Source: Cryomorphaceae bacterium (GTDB lineage Bacteria > Bacteroidota > Bacteroidia > Flavobacteriales_D > Crocinitomicaceae). Taken from it: DNA of 39,858 nt. How positions within the stretch are numbered: position 1 is the stretch's first letter; each line of letters opens with the position of its first letter. Made by a program: the position numbers and the translations under genes. The DNA lies in assembly GCA_021300505.1 (NCBI GenBank), contig JAJTDQ010000006.1, positions 1 to 39,858 on the forward strand, in the 5' to 3' direction. The notes beneath the pieces were generated by a model, which had not been told where the DNA came from, ran no database searches, and saw only the letters and a list, made by a program, of their open reading frames with translations. Of the stretch, positions 1-39,858 are shown piece by piece.

Positions 1-341
1 CCTTGATCTTCAACATTGATACACGTGCCAACCGTGTCCACATGTCCTTGAACAATGTGTCCGTCGAGTCTTCCATTCATTAACATGCAGCGTTCGAGAT
101 TCACTTTGGTGCCTTCCATCCATGAAGAAAGATTCGTTTTTTCCAAAGTCTCTCGAATGGCAGTAACGGTGTATTGATTGCTAGTAATGTCAACTACAGT
201 TAAACAACATCCATTGTGGGCCACACTCTGATCGATTTTTAGTTCATGGGTGAATGACGATTCAATCGTGAAATGAATATTTTCATTTTCCTTTCGAATG
301 GCTCGCACAACGCCGATTTGTTCTATGATTCCGGTAAACAT
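1..341 (-). CDS. ribE: riboflavin synthase, alpha chain (3' part outside window)
   Basis: Riboflavin synthase dismutates two 6,7-dimethyl-8-ribityllumazine molecules to riboflavin and 5-amino-6-ribitylaminouracil in the cytosol. The 113 visible residues begin MFTGIIEQIG, the N-terminal signature of the family. They continue with the lumazine-binding segment around NGCCLTV (residues 43-49) and the GRLDGHIVQGHVD segment (about 90-102) that starts the second lumazine-binding repeat. Only about half of the expected protein of roughly 200 residues is inside the window; the rest lies beyond base 1. The start codon is at 339-341. A TAnnTTTG-type -7 element on the same strand lies at 354-361, giving a short leader. 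The gene is divergent from the hydrolase at 376. Confidence 0.93.
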   Translation of the reverse strand, partial: MFTGIIEQIGVVRAIRKENENIHFTIESSFTHELKIDQSVAHNGCCLTVVDITSNQYTVTAIRETLEKTNLSSWMEGTKVNLERCMLMNGRLDGHIVQGHVDTVGTCINVEDQ

Positions 342-343
342 TG

Positions 344-351
344 TATTTTTG
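344..351 (+). promoter_or_regulatory. putative -7 promoter element for the hydrolase/porin pair
   Basis: TATTTTTG matches the Bacteroidota sigma -7 consensus TAnnTTTG. A TTTG at 317-320 is a possible -33 element with a long spacer of 23 bases. The element sits 24 bases before the ATG at 376. Confidence 0.45.
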
Positions 352-353
352 CT

Positions 354-361
354 CAAAGATA
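354..361 (-). promoter_or_regulatory. putative -7 promoter element for ribE
   Basis: On the minus strand this reads TATCTTTG, a match to TAnnTTTG, 12 bases upstream of the ribE ATG. It lies back-to-back with the plus-strand element at 344-351. No clear -33 TTG was seen at the expected distance. Confidence 0.45.
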
Positions 362-375
362 CGCATTGCAGTGAT

Positions 376-1323
376 ATGATATTGTTTTCCCTTTTTCGAG
401 CACCCTTTGGGGGAATTTTAAAATTGGTGATTCCATTGTCGTCGATTTTATTGCTGTTTTCCTGCAATCCTGTTGTCTTCGTTAAGAAACAAGGGGCTCG
501 GCAATTGAAGCGGAAGGACATTCTACCCTTTACTTTATCGACAGAAAACTTCACGATGAAGTATTGGAAGGGCGGGAATGGTCCTGTACTTCTTTTTTTG
601 CATGGCTTTGGTGGAGATGCACTTTTTACCTACCAAAACGAATTGGCTATTCTTGCCAAAAATCACACGGTGATCGCTCCTGACTTGCTCTGGTTTGGAG
701 AAAGTCATTCGAGTTTACCAACAAACATCGAAAGTCAAATTAGTGCGATCGAAAGATTACTCAAGGAATTAAATGTCGATACCTTTTCGTTGATTGGTCA
801 AAGTTATGGGGGATTTATTGCGGTGCTCTTGGCAGAAAAGTTTCCAGAAAAAATTGACCGTTTATGCATTGCCAATTCACCTGGACCGGTATACAATAAA
901 GCGCTTATTGATGAGGTATGCGAAACGCACGGGTTCAGTTCGATTCAAGATGCTTTTGTTTTCGATACGTATGAAGGTGTTCAACCCTTATTGGACTTGG
1001 CTTCCTATAGCAATACTAAATTTCCTGTTTGGCTTTTGAAGTTGATGTATGAAACAAATTTTTCGTCGTACAAAAATGAGCAACGCGGTTTGTTGTCGTC
1101 TCTTATGGCTGAGCCTGAGCGGCCCGAAGCAATAGACGCACTGAAACGAATGCATGTGATGGTACTTTGGGGTGAGTATGACGAATTGTTTTATCTCTCA
1201 GAAGGACAACGCTTTGCTGACGCAATAAACGCTAAATTTGTGGTGATCAAAGATGTAGGTCACGCGCCACAAATGGACGATCGAAAAGCGTTTACTAAGG
1301 TTGTCAAAGAATTTTTTAATTAA
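376..1323 (+). CDS. alpha/beta-hydrolase fold lipoprotein
   Basis: This is a 315-residue serine hydrolase of the alpha/beta fold; the substrate is unknown. Visible motifs are the oxyanion segment HGFGG, the nucleophile elbow GQSYGG, a likely acid in WGEYDE and a catalytic histidine in VGHAPQMD near the C-terminus. The N-terminus is hydrophobic and ends in a lipobox-like LFSC (Cys30), so the protein is probably a lipoprotein. The reading frame stays open upstream to 298, but that would overlap ribE. I chose the ATG at 376 because the signal sequence begins there and a promoter-like TATTTTTG lies just upstream. The porin gene follows 10 bases after the stop, so the two probably form an operon. 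Confidence 0.85.
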   Translation: MILFSLFRAPFGGILKLVIPLSSILLLFSCNPVVFVKKQGARQLKRKDILPFTLSTENFTMKYWKGGNGPVLLFLHGFGGDALFTYQNELAILAKNHTVIAPDLLWFGESHSSLPTNIESQISAIERLLKELNVDTFSLIGQSYGGFIAVLLAEKFPEKIDRLCIANSPGPVYNKALIDEVCETHGFSSIQDAFVFDTYEGVQPLLDLASYSNTKFPVWLLKLMYETNFSSYKNEQRGLLSSLMAEPERPEAIDALKRMHVMVLWGEYDELFYLSEGQRFADAINAKFVVIKDVGHAPQMDDRKAFTKVVKEFFN

Positions 1324-1333
1324 ATAGAAAAAA

Positions 1334-2428
1334 ATGAGTTTTAGGTTAATGATCAGTTTAGGGTTGGTATCCATTGTGTTTAGTCATGTAAACGCACAAC
1401 TTGTCGATACAACCAAAGCAGGTATATTCCGCTTGGGTGGCGGCTTGGATGCGTACTATGCGTTGAACTTGAAAGACATGAAAAGTAATAACATTCCTTA
1501 TTTTGTGTCATCGGCGCGTAACAATGAGTTCAATATCAACATGGCCTACCTTGATTTTACCTTTGAAAGCGAACGGATTAAATTTCGTTTTGTACCAGGG
1601 ATGGGAACATACATGAACGCCAATTATGCCGCAGAACCAGGCTTATTGAAGATTCCATTGGAAGCAAAAGGCGCGGTGCGTTTGGCAAAGAAAAAGGATG
1701 TTTGGTTAGAAATGGGGGTCCTTGGTTCGCCCTATACCAATGAAAATCCATTCTCTAAAGACCAGTTGATGTATTCCCGTAGTTTGGCTCCAGAATATGT
1801 GCCATATTACATGTGTGGAGCACGTGTGACATCACAATTGACGGATAAGTTTAAATTGAGTGCTTTTGTCATCAATGGATGGCAACAAATTAAGGATGTG
1901 AATGATGGCAAATCTTTAGGTACCTCTGTGGAGTACAAGACGGGAAAACATTCTACCTTATTTTGGAACACCTATATTGGGAGTGAGCGCTCTAGCCAGA
2001 ATACCGACTTTAGGAATCGCTATTTTACAGATGTGTATTGGGTTTATCAAGGTGGTCCGAAATGGTCGTTCTCTTCATGTGTTTATTTCGGTAATCAGCA
2101 ACGCATGCTTACGAAGTTGGAGAATCATTTCTGGTGGCAAGCCAACGCTGCGGCGCGTTACTCTTTTGGCAAGTGGGGATCTATTTCTGCTCGGGCAGAA
2201 TATTTCCATGACCCACACGCTATTCAACTTTCGCCTATCACCACGGCCAATGGTTTCAAGTGCTTCGGCTATTCCTTGGGCTATTCTATTCCTATTGAAT
2301 CCAATGCGATGATTCGCTTTGAATTCAAGGATTTGGTGTCGAGAGGGAAAGGATTATTTTACGATCAGAGCAATGCTGAGGTAAAATCAATGCCTTTGCT
2401 GTTTGCCAATCTGACGGTGTGGTTTTAG
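1334..2428 (+). CDS. outer-membrane beta-barrel porin, BBP2/OmpL-like
   Basis: A 364-residue protein with a signal peptide ending at NAQ (residues 20-22). The rest consists of alternating hydrophobic strands rich in aromatic residues, ending in Phe (LTVWF), the usual C-terminus of an outer-membrane barrel. The overall pattern resembles the Bacteroidota family of putative beta-barrel porin 2 (OmpL-like) proteins: an early GGLDAYYALN segment and repeated K-F-x-x-S-A-F strands with central Gly/Tyr. Members are thought to be diffusion channels. It sits 10 bases behind the alpha/beta hydrolase, suggesting co-transcription. The substrate cannot be told from the sequence. Confidence 0.75.
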   Translation: MSFRLMISLGLVSIVFSHVNAQLVDTTKAGIFRLGGGLDAYYALNLKDMKSNNIPYFVSSARNNEFNINMAYLDFTFESERIKFRFVPGMGTYMNANYAAEPGLLKIPLEAKGAVRLAKKKDVWLEMGVLGSPYTNENPFSKDQLMYSRSLAPEYVPYYMCGARVTSQLTDKFKLSAFVINGWQQIKDVNDGKSLGTSVEYKTGKHSTLFWNTYIGSERSSQNTDFRNRYFTDVYWVYQGGPKWSFSSCVYFGNQQRMLTKLENHFWWQANAAARYSFGKWGSISARAEYFHDPHAIQLSPITTANGFKCFGYSLGYSIPIESNAMIRFEFKDLVSRGKGLFYDQSNAEVKSMPLLFANLTVWF

Positions 2429-2811
2429 ACTACAATTCACATTCAGGTAACATTGAACTTTAAAAATTTCGTAATTTCGCGAACCCGAGAAACCAATACC
2501 TTACAGTGTTAGTAGGGTATTCTGTTTCTTTAGGTTATGAACGAGTTAGGTAAGAATTTCCGAATTATTATATTCGGTTTGGAGTCTCTATCTTATGTGT
2601 GACTTCGAATAACCCAACTGTTTTCATTTGACTAATTGTCTCTAAATCAAATTTTTAATTGGTTTTTCACCTGTTTAAGTGAATTTAGTCGTAAGTAAGC
2701 GACAAATAACCGAATCGAAGGAATCGTTTGTGGGAACTTTGTAATGTCGAATTCAGGGAACCACTTCTGAAGGGAAACAGGATCATTATTCAACTATTTA
2801 AATTTTCACAG
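2429..2811. other. 383-base intergenic region with small inverted repeats
   Basis: No credible gene was found between the porin and the first SSB. Two dyads are visible. AGAAAC..ATACC (2488-2500) pairs with GGTAT..GTTTCT (2516-2529). CCGAAT (2560-2565) pairs with ATTCGG (2572-2577) around a 6-base loop. Neither is followed by a convincing T-run. A GAACTTTG near 2740 is one base off the TAnnTTTG consensus and could be the SSB promoter. The region could hold a long leader or a small RNA, but nothing identifies one. Confidence 0.4.
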
Positions 2812-3159
2812 ATGAACAGCTTAAGAAACAAGGTGAATTTAATTGGGCGTCTCGGAGCACAGCCAGAAATTTCCAGTTTAGAATCAGGTCGCATGCTTGC
2901 GCGATTTACACTTGCAACAAATGAGAGGTATAAGGATAAAAACGAAGTGTGGCAGGACAATACGCAATGGCATACCATCAATGCTTGGGGAAAGGTCGCT
3001 GAAAAGGCACAGAAATCTCTCGATAAAGGAGTTGAGGTGGTTATAGAGGGAAAATTGGTGCAGCAATCCTATGAGACAAAAGGGGGTGAAAAGCGCTACT
3101 CCACAGTTGTTGAAGCATCCGACTTTATGCTAATAAGTCCGAAATCAGCAAAAGAATAA
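2812..3159 (+). CDS. single-stranded DNA-binding protein, first of three tandem paralogues
   Basis: A 115-residue OB-fold protein of the bacterial SSB family, which coats single-stranded DNA in the cytosol. SSB hallmarks are the opening NKVNLIGRLG, the ARFTLATNE strand, the TQWHTINAWGKVAE segment containing the conserved W-H..W-G core, and the VVIEGKL strand. The frame is open back to 2728, but alignment to the family start favours ATG 2812. It ends in PKSAKE and lacks the acidic DDDxPF tail that housekeeping SSBs use to recruit partners. It is therefore probably an accessory SSB, with the main copy elsewhere. Two further SSB-like genes follow at gaps of 31 and 28 bases. Confidence 0.92.
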   Translation: MNSLRNKVNLIGRLGAQPEISSLESGRMLARFTLATNERYKDKNEVWQDNTQWHTINAWGKVAEKAQKSLDKGVEVVIEGKLVQQSYETKGGEKRYSTVVEASDFMLISPKSAKE

Positions 3160-3190
3160 AAGATAAACGAATTGATATAAATGGATCTCT

Positions 3191-3502
3191 ATGAATCATG
3201 TCAATTTGATCGGGAAGGTTTGTTCCACGCCAAGGATTTTAGAAATGGAGAATGGTCGAAGAATTGCGCGTTTCACCATGATGACTGTAGAGTGCTACTT
3301 GGATGAAAAAGCGGTAACTAGAACGCGCTGTCATTGGCATCGTCTTATGGCATGGGGTAACTGGGTCAGGATATGCGAAGAACACGTTGTCGATGGCACT
3401 GAATTAGCGATTCAAGGAAGCCTAGTGACGCGCTTTTACTCTACCGGAAAAACAAGGCGAATAGCCGCTGAAGTTGAAGTCAATGACATGACTATCTTAT
3501 AG
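3191..3502 (+). CDS. divergent SSB-like OB-fold protein, second of three
   Basis: A 103-residue protein that aligns along its length with the genes on both sides: NHVNLIGKV at the N-terminus, IARFTMMT, CHWHRLMAWGNW in place of the usual WH..WGK core, and LAIQGSLVTR for the last OB strand. It is the most divergent of the three and contains three cysteines. There is no linker and no acidic C-terminal tail; the protein stops right after the OB fold. Start ATG 3191 is fixed by the conserved N-terminus. It is very probably co-transcribed with its neighbours and likely binds single-stranded DNA, although that is inferred from the fold only. Confidence 0.88.
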   Translation: MNHVNLIGKVCSTPRILEMENGRRIARFTMMTVECYLDEKAVTRTRCHWHRLMAWGNWVRICEEHVVDGTELAIQGSLVTRFYSTGKTRRIAAEVEVNDMTIL

Positions 3503-3530
3503 ATTTCATTGTATGAATAAATAGACAACG

Positions 3531-3851
3531 ATGATGAGAAACCACATTACATTGATCGGCCGCGTAGGTACATATGCGGAGATTACAAAGTTCGATAACG
3601 GAAGTAAGGTTGCACGATTCAGTATGTCAACAGAACGAAGTTATCGTGCATCCGATGGCAAGATAAAACAAGATATTGAATGGCACAGGCTTTTCGCGTG
3701 GGGAGATATGGCTCAATTCATCGAAAGTTATGCGGAGAAGGGTAAAAAAATCGCGATACATGGTAGACTGGTAAAGCGTACATTTCTAACGAAAGATGGT
3801 GCTCGACGAAGTGTGACGGAGGTGGAGGTTAAGAATTTTATGGGCATATAA
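3531..3851 (+). CDS. SSB-like OB-fold protein, third of three
   Basis: A 106-residue SSB paralogue: NHITLIGRVG, ARFSMSTER, EWHRLFAWGDMA, IAIHGRLVKRTF and a final EVEVKNFMGI. Like the two preceding genes it ends at the OB core without the partner-binding acidic tail. The start is at one of two adjacent ATGs, 3531 or 3534. A strong rho-independent terminator begins 34 bases after the stop, so this is the last gene of the three-SSB unit. Specific roles in competence, recombination or mobile-DNA handling are possible but not shown. Confidence 0.9.
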   Translation: MMRNHITLIGRVGTYAEITKFDNGSKVARFSMSTERSYRASDGKIKQDIEWHRLFAWGDMAQFIESYAEKGKKIAIHGRLVKRTFLTKDGARRSVTEVEVKNFMGI

Positions 3852-3884
3852 CATTAACCTAGCAACTCTACTACGCTAAAGAGG

Positions 3885-3910
3885 ACGGTCGCCAATGGCG
3901 GCCGTTTTTT
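3885..3910 (+). terminator. rho-independent terminator after the SSB cluster
   Basis: ACGGTCGCC (3885-3893), loop AAT, GGCGGCCGT (3897-3905; one G-T wobble), then a T-run. It lies 34 bases downstream of the third SSB stop. Confidence 0.9.
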
Positions 3911-3923
3911 ATTATTTGGCTTC

Positions 3924-3995
3924 GAGGGCCTCAGCCAACACGAGAACCTCAGCCAACACGGGAGCCTCAGCAAATACGGGAGCTTCAGTCAACGA
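3924..3995. repeat. four degenerate 18-bp tandem repeats
   Basis: Four consecutive 18-base units (3924, 3942, 3960, 3978) share the pattern GRGrrCcTCAGCcAAcAc. They sit directly after the SSB terminator and before the 3' end of the Wzi-like gene. The length is a multiple of three and one minus-strand frame is open across it. No start codon or longer gene accompanies that frame, so I treat it as a non-coding minisatellite. Confidence 0.85.
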
Positions 3996-4079
3996 GTTTT
4001 GGCTAGCAAACGATACAATATATCTTTAAACCGTTGCACTATTTTGTTGCCTGAGGCTATCGAAGTCAACACGTTCCGT

Positions 4080-5510
4080 CTAGTAATTCCTGCGGTCGTT
4101 CCACAACTGACTTCGGATGCCAATCATTGGGATATACGAATACCTGCCAAATGCACTATCGTATCGGAACTGTTGCTCGACGAAAGCGTTTAAATTCCCT
4201 TGTTTGGAAATTAGGTAAGAAACAGTGAGTAATGTTCTAAACCCATTGTTGCCTAGTCCCTGACCTATGTGATGGCCATAATTCGTTGTTCTAAATGTAT
4301 AAGGAACATAGATATCACCACCATAGCTGCTCCCATCTTTGTCATATCCACGGAGGAAGTAACTCACAAACAAATTGCCACTCCACCGGTCTTTTTTAAC
4401 CTTAACCTCGCCCAAAAGTTCCATGAAATTAGAACCGTATGGATGTGCTAGTGTCATATCTTGGTTACCATAATTCTGCCCATTGTTGAGGTGAGAATAA
4501 GTAAACGGTCGCACAGCATTGTATTCGAGTCGATAAAACCAGAGTGCTTTGTGCGCTTCAATATTTCCTTTCACACCTATTTGTCCACCATACTTGTTGG
4601 CCCACCATCCTGTTTTGTTTTTAATTTCAGTTAAGAAAAACTCATCTAAGATAAACTGACCATAAATTGTGTGTTTTTTGATGTGGGCGCTGAAGCTTAC
4701 TCCCAAAAGCACATTGTCCGAAGAGCCAAGCGCGTATTCCTGAGGACGATAGAAGATTACAGGATTGAGGTATTCAACTTCATATCCTCTGCGTAAAGCC
4801 GTGTCTTTAGGTTGGAAAATGACAGTTTCAAAAACACCAATATTCAACCATTTCGCTGCATTAAAACTAATGTGATGTGTTGCGCCATTTTTCAAAAACC
4901 AATTGTCATTTTTCTGTTCTCTAAAGAATTGATACAACACCGTATATTCCAAGCGCCAAAACTTCGCACGAATTTGTCCGAATGGATAAGGCTTACCATA
5001 ATCACTTAAAAACAGCGAACGCGATCCTTCACCGATAAAGTTGTGGTCTAGTCCAACTTGGAAATTAAATATTGAATTTGGTGTGTATCCAATTCTTGCA
5101 CGCACATCTGTATATAACGTATTGTTTTTGAGTGGGCTAGAAAAATACGTTTTTGGTGCGTAGATAGAATCACTCAACCCAATCCCCTCGATGGCACCAA
5201 CGCGAAAAGCCCACTTATCCTTAATGGAACTTTCAAGAAGAATTCCAGCGCCAACGCGGTATTGCGCGAACCCTCCATAGCGGAATCCAGCTTCACCAAT
5301 TGATGTTATAGATAGAAAAGAGGAATCTTTGTGCAGTTGACGTATTCCCATTGAATGTTGACGAATCAAAGGCAAAACACCAGTATGTGTCTTCAGTGTG
5401 CGTGGCAATACTGCCTGTTCACCTGGTTGTTCTTCGACTACGAAGTTGATGCCACTTTGTCCAAAACCAAAGTGACAGATGAATAAAACTAGGGTGAGTA
5501 TCCACTTCAT
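4080..5510 (-). CDS. Wzi/RemB-like outer-membrane barrel protein (second of pair)
   Basis: A 476-residue secreted beta-barrel candidate with a signal peptide (MKWILTLVLFICHFGFGQ). A central FIGEGSRSLFLSDYG segment is the signature shared by Bacteroidota capsule-assembly Wzi-like and gliding-motility RemB-like outer-membrane proteins. Strands rich in Tyr, Trp and Asn fill the rest. It resembles the upstream gene throughout and is a diverged paralogue. Its ATG overlaps the upstream stop codon by one base (TGATG), so translation is probably coupled. It stops at 4080 with a C-terminal RRNY and shows no T9SS signal. The role may be polysaccharide attachment or gliding; the sequence does not decide. 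Confidence 0.72.
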   Translation of the reverse strand: MKWILTLVLFICHFGFGQSGINFVVEEQPGEQAVLPRTLKTHTGVLPLIRQHSMGIRQLHKDSSFLSITSIGEAGFRYGGFAQYRVGAGILLESSIKDKWAFRVGAIEGIGLSDSIYAPKTYFSSPLKNNTLYTDVRARIGYTPNSIFNFQVGLDHNFIGEGSRSLFLSDYGKPYPFGQIRAKFWRLEYTVLYQFFREQKNDNWFLKNGATHHISFNAAKWLNIGVFETVIFQPKDTALRRGYEVEYLNPVIFYRPQEYALGSSDNVLLGVSFSAHIKKHTIYGQFILDEFFLTEIKNKTGWWANKYGGQIGVKGNIEAHKALWFYRLEYNAVRPFTYSHLNNGQNYGNQDMTLAHPYGSNFMELLGEVKVKKDRWSGNLFVSYFLRGYDKDGSSYGGDIYVPYTFRTTNYGHHIGQGLGNNGFRTLLTVSYLISKQGNLNAFVEQQFRYDSAFGRYSYIPMIGIRSQLWNDRRNY

Positions 5511-7057
5511 CAGAAATCCGAATAACGATTGTTAATTGCTGTCCGCAGCCCGAAATTCAACGCACTCGTCATGCTCGGATCTGCTGCTGAACCATAACGA
5601 AAATCTCCCGAAACAAAGAAACACAAGTTCATCTTTCGGTTGACCCGGTAACCACATTCGACATGATGTAAAATGATGGTGCCGTCAATGGCGAGCTGCT
5701 CTTTCGGCACGGAAAGTAACGCTGTTGACCTGTAATCTTTAAGAAGGTAAAGGTTTGTTCGGAAACCAGCATACCATCGTTTTTTATCATATGAATAACG
5801 CAGTATTATTTCGTGAAAACTATTTCCTTTTGGATGCGCCATAGCAACGTTTCCATGGGTGTAATTCAGTCTGATGTTTGATGCAACGTACATGTCTTTT
5901 GTGGCATAGTTGTATTCGACTTGAATCATGGAAAAGCATTTCTTCCCGAAATAGTTGCGGTAACCCACTTGAGCCGCGAAATGGGAGAGCGAAAAGTTGG
6001 AAACCACAAATTGTCCATAAAATCGTTGGTTTTCACTCGCGACAAGTGAGAAATTCAATCCAAGCAATTGGCTTGCCTGACTATCTTTTACGATTAAGCC
6101 ATTTATTACAGGAATTGGGTTAAAATAGAGAGGATTGATCGGGCTAGATGTGATTGAATCACCTCTATACCACACGACACTTTCAAACAAACTGATGGCC
6201 AACTTATCGGTAGCGCGAAAAGTCAGGTAATTGACAGAGGTACCTTTTGTTTCGTAATATGCTTCGACTGTATTGTACACTGCTTTTCGCATGAAATTCA
6301 TCGATCGCATTCGTAAGTAATTGAATTCCCAATGTGTATTGATCTTGTAATCTAACCTCACGAACGGAGTTGGCAATGCATTGTCGGACAATAGCACCGA
6401 ACGGTAGCCATCTCCAATAAATTGCGAAGTGTTTCCGGCGCTTATTGCCAGTTGTTGCCAAGGTCTATAAACGATATTTCCCACAGCATAGGCATAATCA
6501 AAGGCATCTTCTTTAAACGGCTTGGATCGAGCACTTCCGGGAATAACTGCATTTTGTGTGGTGTAGATTCCAGTTGTTTGATTAGGGTATAGCTCACCAA
6601 TAGATTGATAAAAGGAGGATTCATAACGCGTAAATCGTGCTTGATTTTCATAAATCGACGTACTAAAGGAAAAGTTCTTCATTAAATCTCCCTCGATAAA
6701 AATTCCACGTGTATTTTGAAATAGTCGTTTTTTAGCAGTATCGGAAAAATCTTTTCCAATTGAGAAATCGACAATAGGTGAAATGGATAGGTGATAATCA
6801 TCTCCCTTGAATTCAAATAGATGTTGTTTAAAGATCCGCTCACCACCATCGTAATACTGAACACTTGAATCGCGTAACCATCGGTCTGAGTGCACATCAC
6901 CCTCCAGAACGGGCAAAAATCCTGAGCCTGTGGAGTAGTGACTATTTTTCGTGTTGAACAGTTGGTCCTTGTAAAAGGAATGCAATAGCACGGTGTTCTG
7001 TTGTGAATAGCTGAAATGAACACCAAGGAAAAGCAATATGACAATCAGAATTCTCAT
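5510..7057 (-). CDS. Wzi/RemB-like outer-membrane barrel protein (first of pair)
   Basis: A 515-residue protein with a clear signal peptide (MRILIVILLFLGVHFSYSQ) followed by many amphipathic strands. The motif FIGDGYRSVLLSD is characteristic of the Wzi-like/RemB-like group in Flavobacteria. A paralogue follows directly with a one-base TGATG overlap. The cysQ gene precedes it with only two bases between stop and start, so all three appear to be one transcript running leftwards. The assignment rests on this motif and the barrel-like composition. RemB (gliding) versus Wzi (capsule) function cannot be separated here. Confidence 0.72.
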   Translation of the reverse strand: MRILIVILLFLGVHFSYSQQNTVLLHSFYKDQLFNTKNSHYSTGSGFLPVLEGDVHSDRWLRDSSVQYYDGGERIFKQHLFEFKGDDYHLSISPIVDFSIGKDFSDTAKKRLFQNTRGIFIEGDLMKNFSFSTSIYENQARFTRYESSFYQSIGELYPNQTTGIYTTQNAVIPGSARSKPFKEDAFDYAYAVGNIVYRPWQQLAISAGNTSQFIGDGYRSVLLSDNALPTPFVRLDYKINTHWEFNYLRMRSMNFMRKAVYNTVEAYYETKGTSVNYLTFRATDKLAISLFESVVWYRGDSITSSPINPLYFNPIPVINGLIVKDSQASQLLGLNFSLVASENQRFYGQFVVSNFSLSHFAAQVGYRNYFGKKCFSMIQVEYNYATKDMYVASNIRLNYTHGNVAMAHPKGNSFHEIILRYSYDKKRWYAGFRTNLYLLKDYRSTALLSVPKEQLAIDGTIILHHVECGYRVNRKMNLCFFVSGDFRYGSAADPSMTSALNFGLRTAINNRYSDF

Positions 7058-7059
7058 CT

Positions 7060-7863
7060 CTACTCTTTGGTCATGGCAAATGAATGTGCTACAAAATAGG
7101 GATTCGTTAAGTTTTCTTTGTTGTAATACAGTGGCTCAATGCGTTCGGCATGTAGCACGCGTCCACCAACACCTTCTAAGAGTGCTTGTCCAGCGGCGAT
7201 GTCCCATTCCATGGTTGGGGCAAATCGAGGATAAACATCTGCTTCACCGCGCACTAAATGAAAAAACTTCAAGGCTGAGCCCATACGGATAAAGTTCACT
7301 TCGCCATGATTTTCTTTCAGCTCATTGATAAACTTCAAGTCCGTTCCCGAGTGGTGACTCCGAGAACTCGCCATGATGATCGGCGAATTTTGCTCAACTC
7401 TACTATTGATTTTCTCCCATTTTGTGGAATCCTCGAAATGCTCAAACTCACTTTCAAATACACCTGTTTCTGCTCCACCAAAAATGAGGCGGCGCATAGT
7501 TGGTGAAGCGATTATGCCAAAGACAGGTTTTTTTTGTCGAATGAGTGCGATGTTCACACAGAATTCACCATTCCTTTTGACAAATTCTTTGGTGCCATCT
7601 AAGGGGTCAACACACCACAGCTCTTCCCAAAATTGTCGTTCATCGAATGATTTCTTGGCGCTTTCTTCACCGGTCATTGGAATCCCAGTAGAATAAAGGT
7701 ATTCTTCAATTATTTCCGAAGAGGCTAAATCTGCTTGGGTAACGGGAGAACCATCAATTTTGAATTCAGTGTCAAAACCTTCCGAATAGATTTCCATTAT
7801 TTTTTCTGCTGCCGCAATGGATGCGCGGATAGCGGTGAGATAATGGTCTGGAAGTAACTGCAT
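7060..7863 (-). CDS. cysQ: 3'(2'),5'-bisphosphate nucleotidase
   Basis: CysQ hydrolyses 3'-phosphoadenosine 5'-phosphate to AMP, removing the by-product of sulfate assimilation. The 267-residue protein has the full inositol-monophosphatase-type metal site: GEE (residues 65-67), DPLDGT (86-91) and a C-terminal EWDIAAGQALL. An early KIDGSPVTQAD segment is typical of CysQ. The start ATG at 7861-7863 fits the family, and a TATTTTTG element lies only about 9 bases upstream. It heads a tight minus-strand unit with the two Wzi/RemB-like genes. Pairing a housekeeping phosphatase with barrels suggests shared transcription rather than a shared pathway. Confidence 0.93.
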   Translation of the reverse strand: MQLLPDHYLTAIRASIAAAEKIMEIYSEGFDTEFKIDGSPVTQADLASSEIIEEYLYSTGIPMTGEESAKKSFDERQFWEELWCVDPLDGTKEFVKRNGEFCVNIALIRQKKPVFGIIASPTMRRLIFGGAETGVFESEFEHFEDSTKWEKINSRVEQNSPIIMASSRSHHSGTDLKFINELKENHGEVNFIRMGSALKFFHLVRGEADVYPRFAPTMEWDIAAGQALLEGVGGRVLHAERIEPLYYNKENLTNPYFVAHSFAMTKE

Positions 7864-7871
7864 AGGTGATT

Positions 7872-7879
7872 CAAAAATA
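7872..7879 (-). promoter_or_regulatory. putative -7 promoter element for cysQ
   Basis: The minus strand reads TATTTTTG, a match to TAnnTTTG, ending 8 bases before the cysQ ATG. The implied leader is almost nil. No well-placed -33 TTG was found. Confidence 0.4.
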
Positions 7880-7905
7880 GCGATTCTTACAAAATGACTA
7901 AAAAT

Positions 7906-7933
7906 AAAAAAGGACCGATTTACGGTCCCTTTT
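7906..7933 (-). terminator. rho-independent terminator after the T9SS gene
   Basis: GGACCG (7912-7917), loop ATTTA, CGGTCC (7923-7928), flanked by A and T runs, so it can work in both directions. On the minus strand it ends the gene at 7950-8726 before cysQ. Confidence 0.9.
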
Positions 7934-7949
7934 TAAAAGTGCTCTATAA

Positions 7950-8726
7950 TTAATGCCGAACAATCAACTTGCGCGTCATTAGTTTTGATTCAGAGGATTC
8001 TACTTGAATGAAATATACCCCGTTTTTAAAGTCTGAAAGATTTATTGTTTCTGTACCGTCGGTGATTACATCAGTCATGACAACATTCCCCAACACATCA
8101 ACAACCTTCATTGTTGCGTTACTCGCTGTTCCAACAGAAACCGTAACATAGTTGTCTGCAGGATTTGGTGTCAATGTTAACACTGGTGTTTGCTTCGGTG
8201 TATTGATTCCCAAAGTATAATTGATTTTCAAATCTACAGAATCAATGTATGCTCCACCTTCATTGATATAGTAGCGGTAGTGCGCATAACTGTTTACAGA
8301 GGCATCTGGAGTAATTCTTGGCTTCATTTCAGCTTCAAGATTTCCTAGAGAAGTTGTTGCTGTTGATGTACCATTCAATATAGTTGGTGCAGGAGAACCC
8401 ACAGTACTCGGAGTCGTGAACAAACCATCTGTTGTAGGATAACAGCTCGGTGGCCAGCACAATTGATCAATCCAAGTGGAAGGGACACTGATTTCTTTGC
8501 GGGTAATTTTCCATTGCTTATCCGATCCTGTATTGTTGGTTATAACAAATTTAACATCAATTATACCACCAACAATTTCGGGATGCGATGCATACAAGTA
8601 CAAGTCAAGGCTTGAACCAGCCAAGTTATTTCCAACACCATCGTGGCGAATTTCCACACCGCTTTGTGCTTGAACACCGCCAAGACAAGCGAAAAACAGG
8701 GTAGCCGAAAGTATAATTTGTTTCAT
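7950..8726 (-). CDS. secreted protein with T9SS type A sorting domain
   Basis: A 258-residue exported protein. It has a signal peptide (ending VQAQ), an N-terminal beta-rich domain of about 150 residues with a CWPPSCYP cysteine pair, and a C-terminal type IX secretion signal. The signal begins at LTLTPNPADNYVTVSV and ends in KNGVYFIQVESSESKLMTRKLIVRH; the PNP start, GxYF core and basic tail are diagnostic. The N-terminal domain talks about no known enzyme motif; it may be a small adhesive or binding module. A clear terminator follows at 7906-7933. The gene is divergent from the TlpA-DUF6029-Omp28 operon with 223 bases between. Confidence 0.88.
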   Translation of the reverse strand: MKQIILSATLFFACLGGVQAQSGVEIRHDGVGNNLAGSSLDLYLYASHPEIVGGIIDVKFVITNNTGSDKQWKITRKEISVPSTWIDQLCWPPSCYPTTDGLFTTPSTVGSPAPTILNGTSTATTSLGNLEAEMKPRITPDASVNSYAHYRYYINEGGAYIDSVDLKINYTLGINTPKQTPVLTLTPNPADNYVTVSVGTASNATMKVVDVLGNVVMTDVITDGTETINLSDFKNGVYFIQVESSESKLMTRKLIVRH

Positions 8727-8896
8727 AATTGTAATTTTTTGTGGTCAATGAAAAACGTACCAAGTCCTAAATTACTACTTTTCTCGTTACTTGCAACACC
8801 ACTTCCACCAATTTCCTGCATTATTAAATTTTATATTGTCTTTCGATACAAATATTTCACTCTAATCTAAAGTCATCATAAATACGGAAAGAAATG

Positions 8897-8904
8897 TATC
8901 TTTG
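8897..8904 (+). promoter_or_regulatory. putative -7 promoter element of the TlpA operon
   Basis: TATCTTTG, a full match to TAnnTTTG, 45 bases before the ATG at 8950. The rest of the 8727-8949 gap is A/T-rich and holds nothing else I recognise. Confidence 0.5.
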
Positions 8905-8949
8905 GAACGCGGCAAGATTTTTGAAAGTCGCGCCGAAAAATAATAAACG

Positions 8950-9474
8950 ATGAAAAAAATTGTATTTGCACTCTTATTTGTGTCTATGGGATGGGCACTT
9001 TCTGCTCAAACAGAAGACGAACATCAATCCTCTGTAAAACAGTTGCCTAAGGTGATGTTGGTTGATCTCGATGGAAAAACTATGAATACAGCAGAGATGG
9101 GTTTCAAAGGCCCAATCGTTATCAGCTTTTGGGCTACATGGTGTGCACCGTGTAAAAGAGAGTTGAACACCATCCAAGATTTATATCCAGATTGGCAAGA
9201 TGAAACAGGTGTTACACTTGTTGCTGTATCCATTGATGATGAAAAAACGAAGGCGCAAGTGCGTTTATATGTTGATGGAAAAGCATGGGAATATATTGTT
9301 TTGCTAGATCCAAATGGTGACTTCAAACGTGCGATGGGCGTGAACAATGTGCCACACACCTTCTTGGTGGATACTGAGGGAAATATCGTTTATTCCCACA
9401 ATAATTATGCACCTGGTGACGAAGATAAACTCTACGAAGAGATCAAGAAAATTGCTGTGAAGGGAGCAAATTAA
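8950..9474 (+). CDS. TlpA/ResA-family thioredoxin-like protein
   Basis: A 174-residue exported thiol-disulfide protein. It has a signal peptide ending LSAQ (residue 20), then a TlpA-type thioredoxin fold with the active-site motif WCAPC (64-68), the following VSIDDEKTKAQV segment, and the cis-proline VPHTFLVD. Such proteins reduce or exchange disulfides in the periplasm, often for cytochrome or outer-membrane protein maturation. The gene heads an apparent operon with a DUF6029 protein (24-base gap) and an Omp28 protein that also carries a CxxC. A redox role for the whole unit is an inference from this arrangement. Confidence 0.9.
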   Translation: MKKIVFALLFVSMGWALSAQTEDEHQSSVKQLPKVMLVDLDGKTMNTAEMGFKGPIVISFWATWCAPCKRELNTIQDLYPDWQDETGVTLVAVSIDDEKTKAQVRLYVDGKAWEYIVLLDPNGDFKRAMGVNNVPHTFLVDTEGNIVYSHNNYAPGDEDKLYEEIKKIAVKGAN

Positions 9475-9498
9475 TCCTAATATCTGTACGACTGCTGA

Positions 9499-11178
9499 AT
9501 GAAAATCCGACTACTGCTTGCTACAACGCTTACTCTTCCTGTACTTTCATTTGGTCAGGTAGGTCTAGGTAATTTTTCCGGAAATATTGAAAGTAATTTC
9601 CAGTACTTGAATGAAGACACCGTGATCAGTGCGCTTCAACCCCCTTCAAAAGGGTTGATGAACTCTTACATGAATGTGTTTTATACTCAAGGAAACTTCA
9701 AAGCAGGAATGCGCTTGGAATCCTATCTTCCGAGAAGTCAGGGTGACCCAGATTATTTTAGTGGAACAGGAATCGGGATGCGTTACATTGGGTATACTAA
9801 TGATTTTATTGATGTTACTGTCGGATCGTTCTACGAGCAATTTGGTTCTGGATTGGTACTTCGCGCATACGAAGACCGCGCTTTGGGTTACGATAATATG
9901 CTCGATGGATTTCGTGTTGTAATTCGCCCATATAAAGGGGTCGTGATCAAAGGAGTTTATGGGTATCAACGCGCTTCTTTTGTCGAAGGCCGCATTCAAC
10001 ACGGACCAGGAATCGTTCGCGGATTTGATGGTGAAGTTCACTTGAATGAGGCAATTGGTTGGTTGGCAGATAAAAAACTGGATATTTCTCTAGGGGGATC
10101 TTTTGCAAGTAAGTATCAAGCTGATGATCAACCCAACTTAATACTTCCAGAAAACGTAGGTTGCTATGGTGGACGTATTAAAATGCGCTACAACAAGTTT
10201 ACTTTTGATACAGAATATGTGATGAAAGGGCAAGATCCTTCGCAGGACAACGGCTTGATTTTTAATACTGGCCACGCACTTGTTGCCAATTTAGGTTACT
10301 CCCAAAAGGGGCTTGGGATTATGCTCTCGGCAAAGTCAACCGACAACATGAGTTACCGTTCTAACCGCAATGGTAAATCGCAGGAATTGTTGATCAACTA
10401 TATTCCTTCGATGAATAAAACGCACACCTATAACTTAGTCGCATCTCTTTATCCCTACGCAACTCAGCTGTTAGGTGAGGTCGCATACCAAGCGGAGATT
10501 CTTTACACCATTAAGAGAGGGTCCAAGCTAGGAGGAAAATATGGTACTTCATTGAATTTCAATTATTCAACAACACACAATTCCATCCAACATACTTCAG
10601 GAATAAATCCACTCGATTCTACAGGTGTAACGTATACTTCGCGTTTGTTCGATCAGGGGAGTACGTTGTACTGGCAAGACATCAACTTCAATATTTCGAA
10701 GAAGTTCACAAAGAACTTCAACATGGTTTTAAGCTATTACAACATAACGCTAAACAACAACGTCGCATCAGTCACGAAGATCACAAAACCCGATGGTCTC
10801 ATTCGCTCAAACATTTTTGTGGCAGAGTTCGGGTTGAAATTCGAGAATAAACAATCGTTGCGCGCGGAAATACAAGGTCTTTTTATCAATAAATACGAAG
10901 GAAAACCTTTAGATAAAGGCAATTGGGCAACGGTTGTTATTGAATATACCTTCAATTCAAATTGGTTTGTGAGCGTGATGGATCAGTACAATTACGGTAA
11001 TCAGTACAAAGATCGTCGTGCACATCATCCCTATGTGACACTTGGTTACATTCGCGAGGCAACACGCATTATGGTTTCATACGGTCGTCAACGAGCAGGG
11101 ATGTTCTGTGTGGGTGGTGTATGCCGCCAAGTACCCGCTTCAAACGGTTTAACGATTTCACTTACTCAAAGCTTCTAA
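9499..11178 (+). CDS. DUF6029-type outer-membrane protein
   Basis: A 559-residue protein with a signal peptide (to LSFGQ). It then matches the Bacteroidota DUF6029 pattern as I remember it: an early GNFSGNIESNFQYLNED, a SYMNVFYTQGNFKAGMRLE strand, and the FYEQFGSGLVLRAYEDR..GYDN segment. It is followed by long barrel-like strands and ends in LTISLTQSF, with the C-terminal Phe typical of outer-membrane barrels. Function is unknown. Its fixed place between a TlpA-like protein and an Omp28 lipoprotein suggests the three work at the envelope together. Gaps are 24 bases upstream and 10 bases downstream. Confidence 0.78.
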   Translation: MKIRLLLATTLTLPVLSFGQVGLGNFSGNIESNFQYLNEDTVISALQPPSKGLMNSYMNVFYTQGNFKAGMRLESYLPRSQGDPDYFSGTGIGMRYIGYTNDFIDVTVGSFYEQFGSGLVLRAYEDRALGYDNMLDGFRVVIRPYKGVVIKGVYGYQRASFVEGRIQHGPGIVRGFDGEVHLNEAIGWLADKKLDISLGGSFASKYQADDQPNLILPENVGCYGGRIKMRYNKFTFDTEYVMKGQDPSQDNGLIFNTGHALVANLGYSQKGLGIMLSAKSTDNMSYRSNRNGKSQELLINYIPSMNKTHTYNLVASLYPYATQLLGEVAYQAEILYTIKRGSKLGGKYGTSLNFNYSTTHNSIQHTSGINPLDSTGVTYTSRLFDQGSTLYWQDINFNISKKFTKNFNMVLSYYNITLNNNVASVTKITKPDGLIRSNIFVAEFGLKFENKQSLRAEIQGLFINKYEGKPLDKGNWATVVIEYTFNSNWFVSVMDQYNYGNQYKDRRAHHPYVTLGYIREATRIMVSYGRQRAGMFCVGGVCRQVPASNGLTISLTQSF

Positions 11179-11188
11179 TCCGTCGGAT

Positions 11189-12139
11189 ATGAAAAAAATA
11201 GTTTTTGCACTTCTACTAGTAGCTGCTTGTTTGTCAAGTTCATGCGATAAAGTGAGCAACCCATTTCCACCAGCACTTGAAATTGACACCACGATTTACC
11301 CAGGGGCATGGAGTGATTATGTGGAGAACGAATGGCCAGACTTTTCTACTATGCCTAATGAGGATCCAGAACGTAACGTATTGATTGAAGACTTCACTGG
11401 TCATACATGTGCATACTGTCCAAATGCAGCCGTTATTGCTCACGACATTCATGTTGCAAATCCTGATCGCGTGTTTATCGCTTCTATTCACGCATCAAAT
11501 GATGGAACAAATACGTTCCAAACCACATCTTCAGCCTATCCGATTAAGTTCTGGAATACAACGGGAGTTGATATTGCGTTTGCGTTTGGGCTTGGAGCGA
11601 CGAATCCAACCGGATTTACAGGGAACCCAGCAGGCATGGTCAACCGAATCAATGATGCAGGATTGTATTTCCCTGGTCCAATTCAATGGCAGACATGGGC
11701 AGAAAATGCTATGGCGACACCATTGAAAGTGGTCGTTAAAGCAAAGTTGAATTATTTTGAGTCACCAAAACATGGATTTTACTTGCATACGGAGGTGGAA
11801 AAATTAGATGCTTCCCTGGGTGAACTTGGTATGATCGCTTACATCATGGAAGATACAGTTGTTGGACCTCAACTTGTGGGTAGCGTGTACACTGCAGACT
11901 ATGTGCATCGTGATATTTTGCGCGGGACCATTGATGGTACAACATGGGGAAAAGTTTTGACGACCGACTTAATGAAAAATGGAAAGTACTATGTGGACTA
12001 CAGCTACATTCTTCCTGATCAGTTGGCTCCACAAGGTACATCCTCAACCCACAATGCAGAAAATATGCATGTGCTCATCTACGTGTATGATACTTCCACC
12101 AAGGAAATTCTTCAAGTCATTAAGAAAAGACTGATTTAG
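11189..12139 (+). CDS. Omp28-related outer-membrane lipoprotein
   Basis: A 316-residue protein of the Omp28 family. Its signal sequence is lipoprotein-like, with a lipid-attachment cysteine at 14 (VAAC) or 19 (SSSC). The thioredoxin-like core has the family hallmark FTGHTCAYCPNAA, giving a CxxC at 74-77. A beta-rich C-terminal half follows. The first eight residues (MKKIVFAL) are the same as those of the TlpA protein two genes upstream. It is the last gene of the operon, and a stem with a T-rich 3' side follows at 12156-12196. Omp28 function is not settled; a redox or folding role is suggested by CxxC and by its neighbours. Confidence 0.87.
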   Translation: MKKIVFALLLVAACLSSSCDKVSNPFPPALEIDTTIYPGAWSDYVENEWPDFSTMPNEDPERNVLIEDFTGHTCAYCPNAAVIAHDIHVANPDRVFIASIHASNDGTNTFQTTSSAYPIKFWNTTGVDIAFAFGLGATNPTGFTGNPAGMVNRINDAGLYFPGPIQWQTWAENAMATPLKVVVKAKLNYFESPKHGFYLHTEVEKLDASLGELGMIAYIMEDTVVGPQLVGSVYTADYVHRDILRGTIDGTTWGKVLTTDLMKNGKYYVDYSYILPDQLAPQGTSSTHNAENMHVLIYVYDTSTKEILQVIKKRLI

Positions 12140-12155
12140 TAGAGTTAGTGTAGTG

Positions 12156-12196
12156 AAATAAAGTTTTGAACATAGGTCTTGATCGACTTTATTTTT
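12156..12196 (+). terminator. probable terminator after the Omp28 gene
   Basis: AAATAAAGT (12156-12164) pairs perfectly with ACTTTATTT (12186-12194), followed by more T. The 21-base loop is large and the stem is A/T-only, so strength is uncertain. Confidence 0.5.
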
Positions 12197-12230
12197 CCCT
12201 AAATTGCTTTTACTAAAAACGACTATTGTC

Positions 12231-12419
12231 ATGCTGGAATTGACCAAACACATTCTTACGAAGGTAAGTTTTGATGCTTCTTTGTTTCAAAAAGAATTAG
12301 AGAAAGCACTAAAATGGCTTACCGATGCTGAAGAGATACGCACATTCAAAGATTGGTGTATCACAGAATTTGGGAATCGATTCCCGTCGATCATCAAGAA
12401 TGCTTTTGCTTTGAGATAA
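12231..12419 (+). CDS. conserved small protein, function unknown
   Basis: A 62-residue soluble, helix-rich protein starting MLELTKHILTKVSFD and containing ALKWLTDAEEIRTFKDWC. Its pattern of an FQKELEKALKWL helix followed by a second helix looks like a small conserved Bacteroidota protein I have seen unnamed. I chose ATG 12231 over the upstream ATG at 12204 because the upstream residues look non-coding. Its stop lies two bases from the stop of the convergent biotin carrier gene. No signal peptide or membrane segment is visible. No function can be given. Confidence 0.65.
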   Translation: MLELTKHILTKVSFDASLFQKELEKALKWLTDAEEIRTFKDWCITEFGNRFPSIIKNAFALR

Positions 12420-12421
12420 GC

Positions 12422-12889
12422 TTATTCGAATTCAACGAGCACAGTTCCCTTTTCAACAACTTGTCCCGCTGAAATGAAAATGGATTTCACAACACCCGTA
12501 CCCTCGGCTTTCAATACGTTTTCCATTTTCATTGCTTCAAGAGACAATATTTCATCTCCCGGTTGCAATTCCTGTCCAACGGCAATGGTAATCTGAACGA
12601 TACGCCCAGGCATAGGCGCTTGAAGTTCTTTGAGTTTTCTCACTTTAGGGACATCTAGACCCATGGCAGAAATCAAATCATCCAAAGAACCCTTTTTGCG
12701 AATTTCGAAAACACGGTGATTGATTTTGATGCGGAGCAATTGATCTTCAGATTTATCCTCCAACAGCTCGCCATGAAAAAGTTGACCTTTATGTGTGAGT
12801 TTGAAGAAAGTGTGATCCTCCCATTCAATGACTGCACCATCTGCTCCTTGTATATCTTTCCCATCAATATTCCATGTCCGATTTGCCAT
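12422..12889 (-). CDS. biotin carboxyl carrier protein-type biotin/lipoyl-domain protein
   Basis: A 155-residue protein with a C-terminal biotinyl domain: APMPGRIVQI, then the biotin attachment site EAMKMENV (Lys121), and a closing VEKGTVLVEFE. The N-terminal half (MANRTWNIDGKDI...) is the small beta domain seen in carrier subunits of Bacteroidota acyl-CoA (propionyl/acetyl/methylmalonyl) carboxylases or decarboxylases. The carboxylase partner subunits are not in this window, so the substrate is open. Start ATG is at 12887-12889 with a TAnnTTTG element 15 bases upstream. It is convergent with the 62-residue protein and divergent from the aminopeptidase. Confidence 0.85.
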   Translation of the reverse strand: MANRTWNIDGKDIQGADGAVIEWEDHTFFKLTHKGQLFHGELLEDKSEDQLLRIKINHRVFEIRKKGSLDDLISAMGLDVPKVRKLKELQAPMPGRIVQITIAVGQELQPGDEILSLEAMKMENVLKAEGTGVVKSIFISAGQVVEKGTVLVEFE

Positions 12890-12903
12890 GACTTCTTTTT
12901 TGA

Positions 12904-12911
12904 CAAAAGTA
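12904..12911 (-). promoter_or_regulatory. putative -7 promoter element of the biotin carrier gene
   Basis: The minus strand reads TACTTTTG (TAnnTTTG), 15 bases before the ATG at 12889. No good -33 TTG is visible. Confidence 0.4.
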
Positions 12912-12996
12912 GTAGAAAGAATTGCGCATTAAAGGTGTTTATCACTTCGAATTGAAATTATTTCAGCAGTTTTGTATAAATACAATCTCTTATAAC

Positions 12997-15433
12997 ATGA
13001 AAATCAAGTTTGTTTACCTCGTCACACTTCTCTTTTTGGCTTCTTGTGGCCACAAACAATTCGATGAAACCGTTATTGGTGAAGAAGGGTACTATGAGGA
13101 CGAGCTCTATTTGGACGAAGCCAAGGATATGGCCACGGAGCGACCGATTTATAGAGAAACAGAAACGATTCTTACTGACTTGATTCACACGCGTTTGGAT
13201 GTAAATTTTGAGTGGGCAAAATCACGCATGAATGGTAGAGCAACAATCACAGCCAAACCACATTTCTATGCTTCAGATAGTTTAATTCTGGATGCCAAAG
13301 GAATGGATATCTTGAAGGTGAGCTTAGACAACAAAGTTTTAACGTATTCTTACGACAGTTTGATCTTGCGCATTCATTTAGGAAAGACCTATACGCGTGA
13401 TGAGAAATATACGGTGGTGATTGATTATGTTGCCAAGCCAGACGAAAGAGCGACGGGCGGAAGCGCGGCAATTACATCAGATAAAGGCTTATATTTCATA
13501 AATCCAACAGGAAGTGACAAGACCAAAATGGCAAGACTTGCCGCACGCACCGTATTTGTTCATGATGGGTGTTGGTGAATTTAAGGTTGTAAAAGATGTG
13601 TACACGCGTCCGGATGGGACAAAGATGGATGTGAACTATTATGTTGAATCTCAATGGGAATCTTCGGCGAAAGCAATCTTCGGCGAAACTCCAGCGATGA
13701 TTTCACACTTTTCTAAGTTGCTCGGCGTTGAATATCCATGGGACAAGTACCACCAAATCGTTGCGCGTGACTACGTTTCAGGAGCAATGGAAAATACAGG
13801 TGCAGTTGTTTTCGGTGATTTTGTGTACAAAACAGAGAGAGAATTGCTGGATGGAAATGATCAATCCACCATTGCCCATGAATTGTTTCATCACTGGTTT
13901 GGAGATCTTGTAACGTGCGAATCTTGGTCGAATCTGCCGCTCAATGAGTCCTTTGCAAATTATTCGCAGTACTTGTGGGATGAGTACCGCTATGGTCAAG
14001 ATGAAGCTGATTTTCAAGCTGAAGTGGAAACGGATGGATATTACCAATCTGCGCAGATGCAAGGCTACCACAACTTGATTTGGTTTGATTACTACGATAA
14101 AGAGCAAATGTTCGACGGCCATTCCTATAATAAAGGAGGACGTATCTTACACATGTTGCGCAATCACCTTGGCGATGATGCCTTTTTCAAGGGGATTCAG
14201 TTGTACTTGACAACAAATAAATTCAAACCGGCGGAGTTCCATCAGTTGCGCTTGGCGTTTGAGGAAGTTTCTGGTCAGGATTTAAACTGGTTCTTTAATC
14301 AATGGTTCCTAGGTGCTGGACATCCTGTACTCGATGTGAACTATGAGACGGATACAATAAACCATAAGATAAGTGTGATTGTTGGACAGAAGCAAGATTT
14401 AGAGTTGTCGCCCATTTTTAGATTGCCGGTTGATATTGCTGTGTATGATTCCGAAGGCAAACACGTGTACAAAATGCTAATCGACTCACTCAATCAAAAA
14501 CACACATGTGGCTATAGTGGGGAGTTAAAATCGATTGTGTTTGATGATCAAAAAATGCTTCTTGCAAAAATTCGTGAGGAGAAACCATCTGAACAATATT
14601 TGTTTGAATACTATAATGCAACGCGTTACAAAGCCCGCAAAGAAGGATTATTGTTTGGAACCCAAGGGCCAATCGTGAAGACCCAAAAAGGGCAGCAACT
14701 GATTTTAGATGCCTTGAATGATAAATTCTGGGATATACGTTTGATTGCTATTGAAAAGGCCGTGAAGTTGAAGGATGAAAATGTGGGTAAAGCAAACAAG
14801 TTGATTCGTGATTTAGCGATGAACGATCCAAACTCTGGTGTTCGCGCTGCAGCATTAGGATATCTGTCAAATAAACTGGAAAATGCTGATTTGTCGACGG
14901 TATGCATTGATCGATTGGAAAAAGACCAATCGTATTTAGTGATTAGTGCAGCATTAAAAAGTCTAGGAAAAATCGATGTGGAGTTGGCACTGAAGAAAGC
15001 GAAGACCTTGGAGTCTGAGCAATCATCTAAAATGATTTCAGGTATTGCTCAATTGTATGGGGCGCATGCCAAAGAAGATGCTTTGACTTTCTTTGAGAAT
15101 GCATTAAAAGGATCTATACTACAAGGATTTGATCAGTTGGGTGTATTGAATTCATTGACATTTTTTAACGTCCGTCAAGAACCCGCAACGATTCAAAAGA
15201 CATTTGAACTCTACAAGTACATGAATGAAGCCGGTGGTTATTACACCAAGATGTTCATGAGTCAAAATGTCGCGTATTTAATTTCGATGTTTGACACGAA
15301 AATGGCGGAACTTGATGAAGAAATTGCAGCACATGAGAAAAACAATAACGCTGCCTATGCAGATGGTGCACGCCGTAAGAAAAAAGAATTTAATGCCTTA
15401 AAAGAATTGTTTTCAACTCTTCCAACCGAATAG
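12997..15433 (+). pseudogene. M1-family aminopeptidase, broken by internal deletion and frameshift
   Basis: This is an M1 zinc aminopeptidase lipoprotein (signal ending LASC, Cys17) split into two frames. Frame 1 runs from ATG 12997 through the N-terminal beta domain to INPTGSDKTK and then stops at 13578. A second frame, open from 13514 to 15433, resumes with KWQDLPHAPYLFMMGVGEF. It contains SGAMENTGAVVF (substrate anchor), the zinc motif HELFHHW near 13876, the third ligand in LNESFANY, and C-terminal HEAT-like repeats. Intact relatives have roughly 60 more residues between GSDxxK and DLPHAPY, including a WTQGE..WFP segment, all missing here. Junction is near 13513-13530. The catalytic half is intact, so restart at GTG 13514 or a later codon is conceivable. 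Confidence 0.85.
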
Positions 15434-15445
15434 TATTCAAGGCAT

Positions 15446-15916
15446 TATACAGTAAAACCTTTAAAAACGGGTGACAAAGCGCCAGACTTTTCTGGTAAAG
15501 ACCAAAATGGCAACACAATTTCGCTTGGCGATTTCAAAGGGAAGAAACTGGTGGTATATTTTTACCCAAAGGATGACACTCCTGGATGTACTGCCCAAGC
15601 GTGCAGTTTGCGTGACAATTATGCAGATTTGTTGCAACATGGAATTTCCATTTTGGGTGTAAGCGCAGATTCACAAACAGCACACACGAAGTTTATCACT
15701 AAATATGAACTTCCTTTTCCATTGATTGCGGATGAAAGTAAAGAGGTCATCAATAATTTTGGGGTCTGGGGTCCAAAGAAATTTATGGGAAAAGAATATG
15801 ACGGAATTCATCGAACTACCTTTTTGATTGATGAGGAACAAAGTATTGTAGAGATCATCAATAAACCGAACACAAAAGAGCATGCTGAGGAAATTTTAAA
15901 AATTTTCAATCAATAA
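15446..15916 (+). CDS. bcp: Bcp/PrxQ-type peroxiredoxin without a normal start codon
   Basis: A thiol peroxidase of the bacterioferritin comigratory protein type, reducing hydroperoxides. It has the TVKPLKTGDKAPDF start region, YFYPKDDTPGCTAQAC with peroxidatic Cys48 and resolving Cys53, then VSADSQTAHTKFITKYELPFPLIAD and a TTFLID strand. About 155 residues are expected and present. No ATG, GTG or TTG exists in frame before the middle of the fold; the next is GTG 15551, which would remove a core strand. At the expected start the DNA reads ATTATACAGTAAA, where ATG-ACA-GTA would be natural, so one G seems lost. Coordinates start at the codon in the expected start position. The gene lies 12 bases after the aminopeptidase stop, in the same frame. 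Confidence 0.82.
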   Translation, partial: YTVKPLKTGDKAPDFSGKDQNGNTISLGDFKGKKLVVYFYPKDDTPGCTAQACSLRDNYADLLQHGISILGVSADSQTAHTKFITKYELPFPLIADESKEVINNFGVWGPKKFMGKEYDGIHRTTFLIDEEQSIVEIINKPNTKEHAEEILKIFNQ

Positions 15917-15922
15917 ATGAAC

Positions 15923-15941
15923 ATCGTAAATTGTTTACGAT
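15923..15941. promoter_or_regulatory. perfect palindrome at the recA promoter (possible operator)
   Basis: ATCGTAAA-TTG-TTTACGAT: two perfect 8-base arms with a 3-base centre. The central TTG is the likely -33 element of recA. It has no T-run, so it is not a good terminator for bcp. Placement suggests a repressor site; the binding protein is unknown. Confidence 0.6.
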
Positions 15942-15951
15942 CTACAGCATT

Positions 15952-15959
15952 TATCTTTG
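15952..15959 (+). promoter_or_regulatory. recA promoter, -7 element
   Basis: TATCTTTG matches TAnnTTTG. TTG at 15931-15933 is 18 bases upstream, as expected for the -33 element. Predicted leader is about 50 bases. Confidence 0.65.
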
Positions 15960-16013
15960 CTTCACAATAAAACAAACAACCGACCGCGAGGAAGGAATTA
16001 AAAACAAAACGAT

Positions 16014-17045
16014 ATGGCAGCAAAAGACGTTAACCCGGAAAAATTAAAAGCGCTCCAGCTTACAATGGAGAAATTGGACAAGGCTTATGGTAAAGGAGCG
16101 GTGATGAAATTGGGGGATTCTCCAGTGGAAAAGGTGGAAGTTATTCCAACAGGATCAATCACTCTTGACATCGCATTGGGAATCAATGGGTATCCAAAAG
16201 GACGTGTGGTTGAAATCTACGGTCCTGAGTCATCCGGTAAAACGACTTTGGCCATTCATGCCATTGCTGAAGTGCAAAAACAAGGCGGTATCGCTGCCTT
16301 CATAGATGCAGAACACGCGTTTGACCAGTTTTATGCAAAGAAGTTAGGCGTTGATATCGACAACTTATTGATTTCCCAACCAGACAATGGAGAGCAAGCC
16401 TTGGAGATTGCGGACAATTTGATCCGTTCGGGTGCCATTGACTTGATCGTTGTCGATTCAGTCGCTGCGCTTACACCAAAGGCGGAGATTGAAGGTGAAA
16501 TGGGAGATTCTCAAATGGGATTGCAGGCGCGTTTGATGTCAAAAGCACTACGTAAATTGACTGGGTCAATCAACAAAGCGGGATGCTGCTGTATTTTCAT
16601 CAACCAGTTGCGTGATAAGATTGGTGTGATGTTCGGAAACCCTGAAACGACAACAGGTGGTAATGCACTGAAGTTCTATTCTTCGATTCGTATTGACATC
16701 CGTAAAGCGAGTCAAATTAAAGAAGGTGAAGATGTTGTAGGTAACCGTGTGAAAGTAAAAATCGTGAAAAACAAAGTTGCGCCACCATTTAGAAAAGCGG
16801 AATTCGACGTGATGTACGGTGAAGGAATTTCCAAAGTAGGTGAAATCATTGACCTCGGTGTTGACCTTAACATCCTTAAGAAAAGTGGTAGCTGGTTCTC
16901 TTATGGTGAAACTCGTCTAGGACAAGGACGCGACTCTGTGAAACAAATTATTCAAGACAACCCTGAGCTTCTAGATGAATTGGAAGCGAAGATCAAAGAT
17001 GCTCTTGGAGCAAAAGGAGTAGACATTCCAATGCTGCAAGACTAA
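16014..17045 (+). CDS. recA: recombinase RecA
   Basis: The 343-residue DNA recombinase that forms ATP-dependent filaments on single-stranded DNA and drives strand exchange and the DNA-damage response. It has the RecA core: Walker [10 protein letters not shown] (residues 70-78), [13 protein letters not shown] (Walker B region), [28 protein letters not shown] (loop 2/signature), and the C-terminal domain. The length is normal. One small variation is a KAGCCC run before IFINQLR, where many RecAs have one or two cysteines. It has its own promoter with an overlapping palindrome, and a good terminator follows, so it is monocistronic. Confidence 0.98.
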
Positions 17046-17064
17046 CTGCATATCGTAACGAAGG

Positions 17065-17091
17065 CGGCACTCTTTCCGGGGTGCCGTTTTT
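17065..17091 (+). terminator. rho-independent terminator after recA
   Basis: CGGCAC (17065-17070), 10-base loop, GTGCCG (17081-17086), then TTTTT. It lies 20 bases after the recA stop. Confidence 0.88.
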
Positions 17092-17109
17092 GTTCTTAAA
17101 GGAATTTGA

Positions 17110-17117
17110 TACATTTG
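17110..17117 (+). promoter_or_regulatory. promoter of the lipid kinase gene
   Basis: TACATTTG (TAnnTTTG) with TTG at 17090-17092, 17 bases upstream. It ends only 6 bases before the ATG at 17124, implying a leaderless or nearly leaderless mRNA. Confidence 0.55.
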
Positions 17118-17123
17118 ATTTCT

Positions 17124-18038
17124 ATGACCGAAATTAAAAAGATTGCCTTTATCATCAATGGTGCAAGATCGTTGAATTCAAGCATACAGAAAACCATAGA
17201 TCAATGTGCTGCAGATGCAGCATTGAGTGTTCAAATAGGAAAGACCACTAAAGAGAAGGAGGCATCTGAATTGTCCACTGCATTTTCGGAAGAAGGGGTT
17301 GATCTCATTGTTGCTGTTGGTGGTGACGGAACGGTGAATGAGGTGATAAACGGCATGATGCGTGCATTGCGAAAACCTCTTCTCGCTATTATACCCAATG
17401 GCACTGGTAATGATTTTTACCGCTCGGCATTCAACAATTCTACTAAAGGAGATTTTTTATCAGCACTAAAGAATCCCCAGGTTATGCCTGTAGATGTTGG
17501 TAAAATTGAAAGTCATCTCGGCGCGCAATACTTTTTGAATATCGCTGATGTTGGATTCGGTGCCGCCGTAGTTGAAATTCTCAACAAACAACGAAAATAC
17601 CTCGGGGGAAAAGCCTCTTATGCCTTGGCTATATTGCGCACGTTTTTAGGCTTTAAAACTCCCCATCTCTCAATTCAATCAGCTTCATATCAGTATACTG
17701 GTCCTGTTTTCATGGTTGCTTTCTGCAATGGTGATATGTTTGGTGATGGACTGTATATTCACCCTGGAGCAAAGGTAAATGATGGAGTGTTGAATATTAC
17801 GTTGCTGAAGAAGATAGGGTTGATGGATTATGTGCGCAATCTAAAGAACCTGAAGACAGGAAAACGTATAAATCACCCAGAAGCATTTTATTTCACTGAA
17901 AATGATTTGATCGTTAATGTCACAAAAGGAAAAGCGGTGACTGAAACCGATGGCGAACATTTACCTGTAGCAGAGATTCGTGTCTCCATTGTTCCTTCGG
18001 CTATTCAGTTATTGAGGACCGAAGTGACTAAGGGGTGA
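17124..18038 (+). CDS. diacylglycerol/lipid kinase family protein (DagK/YegS-like)
   Basis: A 304-residue lipid kinase. The nucleotide-binding loop VAVGGDGTVNEVINGM is the DAGK catalytic-domain signature. It is followed by IPNGTGNDFYRS, and a C-terminal part contains FCNGDMFGDGLYIHPGAKVNDGVLNI, as in YegS/DgkB proteins. It would phosphorylate diacylglycerol, sphingoid or a related lipid; the substrate is not determinable. ATG 17124 is chosen over 17106 because it starts the first strand (IKKIAFIINGAR) and lies just after a good promoter element. The gene stands alone between the recA terminator and a secreted-protein gene. Confidence 0.9.
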   Translation: MTEIKKIAFIINGARSLNSSIQKTIDQCAADAALSVQIGKTTKEKEASELSTAFSEEGVDLIVAVGGDGTVNEVINGMMRALRKPLLAIIPNGTGNDFYRSAFNNSTKGDFLSALKNPQVMPVDVGKIESHLGAQYFLNIADVGFGAAVVEILNKQRKYLGGKASYALAILRTFLGFKTPHLSIQSASYQYTGPVFMVAFCNGDMFGDGLYIHPGAKVNDGVLNITLLKKIGLMDYVRNLKNLKTGKRINHPEAFYFTENDLIVNVTKGKAVTETDGEHLPVAEIRVSIVPSAIQLLRTEVTKG

Positions 18039-18121
18039 TTTATCGCATTAATTCTTGTAAGTCTTCTTTAATTTTCTTAAGTTTCCTTACTTTTTTGTGA
18101 TTTATCCCAAAAGACACTACT

Positions 18122-20467
18122 ATGAAATCAAAAGCGTTTTACTTTTTCCTTGTTCTGTGTTGGATAACACCTTTCTATGCGCAGCAGAGCAATAAAACTC
18201 TCCTTGGATTCAATAGCCCTTTATCCAAAGACCAGACAGACAGCAGTAAACAAGTCAACTGGATGGAGGTGATTGAAGAACGTTCTATTTTTTCGTCATC
18301 GTTTAGAAGCGAAGATGGCCAAGTGAAGATAGAATACAGCAAGACGCCAATCAACTATTTCAACAAGGAAAATAAATTGATTCCCATTGATCCAACTTTA
18401 ACGGAATTATCACAGAACTCTTCAGTTTGGGCTGCTCTAAATCAACCTTACCCTACATACTTGTATCACAAAGGTTCGTTTGCAATCACCTTGGGCGGAA
18501 ATTCTTCGATGCGTGTTGGAGAACATTTCGTTGTCAACGGTAAAGAAATCGAAGGCGTGCGCGTTCAAGTATCCCAGAATCGGGTGTCTCAGCATTACAA
18601 TGAGCTTGGATTCAGTCGTATCCTCGATTTTTTTGAAAACGCAGTGGAGTACTCCTATATTTTACGTCAAGCTCCATCATCGTTGAGCGAGAACCTCACC
18701 TTCGATGAGCGTTTGGATTTACCGTCGGGTTTCACCGCTTCATTGGAAGAAGGCTTATTAAAGATACGAAATACTGAAAAGCAAGTGGTTGCGACATTTC
18801 ATGCTCCCTTGTGTTATGATGCTGAAAAGGAATGGATGCTTGGTGAGTATTCGTTGATTGAAAAAGACAATGAGCGTTACGTGCGATTGAGTGTTCCTTC
18901 CGCATGGCTCAATGCTTCTAACCGCCATTATCCTGTTGTTGTTGATCCAATTGTACAAGGTCCAACAACGGTGTGGAATGGTGGCGCTATGCCCTCTTGT
19001 ATCTTACCTAACTACAATATAGATAGTATTCAGTGTGTCATTCCAGCTGGAGTTACGGTTACAGGTCTTTATGTAACTGGAAGTTTTTATGCGGATCCCT
19101 TCACAACGGCAACGATGAGTCAAGGTGAGATGAAATACAGCACGACGTGTGGAATCTCCCAAGCCTTTACGATTACGGGCGCAACAGCGGCATTGCCAGG
19201 TACGGCTTACCTCGATTCTTTCAATATTCTGTCGCCTTTGATGTGCTGCTTTCCAGAATCGTGCAATGCACAAAGCTTCTATCTGCGCATGCACCTCGGG
19301 AGAACAGGACCTGGAACGGGTTGTAACACGACTTACATTCGCTACGATCCAATTACGACTTTGTGGCCATTCAAAGCTGTTGTTGTCGGACGCACTGCAG
19401 AGCCGTACGGAAGTAAATGGAATGTCCCTGCAACACCAATCTGCTCGAATCAATGCACAGTAACGGGTACTGCCTATGTGTATTATGGTGTGGCGCCCTA
19501 CACGTATACGCATCCATGGTCAACTGAGGTGGTAACCCAAGGACAGAATAACGGTTGTGGAACAGGATCAAATAGTTTTCAGTTCACCTTAAACATTCCT
19601 GATTGTCCAACCTATTGTGATACATCATCTTCACTGGTAGTTCCACCTCCTGTTATTACTGACGCTTGTGGATATGTAGTTATGGGAATGCCCTCTGATG
19701 CAGTACCGTTGAAAATTACACCACAAGTGGATGTCATCATGGATACTTTGCTTTGTTCGGGCGCACCTTCAACCATCGTACTCAATTCATGTGTTCCGAA
19801 CGGAATTGTCTCTTGGTCAGGAAATGGTCAAAGTGGAACAGGAACTTTTGCAGATACAATTTACAATACAACGAATACAATAGCGGTGATTCCGTATTCA
19901 GCGGTAACTTCCGAAAATGGCTGTATATCAGATACTGTTAATGTCAATCTCTATGTGGAGCCACTTCCAACAGCTATTTTTTCTTCGATACCGAATCCGG
20001 CAATAGTAGCCATTCCTGTTGATTTTATAGACCAGTCTCAGAATTACAACGGTGAATTGAATTATACATGGACACTGGATGGTCAGCCTTTTTCAACAGA
20101 CCAGAATACTGCGAACACATTTTTTAATCCGGGTGAATATACCATGTGTTTAGCAGTTGAATCCAACACCTTATGTGCTGACACTGTTTGCCAACTTATT
20201 CAAGTTGTACCCGCGACAGTTATTCCACCAAATGTGATTACGGCAAACAATGACCAGATCAATGATTTATTAGAGTTCAAATACTTAGAGTTTTATCCCA
20301 ACAATTCACTCGTTGTTTTGAACCGTTGGGGAAATGTGGTATTTGAAAAAGAAGGTTATTCGAATGATTGGAATGGTGATAATTTGAATGCCGGAACGTA
20401 TTTCTACACACTCATTGTCAACGATGGTGAGCAAGAATACAAAGGCTTTATTCAAATTGTGCGTTAA
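18122..20467 (+). CDS. large secreted protein with PKD domain and gliding-motility-type (T9SS type B) C-terminal domain
   Basis: A 781-residue exported protein with a signal peptide ending FYAQQ. A roughly 290-residue N-terminal region ends in HYPVVVDPIVQ, a phrase common ahead of large surface/RHS-like proteins. A cysteine-rich middle (about 300-560) has many CxxxC-type pairs, e.g. LMCCFPESCN and CPTYCD. A PKD-like domain (about 620-690; VDFIDQSQNYNGELNYTWTLDG) follows. The C-terminal VITANNDQINDLLEF..VVLNRWGNVVFEKEGYSNDWNG..AGTYFYTL is the gliding-motility-associated C-terminal (CHU_C) domain, the type B T9SS signal. It is presumably displayed on or released from the cell surface. No enzymatic motif was found. 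Confidence 0.88.
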   Translation: MKSKAFYFFLVLCWITPFYAQQSNKTLLGFNSPLSKDQTDSSKQVNWMEVIEERSIFSSSFRSEDGQVKIEYSKTPINYFNKENKLIPIDPTLTELSQNSSVWAALNQPYPTYLYHKGSFAITLGGNSSMRVGEHFVVNGKEIEGVRVQVSQNRVSQHYNELGFSRILDFFENAVEYSYILRQAPSSLSENLTFDERLDLPSGFTASLEEGLLKIRNTEKQVVATFHAPLCYDAEKEWMLGEYSLIEKDNERYVRLSVPSAWLNASNRHYPVVVDPIVQGPTTVWNGGAMPSCILPNYNIDSIQCVIPAGVTVTGLYVTGSFYADPFTTATMSQGEMKYSTTCGISQAFTITGATAALPGTAYLDSFNILSPLMCCFPESCNAQSFYLRMHLGRTGPGTGCNTTYIRYDPITTLWPFKAVVVGRTAEPYGSKWNVPATPICSNQCTVTGTAYVYYGVAPYTYTHPWSTEVVTQGQNNGCGTGSNSFQFTLNIPDCPTYCDTSSSLVVPPPVITDACGYVVMGMPSDAVPLKITPQVDVIMDTLLCSGAPSTIVLNSCVPNGIVSWSGNGQSGTGTFADTIYNTTNTIAVIPYSAVTSENGCISDTVNVNLYVEPLPTAIFSSIPNPAIVAIPVDFIDQSQNYNGELNYTWTLDGQPFSTDQNTANTFFNPGEYTMCLAVESNTLCADTVCQLIQVVPATVIPPNVITANNDQINDLLEFKYLEFYPNNSLVVLNRWGNVVFEKEGYSNDWNGDNLNAGTYFYTLIVNDGEQEYKGFIQIVR

Positions 20468-20516
20468 ATTTTTCGTTCGGCTGGGTATACCTCATCGTAA
20501 AAAAAAACAGAAAACC

Positions 20517-22004
20517 ATGCGCAACATTTCCAAATCTAAGTTTCTTTCTGGAGTTCAATGCGAAAAGAAATTATTTTTTGATACCCACCGCTCGGAGTTA
20601 AAACCACCTATTTCTCCCGAGCAGCAAGCTTCATTTGATGTCGGCCATAAAGTTGGTTTTTTGGCACAAGCTTATTTTCCTGGAGGAATGGATGCCACCC
20701 CGGATGTGGACAGAAACTACATTATTCCAATTGCAAATACGCGACGTTGGATCAATGAAGGTGTGCAAACGATTTATGAAGCGACCTTTTCAGCAAATGG
20801 GGTTTTTGCTGCGTTGGATATTCTGCATCACCACAATGGAGAAAGATGGGCAATTGAAGTCAAAAGCAGCACAGGAGTAAAGGACTATCACATCACGGAT
20901 GCTTCGTTACAATATCATGCGATGAGTCAAGCAGGATTCGCCCCTGATCGATTTTTCTTGATGCACATCAATAACAGTTACGTTAAGAATGGTGAAATTG
21001 ACCCGAAAGAATTCTTCGTTTTAGAGGAGTTAACGGAAAGAGTCTTGAGCAATCAACCTTGGGTAGAGAAGAAGGTGAGTGAATTGCGCGATATGTTGGA
21101 AGGTGAGGAGCCGAAGGTAGAAATTGGACCACACTGTGGAGCACCGTTTTCATGCGACTATAAAGGCCACTGTTGGGGCCACATCCCTGACAATTCTGTA
21201 TTTAATTTGTACAATTCTCGAGGTAGGGAATGGAATTATTACAACAATGGAATTGTGGACCTTCGCGATATTCCCGATCTAGATGCTTTAGGCCATAGAC
21301 AACGGTTGCAAGTCGAAGGCCAAATTCATGGACAACGTTTTATTGATGAAGAGAGGATCGAAGAATTTTCACAAAACTTTCAGTTCCCCCTTTATTTTTT
21401 CGATTTCGAAACCATCTTTACAGGTCTTCCTGTCCTAGACGGCACCCGACCATACCAGCAGGTGCCCTTCCAGTATTCCTTGCATATTTTGTCGGAAGAT
21501 GGAACCATGGAGCACAGAGAATTTTTGGCCTCTGCGGTGGATTTCAATTCAAGCACGGCGCTTGATCCGAGACAGCAACTCATTCAACAACTGCGAAACG
21601 ACATTGGTCCGACAGGGTCTATAGTGGCGTACAATGCATCATTTGAAAAAAGTGTATTGAATGGGCTTGGAGAAGCATTTCCAGCCGATGCAGAATTTCT
21701 TTTTGGGTTAAATCAACGATTTGTCGATTTGCTGGTCCCGTTTCAAAGTGGTTGGTATTACCTTCCAGAAATGGGTGCTTCAGCATCTATAAAATCAGTT
21801 CTTCCGGCCATCGCCCCAGAATTCAGTTATGATGATTTGGTTATTGGTAACGGTGGAGACGCAAGTGCGATTTTTCATTCAATGATTACAAGTGATTTTG
21901 ATGAAGATGAAGCGGAGACACGCCGCCATTTATTGGCCTATTGTGAGCGCGATACCCTTGGAATGGTCATCATTTGGAAAGAGGTTTTTTGGGATCGGGT
22001 GTAA
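20517..22004 (+). CDS. DUF2779 protein: Cas4-like Fe-S nuclease region fused to a DEDD exonuclease-like domain
   Basis: A 495-residue cytosolic protein of the DUF2779 type. The N-terminal half looks like a Cas4/RecB-type PD-(D/E)xK nuclease. It has ISKSKFLSGVQCEKKLFF with Cys15, a catalytic set near Asp101 and Glu114-Val-Lys116 (AIEVKSS), and three more cysteines (207, 213, 219) that could complete a 4Fe-4S cluster. The C-terminal half has DFET (296-299), VAYNASFEKSVL and YCERDTLGMV, which fit a DEDD 3'-5' exonuclease. ATG 20517 is chosen because the nuclease signature begins there; the frame is open further into the previous gene. Fusion of the two nuclease types is typical of this family, but its biological role is unknown. 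Confidence 0.83.
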   Translation: MRNISKSKFLSGVQCEKKLFFDTHRSELKPPISPEQQASFDVGHKVGFLAQAYFPGGMDATPDVDRNYIIPIANTRRWINEGVQTIYEATFSANGVFAALDILHHHNGERWAIEVKSSTGVKDYHITDASLQYHAMSQAGFAPDRFFLMHINNSYVKNGEIDPKEFFVLEELTERVLSNQPWVEKKVSELRDMLEGEEPKVEIGPHCGAPFSCDYKGHCWGHIPDNSVFNLYNSRGREWNYYNNGIVDLRDIPDLDALGHRQRLQVEGQIHGQRFIDEERIEEFSQNFQFPLYFFDFETIFTGLPVLDGTRPYQQVPFQYSLHILSEDGTMEHREFLASAVDFNSSTALDPRQQLIQQLRNDIGPTGSIVAYNASFEKSVLNGLGEAFPADAEFLFGLNQRFVDLLVPFQSGWYYLPEMGASASIKSVLPAIAPEFSYDDLVIGNGGDASAIFHSMITSDFDEDEAETRRHLLAYCERDTLGMVIIWKEVFWDRV

Positions 22005-22139
22005 TTTAAAGGTTAGACTTGACTAAAATTCGTCGACACGCAGTACTTAATTTATCTTGTTCACACCTTGTTCTACGTAGAACTACGTAATGCTACTCAG
22101 TGGAATTACTGAAAGTAACCGCAACGCCTTTCAAAATCA

Positions 22140-22170
22140 TTGCGACCTATAAACACTGCATCTATCTTTG
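22140..22170 (+). promoter_or_regulatory. promoter of the candidate small RNA
   Basis: TTG at 22140-22142, 20-base spacer, TATCTTTG (TAnnTTTG) at 22163-22170. No coding gene follows within reach. A perfect 12-base palindrome TTCTACGTAGAA lies at 22071-22082, about 60 bases upstream. Confidence 0.55.
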
Positions 22171-22174
22171 ATTC

Positions 22175-22269
22175 ATAAAACAATCGGGGTGGTTCCCGAT
22201 TTTCATAGCAGTAGTTTAGTTAGTTTAGGTTTAGGTAGTAAAAAAGGACGCAAACGAGCGTCCTTTTTT
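22175..22269 (+). ncRNA. candidate small RNA, about 95 nt
   Basis: A good promoter is followed at 22183-22200 by a hairpin (ATCGGG, loop GTGGTT, CCCGAT) and a T-rich stretch. About 40 unpaired bases rich in TTTAG repeats come next, then a strong terminator at 22246-22269. There is no ORF of note within. This is the layout of a free-standing bacterial sRNA. I do not recognise the family. The first hairpin could itself be a weak terminator. Start is set about 5 bases after the -7 element and is approximate. Confidence 0.5.
22241..22269 (+). terminator. rho-independent terminator of the candidate small RNA
   Basis: GGACGC (22246-22251), loop AAACGA, GCGTCC (22258-22263), T-run 22264-22269. An A-run on the left makes it bidirectional. 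Confidence 0.9.
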
Positions 22270-22359
22270 AGTTTACGACAATTTGATCGTTGGTTAATGG
22301 TGTTATAGAATAGCTAAACTCAAAGAACCTGATGGAGTGTGATCATTTAAAGAGCTTAT

Positions 22360-22482
22360 GGCTAAAAGCAAAAAAAACCAGAGTAGTGTTTTGAAGCTTC
22401 AATCTTAAGAGAAATGCTATAAAATCATCTATACTATCGAAGAGCGAGTTTGAGCGTGAGTGTGAAGAAAAAAACCAGAGTA
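22360..22482. repeat. direct repeat, copy A (about 123 bp)
   Basis: It starts GGCTAAAAGC and shares nearly all its sequence with 23019-23147, with scattered mismatches and one small indel. It contains two copies of A7-8-CCAGAGTA (22370-22385, 22468-22482) that match one arm of the tRNA-Leu terminator. A degenerate opposite arm (ACTCTG, 22509-22514) and a perfect hairpin GACCCC-ATA-GGGGTC (22521-22535) follow. Confidence 0.85.
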
Positions 22483-22575
22483 ATGTTTTCGCTCTCGCTC
22501 CCACCCTCACTCTGTGTTTTGACCCCATAGGGGTCGAAATAGAAGTGAGAAAGTAATTTAGCGTTGCTTATCAAT

Positions 22576-22747
22576 CTATTCCTTAACGATCTTTCCACTT
22601 GAAAGGATTCCTTTTTCGTCTCTCAATTCGTAAAAATATAGTCCCTTAGCAAGTTCTTCTGTAGCAATTAAATCGCAGGGGGAAATTTCCCAATACAATA
22701 TCTAACTTTTCTAATTTATAGAGGGTTGCAGAGCCAAGAGGTACAAA
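22576..22747 (-). pseudogene. remnant of a T9SS type A sorting domain, frameshifted
   Basis: The minus strand reads EISPCDLIATEELAKGLYFYELRD..GILSSGKIVKE and a stop at 22576-22578. This is the tail of a T9SS C-terminal domain with the GLYFYEL core and a basic end. Its frame closes at 22702-22704. A neighbouring frame continues upstream with PLGSATLYKLEKLDIVL up to about 22747, which looks like the start of the same domain after a frameshift. No start codon or cargo domain remains, so it is a decayed 3' fragment. A boundary this short makes the exact upstream limit uncertain. Confidence 0.6.
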
Positions 22748-22789
22748 TTAGATACAATTCTAAAACTTTAAACAGTTAAAACCAATGGA

Positions 22790-23017
22790 TTAAACGGACT
22801 TAAAATGTTTAACAGCCAAAACAAATAGCAATGCGAAAACAGTCGCAATTAAGTAGACAACGAAGTCACAAATATCTGAGGTTCCTTTAATCAAATTGTA
22901 ATGTTGTAATACCTCAAAAAACCCGCCTAAACCAACAACCAAGATTGTATTCGATAAGTAACCCTTGTCATTTAGAAACAAAAACAGACTTATAGTAAAT
23001 GAAAATGCCCACAAACC
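22790..23017 (-). pseudogene. 5'-truncated membrane protein fragment, VanZ-like
   Basis: About 75 codons without an ATG read LWAFSFTISLFLFL..GFFEVLQHYNLIKGTSDICDFVVYLIATVFALLFVLAV. Two or three membrane helices and the E..LQ....GTSDICDFVVY segment resemble the C-terminal half of VanZ-like membrane proteins. The frame is open only back to a stop at 23021-23023, inside direct repeat copy B, whose edge is at 23019. The N-terminal helices that relatives have (ending near LPDxLW) are missing exactly there. TTG at 23012-23014 is the only possible start, so expression is doubtful. Confidence 0.6.
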
Positions 23018-23018
23018 A

Positions 23019-23147
23019 GGCTAAAAGCAAAAAAAACCAGAGTAGTGTCTTGATTCTTCAATCTTAAGAGATATGCTGTAAAATCACCTATACTCTTATT
23101 CTCGGAGAGCGAGTTTGAGCGGGAGTGTGAAGAAAAAAACCAGAGTA
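23019..23147. repeat. direct repeat, copy B (about 129 bp)
   Basis: A near-identical copy of 22360-22482 next to tRNA-Leu. It contains A7-8-CCAGAGTA twice (23029-23044, 23133-23147). The second is one arm of the tRNA terminator. The other boundary coincides with the truncation of the VanZ-like fragment. Confidence 0.85.
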
Positions 23148-23187
23148 GTCAACAGCGCTTTCGTTCTGCTTCTCACTCTGGTTTTTT
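23133..23187 (-). terminator. terminator downstream of tRNA-Leu
   Basis: AACCAGAGT pairs with ACTCTGGTT (23175-23183) across a 28-base loop, with A and T runs on the outside. On the minus strand it follows the tRNA by one base or so. Confidence 0.7.
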
Positions 23188-23188
23188 G

Positions 23189-23270
23189 TACCTCGGGCCG
23201 GAATCGAACCGGCACGCCCGAAAGCACAGGATTTTGAATCCAGCGCGTCTACCAGTTCCGCCACCGAGGC
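23189..23270 (-). tRNA. tRNA-Leu (anticodon CAA)
   Basis: On the minus strand the gene starts GCCTCGGTGGCGGAACTGG and ends CCGAGGT-A. The acceptor stem GCCTCGG/CCGAGGT has a G-U first pair. The anticodon loop is TTCAAAA with anticodon CAA, and a long class II variable arm follows. The T arm is GCCGG-TTCGATT-CCGGC. Length is 82 bases and CCA is not encoded. It reads UUG codons. Confidence 0.96.
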
Positions 23271-23342
23271 ATTTCGAAATTGGTGCACAAATTTAATACT
23301 TTATTTCAACCCGCCACGCAGTATCGCGCAAATTTGTTCGAA

Positions 23343-25406
23343 TTATAATTTCGAAACTTTCATCAATCGCTCACGTTTGCCGTCAGTAATCTTCAAAAAG
23401 TACATCCCCGAACCAATGCCATCAAGTTGATTGAACTTAACAAAATTACTTTGTGGTGCTGCAACCAAAGTTGTGATTATCCGACCTTGCGCATCCAACA
23501 TGGTCACATACGTTTCCTCTGTAATGGTCTCGCCCAACTCAACGATAATCGTTCCGGTGAAAGGATTCGGATATACCTCGGCCTTGCTGAAAGCCAATTC
23601 ATGGATACCCGCCATGCTACAACCATTCAAGGTTCCAGGCATGTTGATGTCCAACCAGGCAATTCGGCGTGAATACCAATCTTTTAAACGTTGAACTTCT
23701 TCTGCATACGTCTGTGCCGGTGGCTGAACTTCACCAGTACCAGTTGCAACACCCATATTCCCCCACGTTTGGTAATGCCAAGCTTGACTTTCATTCACCA
23801 CATTCGCAACAGAATCAATCTTCGCATGGATGTAGGGTAAACTCAAAATGTTTCGGCGTAAATCATCATAACGGCAACGTACCTCATTTGCAAATAGGGT
23901 GTCTTGCAAAAGTCGAATGTACCACCCACAAGCATTCACATCTTGATCGACCTCTCCATACATAAATTGAGAACCATCCTCAGAGCCACTCCACATATCT
24001 TTTTGCGACCAGTCGAAATCCCATACCGGACCTGCATGAAGCTTTTTATATGTTCCATCAGAATAATCTTTGTCCTTCCAAAAGAAGCGGCTCTTCTTAA
24101 ATCCATCCACATTTCGTGTCAATTCATTAATAATGAAATAGTCGATAAATGATTCCATGTGCATGAAGCGGCGATATCCAAACGTTGGATCGTCGAAATT
24201 CACAGAATAAAGTGCTGTCTCGAGCTGATTGATGTAATTCTGAATGTAGGTCTTCTGCGCCGGAACGATATCGGATGGCTTTGGATAGTAATAGACATAA
24301 TGGATATCTAAGCCAGGGAATCCGATAGGCGAATAGTTGCTCAGCCAAGAGTTTGAAGCGTCGTAGTAGTCAATCTTGATGATGTAGCCACCTGTCGCAT
24401 CTAATCCTACAATTTCTGTGGTATCCAATTTGGCAATGTCAATTCGCATGGAGTCGCGTTTGATTTTCTCACATAACATGTAAACTCCTTGGTAATCTCC
24501 GTCAATCACCACATCTACGAAACGCGAACGCACACCATAGTGTCCCATCGAATCAAATAAATTGAACGGAACGAAATTGCGGGCAAATGACTTGTCGTTG
24601 TAATTGGCCATAAGGTTCCAATCACTCTCAGCAGGCATACCAATAAGGGATGAATCAATGTCATTACCTAGGTTGTCGCGAAGTTCGAATGCATAAGGTT
24701 TTTGGGGTAAGGAAAGTGAATAATTTCCACGGTATTCTAGCCCAATCTTTCCATTGTACTCATTGAATGGATCGACCAAGTGGTTTCTATTTCCCGGTCC
24801 GTTGTAAATGATTCCCATGTCAACATTTGTTTTAATGTCCGACTGAATCGTTTGACCACCCGTGTTGATCACCACAATGGGAAGGTCTGACTCTGCGAAT
24901 TGAAAATAATCTGCTGGGTTTGAACCAAAGGTAAGCGACCAGTTTTGAACGGCACCTTCATCTACGCCATAGCCGTCAGTAACACGCAAGTACCAAGTAC
25001 CATTTGGATTTTGTCCGTTATTCACCGCACCCATTTGCCCCATGGGGGTAAAGGTCCCTGTGAAAGGAGCCGCACCTGTTGCAATATTGGCTGCCGCTGT
25101 GGTATTGAAACACGTATTCACTAGATCGTCATCTCCTCCACCGATTCCTCCAGCGAGCAATTTCACAGTTCCATCGGGAGCAACCAATTCAATGGTTAAA
25201 TCGGCCAAATAGGTATGCGTCAAATTGATACAAACAGTCTCAAGTCCAAATGTGGTGGTGTTGATGCTCGTTTGAGGAACAGAGACAACTGCGGCAACAT
25301 CTATGGTTTGAAAGTCTAGAATTGGTCCTGTACCTCCGTTGAATGTTTGGGCATATAAACCAAATGAACTGATTAAAGTCAGCGCGGCAAGGTAAAGATT
25401 CTTCAA
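23343..25406 (-). CDS. secreted CotH-kinase-family protein with P-like domain and T9SS type A signal
   Basis: A 687-residue exported protein with a signal peptide ending LYAQ. It has a proprotein-convertase-P-like beta domain (about 20-165; THTYLADLTIELVAPDGT..NPNGTWYLRVTDGYG..WSLTFG). A CotH kinase-like domain follows (about 185-560) with LEYRGNYSL, GDYQGVYMLCEKIKRD and GPVWDFDWSQ. A C-terminal T9SS domain starts at EVYPNPFTGTIIVEL and ends in MYFLKITDGKRERLMKVSKL. CotH proteins in spores are protein kinases; the role of secreted Bacteroidota versions is not settled. The gene is alone on this strand, divergent from hutI with 42 bases between the starts. Confidence 0.9.
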   Translation of the reverse strand: MKNLYLAALTLISSFGLYAQTFNGGTGPILDFQTIDVAAVVSVPQTSINTTTFGLETVCINLTHTYLADLTIELVAPDGTVKLLAGGIGGGDDDLVNTCFNTTAAANIATGAAPFTGTFTPMGQMGAVNNGQNPNGTWYLRVTDGYGVDEGAVQNWSLTFGSNPADYFQFAESDLPIVVINTGGQTIQSDIKTNVDMGIIYNGPGNRNHLVDPFNEYNGKIGLEYRGNYSLSLPQKPYAFELRDNLGNDIDSSLIGMPAESDWNLMANYNDKSFARNFVPFNLFDSMGHYGVRSRFVDVVIDGDYQGVYMLCEKIKRDSMRIDIAKLDTTEIVGLDATGGYIIKIDYYDASNSWLSNYSPIGFPGLDIHYVYYYPKPSDIVPAQKTYIQNYINQLETALYSVNFDDPTFGYRRFMHMESFIDYFIINELTRNVDGFKKSRFFWKDKDYSDGTYKKLHAGPVWDFDWSQKDMWSGSEDGSQFMYGEVDQDVNACGWYIRLLQDTLFANEVRCRYDDLRRNILSLPYIHAKIDSVANVVNESQAWHYQTWGNMGVATGTGEVQPPAQTYAEEVQRLKDWYSRRIAWLDINMPGTLNGCSMAGIHELAFSKAEVYPNPFTGTIIVELGETITEETYVTMLDAQGRIITTLVAAPQSNFVKFNQLDGIGSGMYFLKITDGKRERLMKVSKL

Positions 25407-25448
25407 TTTCGTGTAATTTTAGAATTCGAATTTAACACAATTCCCGCC

Positions 25449-26681
25449 ATGAGAAAAATACTAATCAAAAACATCAAAGGACTCGTTCAGGCGGGTGAGG
25501 AGATCCCGATGGTCTTGCGAGGAGCGGAAATGGCTGATGTTCCTTTGATTTCAGATGCATTCTTGGCGCTTGAAGATGGTTTTGTAGTGGCTTATGGACC
25601 AATGAGCGAATTGCAGGGAATTGATGATTGGCGTGACTTGGAACTCATTGACGCGGAAGGGAAATATGTGTTGCCTGCCTTTTGCGATTCACATACACAC
25701 ACGGTTTTTGCGCGCAGCAGAGAAGAGGAATTTGTGGATCGAATCAATGGATTGACGTACGAAGATATTGCGTTGAAAGGCGGGGGAATTTTGAATTCAG
25801 CCAGAAGGTTAGCGGAAATGTCGGAAGACGAGTTGTTTGACCAGGCAATGCAGCGGATTCATCAGTTGATGAAGTACGGAACAGGTGCGATTGAGATCAA
25901 GTCAGGTTACGGTCTGTCCGTTGAGGCGGAAATAAAAATGCTACGCGTTGTAAAACGATTGAAAGAAAATGCACCCATTGTGGTGAAAGCTACATTTCTA
26001 GGAGCACATGCCTTCCCGAGAGAATTTAAGGCTGACCATAGAGGATATATCGAACTGATTAAGAACGAGATGCTGCCAAAGATTGCCGAGGAAGGATTGG
26101 CGGATTACATCGATGTCTTTTGTGAACGCAACTACTTTTCGGTAGATGAGATGGAAGAGATTCTGCTGGAAGGGAAAAAATATGGTCTTGTTCCTAAGGT
26201 GCATGTCAATCAGTTTTCTGCTTTGGGAGGGGTAGCAAAGGCTGTTGAGCTAGGCGCTTTGTCGGTTGATCACCTAGAAGAAATTACGGATGAAGATATT
26301 GAGGCGCTGAAAAACAGCAATTGTATGCCAACGATCTTGCCTAGCTGCTCGCATTTTCTAGGAATACCTTTTGGCGATGCACGAAAAATGATTTCCGCAG
26401 GATTGCCTGTGGCTTTAGCAAGTGACTTTAACCCTGGGTCAACTCCAAGTGGTAATCTCGGATTTGTTTGGTCTTTGGCCTGTGTGAAAATGAAACTTAC
26501 TCCAGAGGAAGCGTTGAATGCATTGACAGTAAACGCTGCCTATGCCATGGGACTGAGTGAATCTCATGGTAAAATAGCACTAGGACGTAAAACACCAATT
26601 TTAATGACCAAGCAATTGCCTTCTCTCGCGTATATCCCTTATGCTTTTGGAGATATGCATATTGAACGGATTATCGTTTAA
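25449..26681 (+). CDS. hutI: imidazolonepropionase
   Basis: HutI hydrolyses 4-imidazolone-5-propanoate to N-formimino-glutamate, the third step of histidine breakdown. The 410-residue amidohydrolase has the metal-binding CDSHTH (His82, His84), the imidazolonepropionase segment GGGILNSARR, the EIKSGYGL stretch, HVNQFSALGG, DHLEEI and SDFNPGSTP. Length and order are as in the family. No hutH, hutU or hutG is next to it, so the pathway would be dispersed. The start ATG lies directly after an A/T-rich gap shared with the CotH gene. A TraB-like gene follows 27 bases later. Confidence 0.96.
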   Translation: MRKILIKNIKGLVQAGEEIPMVLRGAEMADVPLISDAFLALEDGFVVAYGPMSELQGIDDWRDLELIDAEGKYVLPAFCDSHTHTVFARSREEEFVDRINGLTYEDIALKGGGILNSARRLAEMSEDELFDQAMQRIHQLMKYGTGAIEIKSGYGLSVEAEIKMLRVVKRLKENAPIVVKATFLGAHAFPREFKADHRGYIELIKNEMLPKIAEEGLADYIDVFCERNYFSVDEMEEILLEGKKYGLVPKVHVNQFSALGGVAKAVELGALSVDHLEEITDEDIEALKNSNCMPTILPSCSHFLGIPFGDARKMISAGLPVALASDFNPGSTPSGNLGFVWSLACVKMKLTPEEALNALTVNAAYAMGLSESHGKIALGRKTPILMTKQLPSLAYIPYAFGDMHIERIIV

Positions 26682-26708
26682 TTCTTTCGGATTCCATACC
26701 TTTATACC

Positions 26709-27944
26709 ATGCGTAACATCGTTTTGTTTTTCTCACTGTTTTTTCTGACTTCCAGTTTCTTACTGAAGGCCCAGACAATTCAGCATAAAAATGAACTGCT
26801 GTGGGAAATTTCCGGGAATGGACTGAAGAGCAAAAGCTATTTGTACGGGAGTTTACATTCCAATGATAAACGCTTATTTCGCCTCCCAGACTCCGTATAT
26901 GTAGCGCTGAATAACACCAAGGCTGTAGTGCTTGAAACAGACATTTTTTCTCTATTTGATGAATGGGATACACGGAGCGATGAGGTGCGGCTGTTGTACG
27001 ACAACCAAGGGAAACCTTACACGGCAAATGACCAAGCTACGGAAACACTTTATGGGAATGAAGATGGAATGCCGCAGTTCCTGGATGCCTATTTTCTTCA
27101 ATATTGCTACAACGCCAAGAAAAACTTCTTTCCCCTTGAGGCCATCGAAGAGCAACTTGGATTGCTGAGTGAATTTGGTTTGCCTGATGCGAGAGGTTTA
27201 CAACTACCGGTCTTGGATTACCTGCAAGAAAAGGTCCTTGAACTTTACATCCAAGGCGATATTGAAGGATTGAATAAAATGATGAAGGTGAATCTTTCGG
27301 CAGATAACAATCCTGAATTGTATGATGAATTGATTGTGCGTAGAAATGAACGAATGACGAGGGGCCTTGATTCGCTCATGCGCATGAATCCGTTGTTTTG
27401 TGCAGTAGGCGCTGGGCATTTAGCAGGTGACCAAGGGATCATTACCTTACTTCGTAAAAAAGGCTACAAGGTAAGGAAGGTCATGGCTGTTTTCTCGGAA
27501 GGCACCATTCCTGCTAAGGAAGAAGTGCGATCCTTTAAAAACTACAGTTACTTCAATGACCAAATTGGGCTCGTTGCCGTATTTCCAGGAAAGCCCAAGG
27601 AACTCAAAATTTTTGACGGTCATCCGTACCTGATCTACCGTGAATTTGGTCAAGGAAACACTTTTTCAATAGAAATTATTCCCATAGACGGATCGTTAAC
27701 ACTGGAAGAACAGGCAGTAATTTATATCGCTAGCCCAGATGCGGCCACCTATAAACATTCAATCCAAGATGACGGAACCGAGTTTTATGAAGGTATTTCA
27801 GATACATATCCTGAAGGACCGCATTGGATTCGCTTGATTCAAAATGACGAATACTTGTTGATTTTGAAAGCTTACGGAGGCAATAAATTCATGAATTCAA
27901 ACCGCCCAAAATTGTTCTTTAGTCGGGTCTGGTTCGATCATTAA
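26709..27944 (+). CDS. TraB/GumN-family exported protein with extra C-terminal region
   Basis: A 411-residue protein. It has a signal peptide ending LLKAQ, then a TraB/GumN domain with LLWEISGNG, SKSYLYGSLHSND, a conserved AVVLETD glutamate, RNERMTRGLDSL and the closing GAGHLAGDQGIITLLRKKGYKVRKV motif. Members are metal-dependent hydrolase-like (TIKI-type) proteins of uncertain bacterial role. About 140 residues beyond the usual domain end (from about 270) are beta-rich and not recognised. It starts 27 bases after hutI and may share its transcript. A weak A/T-rich stem at 27946-27971 follows. Confidence 0.85.
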   Translation: MRNIVLFFSLFFLTSSFLLKAQTIQHKNELLWEISGNGLKSKSYLYGSLHSNDKRLFRLPDSVYVALNNTKAVVLETDIFSLFDEWDTRSDEVRLLYDNQGKPYTANDQATETLYGNEDGMPQFLDAYFLQYCYNAKKNFFPLEAIEEQLGLLSEFGLPDARGLQLPVLDYLQEKVLELYIQGDIEGLNKMMKVNLSADNNPELYDELIVRRNERMTRGLDSLMRMNPLFCAVGAGHLAGDQGIITLLRKKGYKVRKVMAVFSEGTIPAKEEVRSFKNYSYFNDQIGLVAVFPGKPKELKIFDGHPYLIYREFGQGNTFSIEIIPIDGSLTLEEQAVIYIASPDAATYKHSIQDDGTEFYEGISDTYPEGPHWIRLIQNDEYLLILKAYGGNKFMNSNRPKLFFSRVWFDH

Positions 27945-27945
27945 T

Positions 27946-27971
27946 CGCAAAAATAAAGTTATTTACGCGTT
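27946..27971 (+). terminator. weak candidate terminator after the TraB-like gene
   Basis: An imperfect, mostly A/T stem (CGCAAAAATAA against TTATTTACGCG) without a long T-run. It is reported only as a possibility. Confidence 0.25.
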
Positions 27972-27988
27972 TAATAAGGCATTTCTAC

Positions 27989-27996
27989 TAGATTTG
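27989..27996 (+). promoter_or_regulatory. putative -7 element for the AAA/AddB-like pair
   Basis: TAGATTTG (TAnnTTTG), 16 bases before the ATG at 28013. No TTG is seen at -33. Confidence 0.4.
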
Positions 27997-28012
27997 CTGT
28001 AAATAAACGATC

Positions 28013-29143
28013 ATGATAAAACGCGTTCCAAAAGCACGACTAAAGGAGTGTATTCAGCAGAGCAAAGTAGTATTGGTTAAGGGTCCGCGCCTTGCGGGAA
28101 AAGTCACGTTGGTGAATGAAGTAATGGATGAACTGTCGGTGGAATGGCAGCAGTTTGATGCCCGCAAGAAATCGTTTGTGCAGCAAGTAACAGATGCGAA
28201 TGTGGAGCAATTGAACGCCATCATGGGCGACGTGCCTTTTACGGTAATCCGCGAAGCGCAGTATGTTCGAAACCTGCAAATGATCATCGAAGCCGTATTG
28301 GAAGGTTCCTTGAATACGACATTGATTTTATGTTGTTCCTTTGATCCGTTGATGGATCCTGATTTTTCTGAAGTGCTTCGGCTTCAAGGTCTTGAAATTC
28401 ACGTGTACGCACCTTCGTTTTATGAAATGGCGCAGCACAATTCACTTCCAATGGAAGAAAAATCATTGGAAACACGCTTGATTTACGGGGCATATCCTCA
28501 GGTGACGAATAACCAAGAATATGCAGAAGAGCGACTGAAAGAAGTGGTTTCTGAAGCAGTTTTTACTCAATTGGGTGTGACTGACCGCATCAACAAGGCA
28601 GATAAACTGACCAAAATGTTGCAGGTGGTTGCGTTCAATATTGGAGAACCTGTATCCTACAATGAAATAGCTGAGAAATGCGGTCTAGATAATGAAACAG
28701 TAGAACGCTACATCGACTTATTGGAAAAAGCGTTTATCCTCGTTCGTCTTCCCTCTTTCTACAACGGACATCGCTACGAGTTGAAAAAAACACATGTGTT
28801 ATACTTCCTCGACAATGGTATTCGCAATGCGCTCATCAATAATTTCAATCCAATCGATTTACGAAATGACGTCGACCAACTATGGCGCAACTGGTTGATT
28901 GCGGAACGGATCAAATGGAACGCGATGAATGGTTTTTTCCCCGATTATTTCTTTTGGAGAACACACACCCGTCAGTCGATGGACTTTATAGAAGCATCTA
29001 ATGCAAAGATTTCATCGTACAAAACCTCTTGGGAGAAAAAGAAAAAAGTGAAATTTCCCGCCTCTTTCCGTAGTGCGTATGGGGATATTTCTACTCATGT
29101 GCTCAACCGATCAACATATTGGGGTTTCCTCACTAAAAAATAA
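28013..29143 (+). CDS. AAA (AAA_14) ATPase with DUF4143 domain, degenerate motifs
   Basis: A 376-residue protein with the layout of the AAA_14-DUF4143 family: an N-terminal P-loop domain, a winged-helix middle (NIGEPVSYNEIAEKCGLDNETVERYIDLLEKAFIL) and a nuclease-like C-terminus (LYFLDNGIRNALINNFNPIDLR..WRTHTRQSMDFIE). The Walker A reads GPRLAGKVT (24-32), where GPRQVGKTT is usual. The Walker B region reads VIREAQ (78-83), where relatives have L-D-E-x-Q. The acidic residue is replaced by Arg80, so ATP hydrolysis may be weak or lost. The final domain has SMDFIE instead of the usual E-I-D-F-I-E. The AddB-like nuclease starts 5 bases after its stop, implying an operon. Confidence 0.85.
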   Translation: MIKRVPKARLKECIQQSKVVLVKGPRLAGKVTLVNEVMDELSVEWQQFDARKKSFVQQVTDANVEQLNAIMGDVPFTVIREAQYVRNLQMIIEAVLEGSLNTTLILCCSFDPLMDPDFSEVLRLQGLEIHVYAPSFYEMAQHNSLPMEEKSLETRLIYGAYPQVTNNQEYAEERLKEVVSEAVFTQLGVTDRINKADKLTKMLQVVAFNIGEPVSYNEIAEKCGLDNETVERYIDLLEKAFILVRLPSFYNGHRYELKKTHVLYFLDNGIRNALINNFNPIDLRNDVDQLWRNWLIAERIKWNAMNGFFPDYFFWRTHTRQSMDFIEASNAKISSYKTSWEKKKKVKFPASFRSAYGDISTHVLNRSTYWGFLTKK

Positions 29144-29148
29144 TTTTC

Positions 29149-31986
29149 ATGAAGTTTACAGACAAACTTGCGCAGTACATTGTTGATCAGCATCTTGACC
29201 TAGACCACTTAACAATTATTCTTCCCTCAGAGCGCGCAAAGAAATATATCGCTGCATCGCTTTTTCGAGCTTATGGAAAGCCTGTGTTGGCACCTGAAAT
29301 GATTACGATTGATCGTTGGGTGAAAGGGCTCTCGGATAAAACGGTAATTGACCGCACCAGAGCATTGATTCGACTCTTTAAAATTCAACTGATTGATCCA
29401 CCAGGTGATAAGGACCGTTCCTTCGATGAGTTTATGTCGTGGGGAAACATCTTGCTCTCCGATTTTGATGAGATAGACCGCTACCTATTAGAAACGAAAA
29501 CAGTATTTACCAACCTGAAGGCGGTTAGAGAACTAGAGAATTGGGAGGTGGATAAATGGAGCTTTGAAGCACCTGTTTTGACGGAGGGGCAAAAGCGATT
29601 TTTGGAGTTTTGGGAGAAATTGCCTGATTATTACACCCGGCTCAATGAAGAACTTGCCAAAGATGGGGTGTGTTATCCTGGAAAGGCCTACCGTGAATTG
29701 GCAGAACAAATTGACCGTGTATTTAAACTCGATCCAAAACGACAGTTCATTTTTGCTGGATTCAATGCCCTTTCATCGGCAGAGATGGCCATCATGAAGC
29801 AGCTACACAAATTGGGAAGAGCGCACATCCTCATTGATGCAGATGCCTATTACCTGAAGAATGATGCCCATGAGGCAGGACGATTTTTGCGGCGTTTTAT
29901 GCACGATCTCGATGTGAAAGAACTTCCTTTTGTGTGTAACGACATGTCTACGGCTGCGAAAAAAATTGAGATCATCGAATGTCCACAAATTACGGGACAG
30001 GTAAAAGCTGCAGCGACAATCCTCAATCAAATTCCATCCTCAGAAATGAGTGAAACGTTGGTTTTATTGGCCGACGAAAGTTTGATAGCACCCTTGGTAA
30101 AAAACCTCCCAAAACACATAGGCAAGGCGAACATTACACTTGGACTTCCACTGCGAAACTCTGCATTGCGTACTTGGGTGGATTTGATTTTTTCCATTCA
30201 AGAAAATAAAGTGCGATTTAAAACGAAGTCCATCTATTTTCAAGATTTACAACGCTTTTGGAATCATCCATTTACAGTTGCACTTCTCGATGAACAGGAA
30301 AAACAAACCATTATCGGACTGGAGCTTCAAATCATTGAGCGTAATACCATATTCTTAAACCCGGATAAACTCATTACAGGAGCTACATCGGCAGCGATTC
30401 TTCCACTTTTGACCACAGATTGGGACGGTGATTGGCTGAAAGGATTGAAAACGATCCGACAGATGAACCAGTCCCTGTTTAAAAACATGGGCAACGAAGA
30501 TGCATTTGAAAAAGCAGTTGTTGAGGCCTTCGACCAAGCTTTACAGGAGTTGGAAAACATTCTTTCAGAAGGAATTCCTGACATGTCGATCAAGAGTTTT
30601 AGACACCTTTTTCAGCAGCATTGGAATACAAAAAGCATTGCTTACCATGGGAATCCCCTTCAAGGACTTCAGATTATGGGACTCTTGGAAACACGTTTGC
30701 TCGACTTTAAAAACATGGTCATTCTTGGAATGAATGAAGGGAATATGCCTCCAACAAATCCTATTCAAACATTGATCCCGATGGACTTAAGAAATTATTT
30801 TGAATTGCCAGTACCAAGGGATAAACAAGGGTTATTTGCACATCACTTTTACCGTCTGATGCACGCTGCAGAGAATGTTTGGGTGACCTACACAAGCGCT
30901 CAAGAAAGTGTTGGATCGAATGAGGCGAGTCGCTATTTGTTGCAGCTTGAGCTGGAGTTGTCTCGCCTGAATCCAAACATTACTTTGGAGCGAAAATTCT
31001 ACGCAGTTCCAAATACGGGCTCAACGACGGAGGTGAATTCAATTATTCCAAAAACACCTGAAATTCTTGCGCGGATGGAGGAGTTGTTCGAGCGCTCTAT
31101 TTCGGCATCTGCTCTGAATAAATACTTGAAATGTCCTCTCGACTATTACTACCGGTATGTGATGGATTTTGGCGAGGAATCGGTTGTCGAGGAAGAGGTG
31201 GAAACCAATACATTTGGAACCTTTATACACAATGTACTCGAAGAGTTGTTTACACCATTTGCGCGCCACGATAAGGCAGGAAATAAGGTCGATCCGCAAC
31301 CCTCTAATTTGACTACCCAGGATATTGACGCGATGTTGATGAAATACCCTGAGTTAATCCAAAGGGAATTTATGACGCATTTCGATCAGGATCCATCTTC
31401 ATTTTCTACTGGGAAAAATTTATTGTCCTATGAAATGGCGCTTGAACTTACAAAGCGTATTTTAAAGAATGAAAAATCGTTTTTGAAAAGTCAAACTGAA
31501 CCTGTGTTTATCGAATTTCTTGAACTAGAACTTGCTGCTACTTTAGATTTGGACATTCAAGGAAAGACGATGCCTATTCATATGAAAGGGTACGTTGATC
31601 GAATTGACTCAGTAGGAGGTAAAATACGTATTATTGACTACAAGTCCGGGAAAACAGGCATGAAGGATGTCACAATTAAATGCCCTGAACCGGATTTATC
31701 GAATCTTGTCGCTGTAATGACTGCAGCTAAACACAATCTTCAATTGGTGATGTACAGTTATTTGTATCATGATCGTTTTGGAAGTTATCCAGATGAGGTA
31801 AGTATTTATTCGTTAGTGAACATTAGGGATGGACTTTTTCCATTACATGGCGCCCTAAGCATCGAAGAGAGTGCTCAATTATTTCCAGAATTCGTAAGGC
31901 AAGTGGTGGATGAGCTTTTCGATCCTGAGGTTCCTTTTGAGCATATCCCAGGTCAGTTCGTGAGTTTCTGTAAATACTGCGAATAA
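29149..31986 (+). CDS. AddB-like PD-(D/E)xK nuclease/inactive helicase
   Basis: A 945-residue protein. The N-terminal two-thirds resembles an UvrD-type helicase fold without a clear P-loop, with LTIILPSERAKKY at the start. The C-terminal RecB-like nuclease domain has YVDRID (815-820) and IIDYKSGKTG with Asp830 and Lys832. An Fe-S-type cysteine at 662 (LKCPLDYYY) pairs with CKYC (941, 944) at the end. Such proteins process double-strand breaks for RecA loading, usually with an AddA partner; none is in this window. The protein ends at CKYCE, before the fourth cysteine expected in an AddB-type 4Fe-4S motif. It follows the AAA/DUF4143 gene by 5 bases. Confidence 0.87.
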   Translation: MKFTDKLAQYIVDQHLDLDHLTIILPSERAKKYIAASLFRAYGKPVLAPEMITIDRWVKGLSDKTVIDRTRALIRLFKIQLIDPPGDKDRSFDEFMSWGNILLSDFDEIDRYLLETKTVFTNLKAVRELENWEVDKWSFEAPVLTEGQKRFLEFWEKLPDYYTRLNEELAKDGVCYPGKAYRELAEQIDRVFKLDPKRQFIFAGFNALSSAEMAIMKQLHKLGRAHILIDADAYYLKNDAHEAGRFLRRFMHDLDVKELPFVCNDMSTAAKKIEIIECPQITGQVKAAATILNQIPSSEMSETLVLLADESLIAPLVKNLPKHIGKANITLGLPLRNSALRTWVDLIFSIQENKVRFKTKSIYFQDLQRFWNHPFTVALLDEQEKQTIIGLELQIIERNTIFLNPDKLITGATSAAILPLLTTDWDGDWLKGLKTIRQMNQSLFKNMGNEDAFEKAVVEAFDQALQELENILSEGIPDMSIKSFRHLFQQHWNTKSIAYHGNPLQGLQIMGLLETRLLDFKNMVILGMNEGNMPPTNPIQTLIPMDLRNYFELPVPRDKQGLFAHHFYRLMHAAENVWVTYTSAQESVGSNEASRYLLQLELELSRLNPNITLERKFYAVPNTGSTTEVNSIIPKTPEILARMEELFERSISASALNKYLKCPLDYYYRYVMDFGEESVVEEEVETNTFGTFIHNVLEELFTPFARHDKAGNKVDPQPSNLTTQDIDAMLMKYPELIQREFMTHFDQDPSSFSTGKNLLSYEMALELTKRILKNEKSFLKSQTEPVFIEFLELELAATLDLDIQGKTMPIHMKGYVDRIDSVGGKIRIIDYKSGKTGMKDVTIKCPEPDLSNLVAVMTAAKHNLQLVMYSYLYHDRFGSYPDEVSIYSLVNIRDGLFPLHGALSIEESAQLFPEFVRQVVDELFDPEVPFEHIPGQFVSFCKYCE

Positions 31987-31991
31987 AAAAA

Positions 31992-32058
31992 CCTGAAAAG
32001 AACCCTTTGACAATTGATCCTGTAAGATCGTCGTTAAAATTCTTTTCAGGTATACCTG
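31992..32058. repeat. long inverted repeat and palindrome after the AddB-like gene
   Basis: CCTGAAAAGAA (31992-32002) pairs perfectly with TTCTTTTCAGG (32040-32050) across 37 bases. A second palindrome, CAGGTATACCTG (32047-32058), overlaps the right arm. There is no T-run, so terminator function is unclear. The remaining bases to 32236 contain no gene. Confidence 0.7.
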
Positions 32059-32230
32059 CAAGGTAAAATAAAACCAATGTCTTGAGTAGGAAGACTCCTG
32101 ACAAACTACTAGACGTAAAGTTTAAAAAAGGGTTGGCTCAAAATGGTATGATTTATTTCTTTTTCCCTCTCAAGACTTTAAAATAAACGTTAATTTCCTT
32201 CAGCTTTTCCTCTCAATCGTCAGAAATGCA

Positions 32231-32262
32231 CAAAAAAAAACACCTACAAGTTGAGGTGTTTT
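32231..32262 (-). terminator. rho-independent terminator of the small acidic protein gene
   Basis: AAAACACCT (32237-32245), loop, AGGTGTTTT (32254-32262). On the minus strand the T-run is nine bases (32232-32240). It lies 20 bases beyond the stop of the gene at 32283. Confidence 0.88.
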
Positions 32263-32282
32263 GGAATTCGGGTTAAAGTATC

Positions 32283-32642
32283 TTAATACAATTCGAGCTT
32301 CAACGCTGAACGGTAGTCTTTAATTTCTTCACGGTTGATTTTATGCTCCGCATTTTTAAGAAGATTCAATAAATACAACAAATTTTCTTGGTCGTCGATT
32401 TCAATTGGGTATTCATTACCCTCTTCATCCTCGTCGTATTGCGCTTGAACATCAAATGCATTGTGCTCTCCCAAGAACTCATAAGTTAAGCGAAGTACTT
32501 TCGTCACTAAAGGATCTTGTTCCTTCAATGCGAATTCTCTCAATTCTTTCAAATCGTTGATCAACGTTCCCGCTTCTAATCCTTCTTTCTCAACCTTGGC
32601 GATGACCTCGTCCAATTTCTTGTTTGCTGCTGCAATCTTCAT
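32283..32642 (-). CDS. conserved acidic protein, function unknown
   Basis: A 119-residue soluble protein, mostly helical and acidic: MKIAAANKKLDEVIAKVEKEG at the start, then EFLGEHNAFDVQAQYDEDEEGNEYPIEID and a final helix ending AEHKINREEIKDYRSALKLELY. No signal peptide, membrane segment or catalytic motif is visible. The frame is open up to 32690, but the ATG at 32640-32642 starts the regular helical pattern, and a promoter element lies at 32698-32705. It looks like a conserved Bacteroidota hypothetical protein; I cannot name a function. It is divergent from the LysE-type transporter and has its own terminator. Confidence 0.8.
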   Translation of the reverse strand: MKIAAANKKLDEVIAKVEKEGLEAGTLINDLKELREFALKEQDPLVTKVLRLTYEFLGEHNAFDVQAQYDEDEEGNEYPIEIDDQENLLYLLNLLKNAEHKINREEIKDYRSALKLELY

Positions 32643-32697
32643 AAGTATGCTATTGTTTTCACAGTGCTCCGTAATAACTACACGATGCACTAGTGTA

Positions 32698-32705
32698 CAA
32701 AGTTA
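32698..32705 (-). promoter_or_regulatory. putative -7 promoter element of the acidic protein gene
   Basis: The minus strand reads TAACTTTG (TAnnTTTG), 55 bases before the chosen ATG. No clear -33 TTG was found. Confidence 0.45.
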
Positions 32706-32809
32706 AACATCTTCCGAAATAATTTTGCATCGAACATGCGATAGTATGAATTTTTTGCGTTTCCGCACCGGAGTCCGGGGATAAATGAGTAGATTGTACC
32801 TGAAATTTT

Positions 32810-32817
32810 AATTTTGT
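32810..32817 (+). promoter_or_regulatory. putative -7 promoter element of the LysE-family gene
   Basis: TAATTTTG (TAnnTTTG) ending 13 bases before the TTG start codon at 32831. A stop codon at 32810-32812 in the reading frame excludes an earlier start. Confidence 0.45.
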
Positions 32818-32830
32818 AAAAAAATACAAA

Positions 32831-33514
32831 TTGATTGCAGTTATCTTAAAAGCCATAGGCACGGGTTTATTTTTGAGTTTCTTGATAGGCCCCGTTTTTT
32901 TCGTGCTGCTTGAAACGAGCATTCGCCGTGGTGTTCGCGCTGCTGTTGCTTTGGACTTGGGCGTGCTAGTCAGTGATTTAGCCTATGCCTTTATCGCTTT
33001 GATCTTGTTTCTTCAAGGTGGTATAGGTGAGGGTAGTGACTTGAACAGCGAACAGAATAAAATCATCCTAAAAATTATTGGAGGTGTCATGTTCATCGTT
33101 TATGGAGCCTACAGTTGGTTCAAAAAACCCAAACAATCAAAAACGGATGATGTAGGAAATGTGGTGGCAACTAAGGGAGATTATCTCATGCTGGGGCTTA
33201 AAGGATTTCTTTTGAATATCGCTAATCCAATGGTCATTTTTTATTGGTTTTGGGTAGTATCGGTAGGAAGCGATAGCGCCCAAAGTAAAGAGTACCACAA
33301 TGAAATAATTTATTTGTTTTTAGGGGTTGTATTTCTAACTTTCTTTTCGGTGGACCTTCTCAAAATTCTAGGTGCCAAACGATTGAGACCCTTAGTAACT
33401 GACGCAGTTCTTACAGCGCTAAACAAAGTTATTTCAGGTGTTTTTCTGTTCTTTGGAGTCGTATCCCTAGTAAAGGCCATCGTTTCAATTGTAAACCCTA
33501 ATAGCGGATTGTAA
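32831..33514 (+). CDS. LysE/RhtB-family transporter with TTG start
   Basis: A 227-residue inner-membrane protein with about six hydrophobic helices. It begins IAVILKAIGTGLFLSFLIGPVFFVLLETSIRRG, the N-terminal signature of LysE-type exporters (GP in helix 1, then the RRG loop). A later LGLKGFLLNIANPMVIFYWFWV matches the second family motif with its NP. LysE relatives export amino acids; the substrate is unknown. The only usable start is TTG at 32831, because an in-frame TAA lies at 32810-32812 and no ATG or GTG occurs before helix 1. The MORN gene follows 44 bases after the stop. Confidence 0.88.
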   Translation: MIAVILKAIGTGLFLSFLIGPVFFVLLETSIRRGVRAAVALDLGVLVSDLAYAFIALILFLQGGIGEGSDLNSEQNKIILKIIGGVMFIVYGAYSWFKKPKQSKTDDVGNVVATKGDYLMLGLKGFLLNIANPMVIFYWFWVVSVGSDSAQSKEYHNEIIYLFLGVVFLTFFSVDLLKILGAKRLRPLVTDAVLTALNKVISGVFLFFGVVSLVKAIVSIVNPNSGL

Positions 33515-33558
33515 CACAAGAATTGAATTCCAGTTATTCCTATCACTTTGTCATAACT

Positions 33559-35268
33559 ATGCGCAACATACTATCACTTTTCATATGTATCCTTTCCTTG
33601 AGCATCTCAGCACAGGAAATTAAGAAGGAAAACCTTACGCGAAAACAGTCAATTTTTTGGGATTTTTTGCGAACACAAGTGCAGGCAACTGGCGCTTATT
33701 TTCAAGATGAACTCGGAGAAACGACGGAGAAACACGGAAAATGGGTGTACTTCGACCGGGAAGGGCAACTGGAAGAAGAACGGAATTATTACCGTGATAA
33801 ATTAGTTGGAAAGGTCGTTTTATACTACCCAAACAAAAAATTAAAGCAAGAAGGTTACTTCAAGCGCGACATTCAAGATAGTATTTACCGTGAGTGGTAC
33901 GAAAACGGAAAACTCAAGGTTGAAGGTTATTACATGAAAGGTGAGGCAACTGGCTCATGGACCTATTACTACATTGATGGTCGGAAAAAATCAGTTGAAG
34001 AATTAATCGATGGGGTTAATCATATTCAAGCATTTTGGCTCCCTGACTCTCTACATACGCAAACAATTCTTGATGGGGATGGCGAACTGGCCACCTATTT
34101 TACAACTGGTACCGTAAAAGAATGGTACAATTACAAAGGTGGATTGAAAGATGGACCTTTCGAAGAACATAGCATTTACGGATATACAACCTTGAGTGGT
34201 TATTTTAAATCGGGGGAAAAAGATAGCACCTGGACTTATGCCTACTACACAGGAGATACAGAAAAAATTAGCAATTACAAAAACGGTGTGCTTGATGGTG
34301 AGTACACTTATTTCTATGACAATGGACAGGTGAATGTTCATGGGTTTTATAAAAATGGGAAAAAGGTCGGGCAATGGACTTGGTACACCAATAAAGGCAC
34401 CCGCGACATGGAGGGTAACTTTGAGAATGACCTTCAACATGGCGCCTGGACATACTGGTATCCAACCGGTGAAATTTCTTACACCGCCAAATATGAACAG
34501 GGATTAAAAGATGGAGTTTGGACTTACTTTTTCAAAAATGGGGAAAAGTTTAAAGAAGGAGAATTTTCAAATGACCAGAAAAATGGGACTTGGCAGACGT
34601 GGTATGAGGATGGAACCCTGTTAATGAAGGGAGATTACAAGGAAGGAAAGGAAGAAGGGGAGTGGTTCAATTATTGGCAAAATGGAAAGTTGAAGGACAA
34701 AACTTCGTTTAAAAACGGACTAATGAACGGTGAGTGGTTGTCCTACTTCCCAACAGGTAAACTAAAATTGACCGGCGCGTATGATGAAAATTTCAAGGTA
34801 GGTGAATGGATTAATTATTTTGAAAATGGTCGTCCGAGAGATGTTGTTAATTATAAACTTTTCAAGGATAAGTCGAAGGTCAATTATGGTATCATGAAGG
34901 ATCGAACAGTGATGGAAAGTATGGAGCATGGCCATTTTGCATCCTACTCATCTAAGGATTTTCAATTAACAGAAGAGGGTGAATACAAAGAAGGTAAGAA
35001 AGATGGTGAATGGATCGCCTATTTTCCGGGAGGGAAAAAACCCGCAGTGATCTCAAACTATAAGGAGGGCGAGCTGAATGGAATCATGAAAACGTATGAC
35101 CGCCGTGGGAATATCATTCAAGAAGTTGATTACAAAGATGGACTCAAACATGGCCGATTTATTGTGTTTGACCGCAAAGGTAAAATCCTGGTTGAAAAGG
35201 AGTTTCAGTTTGGAATGCAAGTAATTGAAGGCACACAGAATGGCTCGGGAACATTTAGCCCTAGATAA
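33559..35268 (+). CDS. secreted MORN-repeat (YwqK-type) protein
   Basis: A 569-residue exported protein with a signal peptide MRNILSLFICILSLSISAQ. After it come about twenty MORN_2-type repeats of roughly 23 residues with the pattern G-x-W-x-x-Y-[YF]-x-x-G-x-x-x-x-x-G-x-[YF]. Typical units are GTWQTWYEDGTLLMKG and GEWLSYFPTGKLKLTG. The repeats fill nearly the whole chain. MORN_2 proteins form elongated beta structures; their function in Bacteroidota is not established. ATG 33559 is chosen over 33523 because the signal peptide starts there. There is no T9SS signal and no other domain. It sits 44 bases behind the LysE-type gene. Confidence 0.9.
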   Translation: MRNILSLFICILSLSISAQEIKKENLTRKQSIFWDFLRTQVQATGAYFQDELGETTEKHGKWVYFDREGQLEEERNYYRDKLVGKVVLYYPNKKLKQEGYFKRDIQDSIYREWYENGKLKVEGYYMKGEATGSWTYYYIDGRKKSVEELIDGVNHIQAFWLPDSLHTQTILDGDGELATYFTTGTVKEWYNYKGGLKDGPFEEHSIYGYTTLSGYFKSGEKDSTWTYAYYTGDTEKISNYKNGVLDGEYTYFYDNGQVNVHGFYKNGKKVGQWTWYTNKGTRDMEGNFENDLQHGAWTYWYPTGEISYTAKYEQGLKDGVWTYFFKNGEKFKEGEFSNDQKNGTWQTWYEDGTLLMKGDYKEGKEEGEWFNYWQNGKLKDKTSFKNGLMNGEWLSYFPTGKLKLTGAYDENFKVGEWINYFENGRPRDVVNYKLFKDKSKVNYGIMKDRTVMESMEHGHFASYSSKDFQLTEEGEYKEGKKDGEWIAYFPGGKKPAVISNYKEGELNGIMKTYDRRGNIIQEVDYKDGLKHGRFIVFDRKGKILVEKEFQFGMQVIEGTQNGSGTFSPR

Positions 35269-35600
35269 GGGTTTTCACTCATTTTTTGCGCTGAATTTGT
35301 ACCTCATGATCAATTGACCTAGCTTCGTTTGAGAACATCAAAAAAGCATAAATCAAACAGTAACATTCATTTGAATTCTTTGGAAAATCTTTCTGTGGGA
35401 CGCAGTAGAATTATCCGGCATTTGTTGGCCAAACAACACCTTTATGACTCAATCATTAAAACACTTCAGTTGTAAAAAACCACTCGAAGAATCCCTATAT
35501 ATGTAAACTCAGGTGCTCAATCTACCTTTACTACATAGCTCGTCCGTATCCATCATTTCGCCATTTTTTTTACCACTGTTGAAGCGCAAAACTTTAACAC
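35269..35600. other. 332-base intergenic region
   Basis: It lies between the MORN gene and the S74 protein gene. I see no gene, no stable hairpin and no terminator. TACCTTTA at 35523-35530 is one base from TAnnTTTG and is a weak promoter candidate for the S74 gene, about 70 bases upstream. Confidence 0.4.
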
Positions 35601-38117
35601 ATGAAAAATGAATTATTCTACAGTGCATTGCTTTTAAATTCCATAGCAATTGCACAACAACCATCAAATCCAATAGGTTATCCAGAATCAAATGGGAATT
35701 CTTCCAATTTCGGAAAATTTGCCTGGGCACGAGGTGGAAATTTCAATAATGGTCCCGCAGGATCAAATAACATTTTTGGTACTTTTTTTAACTCGGATAT
35801 CTTCGTGTACACTGATTCGAAAAAGCTGCTCACCTTCACGCGAGGTAATTTTCTTACATCTCAGGGTTCTAACGGACAACCTGCCAATTACGGAAACGGA
35901 ATCCGCATCTTCGATCCAACAGCAGGAAATGGTGCACATCTTGACTTGTTCACGAGTAGCAATTCAGGTGGAAATGAAAGCCATGTCGTTTTTGGCGAAA
36001 TGGGGCAATTGAGCGCACAATCAGAACGCTTTGAAATGCTCGGAAACTACAAAGGCCTATATTTCAATACGACAGGACAAAATGGGGTGTACAAGTTTGC
36101 TCGTTTGGGTCAACTGACAGCTGTGGTAGGAACCAATAATTTCTGGCGTATTGGACAGCAAACAGACCTTTTGGGCGGAAACATAGTTAATGCCAACCGA
36201 AGACTTGAGGTGTGTGATAACACATGGCAATTTCGTTTGTCCTTTAACTATGATACTTATACCGACTTTTACACCACTTCTGCTGGACATTTCCTCATTT
36301 CTCCAGTTAATGGCCGCGTGGGAATCAACTTGCTGAATGCGCCAACCGCAGCACTCGATGTGAATGGTGACTTTCGCATTCGAAATGTACCAACAGGATC
36401 TGGAACGGGAATTTTTATTGGTGCACCGAATAGCTCGAATGGAGACCTTACCGTTAAAAGGCTTGACTTCACTGGCAATCCCAATCAGGTGCTTTTGGGC
36501 AACGGAACATGGGGGTTACCAATTCCGTCCAACGCGATCACTGCAGCAACAAATGGTGCCTGGATCAATGCGAATAACCAAATCGAATGGGGTACACAAG
36601 CTCTCACCCACGACACCCAAGTACCCATGGACGCCTACAAAATCTTGTTCAACACAGGGGTGAATTCAAACAACACCTTAACGATTGGTGGAAGTGCTTA
36701 CAACCCATCTGCTCGATTAGCGGTGAGTAATGACAATTTAGCAACGGGAATTTTCGTGCGATCTTACGCCTACAATGGGGCGAATATTCCTACACGAACT
36801 GGGGTTAAATCGTATGCGTCGAATGCGAATCAATTGTATGGAACCTATGCGTTTGCGCTTATGGGACAACGTGTTCATGGAATGTATGCACTGGCACAAA
36901 GTGGAAGCAACTACACCGCAGGTGTAAGGTCATTGGCTAGCAGTAGCATCACCACAAGTTTAAATTACGGTGGTGATTTTGGTGCCTCTGGTACAACCTA
37001 TTTTGAAAATGTTGGTGTTCGTGCTGAGGCGGATGGCTGTGTAAAACAGAATATTGGAGGGATGTTTCGCAGTGGTGCCGCCGGAGCAATGTCTATAGGG
37101 GTTTATGGAGAGGCAAATGTGCCTAACAACTATTTTGGACAGGCTTATGCTGGCTATTTTGCCGGTGCAGTGTTGACTTCTGGCGGATCACTTTGGGGTG
37201 CGTCCGATCAAACATTCAAGGACAGTATTCAACCACTGATCAATGCGGATTCGTTGTTGATGCAGATAGAAACGGTTTCTTTCAATTACAAGCAGACGGG
37301 AAATGCGCAGCAGTTGAACTTACCAACAGGTATTCGTTTTGGTGTCTTGGCTCAACAAATTGAACAAGTGCTTCCTTCAATCGTCAGGGAGGTGGCTCAT
37401 CCAGCTATGTATGACACTTTAGGAATGGAGACATCAGCATCGTTCACCTATAAGGTTGTAGATATGTCACAGTTGGTGCCTTTGATGTTGAGAGACTTAC
37501 AAAAGAAATCATTGGTAATTGAATCATTGAATGTTCATATCGATACGCTCGAAGTCCAAGTTGGTTCGTTAACGGCTCGACTCGATCTTCTAGAAAATTG
37601 CCTTACATCACTTATCCCTGGACTTTGCACAGATCAAGCTGCATTGCCTTTAAATAGCAATACTAGTCCTGTGAATGTCCAAACAGTAGACTTGTCCGAC
37701 CGAAATTCAATCGTACTTGATCAGAATGTACCCAATCCTTTTGCTGAATCTACAATCATTCGTTATCACTTACCAGAATCTGTTGTGAGAGCGCAAGTAC
37801 ATTTCTATGATGCTGCCGGTAAATTGGTCAATTCTGTTGAATTGGATGGCAGAGGCGAAGGACAGTTGAGCGTCTTTGCAGATGATCTTTCCTCTGGAAC
37901 GTATACCTATGCCTTGGTAGCTGACGGACAAGTTGTAGACAATCGCAATGGCCAGCAAAATGATTCCAAACACCTTTTTTATAATTGCAATTCCACCCAC
38001 ACCGAGAAGTTTCTCTATTTTATTGGTCAAGCGCAATACAATATAAACCACGATGACATTGAGAATAATCGCCAATATGATATTGACTTGTGCAAATTCA
38101 GCCTTCAAAGATATTAA
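35601..38117 (+). CDS. secreted S74-chaperone protein with T9SS signal, 3' end replaced
   Basis: An exported surface protein with a signal peptide (SIAIAQQ), a long Gly/Asn/Thr-rich beta region (about 20-500) and an S74 intramolecular chaperone/autoprotease domain. The S74 domain starts at WGASDQTFKDSIQPL, with a Ser535-Lys540 dyad as in self-cleaving tail-spike chaperones, and has FGVLAQQIEQVLPSIV. A coiled coil and a T9SS type A domain beginning at LDQNVPNPFAESTIIRYHL (about 705) follow. The domain is normal to about residue 780 (ADGQVVD). Instead of the usual short basic tail, the frame then runs 59 more codons antisense into marC, ending at 38117. Those residues are not credible; a deletion near 37940 is likely. 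Confidence 0.82.
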   Translation: MKNELFYSALLLNSIAIAQQPSNPIGYPESNGNSSNFGKFAWARGGNFNNGPAGSNNIFGTFFNSDIFVYTDSKKLLTFTRGNFLTSQGSNGQPANYGNGIRIFDPTAGNGAHLDLFTSSNSGGNESHVVFGEMGQLSAQSERFEMLGNYKGLYFNTTGQNGVYKFARLGQLTAVVGTNNFWRIGQQTDLLGGNIVNANRRLEVCDNTWQFRLSFNYDTYTDFYTTSAGHFLISPVNGRVGINLLNAPTAALDVNGDFRIRNVPTGSGTGIFIGAPNSSNGDLTVKRLDFTGNPNQVLLGNGTWGLPIPSNAITAATNGAWINANNQIEWGTQALTHDTQVPMDAYKILFNTGVNSNNTLTIGGSAYNPSARLAVSNDNLATGIFVRSYAYNGANIPTRTGVKSYASNANQLYGTYAFALMGQRVHGMYALAQSGSNYTAGVRSLASSSITTSLNYGGDFGASGTTYFENVGVRAEADGCVKQNIGGMFRSGAAGAMSIGVYGEANVPNNYFGQAYAGYFAGAVLTSGGSLWGASDQTFKDSIQPLINADSLLMQIETVSFNYKQTGNAQQLNLPTGIRFGVLAQQIEQVLPSIVREVAHPAMYDTLGMETSASFTYKVVDMSQLVPLMLRDLQKKSLVIESLNVHIDTLEVQVGSLTARLDLLENCLTSLIPGLCTDQAALPLNSNTSPVNVQTVDLSDRNSIVLDQNVPNPFAESTIIRYHLPESVVRAQVHFYDAAGKLVNSVELDGRGEGQLSVFADDLSSGTYTYALVADGQVVDNRNGQQNDSKHLFYNCNSTHTEKFLYFIGQAQYNINHDDIENNRQYDIDLCKFSLQRY

Positions 38118-38495
38118 CGTGGTCATTGTTCCGGCACCAGCAATAATAGGAAAGGCCAATGGAACGATACTCGCGGTTTTCCCTGTCATCTCATCACGAA
38201 ATACCCGGATTCCTAAAATCATCTCTAGCGCCATGGCGAACAAAATGAATGCCCCCGCCACAGCAAAAGATTCAATGGTTACACCAAACAATTTCAAGAT
38301 GTTTTCTCCAAGAATTAAAAAACCAACCATGATTCCTAATGAAACGAGGCTTGTCCGCTCTTCATGAATAGAGCCTGAGGATTCTTTCAGTTTGATAATA
38401 ATGGGCACTGACCCCACGATATCAATAACCGCAAATAAAACAGTGGACGCCTTGAAGAGCTCTGTCCAATTGAATTCCTTAAAAAAATCAAACAT
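37770..38495 (-). pseudogene. MarC-family membrane protein, 3' end replaced
   Basis: A MarC/NAAT-type membrane protein: FKASTVLFAVIDIVGSVPIIIKL at the start, LGENILKLFGVTIESFAVAGAFILFAMALEMILG, then PLAFPIIAGAGTMTTLISL and a last helix VFGIILLAIAI. Family members end about 15 residues further. Here the frame continues into antisense T9SS-gene sequence from about 37945 (VYNLSVSYQG..) until 37770, so the natural C-terminus is lost. ATG 38493-38495 overlaps the purN stop by 8 bases, indicating coupling. The membrane core may still fold, so this may be a truncated but functional gene rather than a dead one. Confidence 0.8.
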
Positions 38496-39072
38496 GGGTG
38501 TCTTTATGGAGTGATTGTTCGATAACCTCTGGATAATGTGCATGTTCCAATGCTTGCACTTTCATGCGAAGTGATTCCACAGTGTCGTTCTCATTCACAG
38601 AGCAATGAAACTGTGCTAGTGTTCTGCCTTCATCAAAATGTTCGTTCACAAGATGAATGGTGATCCCACTTTCTGTATCGCCTGCTTCCAGGACGGCAGT
38701 GTGTACACGATTGCCAAACATACCTTTACCGCCAAATTTCGGCAATAATGCAGGGTGAATATTAAAAATGCGGTCAGAAAATACGTGGATAAACGACGCC
38801 GGTATCAATCGAAGGTAGCCCGCAAGTACCACATGATCAATGGAGTGAGAGAGGCACAAGTCAATAAGGAATTTTCCGTCTGCGGCTTGGGTGTTGTCAA
38901 TGACTACGCAAGGGACCAGCATTTTTTCGAATGCACGAAGTGCCGGAGAAGTCGCATTATTTGACACCAACAATCCAATTTCTATGGAGTGATGTTGCCA
39001 GAAATAAGTGGCGATGTTCAATGCGTTGCTTCCTGTTCCAGACACGAATAACGCAAGGCGTTGCTTCTTCAT
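38488..39072 (-). CDS. purN: phosphoribosylglycinamide formyltransferase
   Basis: PurN transfers a formyl group from 10-formyl-tetrahydrofolate to GAR in purine synthesis. The 194-residue protein has the nucleotide-binding VSGTGSNA (residues 10-17), the catalytic NIHPALLPKFGGKGMFG segment and a downstream H-x-V-N-E-H-F-D-E-G-R-T-L-A-Q stretch corresponding to the D-x-G motif. An earlier ATG at 39123 is in frame, but the family start is MKKQRLALFVSG at 39070-39072. A TAnnTTTG element ends 4 bases upstream, suggesting a leaderless mRNA. It overlaps marC by 8 bases. Confidence 0.95.
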   Translation of the reverse strand: MKKQRLALFVSGTGSNALNIATYFWQHHSIEIGLLVSNNATSPALRAFEKMLVPCVVIDNTQAADGKFLIDLCLSHSIDHVVLAGYLRLIPASFIHVFSDRIFNIHPALLPKFGGKGMFGNRVHTAVLEAGDTESGITIHLVNEHFDEGRTLAQFHCSVNENDTVESLRMKVQALEHAHYPEVIEQSLHKDTHV

Positions 39073-39076
39073 GGCG

Positions 39077-39084
39077 CAAAGGTA
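39077..39084 (-). promoter_or_regulatory. putative -7 promoter element of purN
   Basis: The minus strand reads TACCTTTG (TAnnTTTG), ending 4 bases before the ATG, consistent with leaderless transcription. No clear -33 TTG is seen. Confidence 0.45.
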
Positions 39085-39201
39085 GGAATGAGTTGCGAAT
39101 ATAAGGTTAAGATGAATGGACAATTTACTTGAGTAAAATAGAACTATAACGCATCAAAATTTCTTTCATTAGTCGATTGAGTATAAGATTATGCGCTTTT
39201 A

Positions 39202-39233
39202 TTTGGTTTTTTACCACAATGTTTTTTTCTTTG
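39202..39233 (+). promoter_or_regulatory. probable promoter of acpP-fabF
   Basis: TTTG at 39202-39205, 20-base spacer and TTTCTTTG (39226-39233), one base off TAnnTTTG. It lies 28 bases upstream of the acpP ATG. Confidence 0.4.
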
Positions 39234-39261
39234 CACCTTCAAAACTTTAAAAAGAGAACTA

Positions 39262-39498
39262 ATGTCAGACATCAAATCAAAAGTAATATCTATCATCGTA
39301 GATAAACTGGGTGTTGAAGAAAGTGAAGTAACGCATGCAGCGTCTTTCACAAACGATCTAGGAGCAGATTCACTTGACACTGTTGAGTTGATCATGGAAT
39401 TCGAGAAAGAATTCAACATTGCTATTCCAGACGATCAAGCTGAGAACATTCAAACGGTAGGTGACGCGATCTCTTATATTGAGGAGCACGCTAACTAA
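39262..39498 (+). CDS. acpP: acyl carrier protein
   Basis: A 78-residue acidic protein carrying growing fatty-acyl chains on a phosphopantetheine arm. The attachment site is in [12 protein letters not shown] with Ser37. It has the usual four-helix length, starting [18 protein letters not shown] and ending AISYIEEH. The next gene is fabF at a 34-base gap, the classical arrangement for fatty-acid synthesis. Upstream is the purN gene on the other strand. A weak promoter lies at 39202-39233. Confidence 0.97.
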
Positions 39499-39532
39499 TT
39501 CCTAGCACATTTTATTGAACAATAGGTTCCAC

Positions 39533-39858
39533 ATGGAATTAAAACGAGTTGTCGTAACAGGTCTCGGTGCCTTAACACCCATTGGTAATACACTCAATGA
39601 ATATTGGGATGCATTGCTCAGTGGAAAAAGTGGTGCTGCCCCAATCCAACAATTTGATGCCTCATTGTTTAAAACGCACTTTGCTTGCGAAGTAAAGAAC
39701 TTCAACATTGAAGACTTTATGGACAAAAAAGAAGCAAGGAAATTAGACCAATTTTCACAATTCGCTATGGTTTCAGCCTCTGAAGCCATGGCGGATTCTG
39801 GATTGATGGAGTCGGATGCCAACCACGATCGTATCGGAGTAATCTGGGGTTCAGGGAT
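39533..39858 (+). CDS. fabF: beta-ketoacyl-ACP synthase II (5' part, cut by window end)
   Basis: FabF condenses malonyl-ACP with acyl-ACP during chain elongation. The visible 108 residues begin MELKRVVVTGLGALTPIGNT, the typical KAS II N-terminus, followed by W-D-A-L-L-S-G-K-S-G, a DQFSQFAMVSASEAMADSG segment and RIGVIWGSG. Catalytic Cys and His residues lie beyond the window. It follows acpP directly. Confidence 0.95.
   Translation, partial: MELKRVVVTGLGALTPIGNTLNEYWDALLSGKSGAAPIQQFDASLFKTHFACEVKNFNIEDFMDKKEARKLDQFSQFAMVSASEAMADSGLMESDANHDRIGVIWGSG

Follow-up and report, generated by a model that had tools for sequence, protein, structure and literature searches.

Bacteria are usually described as having one SSB, sometimes two, and eukaryotic RPA consists of three different OB-fold gene products that bind ssDNA and work together. 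In the portions of the literature drawn on here, single tail-less accessory SSBs are already known (PMC5945547, PMC3991886). The SsbB of Bacillus subtilis, a tail-less protein of 113 aa, is described there as specialised for transformational recombination (PMC5945547), and competence SsbB makes a reservoir of ssDNA even without its last seven residues (PMC3128108). In B. subtilis and Streptococcus pneumoniae this protein is an extra SSB besides a tailed canonical one, as at the locus reported here, but it is the product of a single gene with demonstrated competence induction (PMC5945547, PMC3128108), and the pneumococcal protein, as portrayed in those portions, also differs from ours in keeping its C-terminal tail. 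In Staphylococcus aureus, whose third SSB is SaSsbC, two of the three SSBs in the genome likewise lack the acidic tail; in the section cited the three have separate locus numbers (SAAV0334, SAAV0835 and SAAV2152) and form no tandem operon (PMC5945547). The flavobacterium Psychroflexus torquis has a short, tail-less SSB of 102 aa, a single additional gene set aside by the authors, and section 5 of that paper reports no promoter or array for it (PMC3991886). This protein is probably of the same accessory type as those described below. Among the literature matches listed, which cover subscription journals and preprints poorly, we found no description of a three-gene SSB operon, of its promoter, or of accessory SSB regulation in Bacteroidota.

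We analysed a window of 39,858 nt, the whole stretch of DNA presented above, in which three SSB genes, here called ssb A, B and C, lie in tandem at 2812-3851. The features of the locus are the following:

2654-2741, forward strand: array promoter region with CG-centred repeats about 10.4 bp apart (family profile)
2738-2741, forward strand: TTTG element closing the promoter region, anchor of the family alignment
2742-2811, forward strand: 5′ leader with a hairpin (arms 2752-2758 and 2765-2771)
2812-3159, forward strand: ssb A, tail-less SSB paralogue, 115 aa, PF00436 at 105 bits
3191-3502, forward strand: ssb B, diverged middle paralogue, 103 aa, PF00436 at 63 bits
3531-3851, forward strand: ssb C, tail-less SSB paralogue, 106 aa, PF00436 at 81 bits
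3880-3910, forward strand: terminator-like hairpin 3′ of the operon, 14 pairs (7 G-C) followed by a T run

An earlier note on this DNA had described three tandem SSB genes of these lengths with gaps of about 30 bases, a terminator behind them and no acidic tails, and each of these points was borne out. All three proteins exceed the cut-off of the Pfam SSB model PF00436 (26 bits). The gaps are 31 nt between A and B and 28 nt between B and C, and a terminator-like hairpin follows the array; the whole window holds two such sites, against 1.1 expected from shuffling. From this layout, A, B and C are expected to be co-transcribed. The PF00436 match spans residues 6-105 of 115 in A, 1-102 of 103 in B and 4-103 of 106 in C, and because it fills nearly the whole protein there is no room for a linker and a DDDLPF-type tail. 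The linker and acidic tail of canonical replicative SSBs are thus missing from all three, which stop at the OB fold; B, for example, ends in ..EVEVNDMTIL.

The source genome (2.4 Mb, 85% complete) contains five SSB genes, namely A, B, C, a canonical one and a divergent fifth. The separate tailed SSB that the earlier note had proposed to look for is the canonical gene on contig C1, whose frame ends in ..PDRDDVVPF. The fifth, on contig C55 (positions 30844-31143, locus L005), is divergent and has the acidic end DEDDF. A similar divergent SSB at 18057-18611 of locus L083 also has the C-terminus DEDDF; genes of this acidic-ended kind score 50-60 bits to PF00436 and have matches in most genomes of the genus. 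The array is real and, as had been claimed, unusual: a three-gene tail-less set, with a tailed SSB elsewhere in the genome. It shares with SsbB the presence of short extra SSBs alongside the canonical one, and separate regulation would be a second feature common to both. Competence SsbB is the nearest tested precedent for the array.

The AlphaFold2 model of B is an SSB OB fold (pLDDT 92.3) that resembles SSBs in the PDB, with entry 5odn as its best match (TM 0.90). At the positions corresponding to 54, 60 and 88 of E. coli SSB, aromatic residues occupy 58/58, 58/58 and 58/58 A sequences, 53/57, 57/57 and 57/57 B sequences, and 56/57, 57/57 and 56/57 C sequences. An aromatic at position 40 is found in all 58 A and in 54/57 B, and in only 24/57 C, so that the set of four is present in A and B and partly present in C. 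Judged from their sequences, A, B and C are OB-fold SSB domains that keep most of the ssDNA-stacking aromatics. The C proteins are strongly basic: over the aligned OB columns, the median pI is 10.05 for C, 9.14 for A, 8.96 for B and 7.92 for canonical SSBs. In known SSBs the dimer interface is built by strand beta-1, where each paralogue here has preferences of its own: position 7 is H in 56/57 B, K in 47/58 A and K in 21/21 canonical sequences, and position 9 is N in 57/57 B, S in 38/58 A, T in 49/57 C and I in 21/21 canonical sequences. Such differences would fit specific pairing among the paralogues.

The array is widespread among relatives, which the earlier note had named as the point to check. 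In the genus, a complete tandem A-B-C is present in 22 of 26 genomes, the source genome included, a recurrence beyond chance. Two others (G010 and G014) carry A and B only, at a contig end, and two (G022 and G025) show no array; G025 is 69% complete and its promoter sits at its contig end, so its array was probably cut off. The B type was found in 85 of 120 genomes sampled from the family (calls at 125 bits or more, next match 101.9) and in 162 of 399 genomes sampled from the order (E<=1e-28), all 162 within the family. A scan of named genomes with B, in which the best 80 of 165 relatives were used, also led to Crocinitomicaceae: the named carriers comprise one isolate, Taishania pollutisoli, the rest being MAGs or uncultured records under the titles Crocinitomicaceae, Fluviicola, Brumimicrobium or Lishizhenia; among the MAG titles, Actinomyces viscosus and some others are probable mislabels. 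The order A-B-C on one strand was found at 78 of these best 80 loci, the other two being cut by contig ends. Because the loci were picked via B, this count says that B has A and C as neighbours and is not a prevalence across genomes. The array is dispensable: G069, G102, G109 and G130, which are 94-99% complete, lack it and have a single SSB match each.

In a quick tree of 255 SSB rows over 108 columns, where columns are few and deep forks unresolved, B requires one label change (a set of 58 rows with the outlying B-like L318, support 98), C one (76, with a 50-row core at 95), A two and the canonical type one (99). This suggests, as far as such a tree can tell, that A, B and C split before the radiation of the family. 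For A, 102 pairs within the genus give a median dN/dS of 0.126; the corresponding medians are 0.156 for B (74 pairs) and 0.084 for C (48 pairs). Lengths were compared at 72 measurable loci out of 80 (two cut and six without a start call were left out): B has 103 or 104 aa in 71 of them and 107 in one, A ranges over 112-130 aa and C over 95-110 aa. The three genes are thus paralogues of old standing that purifying selection maintains. Certain B-less genera of the family carry tandems of two or three short A-like SSBs, and at L295 in G147, from another family of the order, there is a tandem of three A-like short SSBs, again without B. Since B-less genera and G147 have tandems of their own, accessory SSBs are prone to tandem duplication, and the G147 tandem suggests that the accessory ssb was expanded in this way more than once.

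These data also bear on the view that the array is a local decaying duplication. The middle copy is indeed diverged, as the earlier note remarked, with the lowest PF00436 score of the three, yet it is conserved in the family. In the source lineage, represented by the window and L078, dN/dS is 0.166 for B, 0.040 for A and 0.046 for C, so that B evolves about four times faster than A and C and still well below 1. Decay was to be recognised, according to that note, by absence from relatives together with relaxed selection on the middle copy, and the reverse is observed: B is present in most of the family genomes sampled, its median dN/dS is low and its length is nearly invariant. Conservation in genus and family together with low dN/dS rules this view out, leaving it a negligible chance.

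The strongest feature of the locus, overlooked by the earlier reader, is a promoter with phased repeats that is common to the array and to single accessory ssb genes. The region, conserved upstream of A throughout the family, is closed by TTTG, which we take to be the Bacteroidota-type -7 element and whose invariance in the alignment is by construction, since it served as the anchor. In the family profile, whose table includes two false rows, CG peaks lie at -75, -65, -55, -44, -34 and -23 relative to the CAACTTTG start. The source copy is degenerate upstream and has CG at only three of these six positions (-44, -34 and -23). Among CG pairs 8-53 bp apart in 55 non-redundant arrays, 388/470 are in 10.4-bp phase, where shuffles average 27.5% and reach 33.2% at most. 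The same phasing is seen upstream of 31 accessory ssb genes outside A-B-C arrays, which were picked by Pfam/SSB matches independently of the promoter (283/529, 53.5%; shuffles 27.9%, maximum 33.8%). Upstream of 79 canonical ssb genes, taken as a control, the figure is 113/396 (28.5%; shuffles 28.1%, with 79 of 200 shuffles as high).

A promoter profile, R1, was built from 52 sequences. It scores 46.1 bits at the source array, and the runner-up site in the same genome reaches 14.1. Of the 26 genomes of the genus, 24 show a single strong site (46-85 bits; the training set includes many of these contigs); the two misses are G022, which has no array, and G024, whose array begins at a contig end. 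No second strong site was found in the 26 genus genomes, where the other matches listed stay at or below 19.7 bits and the best of them is the same site on the opposite strand, so no regulation shared with competence or other genes was seen. R1 reaches at least 20 bits at 25 of another 32 accessory-SSB loci, of which 20 come from other families of the order and 12 are B-less ones of the same family (a contig end truncates one of the seven misses). It does so too at 4/4 additional B-less arrays, and stays at or below 11.9 bits at 12/12 canonical ssb loci. In a phylum sample of 247 genomes, 206 have no match at E<=1e-5 and 41 do, with 43 matches in total (three in G599, one in each of the others). 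A short SSB gene adjoins 41 of these 43, the source array included, and the two exceptions are a contig end (L368) and an integrase in G599; thus, in this sample, the promoter marks accessory ssb genes. Since the same promoter region precedes single accessory ssb genes elsewhere, the triplet most likely arose from one such gene by tandem duplication. Among promoter matches in the class, which we infer to be Bacteroidia, the accessory SSBs at L384, L387, L397, L399 and L401 retain an LPF or MPF motif at the terminus, so the tail has not been lost throughout the wider group.

Between promoter and start codon, a hairpin within the first 42 nt of the transcript is present in 43 of 55 non-redundant family leaders, compared with 27% in shuffles (maximum 47%), and is formed by 35 different 5′ arms. 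The mean folding z of these first 42 nt in the family arrays is -1.43, and that of the last 36 nt before the ATG is +0.33. The source leader has the arms and a folding z of 0.07, no better than shuffles. Beyond the family arrays the hairpin is not clearly enriched (20/55, 36.4%, versus 22.8% in shuffles, the highest shuffle also giving 36.4%). Rfam had no match in the source stretch (E<=1) and none in 10 loci at gathering threshold.

The operon is chromosomal and stands alone. When flanks were clustered over 84 loci, no conserved same-strand adjacent gene emerged, the commonest occurring in seven. The commonest flank of all is a Wzi-like pair on the opposite strand downstream of the array (42/84 loci). 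In the source stretch this pair lies at 4080-7057, opposite in strand to the array; we take its genes to be of the Wzi-like, capsule-assembly type, and Pfam gave no match for the first of them. A role in phage defence, which the earlier note had put forward, gained no support, since there are no conserved neighbours and PADLOC returned no family for A, B or C at E<=0.01 (the scan took these proteins, and flanks were assessed by the neighbour clustering). A scan of viral sequences with B gave one weak, partial match (31%) among 35 pattern matches, and for A identity across the aligned stretch is 36-48% among the best 80 of 140 viral relatives. With only weak or distant viral relatives of A and B, a viral origin is unsupported. 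As for competence and the DNA uptake that the earlier note also suggested, ComEC is present in 5/7 and DprA in 7/7 array-less genomes (G022, G069, G086, G102, G109, G130 and G060), and each in 9/10 array-bearing ones; five genomes of unsettled array status (G112, G242, G253, G289 and G296), all with both genes, were left out. No co-loss with the array was seen between the 7 array-less and 10 array-bearing genomes, a comparison of low power because ComEC and DprA are near-universal.

A candidate regulator of accessory ssb genes is a treble-clef-like protein (CxxC..CxxxC motif), conserved and 114-131 aa long. Of 60 accessory-SSB loci outside arrays, 19 have its gene near ssb (among L365-L407 and L295-L314). 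This gene is divergent from ssb in 17 of the 19, several with the promoter between them (for example L367, L377 and L314), and at 3 of 30 integrase loci it is divergent from the integrase. Three members were scanned against Pfam and NCBIfam, and no model reached its cut-off. In the source genome the gene is on another contig than the array (C111:23468-23812), and in 13 of 19 loci, 16 of the 19 being from the family, it adjoins not the array but an ATPase-like gene, presumably of MoxR type. Treating it as a co-occurring regulator proved uninformative: it has a match in 72 of 80 genomes (three weak and partial), array-less ones included, and array-bearing G010 and G015 have none. As a regulator of accessory ssb, the treble-clef protein is a lead.

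We tentatively favour, while holding it to be somewhat short of probable, a reading in which the stand-alone A-B-C operon serves conditional ssDNA coating without partner recruitment, in the manner of SsbB. A regulator would bind the phased repeats and switch on A, B and C under certain conditions; their products would coat ssDNA without calling in the partners for replication and repair, which the tail of the canonical SSB recruits, and, because the coating proteins recruit no tail-dependent partners, the coated ssDNA may be stored or protected, as by competence-type SsbB. The three copies could share out the work through different binding modes or mixed oligomers. Counting for this reading are the conserved order, the separate A, B and C groups, purifying selection, tail-lessness, constrained length, the kept aromatics, the tailed SSB elsewhere and a promoter found at accessory but not canonical ssb. 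Counting against it are the single promoter site per genome, the retention of ComEC and DprA, the dispensability of the array and the position 40 aromatic in so few C sequences, together with the model of natural transformation in the flavobacterium Riemerella in which, in the portion cited, DprA binds the incoming ssDNA (PMC8459023).

The fixed order on one strand and the beta-1 residues distinct at positions 7 and 9 could also mean that A, B and C form an obligate hetero-oligomer (hetero-oligomers had been suggested in the earlier note), an RPA analogue in which beta-1 pairing gives mixed tetramers acting as one ssDNA-coating machine. We consider this unlikely, though the best placed of the alternatives: B evolves faster than its partners in the source lineage, some B-less relatives in the family hold only two tandem paralogues, and a read-through fusion model of A-B-C gave three domains without confident packing (pTM 0.39), which weighs little given its shallow alignment and short linkers. 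If the hetero-oligomer existed, the array would resemble RPA in having three OB-fold gene products acting jointly, and would differ in that its three are all PF00436 paralogues, with a common subunit architecture not evident. The copies might instead be housekeeping variants for dosage or temperature that add ssDNA-binding capacity in replication. Their intact OB fold, most of its aromatics retained, and the fact that the array can be lost would agree with this, but there is no tail for joining the replisome, the promoter is the operon's own and absent at 12/12 canonical loci, and constraint differs by paralogue among copies that are not identical, all of which makes the idea improbable. Slightly more improbable, in our estimate, is a composite picture in which co-inherited tail-less SSBs form an RPA-like heteromer, with a phased operator and a dedicated class regulator, possibly the treble-clef protein, for a non-replicative ssDNA process. 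We assign the least weight of these to the proposal that the operon aids ssDNA steps of integrases or mobile elements, such as integron-like recombination, with a regulator in common. In genus g22 an integron-like tyrosine integrase adjoins the array in 5/19 loci (L438, L439, L449, L452 and L454) and integrase fragments occur in two more (L442 and L445), the G599 integrase (L395) has five phased-repeat copies upstream (R1 29.4 bits), and the treble-clef gene is divergent both from accessory ssb and from some integrases. However, the g22 loci were chosen after two integrase cases had already been seen, a translated search found no such integrase at the 80 named array loci, and these integrases are common (122 of 295 genomes) and prefer hot spots. 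Against the integron integrase model the G599 protein reaches 194.8 bits, under the cut-off of 265. Integrases next to arrays may reflect an insertion hot spot or a functional link. At L438 there are, besides the integrase, ORFs that we take to be ORF6N-like and ParD/ParE-like.

Under the favoured reading of conditional coating, a family with three distinct conserved tail-less SSBs separates ssDNA coating from partner recruitment, and the array is a natural system for asking what a tail-less SSB does. The class-wide promoter makes this question testable, as its repeats can be used as bait for the regulator, and finding out what induces the operon would show which process it serves. Should the three proteins form mixed oligomers, bacteria would have their own equivalent of heteromeric ssDNA-binding complexes.

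Some arrays depart from the common layout. The gap between B and C is 388-500 nt in L066, L069, L072 and L075, possibly through an insertion or an extra element. Two B-type genes per genome occur in G119, G126, G129 and G327; in each of the first three, one of the two B loci was inspected (L327-L329), and at L329 the C gene is truncated.
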